Positions 1 through 33,082 are shown, numbered from the stretch's first letter. The stretch: 33,082 nt of DNA from Anaerolineales bacterium (GCA_004376895.1 SOIH01000224.1:1-33082), one strand, 5' to 3'. Translations and numbers: made by a program. Notes: generated from the sequence alone by a model not told the origin.

Positions 1-63
1 CCATTTTACCCGCAAAATACTGCGCTAATGTGTTTTGCTGGCGAGCGCTGAGGTGGCGGGCGC

Positions 64-72
64 TGGTATAAT
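64..72 (+). promoter_or_regulatory. Extended -10 promoter (TGG-TATAAT) directly upstream of recO
   Basis: TGGTATAAT at 64-72; the recO ATG starts at 79, about 7 nt after the -10. No good -35 at 17 bp. Confidence 0.6.
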
Positions 73-78
73 CGATCT

Positions 79-873
79 ATGCCAGAGCGAGAGCGACTCT
101 ATCGGGCGGAAGGGATCGTGCTGAGCCGAAAAGATTTTGGCGAGGCGGATCGCTTGTTAACCGTCTTCACCCGAGAGTATGGGAAATTAAAACAAATCGC
201 GAAGGGTGTTCGTCGGCCAAAATCGCGCAAAGCCGGTCATCTTGAGCTTTTTACGCGCGTTCAGCTGCTCGCTGCCCGTGGGCGTGAGTTAGATGTCATC
301 ACGCAGGTTGAGGCGATAGAAACCTACCCGCAGTTGAGCAAGGACCTACAGCTTATTGGCCAGGCCTCCTATATTCTGGAATTGGTCAAGCATTTTGCAG
401 TGCAAGGGGAGGTAAACCGCGAGCTCTACCGTCTCCTTGTTGAGACGCTTGGGCGGCTAAACTCGGGTGATCCATCGTCCAAAGTCACCCGTTACTTTGA
501 ACTCCGTCTTCTGGAACTGGCTGGTTATCGTCCCGAGTTGTTTCGCTGTGGTCATTGCCAGTTGGAGATCAGACCAGAGGCGCAATTCTTCTCCTATATC
601 GATGGAGGCGTTCTCTGTCCGAATTGCGGTCGGGAGCAGAAGGGTGTTCGCCCAATCACGCTGGCAGCTTTGAAGGTTATGCGTCACTATCAACGGAACC
701 CTTTTTCGATCGCCTCAACTGCCCGGATTCAAATAAAGGTTCATCAAGAACTGGATCACCTGATGGAAGGCTTTTTCATTTATCTCACAGAACACAAGCT
801 GAATTCACCGCGTTTTCTGCGACGAATTAACCAGAATTCCATCATAACCCTGGAAGAAGACAAGATCGCGTAG
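79..873 (+). CDS. recO: DNA repair protein RecO
   Basis: 264 aa; N-terminal OB fold ([42 protein letters not shown]) and zinc motif CGHC...CPNCG, typical of RecO. Confidence 0.95.
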
Positions 874-886
874 GAGAGGAAATATT

Positions 887-3883
887 TTGACCAATCAATC
901 CAAAACAACGCTGCAGGAAGTAATTATGAAGCTGCAGGAATTCTGGGCCGACCAAGGATGCATTATTTGGCAGCCATACCATACCGAGGTTGGCGCCGGC
1001 ACGATGAACCCTGCCACTTTTTTACGCGTCCTCGGACCTGAGGATTGGTGGGTTGCATACGTAGAACCATCGATTCGCCCCACAGACAGCCGCTATGGAG
1101 AAAATCCAAATAGGTGGGGGCATTACTATCAATTCCAGGTCATCCTGAAACCGGATCCGGGGAATCCACAAGAGCGATACCTTGACTCACTCATCGCTTT
1201 GGGCATCGACCCGGCCAAACACGATATCCGTTTTGTCGAAGATAATTGGGAGCAGCCAGCGCTCGGCGCCTGGGGACTGGGCTGGGAAGTCTGGATGGAC
1301 GGACAGGAAATCACACAGTATACGTACTTCCAGCAAGCTGGAGGGAAGACTCTCGACCCGGTCTCTGTGGAAATCACATATGGTCTTGAACGGATCGTGT
1401 TGGCGCTCCAATCGATTGAGAGTTTCATTGACATACAGTGGAATGAGCATCTGACTTATGGCGATATCCTCCTTCAACCTGAGCGCGAGTACAGCCGCTA
1501 CAATTATGAAGTTGCCGATGTCGAGCGGTTACGAACGATGTACGATGAGTTCGAAGCGGAGGCGAACGCATGCCTTGATGCGGGTTTGGTTTTCCCCGCC
1601 CACGATTACATCTTGAAGTGTTCACATACCTTTAATCTGCTGGACGGGCGCGGGGCGGTCGGTGTGACCGAGCGTGCGGCACTCTTCGGACGTATGCGAG
1701 AGCTCGCTCGACGCGTGACAGATCGCTACCTCGAAGAGCGGGAGAGCGCCGGCTTCCCTTGGCGATCTCGTTGGCAGGTTGCACTTCCTGAAGTTCCCTC
1801 AGTCGAACCAAGCACAGCGCCGTCTGAGCCCGCACCATTTCTTCTCGAGATCGGCACCGAGGAGCTCCCAGCAAACGATCTGGCATCAGCTCTCTCTCAG
1901 CTAGAACAGGGTTCCAGGAAGATGCTCGAAGAGAGCCGTTTGCATTATCAGAATCTCAAGGTGCTTGGGACGCCACGTCGGCTGGTGCTCTATGTTGAGG
2001 GTCTGGCACCGGCTCAGGAGGAGCGAACCACACTCGAGAAAGGACCACCTGTTGATCGGGCTTTCGATGCTGAGGGGAAGCCGACGAAAGCCGCGCAGGG
2101 CTTCGCGCGCAGCAAGGGCGTCAGCCTGGATGCGCTTAAGCGAGAGGAAATTGATGGGGGCGTCTATGTTGTTGCAGAGGTGCAACAAATGGGTGAACCC
2201 GCCGATCAGGTTCTCGGTGAGAAGATCCCTGACCTTATCGATGGCATTCGATTTGAGAAATCCATGCGTTGGAATCAAACCCAGGTGGCGTTCTCTAGGC
2301 CCATCCGCTGGCTGCTGGCGCTGCATGGTGAACATGTTGTGCCCTGTGAGTACGCTGATTTGTCGACAGGCAGAACGACACGTCTGCTACGCTTCCAGGC
2401 GACAGAAAGTACAACGATTCAAGATGCTGCGGATTACTTGCGGGTCATGAATGAGGGTGGAATTCTGCTCGATGTAGATGAGCGCAGGCACCGTATCCAG
2501 AAGGAGATAACACGTCTGGCACAAGAAGTGGGTGGCGAAATCGTCGACGCCCCCAATCTCCTAGCTGAGGTGACGAATCTCGTTGAAATGCCGACCGCAT
2601 TCCGCGGCGAATTCGATAAAGAATTCCTGGAGCTGCCGCGGGAAGTGCTCATCTCCGTAATGAAGAAACATCAGCGATATTTTCCGATTGAGAAAAAGGG
2701 CACATTGCTGCCCTACTTTATCAGTGTGCGCAACGGTGGTGAGGCGCACCTGAATACCGTTACTAAAGGGAACGAGAATGTCATCCGAGCTCGTTTCGCC
2801 GATGCAGCGTACTTCGTGAAGAAAGACCTCACGCTTCCGCTAGAATCCTATTTGCCAAAACTGAGTACCCTGACCTTCGAATCGAGCTTGGGGTCGATGC
2901 TGGATAAAGTCTCGCGCATCGAAAAACTGACGGCTACTGTTGGCGAGATGCTGGGGCTCGACAAAAAAGCGATCGCTGTCGCTCAGCGAGCGGCGCATCT
3001 GTGCAAAGCGGATCTTGCTACGCAGATGGTGATTGAAATGACAGCGCTACAAGGCGAGATCGGACGGGTGTATGCTCTCGAAAGCGGTGAACCTGAGGGA
3101 GTCGCCGACGCGATTCTGGAACATTACCTGCCACGCTCTGCTAAAGACCGCCTTCCGGAGACGGATGCGGGGCTCGCAGTCGGGTTGGCGGATCGCCTTG
3201 ATACACTCATTGGACTAATCGCAGCCGGATACAAACCAACGGGGGCGCGGGATCCATTTGCCCTGCGTCGTACAGCAATTGGTCTAGTCCATGTGTTGAT
3301 TGTGCGTAATATCTCGATGGATCTGCGTGTTGCAATCGACGCCGCTAAGGAGCATTTGCCCATCCAAGCGTCGGAAGATACTGTCCAGGAATGCCTAGAA
3401 TTCATTACGACACGGTTACAAGCCCATCTGCTTGCAGAGGGGAAGCCGCACGACGCGATCGAGGCAGTCCTGGCGGAACAGGCCTATGATCCCACCCATG
3501 CGGCAGGTGCGGTGGAAAAGCTGAAGGGCTGGCGGGAGCGAGATGATTGGCCTGAGATGCTGCAAGCTTATGCGCGTTGTGCTCGCATAACTCGCGGCGA
3601 AGAAGAAATATTTACCGTCCGCCCAGAAATACTTGAAGAGGATGCAGAGAAGGAACTCTTCGCGGCGGTTCTCGGTGCTGAACGTGTTGATCGAAAGGTG
3701 GGATCAATCGACGATTTCTTCACGATGTTTCAATCGCTTGTCCCGGTCATAACGCGTTACTTTGACGATGTTCTCGTCATGGCCGAAGAGCCAGAGCTTC
3801 GTAGTAACCGGTTGGGCACGATCCAACGCGTTGTGAAGTTGGCACATAATGTGCTGGATCTCTCCAGATTGGAAGGCTTTTAG
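887..3883 (+). CDS. glyQS: Glycine--tRNA ligase, fused alpha and beta subunits (GlyQ-GlyS)
   Basis: 998 aa, TTG start. N-terminal GlyQ ([61 protein letters not shown]) joined by a P/S-rich linker to GlyS ([15 protein letters not shown]...GPPVDRAFD...KHQRYFP). Confidence 0.95.
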
Positions 3884-3924
3884 CGGATTTCGTTTGAAGC
3901 AGGCAAACAGATCTCAGCCCATCG

Positions 3925-3943
3925 GCCTCAAAGGGTTTGAGGC
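3925..3943. other. Perfect 8-bp hairpin downstream of glyQS
   Basis: GCCTCAAA-GGG-TTTGAGGC; no following T tract, so it is not called a terminator. Confidence 0.4.
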
Positions 3944-4084
3944 GGGAAGATGTGAACCTCCTGCGCATGCTCCCGGTAAAAATTTTTGAGAATGAGGTCC
4001 TGTTGTCAATGGTTTCTCTGAAAGTTTAGATTCTAGGGTGAGCTGACCCCCTGGATGCCCCATACTGGGGTTGGGGATAATGCA

Positions 4085-4113
4085 TTGCTCACTACAAATG
4101 ACGCGGCTATAAT
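4085..4113 (+). promoter_or_regulatory. Promoter upstream of dnaG-rpoD / structured leader
   Basis: TTGCTC (4085-4090), 17-bp spacer, TATAAT (4108-4113). Confidence 0.65.
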
Positions 4114-4119
4114 CGTCTG

Positions 4120-4260
4120 TCGCGGGCGTTAGCGCTGTCTCTCAAGGAATGGGCTACCCTCCACACGGGTTTAAGTCATGCATTTCGCAGCGGAGGGGAT
4201 GTCCCTTTAATCCATCTCACCATTCAATCATTCCAGCGTCATCGAAAAGAGACAGATCTG
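4120..4260 (+). ncRNA. Candidate structured RNA or long 5' leader between glyQS and dnaG
   Basis: Starts near the predicted TSS; nested long-range pairings CTGTCTCT(4135-4142)/AGAGACAG(4248-4255), GGAATG(4146-4151)/CATTCC(4229-4234), CCCTCC(4157-4162)/GGAGGG(4192-4197). Confidence 0.35.
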
Positions 4261-4351
4261 GCAAGTCGGAACATTCAAGAAGCCATTCACGTTTAGTTTG
4301 GGTGAGGTCGGTTGGAATGCCCTCATTAGATGCAATGGGAACTAGAGGCTG

Positions 4352-6283
4352 ATGGGCGTTATCGACGAAGTCAAAGATCGCATCGATATCGTCGACCTGG
4401 TCGGCGAATCGGTAAAACTCAGGAAGTCCGGGAAGAATTACACGGGCTTTTGCCCATTCCATCCTAATAAACGGACTCCTGCGTTTGCCGTCTTTCCAGA
4501 TAGTGGGACATGGCGGTGTTTCGGCGCATGCAGCGAGGGTGGCGATATATTCAGTTATGTAATGAAGAAAGAGGGCTGGGACTTCTCCGAGACCTTGGCC
4601 TATCTCGCCGAGCGTGCAGGCGTAGAGCTAGTACCACACACACCGGAGCAAGAGGCGGAGGATGAAAGTCGCCAGAGATTGCATGAACTGCTCGACGCAA
4701 CGGTCACCTTTTTCCGTCACCAAATGTTTTCGACAGCCGCAGGAGAACCCGCCCACGCCTATCTTCGTGATCGTGGCATAAGTGATGCAACACTGGAGAC
4801 GTTTGAGGTTGGGTATGCGCCCGATTCTTGGGACGTGACAATGAAGCATCTCATCGAACGGGGTTTCCAGGAACGCGACCTTGTGGATGCAGGAGTAGTT
4901 TCTGAACGTGAATCGGGTGGTCTTTTCGACCGCTTTAGAAATCGAGTCATGTTCCCGATACGCGATGTGCGTGGCCGCATGGCGGGCTTTGGTGCGAGGG
5001 TTCTTGATCCCGAAGCTATTCCCAAGTATCTGAACTCACCGCAAACCTCGATCTTCGATAAAGGACGGCTCCTGTATGGGCTGGATAAATCCCGACAGGA
5101 TATCCGGAAGCTGGATCAGGCGGTCATTGTTGAGGGTTACATGGATGTCATCGGATTGCATCAAGCCGGTTTTTGTAACGCGGTATCTCCAATGGGCACG
5201 GCGCTCACAGAGAGCCAACTTCGCTTATTGAAGCGTTACAGCCGGCGGATTGTCCTGGCACTGGATGCTGATACGGCTGGAAGCCAGGCAACTTTACGCG
5301 GTCTGGATATCGCTCGTGAGACGCTCGATCGGGAAGCCGATCCGGTTTTTAATGCTCGGGGGTTGGTCCGTCACGAAGGCCGGCTGGATGCGGATCTGCG
5401 GATTGTCACCCTGCCGCAGGGTTTGGATCCGGACGAGGTCGTTTTAGACAATCCAGAAGCCTGGACGGGACTGCTTGAAGGTGCGCAGACGATTGTGAAT
5501 TACGTGCTCGATGTTGCGACTGCAGCGCGCGATATTGAAGATCCCAAAGCGAAAGCAGAGATCGCCCGCCAAGTACTGCCACTGATCGAAGATGTTGCCG
5601 ATCCTGTCGAGCGGGAAGTGTATCGTCAAAACCTCGCTCGACGGTTGAAAGTGGACGAACGTGCGTTGCTCCAGTGGCGAAAAACGAAACCCCGACGCAG
5701 CCGGCGTCCACCTCAGGTTGTGAGTGAAGCAGAGGAGAAACCCACTGGTTTCTCTCCTTCAAGTGCGGTAGAAAGCTTCTGCCTGGCTGTGCTGTTAGAT
5801 CACCCCGAACTGCTTTATCGTGTAGACCGGGAATTCCAGGCGTTGGAGATCGAACGTTCATCGAATCAGGATTTTTCGAGCACCGAGTACCAGATGATTT
5901 TTAAAGTAATTCGCTCTGCACTTGGTCAGCATGAAGAAGAGCCGGTTCACTATTGGCAGAATAATCTCGAGCCTCAACTGTATTCCATAGCGGAGACGTT
6001 GATAGATGAGTTTGGTAATATTGATATCCTACAACAGAAGGTCATAAATGAAGTGATTGCCAACTTCTTTCGTTTACGCAAGCGGTGGCTTGAATCAGAA
6101 CTCACGCATATAAGATTCCAGCTTGAAACCTTGCAGGAGCAGTCGCCATCGGAAGATGCTGACCAACGGGAGCAAATTTGGCAGCTTACCCGAGCGGTCC
6201 AGCGCTTGGCAGATATTGAGAGGCGTTTGGATCGTGTGCTTTCACGTCATGGCGGACCGATTTCAACTACAGCTGTCCTTTAG
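4352..6283 (+). CDS. dnaG: DNA primase
   Basis: 643 aa; CHC2-type zinc finger (CPFHPNKRTPAFAVFPDSGTWRCFGACSEGGD), TOPRIM (VIVEGYMDVIGLHQAG; ALDADTAG). Confidence 0.96.
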   Translation: MGVIDEVKDRIDIVDLVGESVKLRKSGKNYTGFCPFHPNKRTPAFAVFPDSGTWRCFGACSEGGDIFSYVMKKEGWDFSETLAYLAERAGVELVPHTPEQEAEDESRQRLHELLDATVTFFRHQMFSTAAGEPAHAYLRDRGISDATLETFEVGYAPDSWDVTMKHLIERGFQERDLVDAGVVSERESGGLFDRFRNRVMFPIRDVRGRMAGFGARVLDPEAIPKYLNSPQTSIFDKGRLLYGLDKSRQDIRKLDQAVIVEGYMDVIGLHQAGFCNAVSPMGTALTESQLRLLKRYSRRIVLALDADTAGSQATLRGLDIARETLDREADPVFNARGLVRHEGRLDADLRIVTLPQGLDPDEVVLDNPEAWTGLLEGAQTIVNYVLDVATAARDIEDPKAKAEIARQVLPLIEDVADPVEREVYRQNLARRLKVDERALLQWRKTKPRRSRRPPQVVSEAEEKPTGFSPSSAVESFCLAVLLDHPELLYRVDREFQALEIERSSNQDFSSTEYQMIFKVIRSALGQHEEEPVHYWQNNLEPQLYSIAETLIDEFGNIDILQQKVINEVIANFFRLRKRWLESELTHIRFQLETLQEQSPSEDADQREQIWQLTRAVQRLADIERRLDRVLSRHGGPISTTAVL

Positions 6284-6295
6284 AGGTTAAGCCGA

Positions 6296-7870
<1,575 letters not shown>

Positions 7871-7906
7871 AGCTTTTTATAGGATCGCATATCTTTTATT
7901 AAACAA

Positions 7907-7946
7907 AAACCTCCCGCAGCTCTAGACCTGCGGGAGGTTTATATTA
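7907..7946 (+). terminator. Rho-independent terminator after rpoD
   Basis: 13-bp perfect stem AAACCTCCCGCAG (7907-7919)/CTGCGGGAGGTTT (7928-7940), 8-nt loop. Confidence 0.85.
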
Positions 7947-8042
7947 TCCAACATGCGGGACTTCTAGGATGCGTTTGAATCTATCTCAGTCGTACTCCCG
8001 AAGTCTCTAAGAATGAAGGAGCATGAGGTTTTCGGGAGCTAA

Positions 8043-8060
8043 TTGTGCAATCTGTCACAA
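8043..8060. promoter_or_regulatory. Candidate operator TTGTG-N8-CACAA (Rex-like or CRP/FNR-like) upstream of nuoA
   Basis: TTGTGCAATCTGTCACAA; two mismatches from the Rex consensus TTGTGAANNNNTTCACAA, and also fits TGTGn-N6-TCACA. Confidence 0.45.
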
Positions 8061-8097
8061 AGTTTGATGTCAGATTTCCTCCGATACCCCCTCCGAT

Positions 8098-8126
8098 TTG
8101 TTCCGCCTATGCCCTTGTGATAGAAT
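8098..8126 (+). promoter_or_regulatory. Promoter for the nuo operon
   Basis: TTGTTC (8098-8103), 17-bp spacer, TAGAAT (8121-8126); nuoA ATG at 8191. Confidence 0.55.
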
Positions 8127-8190
8127 GTGCATGTTGTGCCGGTTTGGATGTTTTCGAGCCGGTCACAAATTCGTTTCCCCTGAGGGCTGG

Positions 8191-8547
8191 ATGCCTGGTG
8201 AATATCTCCCCATCGCTGTTCTTATCATCCTGGCGACCGGCCTGGCTTTTTTAGTTGTTATCCTCGGTCATCTCTTCGGACCACGACGACCAAACCCTAT
8301 AAAAGCAGAACCCTACGAATCAGGAATGCGACCTTACGGCCCAGGCCGACGACGCGTCTCGGTCCATTTTTACCTGATCGCGGTCCTTTTTATTCTCTTC
8401 GATATTGAAATTGTGTTCCTTCTGCCCTGGGCAGTAGTGCTCCGTGAAATCAAGATGGTTGGTTTGATCGAGATGGCTGTCTTCATGCTGGTACTGTTGG
8501 TTGGTTTGATCTACGCTTGGAAAACGGGAGCGTTGGAATGGGAATAG
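8191..8547 (+). CDS. nuoA: NADH-quinone oxidoreductase subunit A
   Basis: [20 protein letters not shown]...[44 protein letters not shown]. Start placed at ATG 8191 rather than the ORF-track start 8098, whose extra N-terminus is Cys-rich and not NuoA-like. Confidence 0.95.
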
Positions 8548-9020
8548 AGACCAAGCTAGGTAATTTAGGGTTTGTTACGACAACGCTCGAGAAAGTGGTG
8601 AACTGGAGCCGGGTACGGGCGATGTGGCCGGTGTTGTTCGGCTTAGCCTGCTGTGCGATCGAGATGATGGTTGCACAATCCTCGGATTATGATATGAGCC
8701 GCTTCGGGATGGAATTAATGCGCGCCAGCCCGCGGCAGAGCGATTTGATGATCGTTGCCGGTCGGCTCACGCGCAAGATGGCTCCGGTTCTTCGCCGGAT
8801 CTACGATCAAATGCCGGAACCGAAGTATGTCATAGCTTTGGGTGATTGCAGCTCGTGCGGGGGCATTTTTAATAATTACGCTATCGTCCCTGGCGTGGAT
8901 GAGATTGTCCCGGTTGATGTTTATGTCGCCGGATGCCCACCTCGCCCGGAAGCGTTGATTCACGGCATCCTCACTCTTTACGATAAGGTTGAGAACCAGA
9001 AAGTTAAGGATTGGGCTTGA
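8538..9020 (+). CDS. nuoB: NADH-quinone oxidoreductase subunit B
   Basis: [41 protein letters not shown] 8538 overlaps the nuoA stop. Confidence 0.95.
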
Positions 9021-9119
9021 TCGTCGGTGATGTTCACCGATCGAAGGGCTGCTCTGCTTGGACACTAGTTTATTCGTGCCTGTCCGAACCGGTACCGATC
9101 AAACAGAGGTAGTTTACGA

Positions 9120-9641
9120 ATGACTGTCGTTGAAAAAGCCGTAGCGAAATTGAAGCGAGAGCTTGGTGAAAGCATCACGGTTGATGAGCCATTCCGGGGA
9201 CAAACTTCAATGACTCTGGATCGCGAAGTTATCGTTACCGCATGCCAGATGCTGCGAGATGATCCCGATCTGGATTTCAACTTTCTCGCAGCGCTAACGG
9301 CCGTGGATTACTGGCCTTCCGAACCTCGTTTTAAGATTGTCTATCAACTATATAGTTTGGCGAATAAGGAATTCATCGGCCTTCGTGTTCTACTAAGCGG
9401 TGAATCACCCGAAATCTCAACTATAGAAAACATCTACCCGAATGCGAATTGGCATGAGCGCGAAGTTTTCGATATGTTCGGCGTGACGTTTAAGGATCAT
9501 TCCGATCAACGCCGCATCATCATGCCTTACGACTGGGAGGGACATCCTCTGCGCAAAGATTATCCACTTGGTTATGAGGAGGTCCAGTTCACCTTTAATT
9601 TCGACGAGATTGATAAACGCAAACCGTATGCGAAAGAATAG
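9120..9641 (+). CDS. nuoC: NADH-quinone oxidoreductase subunit C
   Basis: PNANWHEREVFDMFGVTFKDHSDQRRIIMPYDWEGHPLRKDYPL is the NuoC signature. Confidence 0.95.
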   Translation: MTVVEKAVAKLKRELGESITVDEPFRGQTSMTLDREVIVTACQMLRDDPDLDFNFLAALTAVDYWPSEPRFKIVYQLYSLANKEFIGLRVLLSGESPEISTIENIYPNANWHEREVFDMFGVTFKDHSDQRRIIMPYDWEGHPLRKDYPLGYEEVQFTFNFDEIDKRKPYAKE

Positions 9642-9671
9642 CCGGGAGCCCTCAATACGAGGATCGTAGGA

Positions 9672-10904
9672 ATGTCGGAACAGAACGTAGAGATCACAGT
9701 AGACGAACTTCGGCACCTAGTCTCAGACCGGGCGCTAGAAGGCGAGACCATGCTGCTGAACATGGGACCCCAGCATCCCAGCACTCATGGGGTATTGCGG
9801 CTCCTGTTAGAGCTCGATGGTGAGCGTATCGTCTCTTGTGTCCCTGATATTGGGTTTCTGCATACGGGGATTGAAAAGAACATGGAAGCCAAAGCGTACG
9901 AAAAAGTTTTGGTGATGACTGATCGCATGGATTATCTCAATAACCTGGGCAATAACCTGTGCTACTGCCTGGCAGTTGAGAAGCTGGTCGATCTGGATGT
10001 CCCTGAACGGGCGATGGCGATCCGGGTCCTGCTCGTCGAACTGCAGCGCATCGCCTCACACCTCGTTTTCCTGGCGACACATGGCCTCGATACGGGCGCG
10101 ATGTCTATATTCCTGTACTGCTTCCGCGAGCGTGAGGTCATCCTGGATATTTTTGAGATGTGTTCTGGAGCGAGGATGATGACCTCCTTCTTCAGACCTG
10201 GTGGTCTATGGCGGGATGTCCCCGATGGGTTTGAGGAGACGGTGCGTTCTTTCATTGAATACTTCCCGAAGCGGATCAAGCAGTATGAAGATCTTCTAAC
10301 CAAGAATCCGATTTATACCCATCGAACGAAGGGAATTGGCGCCATCTCCAGTGAAGAGGCGCTTAAGTGGGGGCTGACAGGACCTCAATTGCGAGCGACT
10401 GGATTGGCGTGGGATTTGAGAAAATCGAACCCCTATAGCGGATATGAGCGCTATGATTTTGATATCCCTGTCGGGGTAAATGGAGATACATACGACCGTT
10501 ATACCGTCCGTATCGGCGAGATGCGCCAATCGCTGCGGATTGTCGAACAGGCTCTGGATACTCTCCCAGGTGGACCTGTTCGCAGTGACAATCGTAAGTT
10601 CGTGCCTCCGCCGCGGTCCGAATTAAGCCACAGTATGGAAGCTGTTATCCATCATTTCAAATTGTGGACTGAGGGCTTTTCCGCACCCAAAGGATCTGTT
10701 TTCGTCGCCATAGAATCTGCGCGCGGGGAGTTGGGGTGCTACCTGGAAGGGGACGGCGGACCGAAGCCCTACCGAGTGCATTTCCGAACGCCGAGTTTTG
10801 CGACCCTGCAAACGCTGCCAATGCTCTGTAAGGATCACCTTGTTGCAGATGTTGTTGCAATCATCAGCAGTCTCGACCCGGTGTTAGGAGATTCAGATCG
10901 GTAA
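9672..10904 (+). CDS. nuoD: NADH-quinone oxidoreductase subunit D
   Basis: LNMGPQHPSTHGVLRLLLELDGE; TLPMLCKDHLVADVVAIISSLDPVLGDSDR. Confidence 0.96.
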   Translation: MSEQNVEITVDELRHLVSDRALEGETMLLNMGPQHPSTHGVLRLLLELDGERIVSCVPDIGFLHTGIEKNMEAKAYEKVLVMTDRMDYLNNLGNNLCYCLAVEKLVDLDVPERAMAIRVLLVELQRIASHLVFLATHGLDTGAMSIFLYCFREREVILDIFEMCSGARMMTSFFRPGGLWRDVPDGFEETVRSFIEYFPKRIKQYEDLLTKNPIYTHRTKGIGAISSEEALKWGLTGPQLRATGLAWDLRKSNPYSGYERYDFDIPVGVNGDTYDRYTVRIGEMRQSLRIVEQALDTLPGGPVRSDNRKFVPPPRSELSHSMEAVIHHFKLWTEGFSAPKGSVFVAIESARGELGCYLEGDGGPKPYRVHFRTPSFATLQTLPMLCKDHLVADVVAIISSLDPVLGDSDR

Positions 10905-11023
10905 AAGGTGGATCAAAACGAAAGACGCAACTATCTTGCGCGTCTGAAAACACACAACTGACTTGAATGGATTTGAAGAGCCGATACCATGAGTGAAGCT
11001 ATTGCGAATCAGGAGCTCATGCA

Positions 11024-11524
11024 TTGCTGGTAAATAAGTACCCCAAAGAGATCGATCGAATTCTCGACAAATTCCCGCCGGAGCGGAAGCGCGCAGCAGC
11101 GCTGCCGCTGCTCTACCTTGCGCAGCGGGAATACGGCCATGTTTCAAAGGAAGCGATTCGAGAAGTCGCCGGTATCTTGGATGTCGATCCAACACAGGTC
11201 GGAGGCCTTGTTGGCTTTTATTCACTCCTCCACGCCAAGCCCGGTGGGAAATATCGCATTCAGGTTTGTACGGATCTCCCTTGTGCATTGCGCGGCGCGG
11301 AGGAATTCGCTGAGGAGTTATGCGATAACCTGCGGATTAAAATGGGCGAGACGACAGAAGATGGTTTGATCACGGTCGAAGAAGTCAAGTGCCTGGCCGG
11401 TTGTGATAAAGCACCGATGTTTCAACTTCAGGCGCCGGATGGAATCAATTACTTTGAAAACCAAGATCTCGAATCGGCCCTGGAACTGATCGAGGAACTT
11501 CGACAGAGGGGTGACGATGCCTGA
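11024..11524 (+). CDS. nuoE: NADH-quinone oxidoreductase subunit E (24 kDa, [2Fe-2S])
   Basis: LPLLYLAQREYGHVS...GLVGFYSLLHAKPGGKYRIQVCTDLPCALRGAEE...VKCLAGCDKAP. TTG start with AGGAG at 11011-11015; see the finding on the start region. Confidence 0.92.
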   Translation: MLVNKYPKEIDRILDKFPPERKRAAALPLLYLAQREYGHVSKEAIREVAGILDVDPTQVGGLVGFYSLLHAKPGGKYRIQVCTDLPCALRGAEEFAEELCDNLRIKMGETTEDGLITVEEVKCLAGCDKAPMFQLQAPDGINYFENQDLESALELIEELRQRGDDA

Positions 11525-12773
11525 ACATATCTTGTTGCGGCACCGGGACATCCCCGATATCGCGGATCTCGATGTATATCTGAAGCACGATGGATTTAAA
11601 GCGTTCGAAGACGTCGTTAAAAATCAAACCCCTGAGCAAGTGATTGAAACTGTAAAAACAGCGAATTTGCGCGGCCGCGGCGGCGCTGGATTCCCGGCGG
11701 GTGTCAAGTGGAGTTTCCTCACCCCCGGTGTTTTCCCTCGCTATGTCGTTGCCAATGCGGATGAGTCAGAACCCGGCACGTTTAAAGACCGCGAGATTAT
11801 GGAGGGCAACCCCTACCAATTTCTCGAGGGCGTCGCTATTTGCTCGTACGCCGCGCAAGCCAATACTGCTTACATCTACTGCCGCGGAGAATTTTGGGAC
11901 CTAGCGCAAGAACTTGAAGGCAAGATTGAAGCTCTAAATAAACGCGGCCTTCTGGGCGAAGATCTTTTCGATACGGACTACAGTTTGAGAATCTACGTCC
12001 ATCTTGGCGCTGGCGCTTATATCTGTGGAGAAGAGACTGCGCTGCTGTCATCTATGGAAGGGGATATCGGGCATCCACGGCTGCGCCCGCCATTCCCTGC
12101 GGCTGAGGGACTCTTTGCAAAACCCACGGTTATAAACAACGTTGAGACTCTAACTAACCTGCCTCCTATTATCAATAAAGGGGCGGATTGGTACCGCTCA
12201 ATCGGTACGGAGAAGAGCACCGGACCTAAAATCTTTTCCCTTTCGGGTCACGTGGAACGTCCGGGCAATTATGAGCTTCCATTCGGGACTACTTTCCGTG
12301 AACTCATTTTCGAGCACGGCGGTGGGATTCGCGACGGGAAGGCGATCAAAGGGATCCTGCCAGCAGGCGCATCAGCGCCGCTACTGCCAGCAACGGACGA
12401 AGTCCTGGACACGCCGATGGATTATGAATCCGTGCCGAAGGTGGGATCGCAGCTTGGCTCAGCCTCGGTCATCGTGCTTGACGAGACTGTCGATATTGCC
12501 TGGATGGCATATAAGACCACAAGCTTCTTTAAGCACGAATCGTGTGGGAAATGCGCTCCTTGTCGTGAGGGCACATATTGGATGTATCACATACTGAATC
12601 GTTTTCAGAACGGCAACGCAGCACCCACGGATATCGATCTATTAAATCGAGTTGCTCTTGGAATCCAGGGGAAGTGTTTCTGTGCGCTGGGCGAATTTTC
12701 GATCACACCGGTAGTTGCCGGTATTGAGCATTTCAGAAGCGATTTCGAGGCCCTCACCGGGGATGGGAAATGA
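11511..12773 (+). CDS. nuoF: NADH-quinone oxidoreductase subunit F (FMN, NADH binding)
   Basis: LRGRGGAGFPAGVKWSF, YICGEETALLSSMEG, ESCGKCAPCREGT. GTG 11511 or ATG 11517. Confidence 0.96.
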   Translation: MTMPEHILLRHRDIPDIADLDVYLKHDGFKAFEDVVKNQTPEQVIETVKTANLRGRGGAGFPAGVKWSFLTPGVFPRYVVANADESEPGTFKDREIMEGNPYQFLEGVAICSYAAQANTAYIYCRGEFWDLAQELEGKIEALNKRGLLGEDLFDTDYSLRIYVHLGAGAYICGEETALLSSMEGDIGHPRLRPPFPAAEGLFAKPTVINNVETLTNLPPIINKGADWYRSIGTEKSTGPKIFSLSGHVERPGNYELPFGTTFRELIFEHGGGIRDGKAIKGILPAGASAPLLPATDEVLDTPMDYESVPKVGSQLGSASVIVLDETVDIAWMAYKTTSFFKHESCGKCAPCREGTYWMYHILNRFQNGNAAPTDIDLLNRVALGIQGKCFCALGEFSITPVVAGIEHFRSDFEALTGDGK

Positions 12774-15280
12774 GCGAAGAGCTGGTACAGCTGAAGATCG
12801 ACGATATTGACGTTCGTGTCCCCAAGGGCACGCTGGTTGTCAATGCTGCAAAGCAAGCAGGGATTGAAATCCCGGTCTTTTGCCATCACCCAAAGATCGA
12901 GTCAGTCGGCATGTGCCGGATGTGCTTGGTTGAAATTGGAACCCCGAAGCGCGATCGCAGCACCGGCGAGAATATATTAGACAAAAGCGGACAACCCCAG
13001 ATTGAATTCTGGCCGAAGCTGGAGACCTCCTGCACGATGCCTGTAAGCGAGGGAATGGTTGTAAAGGTCTCAAGCGATAAAGCAGTCGAAGGTCGTAAGC
13101 AAATCCTTGAATTTTTGCTAACTTCCCACCCACTCGATTGTCCAGTTTGTGACAAGGGCGGAGAGTGTTCCCTGCAAGATTTGGCGATGGGGCATGGCTC
13201 CGGAGAGAGTCGCTTCCTCCTTGATGATAAAAAGCACCAGGATAAGCATGTCCAGCTAGGTGATTTGATAGTTCTCGATAGGGAACGCTGCGTCCAGTGT
13301 GCGCGCTGTATACGCTATCAGGAGGAAGTTACCGGCGATCCGGTTTTGGCCTTCGCTGAGCGAGGTCGCAACATTGAGATCGTCACGTTCTCCGACCCTG
13401 GTTTTGACTCCTATTTTTCGGGGAATACAACAGATATTTGCCCGGTCGGTGCGCTAACGACTGCAGATTTTCGCTTTGGCGCACGATCCTGGGAAATGGA
13501 CGCTACCGCTTCGATCTGTACGCATTGCCCGGTAGGATGTAATTTGATGTTAAACACTCGCCGGGAGGCGAGTGCGAACGGTCGGCAAGTGATTAAGCGC
13601 GTGATGCCGCGCCAGAATGAACGGGTTAACGAGATCTGGATCTGCGATAAGGGGCGGTTTGCACACCATTTCGCGACCAGTGATGAACGGTTAACCAAAC
13701 CACTTGTTCGAATAGACGGAAAACTTGTTAAAACGAGCTGGAAAAAAGCGCTTGAGCGCGCCGCAGAGGGATTGAAAGCGGCGGGTGAAGATGTTGTGGG
13801 GCTAGCCAGTGGGCGGGTTTCAAACGAGGATCTATACTACTTCCACTCGCTCTTGAAATCGGTTGGTGGACAAGCGGTTCTCTCCGATCCACAAGCAGGT
13901 GGGGAGTTAGTCCAGCAGGTCGGTGTCGGCCAGGGTACGGACTTGGGTGCTCTGGGCGCAGGGGATGCCATTCTTGTCATCGCCTCTGATCTGCATGAAG
14001 AAGCTCCTATCTGGTGGCAGCGGGTTATGGGCGCGGCAAAACGCGGCGCCGCATTGGTCGTCGCCAATGCTCGTAAGACGCGTTTGGACGATTACGCTGT
14101 GCATAAAGTGCGCTATCGCTATCAAGAAGCGGCGCGCACAGGTCTCGGTTTGCTTCATGCAATTACAGGCGCCAAGGATCTATCGAAATTCTCCGGTGAT
14201 GAACCGCTGAAATCGGCGGCAAAGGCGCTGGCGGAAGCCGAGAATCTGGTGATTTTCTATGGTGTGGAAGGTTTAACCTACGCTGAATCGAAATCTCTCT
14301 CTGAGGCATGCGCGGCCATACTCGTTGAAACGAAAAACGTAGGGAGAGCACAAAACGGATTGATAGCCGTCTGGCCAAAGAGCAATACGCAGGGCGCATG
14401 GGATATGGGATTACGACCTGCGGAGGAAGATCTGGAAAATGCACTCGCTAGCGCAAAAGCAGTGTATATCATGGCGGTTGATCCCGTCGGTGATGATCCA
14501 AGTCTTGCCGAGAGCCTTGAAGGAGATCGTTTCCTTGTTGTCCAGGAATTGTTCATGACGCAGACGGCGGAGCTTGCTGATGTCGTGCTTCCCGCTGAAT
14601 CATTTATAGAACGTGAGGGCACGTTCACTTCGGGTGAACGACGGGTGCAGCGGTTCTATCCAGCTGTGAAGGCTCTGGGTGAGGCGAAAGCGGATTGGCG
14701 TATTATCACCTCCCTGGCAGCGAATTTAGGTTTAGAGCTTGAGAGCTCATCGGCTGCAGCCGTATTCCTCCAAATCGCCGATTCGAACGAGGCCTACACT
14801 GAGTTAAGCTATCAGAGCTTGGCGGAGGTCGAAGAGCAATGGCCGCCTGTTGGAGAAAATGATTTGTATTTCGGCGGAACGACTTTCAAGAACCGCCAAG
14901 GTCTGGGTGTGCAGCTCGCACCCGCAGCTGAGAAAGATCAATCTATTAAAATCAAGTGGAGCGTTCCTCCAGAATTCAAGAGTAAGAAAGGATTGCTGCT
15001 GGTACCGGTTGTTGAGCTGTATGATCGCGGCGCTACCGTAATTCCCTCGGAGATACTTCACCCGCGCCTTGCGTCGCCTTTACTCCGGATGAGCCTGAAG
15101 GACGCTAAAAGCGTCGGTGTTGTCCAGGGTGCCCAGATTGAACTGCTGATAGACGGACGCACAGAGGAACTGCAAGCAATTGCAGAAGAAGGTGTTCCAG
15201 ATGGTGTTGTCTTACTCGGTCGTGGTCTTGGCGTTCCCATTGCTGAGCCGGGATACGTTGAAGTGAGACTTAAGGCTTAA
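12770..15280 (+). CDS. nuoG: NADH-quinone oxidoreductase subunit G
   Basis: 2Fe-2S N-terminus (PVFCHHPKIESVGMCRMCLVEI), HPLDCPVCDKGGECSLQD, ERCVQCARCIRYQEEV, molybdopterin oxidoreductase-like C-terminal region. Confidence 0.95.
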   Translation: MSEELVQLKIDDIDVRVPKGTLVVNAAKQAGIEIPVFCHHPKIESVGMCRMCLVEIGTPKRDRSTGENILDKSGQPQIEFWPKLETSCTMPVSEGMVVKVSSDKAVEGRKQILEFLLTSHPLDCPVCDKGGECSLQDLAMGHGSGESRFLLDDKKHQDKHVQLGDLIVLDRERCVQCARCIRYQEEVTGDPVLAFAERGRNIEIVTFSDPGFDSYFSGNTTDICPVGALTTADFRFGARSWEMDATASICTHCPVGCNLMLNTRREASANGRQVIKRVMPRQNERVNEIWICDKGRFAHHFATSDERLTKPLVRIDGKLVKTSWKKALERAAEGLKAAGEDVVGLASGRVSNEDLYYFHSLLKSVGGQAVLSDPQAGGELVQQVGVGQGTDLGALGAGDAILVIASDLHEEAPIWWQRVMGAAKRGAALVVANARKTRLDDYAVHKVRYRYQEAARTGLGLLHAITGAKDLSKFSGDEPLKSAAKALAEAENLVIFYGVEGLTYAESKSLSEACAAILVETKNVGRAQNGLIAVWPKSNTQGAWDMGLRPAEEDLENALASAKAVYIMAVDPVGDDPSLAESLEGDRFLVVQELFMTQTAELADVVLPAESFIEREGTFTSGERRVQRFYPAVKALGEAKADWRIITSLAANLGLELESSSAAAVFLQIADSNEAYTELSYQSLAEVEEQWPPVGENDLYFGGTTFKNRQGLGVQLAPAAEKDQSIKIKWSVPPEFKSKKGLLLVPVVELYDRGATVIPSEILHPRLASPLLRMSLKDAKSVGVVQGAQIELLIDGRTEELQAIAEEGVPDGVVLLGRGLGVPIAEPGYVEVRLKA

Positions 15281-15291
15281 CGAGGAAACCT

Positions 15292-16302
15292 ATGAGCCTG
15301 GCGTTATTAATTGAGTGGGCGATTAAATCTGTTGTGATCTTCGGGATCATTCTGGGTGGATTCGCCTATCTCACGCTCTTCGAACGGCGCGTGTTGGCGA
15401 GGATGCAGACGCGAATTGGTCCCAACCGGGCTGGTCCCTGGGGCCTTCTTCAGCCAGTGGCGGATGGTATTAAATTGATTTTCAATGAGGAGCTGATCCC
15501 GGAGCAGGCGGATAGGGTGCTATTCTTATTAGCTCCCGTGATCACTGTAGTTCCCGCATTGATCATCCTTGCGGTTATACCGCTCGGTCCAGAAGTTACG
15601 CTCTTCGGGCGGAGTTACTACCTGGGGTTGGCTTCAAACGTCAACGTGGGTGTGCTTTATATTCTCGCCGTCGCCTCAATCGCCGTATACGGCATTGTGA
15701 TCGCGGGATGGGCTTCGGGCAATAAGTACGCATTGATGGGGGGCGTGCGTTCAACGGCGCAGATGGTGAGCTACGAGTTGGCGCTCGCCCTAGCCTTTGT
15801 TGGTCCCATCATGTTGGCTGGATCAATGAGCGTTGATGCCATCATCGAAGGGCAGAGGCAGTTAGTATGGTACTTCTTAGTCCAGCCGCTTGGTTTCGTA
15901 ATATTTGTAATTGCAGCGGTCGCTGAAATTAACCGCTCGCCTTTTGACATGCCTGAAGCCGAGCAGGAACTCGTGGCGGGTTATCACGCCGAATATTCAG
16001 GCATGAAATTCGCGCTCTTCTTCATGGCTGAGTATGGCAAGATGATCGCAGTCAGCTTCATCGCCGCGACCATGTTCCTCGGCGGCTATCTGGGGCCGTT
16101 TCTCGACCGGTGGCCTTTGCTGGGTCCTATTTACCTCTTTATAAAAGTCGTCGCCTTGCTCTTCTTTATTGTCTGGTTACGGGCAACTTTTCCGCGTTTT
16201 CGTTATGACCAATTGATGGCGTTCGGTTGGAAGATTTTGCTGCCCCTTGGTCTGTTGAATGTGGTGATTACCGGTGTGTTCATTGTGCTGGTGGGAGGCT
16301 AG
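15292..16302 (+). CDS. nuoH: NADH-quinone oxidoreductase subunit H
   Basis: ERRVLARMQTRIGPNRAGPWGLLQPVADGIKLIFNEE; INRSPFDMPEAEQELVAGYHAEYSGMKFALFF. Confidence 0.96.
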   Translation: MSLALLIEWAIKSVVIFGIILGGFAYLTLFERRVLARMQTRIGPNRAGPWGLLQPVADGIKLIFNEELIPEQADRVLFLLAPVITVVPALIILAVIPLGPEVTLFGRSYYLGLASNVNVGVLYILAVASIAVYGIVIAGWASGNKYALMGGVRSTAQMVSYELALALAFVGPIMLAGSMSVDAIIEGQRQLVWYFLVQPLGFVIFVIAAVAEINRSPFDMPEAEQELVAGYHAEYSGMKFALFFMAEYGKMIAVSFIAATMFLGGYLGPFLDRWPLLGPIYLFIKVVALLFFIVWLRATFPRFRYDQLMAFGWKILLPLGLLNVVITGVFIVLVGG

Positions 16303-16305
16303 CGA

Positions 16306-16851
16306 ATGAATTTGACGGGGTTCTTGCGCGGCTTGTGGGCAGCATTTCTCAGCATGTTTGAACTGCTGCGCGGTCTGTGGACAACCTTCCGCAGCATGTT
16401 CGAGACGCCAGTTACCTATCAATATCCTGAAGTGAAGAGACCAGTCCGTGAACGTTTTAAGGGTCGGCATGTGCTGAAACGTTACGATAACGGACTGGAG
16501 AAGTGCATTGGCTGCGCGCTCTGTGCGGCGGCTTGTCCGGCGGATGCCATCTTCGTGGAAGCGTCGGAGAATACCGATGAAGAACGCTACTCTCCCGGAG
16601 ATCGCTACGCTAGCACCTATGAAATCAATCTAATGCGCTGTATCTTCTGTGGATACTGTGAGGATGCATGCCCAACGGAAGCCATCGTGTTGGAGCACCA
16701 ATATGAGCTCTCGTTCACAAACCGGCGGGATGCGATTTATACAAAAGAATTGCTGATCGTCCCCGTTCCCACAGGTGGGAAACCGACGCCGCAAAGTGTG
16801 CCTGTCGGGATGTATAACCGAGCAATCCCAGAGATGAAGGATCCGGCGTGA
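16306..16851 (+). CDS. nuoI: NADH-quinone oxidoreductase subunit I (two [4Fe-4S])
   Basis: CIGCALCAAACP and CIFCGYCEDACP motifs; N-terminus carries a tandem duplication (see findings). Confidence 0.95.
   Translation: MNLTGFLRGLWAAFLSMFELLRGLWTTFRSMFETPVTYQYPEVKRPVRERFKGRHVLKRYDNGLEKCIGCALCAAACPADAIFVEASENTDEERYSPGDRYASTYEINLMRCIFCGYCEDACPTEAIVLEHQYELSFTNRRDAIYTKELLIVPVPTGGKPTPQSVPVGMYNRAIPEMKDPA
16321..16404 (+). repeat. Two tandem 42-nt / 14-aa units at the NuoI N-terminus
   Basis: FLRGLWAAFLSMFE (16321-16362) followed by LLRGLWTTFRSMFE (16363-16404); in phase, no gap. Confidence 0.85.
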
Positions 16852-16866
16852 GAACCAACCTTATGG

Positions 16867-17391
16867 ATGCTATTAATGACGATTGATCTGGTTTTATTCC
16901 TTGGATTGGCGCTAATCGCTGTTGTGGCTGCCATTGCCATGATTGTGAGTCGCAGCGCGATCTATTCAGCGTTGTTCCTGGTCTTAAATTTCCTCACCGT
17001 CGCCACGCTATATTTGCTCCTGAACGCGGCTTTTATCGCCGTTGTGCAGATCACGGTCTACGCTGGAGCGATTATGGTGCTTTTCCTCTTCGTCATTATG
17101 CTGCTGGGGCCAGAGAGAGAAAGTATCGATGGAGGAATCCGCTGGCAGGTACCATTGGCGACCGTCATGGGGCTCGCCCTTGCCGGTGAACTGGCGTATG
17201 TATTGTTGCGAAATGACATTGTACAGGGACCGTTGGCTGATCTTTCTGCCGAGTTCGGCAGTCCGGCATCCATCGGCCGGGTATTATTCAGTGAATATCT
17301 CGTCCCCTTTGAGGTGACTTCGATCCTCTTGCTCGTCGCTATGATTGGCGCAATTGTGATCACACGTAAGCAGAGGAGGGAAAGAAAATGA
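16867..17391 (+). CDS. nuoJ: NADH-quinone oxidoreductase subunit J
   Basis: 174 aa; [53 protein letters not shown]. Confidence 0.95.
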
Positions 17392-17705
17392 ACATTCCCC
17401 CAGCCTATGTGCTCACACTCTCAGGGATTCTCTTTGCACTCGGCGTCGTAGGGGTTCTGATCCGCCGGAATGCCATTGTTATTTTCATGTCGATCGAGTT
17501 AATGCTCAACTCGGCGAATCTCGCGCTAATCGCTTCCGCGCGTATGCTGGCACCGGCGCAGGAAGCGTTGAGAGGGCATGTGTTTGTATTCTTCGTGATC
17601 GCCGTAGCAGCCGCGGAGGTCGCTGTGGGGCTGGCGCTGATTGTGGCGATCTTCCGCAGCAAAGAAAGCATCGATGTCGATGAGGTGAGCAGTTTGCGAG
17701 GTTAG
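17388..17705 (+). CDS. nuoK: NADH-quinone oxidoreductase subunit K
   Basis: [43 protein letters not shown] overlap with nuoJ. Confidence 0.96.
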
Positions 17706-17726
17706 CCTCGCCTGCGGAGGGATTGG

Positions 17727-19793
17727 ATGATTCTTCTTGAAGTGGTGCAGGGTGGAGGGCTTTTCGCCTATGCGCCTTTGATCATCGCCCTGCCAATCTT
17801 GGGCTTGATCACCAACATCATCTTCGGCCGCCGACTCGGTGAGCGGTTTGTGGGCATCGTCGCCAGCGGAGCAGTCGCTCTTGCGTTTGTTATCGCGATT
17901 ATGCAATTCCTGGCACTGCAAGCCCATCCGGAGGGTGCTACGATCCCAATCGCGGAATGGATTTCGGTCGGTCGCCTCTCTATTCCATGGTCGATCAAAG
18001 TAGATACCCTCTCAACGACGATGATGCTTATGGTGACGGGCGTCAGCGCGCTGATCCATATCTATGCAATTGGATACATGCATGAAGATGTTCGTTTCCA
18101 AGGTGATCCCGGCCGCTACGCGCGTTTCTTCATCTTCTTCAACCTATTCGTCGCGGCGATGGTGGTGCTGGTCTCGGCGGATAACTACCTGATGATGTTC
18201 GTAGGCTGGGAGGGCGTCGGCCTCTGCTCCTACCTGCTGATTGGTTTCTGGTATGAGAAGGGGGAAGATGGAATAGGCAACGCAGTCGCCGGCAAGAAAG
18301 CTTTTGTAACCAACCGCATCGGTGATTTTGGTTTCCTGATCGCCATGTTCCTGATCTTCGGTGCTGTGGGAAGTCTGCAGTTTGACCAGGTCTTCCATTG
18401 GGTCCATGAACACGGTCTTGCGAACGTTGGGGTGATCTCGGTTGCTACATTGTTCTTACTCCTCGGCGCGACCGGGAAATCGGCGCAGCTCCCGCTGTTT
18501 GTCTGGCTTCCGGATGCAATGGCAGGCCCGACTCCTGTCTCGGCGCTGATTCACGCGGCGACGATGGTCACTGCCGGCATTTACATGATTGCCCGCAGCG
18601 CCCCTCTTTTCGAGGCAGCCCAGTCAACGGCAAACTTGGTGGCATGGGTCGGCGCGGTGACCGCACTCTTCGCGGCGACGATCGCGGTAGGGCAATTCGA
18701 CATCAAGCGCGTGCTTGCCTATTCAACGATCAGCCAACTCGGTTTCATGATGGCTGCTGTAGGGATCGGCGCATACGTGGCGGGTATGTTCCATCTTGTG
18801 ACCCATGCCTTCTTCAAAGCGCTTCTCTTTCTCTCGGCTGGTTCCGTAATACAGGGTGTTGAACACGGCCATCACCATATCGAACACGGTGATGGAGAGC
18901 CTTTCGACCCAAAGGATATGCGTAACATGGGTGGACTGCGTTCGCGCATGAAGGTCACGTACTGGGTCTACTTGATTGGAGCGCTTGCTCTGGCGGGATT
19001 ACCGCCCTTGGCGGGTTTCTTCTCCAAGGATGAGATCCTGGCGGATGCGAACATGGAAAATATGGCCGTATACATCATGCTGGCAACCGCGGCTTTCCTC
19101 ACAGCCTTCTACATGGGGCGGCAGATCCTGATGGTCTTCTTTGGGAAAGCTCGCAGCGAAGCGGCGGCGCACGCGACAGAAAACCCACCAGTTATGACGC
19201 TCCCGCTGATCGCCCTCGCGGGGCTCGCGATCGTCGGCGGGGCGCTCAATCTGCCCGGCCTCCACGCCCTAACGGATTGGCTGGAACATACAATCGAACA
19301 CGTCCACGCGACGGAGTTCAACGTGCTTGTTGCCGGTCTTTCTGTCTTATTTGCTCTTATCGCCATCGGATTCTCATGGTTGCTCTATGGTCGCAAGACC
19401 ATGAAGGAAGGCGAACCCGATCCGTTGCGGAGAATCCTGGGACCAATCTTTGTGGGCATGGAGAACAAGTGGTGGGTTGATGAACTGTACGATTTTCTTA
19501 TTCTCCGTCCATATGTCGCCATATCCTGGTTCCTGGCGGATGTTGTGGATTGGCGTTTCTGGCACGATTGGTTCCACGACAGCGTATTGGGAAGCGCTTA
19601 CCGCAATGGAAGCCGGTGGCTTGCTCAGGTTTTCGATCTCGGCATCATCGATGGGATCGGAAATGGTCTTGGAAGTATAACCAATTGGGGTTCACAACGT
19701 CTCAGAGTTCTGCAAACAGGATATGTCCGGAATTACGCCCTCGCGGTATTGGTCGGGGGATTGCTAGTGTTGAGCTACTTCATTTTCGGGTAA
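17727..19793 (+). CDS. nuoL: NADH-quinone oxidoreductase subunit L
   Basis: 688 aa; FVGWEGVGLCSYLLIGFW, GATGKSAQLPLFVWLPDAMAGPTPVSALIHAATMVTAGIYM. Confidence 0.96.
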   Translation: MILLEVVQGGGLFAYAPLIIALPILGLITNIIFGRRLGERFVGIVASGAVALAFVIAIMQFLALQAHPEGATIPIAEWISVGRLSIPWSIKVDTLSTTMMLMVTGVSALIHIYAIGYMHEDVRFQGDPGRYARFFIFFNLFVAAMVVLVSADNYLMMFVGWEGVGLCSYLLIGFWYEKGEDGIGNAVAGKKAFVTNRIGDFGFLIAMFLIFGAVGSLQFDQVFHWVHEHGLANVGVISVATLFLLLGATGKSAQLPLFVWLPDAMAGPTPVSALIHAATMVTAGIYMIARSAPLFEAAQSTANLVAWVGAVTALFAATIAVGQFDIKRVLAYSTISQLGFMMAAVGIGAYVAGMFHLVTHAFFKALLFLSAGSVIQGVEHGHHHIEHGDGEPFDPKDMRNMGGLRSRMKVTYWVYLIGALALAGLPPLAGFFSKDEILADANMENMAVYIMLATAAFLTAFYMGRQILMVFFGKARSEAAAHATENPPVMTLPLIALAGLAIVGGALNLPGLHALTDWLEHTIEHVHATEFNVLVAGLSVLFALIAIGFSWLLYGRKTMKEGEPDPLRRILGPIFVGMENKWWVDELYDFLILRPYVAISWFLADVVDWRFWHDWFHDSVLGSAYRNGSRWLAQVFDLGIIDGIGNGLGSITNWGSQRLRVLQTGYVRNYALAVLVGGLLVLSYFIFG

Positions 19794-19794
19794 T

Positions 19795-21321
19795 GTGGCT
19801 GAGGAAATGCCTATGAATCTTTCGTTCTCCATACTCTCTTGGGTGACATTCACCCCGGTCCTGGGCGTCCTGGTGCTGTTGTTCTTGCCTAAGGACCGCC
19901 GGAATCTCCTCCGATGGGTCGCTGTGCTGACCTCCATGGTTGCCTTCGGGCTCTCCCTGGTCATGCTAGCGCAGTTTGACCAAACGAACGCCTCACTGCA
20001 GATGGTTGAGAGGCTGCCGTGGTTCCAATTAGCAGGGATGCAGATCGAGTATTACCTGGGCGTGGACGGCTTGAGCATCTTGCTCGTTCTGCTTACGACC
20101 TTCCTTACACCGATCTCGATCATCTCCACCTGGAGTGCGGTTGAAGAGCGCGTGAAAGAATTTTTAATCTTCTTCCTCTTACTCGAAGTGGGAATGGTGG
20201 GCGTCTTCCTGTCTCAAGATATCTTCCTGTTTTATATCTTCTGGGAATTCACCCTCGTACCGATGTATTTCCTGATAGGAATCTGGGGAGGACCAAGAAG
20301 GGTCTATGCCGCCATCAAGTTCTTCCTTTACACCATGGCGGGGTCGATCCTGATGCTGCTAGCGATCCTGTGGCTCGGGATTCGCTTCGAATCTTTCTCG
20401 GTTCCTGACCTCATCGCACAAGGCGGAATACCAGGCGGCGTTCAAACGTGGTTGTTCCTGGCTTTCGCGGCCGCTTTCGCTATCAAGGTCCCAATGTGGC
20501 CTCTGCACTCCTGGCTTCCGGATGCACACGTGGAAGCACCGACGGCGGGTTCGGTCATTCTTGCCGGTGTATTGCTGAAAATGGGAACCTACGGTTTCCT
20601 GAGGTTTAATCTTCCGCTATTCCCGGAGGCATCAATCCGCTTCGCCCCGTGGATGGCGCTCCTGGCGGTGATTGGAATCCTATACGGCGCGGCGGTTTCA
20701 TACGCGCAGAAAGATGTAAAGAAGCTTGTAGCATACTCCTCTGTGAGTCACCTGGGTTTCGTCGTGCTCGGTCTGTTCGCGCTGAATCCATTGGGGATAC
20801 AGGGTGGAATCTTGCAGATGATCAACCATGGTCTGAGCACAGGCGCTTTGTTTCTTATCGTGGGGATGATCTACGAACGACGACACACGCGCGAGATGGA
20901 TGACTTCGGTGGGTTGTGGAAGGTGATGCCGATTTACGGCGCGTTAACCTTGATCGTGACGCTTTCCTCAATGGGCTTGCCGGGTCTGAATGGATTTGTA
21001 GGTGAATTCTCGATACTTCTGGGCGCTTTCGGATCCGAGGCGATCGGATCTCCTCTCTACGCTGGATTTGCCACGGCGGGAGTTATCATGGCGGCGATTT
21101 ACATGCTTTACATGTTCCAGAAGCTTTTCCTTGGCCCGCTCGAAAAGGATGAGAATAAAGCGGTTAAGGATATTAATCTGCGCGAAGTCCTCACCCTGGT
21201 TCCATTGGTGATATTCATCTTCTGGATCGGGCTATATCCCAAACCTTTCTTCAACCTTATTGGGCCATCTGTGGATAAGCTCGTCGCGCTTTTACAGGCT
21301 GCAAGCGTAGCGGTGCACTAA
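19795..21321 (+). CDS. nuoM: NADH-quinone oxidoreductase subunit M
   Basis: 508 aa; FYIFWEFTLVPMYFLIGIWGG, VPMWPLHSWLPDAHVEAPTAGSVILAGVLLKMGTYGFLRF. Confidence 0.96.
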   Translation: MAEEMPMNLSFSILSWVTFTPVLGVLVLLFLPKDRRNLLRWVAVLTSMVAFGLSLVMLAQFDQTNASLQMVERLPWFQLAGMQIEYYLGVDGLSILLVLLTTFLTPISIISTWSAVEERVKEFLIFFLLLEVGMVGVFLSQDIFLFYIFWEFTLVPMYFLIGIWGGPRRVYAAIKFFLYTMAGSILMLLAILWLGIRFESFSVPDLIAQGGIPGGVQTWLFLAFAAAFAIKVPMWPLHSWLPDAHVEAPTAGSVILAGVLLKMGTYGFLRFNLPLFPEASIRFAPWMALLAVIGILYGAAVSYAQKDVKKLVAYSSVSHLGFVVLGLFALNPLGIQGGILQMINHGLSTGALFLIVGMIYERRHTREMDDFGGLWKVMPIYGALTLIVTLSSMGLPGLNGFVGEFSILLGAFGSEAIGSPLYAGFATAGVIMAAIYMLYMFQKLFLGPLEKDENKAVKDINLREVLTLVPLVIFIFWIGLYPKPFFNLIGPSVDKLVALLQAASVAVH

Positions 21322-21324
21322 ACA

Positions 21325-22776
21325 ATGGACTGGCAAGATTTTCTTTCAGTACTTCCGTTCATCATAGTCGCCGGCTGGGCGACGATCCTCCTGCTGGTTG
21401 ATCTTTGGATCCCCACCGACCGGAAGGGAATCACAGCAGGGCTGGCTGCGCTTGGCCTGGTCGCGGCGATCGTACCGGTCATCTCCCGCTTCGGCATCGA
21501 GCGCGAAACCTTCGATGGGATGATCATCGTCGATGGTTTTTCCTCGTTCCTGCAACTTTTATTCCTCGGCGTTGGGTTGATCGCCATATCGCAGGCTTAT
21601 GATTACCTGCGGCGGCGGGGTATCGAGCGCGGGGAATACTACACTTTACTGCTGTACAGCTTGAGCGGGATGCTCTTGATGGCTTCAGCTGGAGATCTGA
21701 TCGTTGTCTTCCTCGCCGTCGAGCTGCTATCTATCCCGCTTTATGTCCTTGCCGCTTTCGCAATTCCACGGGCCGAATCGGAAGAATCTGCCCTGAAATA
21801 CTTCCTCTTGGGGGCATTTGCCTCGGGATTCCTCGTGTATGGTATCGCGCTGGTCTTTGGTTCAACGGGAACAACTGCGCTAAGTGGCGTGGTAGCTGCG
21901 ATTGCGAGTGCTGAAACCACACCTATTCTCCTTCTTGTAGGGAGCGGAATGATTCTGGTGGGCCTGGGATTTAAGGTCGCAGCGGTTCCATTCCATATGT
22001 GGACTCCGGATGTCTATCAGGGAGCGCCCACATCGGTGACGTCGTTCATGGCCGTAGGCGCGAAGGCTGGCGGTTTCGCTGCCTTGCTGCGTATTTTCGT
22101 CACCGCGTTGCCGGGTGCTGCTTCGACGTGGATGCCGGTAACGATGTGGATCGCCGCACTGACGATGGCCTGGGGGAATATCGCCGCGATTTCGCAGACC
22201 AATATTAAACGAATGCTGGCATATTCGAGCATCGCACATGCAGGATATATATTCATGGCTATGCCGGCTGCGGCAACACCAGAAATTGCGCCGGAAGCGG
22301 TTCGGGCTGCGCTTTTCTACCTGCTGACGTACGCGATTACCAACCTGGGCGCTTGGGGTGTTGTGCTGGCTCTGGAGAAAGCGGAAGGATCGGGGTTGGC
22401 GATCGATGATTACGCCGGCCTGGGGAAGAAACGCCCGGCGCTTGCGCTCGCAATGGCGCTGTTTATGCTGTCGTTGACTGGTGTTCCGCCCACCGTCGGG
22501 TTTATGGGGAAGTTCTATCTCTTCCGAGCCGCCATCGATGCTAATTTGATCTGGCTTGCACTTGTGGGTGTCGTGACCTCACTCATCTCCGCATACTACT
22601 ACTTGCGCGTGGTTGTCGTAATGTACATGCGAGACGGTGAGCCAGAGGTGAGCTCAGAAGCGCTCCTCAATTCCACAATTTTTGTCACCGCTTTAGGGAC
22701 ATTCATCTTTGGGATTTTGCCTGGTTTCCTCTTGAAGATGATCAATCAGGTCGGGCTGCTGGATCTGTTCCGATAA
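21325..22776 (+). CDS. nuoN: NADH-quinone oxidoreductase subunit N
   Basis: 483 aa; VAAVPFHMWTPDVYQGAPTSVTSFMAVGAKAGGFAALLR. Confidence 0.95.
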   Translation: MDWQDFLSVLPFIIVAGWATILLLVDLWIPTDRKGITAGLAALGLVAAIVPVISRFGIERETFDGMIIVDGFSSFLQLLFLGVGLIAISQAYDYLRRRGIERGEYYTLLLYSLSGMLLMASAGDLIVVFLAVELLSIPLYVLAAFAIPRAESEESALKYFLLGAFASGFLVYGIALVFGSTGTTALSGVVAAIASAETTPILLLVGSGMILVGLGFKVAAVPFHMWTPDVYQGAPTSVTSFMAVGAKAGGFAALLRIFVTALPGAASTWMPVTMWIAALTMAWGNIAAISQTNIKRMLAYSSIAHAGYIFMAMPAAATPEIAPEAVRAALFYLLTYAITNLGAWGVVLALEKAEGSGLAIDDYAGLGKKRPALALAMALFMLSLTGVPPTVGFMGKFYLFRAAIDANLIWLALVGVVTSLISAYYYLRVVVVMYMRDGEPEVSSEALLNSTIFVTALGTFIFGILPGFLLKMINQVGLLDLFR

Positions 22777-22798
22777 CCGAAATGCGATCTCCTATGTG

Positions 22799-22834
22799 AA
22801 TAAATCCCGTGACGTGGCTGTCGCGGGATTTATT
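22799..22834. terminator. Terminator after nuoN
   Basis: 15-bp stem with one T.G wobble: AATAAATCCCGTGAC / GTCGCGGGATTTATT, loop GTGGCT. Confidence 0.8.
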
Positions 22835-22902
22835 ATTAATGAGGTTGATAGATAAAGGCTCATGTTAGGTCTGTGAGCTTGACTAATCAGAAAAAGGGGT
22901 GT

Positions 22903-22946
22903 GTATGGGGGCATTACAAGTAGTAGAAGAGACCCCCATGCTTTTT
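22903..22946 (+). terminator. Second terminator- or attenuator-like hairpin before acyP
   Basis: GTATGGGGG (22903-22911) / CCCCCATGC (22933-22941), 21-nt loop, followed by TTTTT. Confidence 0.4.
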
Positions 22947-22996
22947 GGAGTGCTATAGTTTATAGTTGCTCTAATTTGAACCGGCAGGAGAGCTTT

Positions 22997-23296
22997 ATGG
23001 GTGCAGCACGAGCGCATCTCCTAATCCAAGGGAGAGTTCAGGGGGTGAGTTTTCGCTATTACACGATGCAAGAGGCGCAATCGCTCGGCCTCACGGGATG
23101 GGTGCGGAATCTCTGGGATGGACGAGTTGAAGTCTTGCTTGACGGTAGTGAGGATGCGGTTAAGCAAATGATCGAGTGGTGCCAACAAGGACCTCCTTCT
23201 GCGGTTGTAGAGGATGTTGAGATCGCTTGGGAAGAACCCACAGATGAATTTAGAAATTTCCGTGTTCGGATAAACGCGGGCGGGGGACCTTCTTGA
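22997..23296 (+). CDS. acyP: Acylphosphatase
   Basis: AHLLIQGRVQGVSFRYYTMQEAQSLGLTGWVRNLWDGRVEVLLDG. Start set to ATG 22997, preceded by CAGGAGAG. Confidence 0.95.
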   Translation: MGAARAHLLIQGRVQGVSFRYYTMQEAQSLGLTGWVRNLWDGRVEVLLDGSEDAVKQMIEWCQQGPPSAVVEDVEIAWEEPTDEFRNFRVRINAGGGPS

Positions 23297-23646
23297 GCAG
23301 TCCTCCCGAGATCCAGGCCTACCGTTTCGGTCGTATCGTGATCGATGATGTTGTTTACAATCGAGATGTGATCATTTTCCCTGATCGCGTTCGATCCAAC
23401 TGGTGGCGAAGAGACGGGCATAACCTGGCAATAGAGGACTTAGTCGAGGTGCTAGATGGTGACCCAGAAGTTATCATACTTGGGCGGGGTGCTTTTGGGA
23501 GTATGAAAGTATCGGACGATGTTCGGGAATTGATAACAGAGCGTGGAATTGAGCTCGTTATTTTTCAGACTGAAGGGGCTTGTAAGGCGTATAACGAACT
23601 GCGTGAGCGACGACGAGTGATCGCTGCGCTCCACCTCAGTTGTTGA
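23293..23646 (+). CDS. Mth938-like / DUF498 domain protein (NDUFAF3 superfamily)
   Basis: 117 aa, TTG start overlapping the acyP stop; YRFGRIVIDDVVYNRDVIIFPDRVRSNWWRRDGHNLAIEDL...VIILGRGAFGSMKVSDDVRELITERGIELVIFQTEGACKAYNEL. Confidence 0.8.
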   Translation: MSSPPEIQAYRFGRIVIDDVVYNRDVIIFPDRVRSNWWRRDGHNLAIEDLVEVLDGDPEVIILGRGAFGSMKVSDDVRELITERGIELVIFQTEGACKAYNELRERRRVIAALHLSC

Positions 23647-23780
23647 CCAAACCCTGTTATTCTTTAAATTATTCCGTTTGTAATATTTAGGGTCGCCTCC
23701 TCCAGGTGCTCCCCTCGGTTTAAGCTTTTTAGAGAGCGCAATGGATATCCACGGGGAGCGCTAAACCATGGAGTGTCAGT

Positions 23781-24455
23781 GTGAAAATGAAAGATTTAGA
23801 TCTCTCAAAATACGGAGTTCTCTGGGATCTCGATGGAGTCTTGATAGAAAGTTCCCGACAACACCTCGAGAGTTGGATGAGTGTCCTACCCCGGTTTGGT
23901 TTGACAATGTCCATGGAGCTTCACGAGCAGACCTTCGGCATGAATAACAGGGAGATCCTGACGATCATGCTCGGCGAACCGCCTGAAGCGGATCTTCTGC
24001 GTCGAATAAGCTGGGAGAAAGAGAGCGCCTTTCGCGAGATCATTCGAGGGACCGTCGAACCTCTAATGGGAGCGGTGGAGCTGCTTGAGCAGTTGCATTC
24101 AGCGAAGGTGCGACAGGCGATTGCGTCTTCGGCACCAGAGGAGAACATACACGTTGTGGTTGATGCATTGCAGATTAGGGGGTATTTCCAGGTGTTAGTT
24201 TCTGGACATGACCTCCCCGCGAAACCAGATCCTGCGGTCTACCTGGAAGCCGCCAGACAGATCGAGCTGGGACCAGAAGCTTGTGTTGTAGTAGAGGATG
24301 CTGTCGTAGGGGTTCGTGGCGCTAAGAAGGCTGGAATGCGTGCAGTTGGGGTGACGACCACGCATCCAGCCAGTGCATTGCAGAGTGCGGATTTAATTGT
24401 AGAATCCTTGCTCGATCTAACTGCGGATGAGATCGTACAGCTTCTCATAAATTAA
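23781..24455 (+). CDS. HAD family hydrolase (beta-phosphoglucomutase-like phosphatase)
   Basis: 224 aa; WDLDGVLIESSRQH, ASSAPEENI, KPDPAVYLEAARQI, VVEDAVVGVRGAKKAGM. Confidence 0.9.
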   Translation: MKMKDLDLSKYGVLWDLDGVLIESSRQHLESWMSVLPRFGLTMSMELHEQTFGMNNREILTIMLGEPPEADLLRRISWEKESAFREIIRGTVEPLMGAVELLEQLHSAKVRQAIASSAPEENIHVVVDALQIRGYFQVLVSGHDLPAKPDPAVYLEAARQIELGPEACVVVEDAVVGVRGAKKAGMRAVGVTTTHPASALQSADLIVESLLDLTADEIVQLLIN

Positions 24456-24508
24456 CTAGAGATTGTTGGAACTATTCTTCGAGAGGAGCTAAGTCAATTA
24501 ACGCAGAA

Positions 24509-24534
24509 GCAGGAGGGTTGGATTTCCCTCCTGC
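24509..24534. terminator. Hairpin between convergent genes, possible bidirectional terminator
   Basis: GCAGGAGGG / CCCTCCTGC, 8-nt loop; weak T tracts. Confidence 0.45.
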
Positions 24535-24664
24535 ATCCAAATTGCCCCTAGACCTTCAGCAACCTGACGACGAGTGCCCCAAGGGCGTGGGCGAATTGGC
24601 GAAAGGGTTAGACGGTAGAACTGGTTAAAATAATTTCGGCTGCTATGATTGAAAGAAAGTCAGC

Positions 24665-24685
24665 CCGGGAGCCATTGGCGCCCGG
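24665..24685 (-). terminator. Possible terminator of rnz
   Basis: CCGGG-A-GCC-ATT-GGC-G-CCCGG; on the - strand followed by GCTGACTTTCTTT. Confidence 0.35.
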
Positions 24686-24762
24686 ATTTGATTCATGTAA
24701 AAATTTCTATTCAATGGGAGAAAGGGGAATTCTTGAGGGATTCAGGATAGGGTTGGCGGAGT

Positions 24763-25683
24763 TTATTCCGCTCGTTTGATCTGAAAATGATCGAAGTCGC
24801 GAACGACGGTGGTGTTTGGAAAGATCGCCCTCGCTTCCTCGACAACTTCTTTCTCCCGGTACCGACGGGAGATGTGGGTTAAGTAGAGGTGGCGCACACC
24901 TACGCGTTGAGCAAATTCCGCAGCCTGAGCTGCTGATAGATGCCCGAATTTCTTCGCTAAATCGGATTCTGAAGAAAGATAGGTTGCCTCAATCACAAGC
25001 GCGTCTGCCCCAAGCGCTGCCTTCTGCAGTCCTTTTGTGCTGCCGCAATCACCTACGTGGACCAGCCGAGCGCCTCTGCGCGGAGGTCCGAGGACATCCT
25101 CTGGCTTTATCACTATACCATCTGGCAAGGTGATGGATTTTCCGGCAACAAGCTCCGCACGGAGTGGTCCAGATGGCACATTCATCGCCTCGGCTTGTTC
25201 TACAAGGAAGGGGCGGTGTGAGGCTTCCTCAAAAACAAACCCGAAACAGCCCGGTCCCCGATGGGAGACGGGAAACGCGGAAACCTGCAAACCATTTTCC
25301 TCAATTATCAACCCCGGTTCAAGGATACGCAGATTGATATCCAGCGGGGGACGCGCGCCGCGAAGAACAACACCATAGAGCAAGTCATGTATCCGCTCCA
25401 TGGCCCATTCCCCTGCCCAAATCTCGAGTCGATCAATTGCCTCCCAGCGAGCAAAGGTTGAAAGCAACCCGGCGAGACCAAGGATGTGGTCGAGATGGCC
25501 ATGTGTGATTAGAATCCGATTCAAGCGGCGGAAGCCGAGGCCCGAACGCAAGATCTGGCGCTGGGTCCCCTCACCACAGTCGATCAAGAAACGTTGGTCT
25601 CGGTAGCTTACAACCTGCGCGGATAACCCGCGATGAACTGATGGTGCCGATGCCGAAGTGCCAAGGAATGTCAGTTCCAGCAA
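24763..25683 (-). CDS. rnz: Ribonuclease Z
   Basis: LELTFLGTSASAPSVHRGLSAQ, LIDCGEGTQRQI, ITHGHLDHILGLAGLL, HVGDCGSTKG, LTHISRRYR. Start trimmed to TTG 25683 (AGAGGACATC upstream) because upstream residues are not RNase Z-like. Confidence 0.93.
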   Translation of the reverse strand: MLELTFLGTSASAPSVHRGLSAQVVSYRDQRFLIDCGEGTQRQILRSGLGFRRLNRILITHGHLDHILGLAGLLSTFARWEAIDRLEIWAGEWAMERIHDLLYGVVLRGARPPLDINLRILEPGLIIEENGLQVSAFPVSHRGPGCFGFVFEEASHRPFLVEQAEAMNVPSGPLRAELVAGKSITLPDGIVIKPEDVLGPPRRGARLVHVGDCGSTKGLQKAALGADALVIEATYLSSESDLAKKFGHLSAAQAAEFAQRVGVRHLYLTHISRRYREKEVVEEARAIFPNTTVVRDFDHFQIKRAE

Positions 25684-25753
25684 GATGTCCTCTGTTAATT
25701 CGATCCAAACTATAGGAATGAGAGATTCATTGTACCTTAATCGGGTTGATGTT

Positions 25754-26203
25754 TCACGCGGTTTGGAGCGAGGACCTGAGCGAGGATAGACCAGCAAGGC
25801 AGGCAGCGAGACCAAGGAACAGCACGGCAGGGCTCATCTGGGTTCGCCAGGCGAGAATGCACCATGCGAAGATGATGCCCATGGATAGCGCAGAGTAGCG
25901 ACGAGAGACTGTTCGGGACCAGAGACGTGTTGGTAACCAGGCTGGGCGGAGAAAAGTTATGGTGAGAGCGAGGATCCCTGAGAGGATCACAGTGGTGCGG
26001 ATACCAAGGTTCCACGCTTCGTAGTAACAGATGAGGATGGAAACGGGCAGAAAGATTAGAAGACCATAGGCCACAACCAAGGCGCGCTCCCAGCGCTGAT
26101 TTTTATCTATCCAACCTCGCCGGGCGACGAAACCCATGCCTGAGGCGAAACCGATATAGAGAGTTGCCATCCCTAAAGTGAGCGTTATTTCAATCAGGTC
26201 CAT
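25754..26203 (-). CDS. Uncharacterised multi-pass membrane protein
   Basis: 149 aa with several hydrophobic segments (ITLTLGMATLYIGFASGMGFVA; ALVVAYGLLIFLPVSILICYY; TTVILSGILALTITFL; MGIIFAWCILAW; AVLFLGLAACLAGL). Confidence 0.7.
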   Translation of the reverse strand: MDLIEITLTLGMATLYIGFASGMGFVARRGWIDKNQRWERALVVAYGLLIFLPVSILICYYEAWNLGIRTTVILSGILALTITFLRPAWLPTRLWSRTVSRRYSALSMGIIFAWCILAWRTQMSPAVLFLGLAACLAGLSSLRSSLQTA

Positions 26204-26733
26204 TCTGATCTCTTTTCAGCACCTGCAGCGTGTTAGTTCTACCGCAGCAGGCACGTTGGATAATCACGGGTCTGATCTTATTTCTGAGCGGTTGTGAAGG
26301 GAATTGCTGAAACCCATGCTCAGAAGGCAGACCTTCAGGCGTTATCGACGTGTCGGAGTCGTTTGTATACGAAGTTATTGATGCAAGTTGTATGCCCATT
26401 CCGACTTTTTTCGATTGGTGCCAGGGCGAGAGAGGGGTTTAAAGATGAAGGCGCCATTCAAAAGGTTGGGTTTCTAGACAGAAGAAAAGCGGTGTAGTGC
26501 CGTCGTTCGCCCAATAAATTCTCGAATGTTCTCTCGTGGTAATAGGGATTGAGCCCGGGATCTTCCCCAGCCGTGTGATCTTGTCAGCGTTTCAATAAGG
26601 CTAACTATTTTCAGGACCGGGAAAAGGATAGCAGCCTGGAGCGTGAGGTCACTGATTCACACATCGCTTCAGCGATTGTTGGTATGCATACGCGATTTTG
26701 AGGGTTGGCCAGGGTTTGAGTCAGGTGCCCCCG

Positions 26734-27783
26734 TTAGCTCCCGCCGCCGTTGCCACTGGGCGGTGTTGGTGTCGGGGATGGTGTTGGGGTTGCGGTTGGT
26801 ACCGGTGGAGGCGCCGATTGCGTTGCACAAACATCATCGGCTTTTGAGGCAGTCGGTGCTAAATCGGGGAATTCCCAGGCGTTAAGCGCGCCAATGTATT
26901 GCTCTGAAGCGCCGCAGGGATCACCCTCATCCCAGAGTAGGTCGCCGTATTTCCATGCAGTTTCAGCATACTTTCTGCATGAATCGAGTGTGGCGACTTG
27001 TTCGCAGAGTGGAAGGAAGAGCTCAGACGCGCGAGCCCAATTTAGTCCGATGTAGCTGTTTGCAAGAAGATACTGCTGCGCAAGAGTCATTCGGAACATT
27101 GCATCTCGATCGAGAGGGCCAAACCGTTTTGCAAGGCTCAGGTTATACAGTCCTTCTTCCATAAGCCCCTGGGCGATTAGATCCATACCTTTGTTTCGAA
27201 GTGCGATGTACATCAAACCATCCACTTTCACAGGTTTGTACGCTGGATCTTTGGCACGCAGCGCGAGCAGTTTGTTAATGACAGTATCCCAATCCTCGTC
27301 TGCCATTGCGGCTTTCGCTTGTTCCAAGAGATCCTCGGGCGGGGAGAGGTCCGGGGTGGGTGTTGGTTCGGATGTGGGAGTTACTGTCGGTACATTAAGA
27401 TGCGTTAGCGCTTCAACGAGCATGTCCTCTGCGCCGGGATAAGCGGGGTCAAAGTAGATGATGGCTTCAAACCGCTGTCGAGCGATCTCATAACGGCCAG
27501 CTTCAAGATCGGCTATGCCGAGTTCAAACTGCTCATACATCGCCTCGGAGACCTGTGCTATCTGCTCAGCGATATTGAGCCCACGTCCTTGGAAATAAGC
27601 CATCAGACCGATGGCGACCAGCGCAGCAAGGTAAACGAGAAAGATATGGAACATTCTTCGTCGCGTCGAGCTTCCCGATCGTGAAGGTATAACCTGCGAA
27701 CCTTCTGGTTCGGTTTCCGCTATGCTCTGAGGCGCGATCTCATCTGGATTCGGTAATGTTGGCTCTGATTTCACGGGGCGCAT
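26734..27783 (-). CDS. Membrane-anchored TPR-like protein with Pro/Thr linkers
   Basis: 349 aa; one TM helix (MFHIFLVYLAALVAIGLMAYF), PTVTPTSEPTPTPDLSPP linker, helical repeats, C-x28-C, tail PTATPTPSPTPTPPSGNGGGS. Confidence 0.8.
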   Translation of the reverse strand: MRPVKSEPTLPNPDEIAPQSIAETEPEGSQVIPSRSGSSTRRRMFHIFLVYLAALVAIGLMAYFQGRGLNIAEQIAQVSEAMYEQFELGIADLEAGRYEIARQRFEAIIYFDPAYPGAEDMLVEALTHLNVPTVTPTSEPTPTPDLSPPEDLLEQAKAAMADEDWDTVINKLLALRAKDPAYKPVKVDGLMYIALRNKGMDLIAQGLMEEGLYNLSLAKRFGPLDRDAMFRMTLAQQYLLANSYIGLNWARASELFLPLCEQVATLDSCRKYAETAWKYGDLLWDEGDPCGASEQYIGALNAWEFPDLAPTASKADDVCATQSAPPPVPTATPTPSPTPTPPSGNGGGS

Positions 27784-27851
27784 TATACCGTACTTGAGTT
27801 TGAAGCTGGTTACGCGCGGAAAAAATATTGGCTAATGTCCTTTGGCATGCG

Positions 27852-27870
27852 ATCTCGACAAGATCGAGAT
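27852..27870. promoter_or_regulatory. Inverted repeat in the divergent TPR intergenic region
   Basis: ATCTCGA-CAAGA-TCGAGAT. Confidence 0.35.
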
Positions 27871-27914
27871 GATCAGAGCAGGGAATGCGGTGGAGATACG
27901 TAGTGTGTCATTTC

Positions 27915-27944
27915 TTGACGCTCGGTTGCAGCGGGTGGTAAGAT
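27915..27944 (+). promoter_or_regulatory. Promoter of the + strand TPR gene pair
   Basis: TTGACG (27915-27920), 18-bp spacer, TAAGAT (27939-27944). Confidence 0.6.
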
Positions 27945-27961
27945 GCTCACCCATGTTATGA

Positions 27962-27977
27962 TGTGACGGGGTTCACA
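27962..27977. promoter_or_regulatory. TGTGA-N6-TCACA palindrome (CRP/FNR-family consensus) just before the TPR start codon
   Basis: TGTGACGGGGTTCACA, 7 bp upstream of ATG 27985. Confidence 0.45.
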
Positions 27978-27984
27978 AAACCGG

Positions 27985-29256
27985 ATGTATTTAAGCGGAA
28001 GCAAATGGAATTTACGGAAGAAGCGTAGGCGTTCCAGCCCCTGGCGTGTGCTTCTAATATTGGTTTTTATCGCTGCGGCAGTGTATTTTTGGCAGATTTA
28101 TATCCCCACCATACCGCCTCCCTTTATCCCGACACCCACGCCCACTCGAAGCCCAGCATCTTTTGTTCTAGAGGCGGAAAGTCTCTTCGATTCTGGGAAA
28201 TTAGAGCAGGCAGAAGCGGCGTATTTAGAGGCGATTATGGCCGACCCGCGTGAGCCGGCTCATTATATTGAACTGGCGAGGGTACGGATGTTCGCTGGGA
28301 AGTACGAAGATGCGGAGATCACAGCTCGGGATGCACTTGTGCTCAACCCGGATTCGGCTGTAGCGCATGCGTTCTTGGCTTGGTCACTAGATTTCCAGGC
28401 TGGCGAGGCTGAGGATCGACTCACCAAGAGTGAATTAATAGTCGAGGCGCTGCAAGAAGCCGAAACCGCACTCGATCTTAACCAGAACATCACAGAAGTC
28501 CAAGCGATATACGCTGAGATCCTGATTGATACAAACCTTGAAAATTACGAAACCGCGCTTGAGCATGCTCGAGCCGCAGTAGCCATAGACAACACCTCAT
28601 TGGAGGCTCATCGCGCGCTGGCTTACGTATGGGAGATGACGGGGAATCGGGAACTAGCGCTTGAATCCTACGTAACTGCACGTAGCCTTAACTCCTATCT
28701 TCCACGCCTGCATCTCGACATCGGAAATATGCTGCGGGCGATGGGAGATACTGATGGGGCTCGAGTGAGTTACCTCAATGCCGTCGCTCTCTCACCCACG
28801 AGTACAGAGCCGCTCACGTATCTGCTGCAGCTTTATGCAGGCATTGGGGAGTATGGTGTGGCAAGTCAATATGCTCGCAATGCCGTTGAACTCGATCCGG
28901 CGAACCCCCGCCTGCGGGGGAATTTGGGCCGAATGTATTATCACAACGGTGTATTGGATGAAGCAATCGTTCAGTTTAATCTTGCAGTCCGCGGCGGGCA
29001 ATCCGATGAAGGTGTATGGGTAGAAGGCCTACCCCTGAAGAAAGAGGATTTCCGTATCGTAGAGTTTTACTACACCTATGGATTGGCGCTAGCAAAACGG
29101 AATTCGTGCGAAGAAGCTATCCAGATCTTCGAGGCGATCCTGCAAACGATCCCGGAAGATGAGATTGCTGTTTTCAACGCCCAGGAGGGGCTCATCCTGT
29201 GCGGTGAATTAGAGCGGCCACCCACGCCTGAGGTGGAATCCAGTCCGGCCTCCTGA
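27985..29256 (+). CDS. Membrane-anchored extracytoplasmic TPR protein
   Basis: 423 aa; RKKRRRSSPWRVLLILVFIAAAVYFW TM anchor, PTPTPTRSP linker, multiple TPRs (e.g. AEAAYLEAIMADPREPAHYIELARVRMFAGKYEDAE). Confidence 0.88.
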   Translation: MYLSGSKWNLRKKRRRSSPWRVLLILVFIAAAVYFWQIYIPTIPPPFIPTPTPTRSPASFVLEAESLFDSGKLEQAEAAYLEAIMADPREPAHYIELARVRMFAGKYEDAEITARDALVLNPDSAVAHAFLAWSLDFQAGEAEDRLTKSELIVEALQEAETALDLNQNITEVQAIYAEILIDTNLENYETALEHARAAVAIDNTSLEAHRALAYVWEMTGNRELALESYVTARSLNSYLPRLHLDIGNMLRAMGDTDGARVSYLNAVALSPTSTEPLTYLLQLYAGIGEYGVASQYARNAVELDPANPRLRGNLGRMYYHNGVLDEAIVQFNLAVRGGQSDEGVWVEGLPLKKEDFRIVEFYYTYGLALAKRNSCEEAIQIFEAILQTIPEDEIAVFNAQEGLILCGELERPPTPEVESSPAS

Positions 29257-29269
29257 TCCCAATTATGCC

Positions 29270-30934
29270 ATGCGTTTAACCGGTGAAAGACTCAAGCTGA
29301 GCCAAGGTCGAGGTCGATCAAATCCTTGGCGTATCCTTGCACTTTTGTTATTAATTGCGGGGGGCTTTCTGCTCCTTCGCGCTGAGAGGCAAGGAGATGT
29401 TCAGCCGCTGTTCTCGGCCACGCCAACCGCAACCCGTACCGGGGCTTCTTATGCCGATGAGGCGAAGGTCCACTTCTTCGCTGGCGACTTGGAGAGCAGC
29501 ATTGAGGCCTACAAACATGCCGTACGTGTAGACCCGGAGGATGCAGCTCAATGGGCAATGCTGGCACGTGCGCAGACGTACTCGAGCGACCTCCTAACAA
29601 CGCTCGATCTGCGCCGCGAGCGATTGGATGAGGCGCGCTCTTCGATCGATCAAGCTAGAGAAGTAAACCCGGACAATTCGTTTGCCTACGCGATCCGGAC
29701 ACTGGTTTACGACTGGTCTGCTTCGTCAGAAGTGAAGGATACCATTACTAGCGGCGATACAGTCCGCGTTTCTGCAACGATCGGCGAGGGTGGGCGGATC
29801 TCCGCTAATGTGATTGAACTCGAAGGGGCTGCAGGAGATGAAACACCTGCTTTGGGTGTCGAAACCGAAGCGAACCTGCGCTTTTCGGGTTTAGTCGAAG
29901 CGACCGGCGATGAATACTGGGTGATCAGCGGTCGTACCGTCTACCTAACCCCGCTTACAGTGATCCGCGAGAAGAATCGCAAGGATGCCTTCTTGGCCGA
30001 AGCCGAGCAAGCTGCTGTGCGAGCCTCCCAGTTGGACCCGGATAACTTCCTAGCAAGTGCCTTTCACGCAGAGGTGTACGTCGACCAGGGCGACGTGCGT
30101 CAAGCTGCTGACCTGGCGCAGATCGCAGTAGATCTGGCGCTTGAGAAGGGGATCGAGCGACAGTTCCTCATGGACATATACCGCGTCTATGGCACTGTCC
30201 TGGAGAATCAGGCGTGGTATCGCAGCGCGATCGAAGCCTATCAGGAAGCGGCGAATATCACGCCAAACTTCACTCTCCTTTACCTTCGCATCGGTAACAA
30301 CTATCGAGCATTATCCGATTTCGACACCGCGCTCACGTACTACGATAAGGCTGCAAAGATCAATTCGCAGCTCGGAATCGATGATCCCACACCCTATCTC
30401 GCGATTGGAAATACCTATGCCCGGCAGGGGGAGTTCTTCATTGCTGCGTTGAATATCGAACGGGCGCTTGATATCGATCCATCGAACCCGAATATTTATG
30501 GCCGCTTGGGAAGCGTATACTTCCGGGCAAGGAATTACGAGAGCGCAATCCCGGTGCTGAAGTGTGCTGTAAGCGGCTGCGATAAGCCCGAAACTGGTGA
30601 CTTACTGTGTGAGTTGAAAATATACCTGTGCGATCCGGGCAGTGAGATCGCTTCGGAAATCGGCGAAGACGTGGTTGGATTGCCGCTGAGTGATGCAAGT
30701 GTGGAGTACTACTACACCTATGGATCGGCTTTAACCTTCTACGCTAAAGAAAAGGATGCCTGCGAGAGAGCCGAGGAGGTCTTCTTGGAATTAATGGCAG
30801 TGTATGGGCGGGACCCGATTGTAGCCGCGATTGTAGAGGAGGGACGGCTTGTATGCCAAGAGGCTCTGGCTTCCCCAAGTCCCCCAACCGAAAGCTTGTC
30901 CACCCCAACACAGATTCCAAGTGCGACACCTTGA
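29270..30934 (+). CDS. Membrane-anchored extracytoplasmic TPR protein, tandem paralogue with inserted domain
   Basis: 554 aa; GRSNPWRILALLLLIAGGFLLL anchor, TPRs, insertion at aa ~156-234, Ser/Pro/Thr tail; aligns to the preceding gene. Confidence 0.88.
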   Translation: MRLTGERLKLSQGRGRSNPWRILALLLLIAGGFLLLRAERQGDVQPLFSATPTATRTGASYADEAKVHFFAGDLESSIEAYKHAVRVDPEDAAQWAMLARAQTYSSDLLTTLDLRRERLDEARSSIDQAREVNPDNSFAYAIRTLVYDWSASSEVKDTITSGDTVRVSATIGEGGRISANVIELEGAAGDETPALGVETEANLRFSGLVEATGDEYWVISGRTVYLTPLTVIREKNRKDAFLAEAEQAAVRASQLDPDNFLASAFHAEVYVDQGDVRQAADLAQIAVDLALEKGIERQFLMDIYRVYGTVLENQAWYRSAIEAYQEAANITPNFTLLYLRIGNNYRALSDFDTALTYYDKAAKINSQLGIDDPTPYLAIGNTYARQGEFFIAALNIERALDIDPSNPNIYGRLGSVYFRARNYESAIPVLKCAVSGCDKPETGDLLCELKIYLCDPGSEIASEIGEDVVGLPLSDASVEYYYTYGSALTFYAKEKDACERAEEVFLELMAVYGRDPIVAAIVEEGRLVCQEALASPSPPTESLSTPTQIPSATP

Positions 30935-30959
30935 CACCTGCACCTGAATTGGTTAAACT
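30931..30959 (+). promoter_or_regulatory. groESL promoter
   Basis: TTGACA (30931-30936), 17-bp spacer, TAAACT (30954-30959). Confidence 0.6.
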
Positions 30960-30969
30960 TGCGAAGTGT

Positions 30970-30996
30970 TTAGCACTCTAGTCAATAGAGTGCTAA
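30970..30996. promoter_or_regulatory. CIRCE element (HrcA operator)
   Basis: TTAGCACTC-TAGTCAATA-GAGTGCTAA, exact match to TTAGCACTC-N9-GAGTGCTAA. Confidence 0.97.
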
Positions 30997-31048
30997 TACA
31001 ATATACGCAGACAGAAATCCCAAAAATCTATGTAGGAGGAGGGTCGGA

Positions 31049-31345
31049 ATGGCACTCAAGATTAAACCTCTAGCCGATCGGCTGGTGGTCAAGCCTCTCG
31101 AAGAGGAAGAAGTGACCCCTGGAGGGATCATGCTCCCCGAAACGGCAAAAGAGAAGCCGCAAAAGGGCGAGGTGTTGGCCGTGGGGCCAGGTTCTCGCGA
31201 TGAAGAGGGGAAGCATATCGGCATGGAGGTCTCGGTAAAAGATCAAGTCCTCTTTGCAAAGTATGCAGGCACCGAGATCAAGATGGACGGTGAGAAACTA
31301 CTCATTCTGCGGGAGAGCGATATCCTTGCGATCCTCGAGAAGTAG
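31049..31345 (+). CDS. groES: Co-chaperonin GroES
   Basis: 98 aa; [56 protein letters not shown]. Confidence 0.97.
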
Positions 31346-31399
31346 ACTTCAAGGACGTTCGTAGTTTATTAGAATTTATGTGATAGGAGCTATAGAACA

Positions 31400-33031
31400 A
31401 TGACTGCAAAGCAACTAGCATTCTCAGAAGATGCCCGAAGGCGTCTTAAGGTCGGTGTTGATGTACTGGCCAACGCGGTTGCTACGACTCTCGGCCCGAA
31501 GGGACGCAACGTAGCGCTTGACCGCAAATTCGGTTCGCCGACGATCACACACGATGGTGTGACTGTCGCCAAAGAAATCGAGCTCGAGGACCCATTTGAG
31601 AATATGGGCGCGCAGCTCTTGAAAGAAGCTGCAACAAAGACCAACGATATTGCCGGTGACGGCACTACGACTTCGACGGTCCTTGCACATGCGATGGTGA
31701 CCAATGGTCTCAAAAACCTGGCGGCCGGTTCTAACCCCATGTTGTTGAAACGTGGAATTGAAGCCGCTGCTAAGGTTGTATCGGACGCGCTAAGCAAGCA
31801 AGCGATCAAAGTAACGACCAAAGAGGAAATCGCATCCGTGGCAGCCATTTCCGCACAAGATACCGAAATTGGTGATTTGATCGCGGAAGTGATGGACAAG
31901 GTCGGCAAGGATGGCGTGATCACGGTCGAGGAGTCAAAAGCTCTCGAATTTGAGACCGAGTATGTGGAAGGTATGCAGTTCGATCGCGGTTACATTTCGC
32001 CCTACTTCGTCTCCGATCCGGAGAACATGGAAGCAGTCGTCGAAGAACCCTATATCTTGATCCACGACAAGAAGATCTCCGCCGCTACGGACATCGTTCC
32101 CATCCTTGAGAAGCTCGTCCAGATCGGTAAACGTGATCTTGTGGTGATTTCTGAGGATGTCGATGGCGAGGCGCTGGCTACGCTGGTGCTGAATAAGATT
32201 CGCGGCATGTTGAACGTCATTGCGATCAAAGCCCCCGGATTTGGCGATAGACGCAAAGCCATGCTCCAGGACATCGCTGTCCTGACGGGCGGGACCGTCA
32301 TCACCGAGGAATTGGGCCGCAAGCTCGAGTCCGTCACGGTCAACGATCTGGGCAAGGCGGGCAAAGTCGTCGTTACCAAAGATGACACCACAATCATCGA
32401 AGGCAGTGGCGAGAAGGATCGCATCAAGGGGCGCATCGAAGAGATCAAGGTCGAGATCGATCGCTCAACAAGCGATTACGACACGGAGAAGCTCCAGGAG
32501 CGCTTGGCCAAGCTGGCTGGCGGTGTGGCAATAATCCGAGTCGGCGCTGCGACCGAGACCGAACTTAAAGAGAAGAAGCACCGTGTCGAGGATGCGCTTT
32601 CCGCAACCCGCGCAGCGGTCGAAGAGGGCATCGTCCCCGGTGGTGGTGTCGCTTTGATCAACGCCATGGAATTGCTCAACAAGGTTAAGATGGACGACGA
32701 AGACGCGAAGATCGGTGTCAACATCGTCCGTAAATCGCTTGAAGTCCCCATGGGGGGCATCGCCGAGAACGCCGGTCAAGATGGAGCGGTCGTTATCGAG
32801 ACTGTCCGCAGGGAGCAGGAAGAGGCCAAGAATAAGAACATCGGCTATGACGTCATGAAAGAGGAGTACGTCGACATGGTCGTGGCCGGCATCATCGATC
32901 CTGCGAAGGTGACGAAGGGTGCGTTGGAGAACGCTGCATCCATTGCAGCCATGATCCTGACGACAGAGGCATTGATCACGGATGTTCCAGAAAAGGACGC
33001 TCCGCCAATGCCGCCGATGCCGGAGTATTAA
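31400..33031 (+). CDS. groEL: Chaperonin GroEL
   Basis: 543 aa; [68 protein letters not shown]. Confidence 0.98.
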
Positions 33032-33053
33032 ACCGGTAAGGCAGAATGACTTG

Positions 33054-33082
33054 CAGCCCCTCTACCAGAGGGGCTGTTTTTT
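33054..33082 (+). terminator. Rho-independent terminator after groEL
   Basis: CAGCCCCTCT-ACC-AGAGGGGCTG followed by TTTTTT. Confidence 0.95.

Follow-up and report, generated by a model that had tools for sequence, protein, structure and literature searches.

Analysis of a 33,082-nucleotide window from an Anaerolineales bacterium uncovered three neighbouring genes whose products are probably membrane-tethered, extracytoplasmic TPR scaffolds of the Anaerolineae, with a disulfide-stapled end and a likely task of holding partners or clients at the membrane surface. There is good, though indirect, support for exported TPR solenoids whose end is stapled; the scaffold role is plausible from TPR biology. 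The open reading frames C, A and B together fill the interval 26734–30934. Gene C (26734–27783, − strand) encodes a membrane-anchored TPR protein of 349 aa that falls in no Pfam or NCBIfam family but belongs to a class-wide family, and it lies divergent to gene A (27985–29256, + strand), which encodes a membrane-anchored TPR protein of 423 aa. Gene B (29270–30934, + strand) follows and encodes a 554-aa paralogue of A (BLASTP 9e-24; tree). The window is a contig of a Chloroflexota MAG, and the closest named record to A, "Anaerolineales bacterium" E44_bin32, is 96% identical. A second C-type gene is present in the same genome (G000:C152, L087 6700–7875), adjoining an LCP-family gene.

Each protein contains a basic stretch, a single hydrophobic N-terminal helix, and then TPR helices with Pro/Thr-rich segments, an arrangement that an earlier note on this DNA had described for all three. 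The predicted TM helix of A (28039–28101, + strand; aa 19–39) follows RKKRRRSSPWR, while the predicted TM segment of C (27598–27654, − strand; approximately aa 44–62) follows STRRR and forms the start of a long N-terminal helix in the structural model. In A, a beta-hairpin insert with the conserved pattern GG-x4-G..VEGLPL (28993–29032, + strand), modelled as strands and containing invariant G337, G338, and G343, precedes the last TPR. The TPR region of B contains an inserted DUF5666 domain (29888–30058, + strand; aa 207–263; Pfam PF18914, 36.2 bits against a cut-off of 27). Three DUF5666 stretches also occur in a separate protein encoded upstream in L065 (3495–4451).

All three proteins contain a pair of cysteines near the C-terminus. 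The cysteine codons lie at 29107–29109 (Cys375) and 29200–29202 (Cys406) in A and at 30761–30763 (Cys498) and 30854–30856 (Cys529) in B, all on the + strand, and at 26914–26916 (Cys290) and 26827–26829 (Cys319) on the − strand in C. The spacing is C-x30-C in A and B and C-x28-C in C; the open reading frames, codon positions, and spacings of the earlier note were exact to the base. Cys375 and Cys406 are the sole cysteines among the 423 residues of A. B contains a second pair (Cys432 and Cys437 in LKCAVxGC, C-x4-C; 30563–30580, + strand), which is invariant in 46/46 sequences and is possibly another disulfide or a metal site. Besides this C-x4-C motif, two further cysteines are often found in the region 30563–30631 of B.

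In order to assess conservation, as the earlier note had proposed, homologues were gathered from 151 genomes of the order, truncated open reading frames were excluded, and 40 loci with flanks were taken and aligned; beyond the order, the class contributed 60 A-like and 40 C-like loci, to which 20 others were added. Within the order, every complete homologue retains the two cysteines (A, 50/50; B, 42/42; C, 52/52), at identities as low as ~30–40%. Across the class, the pair is found in 68 of the 70 complete A-like proteins, with a spacing of mostly x26 and in some cases x27–x34, and in 47/47 complete C-like proteins, 45 of them with exactly x28. The two A-like exceptions (L252 and L274) have lost the first cysteine but contain another nearby. 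A-like proteins from more distant members of the phylum have either both cysteines or neither (neither in six, one only in none), and in the pair-less proteins the first position often has a residue typical of TPRs (e.g., Tyr). The tally is 163 proteins with both cysteines, six with neither, and two with the second only and another cysteine nearby. Some class A-like proteins contain a looser second pair, C-x15-C, near residues 126–142, but often as a single cysteine; by contrast, the C-terminal pair is tightly held. The pair is not a product of chance.

Structure prediction with AlphaFold2 was conducted for A and C, each from an alignment of six sequences, and reached a pLDDT of 88.7 for A and 73.9 for C, the five models of C spanning 51–74 (moderate confidence). 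The modelled C-terminal stapled unit of A (29050–29202, + strand) consists of helices 356–371 and 375–388 and a cap, 393–405, while that of C (26821–26982, − strand) consists of the last TPR helices, 268–285 and 289–302, and a capping helix, 308–321. In the model of A, the second helix of the last TPR opens with Cys375, while Cys406 comes directly after the capping helix; in that of C, Cys290 lies in the first turn of helix 289–302 and helix 308–321 has Cys319 in its final turn. The C profile also aligns this unit with the terminal repeats and capping segment of consensus TPR proteins. In a TPR stack, the second helix of the last repeat and the cap are antiparallel neighbours, so that the start of one lies beside the end of the next. 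The earlier note had asked whether the pair is close in space; judged from predicted helix boundaries rather than from coordinates, the cysteines of A and C would sit at facing ends of adjacent antiparallel helices. A disulfide here would join the cap to the last repeat's second helix, and B, whose fold is taken from that of A, is presumed to be built likewise.

The sequences suggest that these units lie outside the cytoplasm. Given the basic stretch before the sole TM helix, the positive-inside rule makes an N-in topology with an extracytoplasmic TPR domain most likely. The same orientation, proposed in the earlier note, is supported by class relatives of C, many of which contain an N-terminal CxxC-x10-CxxC zinc-ribbon motif, expected to be cytoplasmic, and bear a PD40/TolB-like propeller, or another domain, after the stapled TPR. 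L180, L181, L183, L184, and L251 encode a TM helix, a stapled TPR, and a TolB/PD40-like propeller in a single chain, some with the N-terminal CxxC..CxxC.

An exported Trx-VKOR fusion is encoded in the genome studied, and VKOR is found in 81/101 genomes of the order, this one included. DsbA-like thioredoxins were recovered from 19/19 genomes tested, while a search for DsbB found none in 19 genomes. In family f13, VKOR is mostly absent and the cysteine pair is nonetheless kept; taken with the DsbB result, this leaves the oxidant not settled for all genomes. Two loci (L290 1076–2395 and L293 978–2246), from genomes with no detected VKOR, encode a secreted fusion of a DsbA-like thioredoxin and a cyclophilin. 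Paired conservation, paired absence, helix-end geometry, and the exported Trx-VKOR together indicate that the pair behaves like a structural disulfide. The proposal that the last repeat is closed by a disulfide finds support in part, in that the predicted bond would bridge the last TPR to the cap rather than close one repeat on itself.

In order to understand how the three proteins are related, profiles, pairwise searches, and a phylogenetic tree were compared. The C-terminal profiles of A and B match at 98.7% in hhalign, and in a tree of 181 sequences the order's A and B proteins group in a single clade (support 1.0), with B as a clade inside it (0.92), which places the duplication at the base of the order or close to it. 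By these sequence comparisons A and B are true paralogues. Between C and the others, BLASTP returned 0.46 (C/A) and 0.004 (C/B); the stapled unit is the best-matching window of C against A with the cysteines included, but once the cysteines are masked, other TPR windows match at least as well. The resemblance between the C and A/B units could accordingly not be told apart from generic TPR similarity, and C is not demonstrably related to A and B beyond the TPR level. The shared frame and the diverged-paralogue origin that had been suggested for all three thus apply to A and B, but not specifically or demonstrably to C.

TPR membership is clear for A and B, which score well above the cut-offs of several TPR models, and the models of A and C show helical hairpins. 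C, although it has no Pfam match, consists of helices throughout, and consensus TPR chains match its profile. The named TPR families PilW, PrsT, MamA, GltE, and Tgl all scored far under their curated cut-offs. TPR_21 (PF09976), which we take to be the YfgM-type model, scores 20.3 for A against a cut-off of 25.5 and has no match to B or C. An Hcp/Sel1-like assignment was rejected as well, with no Sel1 match and a single conserved pair in A and C, in the last repeat only. Comparison of C as a single sequence with PDB sequences gave no match, and the fold search against solved structures recovered generic TPR solenoids only, with low whole-chain TM-scores for C and NlpI among its weak matches. 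Family models are thus generic TPR models for A and B, and none for C.

A-like genes were found in 150/150 class genomes sampled and C-like genes in 115/120. Divergent C/A neighbours occur in family f1, in several other families of the order, and at class loci L250–L252, while in many families C lies elsewhere; the recurring divergent layout anticipated by the earlier note is therefore common but not universal. In the window, a CIRCE (HrcA) operator (30970–30996, + strand; 0 mismatches, chance 0.03) is located between B and groES-groEL, a position that recurs across the class. CIRCE occurs ≤450 nt behind B in 18/28 order loci, behind the single A-like gene in 15/71 class loci, and behind C in 0/71. 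A parvulin lipoprotein gene comes after groEL in six loci. C-type genes are also found near DUF5107/PEGA genes. An M28/DUF4910 peptidase-like gene adjoins A-like genes in 12 class loci (e.g., L253, L270, L274, and L288) and in some loci stands between A and C.

Under the reading we favour, A, B, and C would each cross the membrane once, with the basic N-terminus in the cytoplasm and the TPR solenoid outside it; a structural disulfide would staple the C-terminal capping helix onto the last repeat's second helix, thereby locking the exposed solenoid end on the outer cell face. They would serve as core envelope scaffolds of the class, and most likely keep partners or clients in place at the membrane surface; the identity of any partner is a guess. 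The location of A and B ahead of CIRCE-groESL, followed in some families by the parvulin lipoprotein gene, favours a role for this pair in folding or handling exported proteins, possibly as a membrane co-chaperone. CIRCE, however, provides groESL with its own promoter, so adjacency to A and B need not imply shared function, and in many genomes (e.g., L169) A is located elsewhere than groESL. Gene neighbourhood is also all that distinguishes folding and export from wall assembly. The suggestion that the proteins form a sensor found no support.

A scaffold for cell-wall assembly, which would organise the enzymes of peptidoglycan or wall polymers on the membrane and use the disulfide for stability only, has perhaps one chance in four of being correct. 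C-type genes adjoin LCP-family genes (the second C-type gene in four f1 genomes) or MurJ with RodZ and RimO (three other genomes), an A-like gene in L169 (4416–9410) adjoins nrdR, ftsZ, ftsA, and an ftsQ-like gene, and NlpI, a TPR adaptor of wall hydrolases, is among the weak fold matches of C; yet the A/B pair itself is linked mainly to groESL, the fold matches are generic TPR proteins, and no domain ties the proteins directly to wall binding. We consider it improbable that the cysteines serve instead as a redox switch, bind a metal, or provide a site for thiol attachment. Such a role would fit the persistence of the pair in f13 genomes with no detected VKOR or DsbB, and B has two further cysteine pairs that might bind metal, but A has only these two cysteines, which in this group of proteins lie 27–35 residues apart on two helices and form no CxxC, their spacing drifts while both are kept, and the DsbA-cyclophilin fusion is exported in f13.

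Somewhat stronger, though still doubtful, is the view that these are ordinary TPR surface proteins with unrelated roles, in which the staple is a convergent stabiliser and the clustering incidental. The A and C units, once masked for cysteine, are no more alike than any two TPRs, and many families show no linkage of C to A; against this, the divergent C/A adjacency recurs in several order families and in other families of the class (L250–L252), and the A-like and C-like families are both near-universal in the class. A similarly tentative idea is that one A/B-type and one C-type protein form a class-wide, near-universal two-part envelope system, with ancestrally divergent genes and oxidised C-terminal staples, that acts outside the membrane to handle exported proteins or build the envelope.

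Membrane TPR proteins are common, and several known systems resemble the stapled scaffolds in part. YfgM of E. coli combines a TM helix with a periplasmic TPR domain and is a partner of PpiD at SecYEG (PMC9643414). A and B share its single N-terminal TM helix and extracytoplasmic TPR domain (by predicted topology), and the parvulin-type PPIase gene near A/B in some families is an arrangement comparable to YfgM-PpiD. Their solenoid, however, is longer than that of YfgM and has the cysteine staple, and the TPR_21 match of A stays under its cut-off. The nearest known disulfide-held helical-repeat proteins are the Helicobacter cysteine-rich proteins (Hcp), whose Sel1-like repeats are bridged by disulfides linking a repeat's end to the beginning of the following one (PMC3851747). 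A, B, and C would likewise be extracytoplasmic helical-repeat solenoids with disulfides between helices, but their bonds would be placed differently, with one staple fixing the C-terminal cap onto a TPR solenoid. NlpI-type TPR lipoproteins are also envelope adaptors, although NlpI is lipid-anchored and occurs in diderm bacteria, and its sequence kinship with C is at the TPR level only. TolB/PD40 propeller proteins are approached by the class relatives of C with a propeller after the stapled TPR, which the C of the window lacks. Our literature searches on Anaerolineae envelope TPR proteins and on TPR capping-helix disulfides turned up no report of such a staple.

A disulfide fixed at the last-repeat cap and shared, almost without exception, by two protein families throughout a bacterial class would be unusual, and suggests that the exposed solenoid end is under strong selection. 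Essentially all genomes sampled from this widespread and poorly cultivated class encode the proteins, and this near-universal occurrence without a specific family model makes them good candidates for core Chloroflexota envelope biology. A, B, and C may therefore represent an unstudied, near-universal cell-envelope scaffold of the Anaerolineae, and would offer a simple test case for oxidative folding in Chloroflexota.
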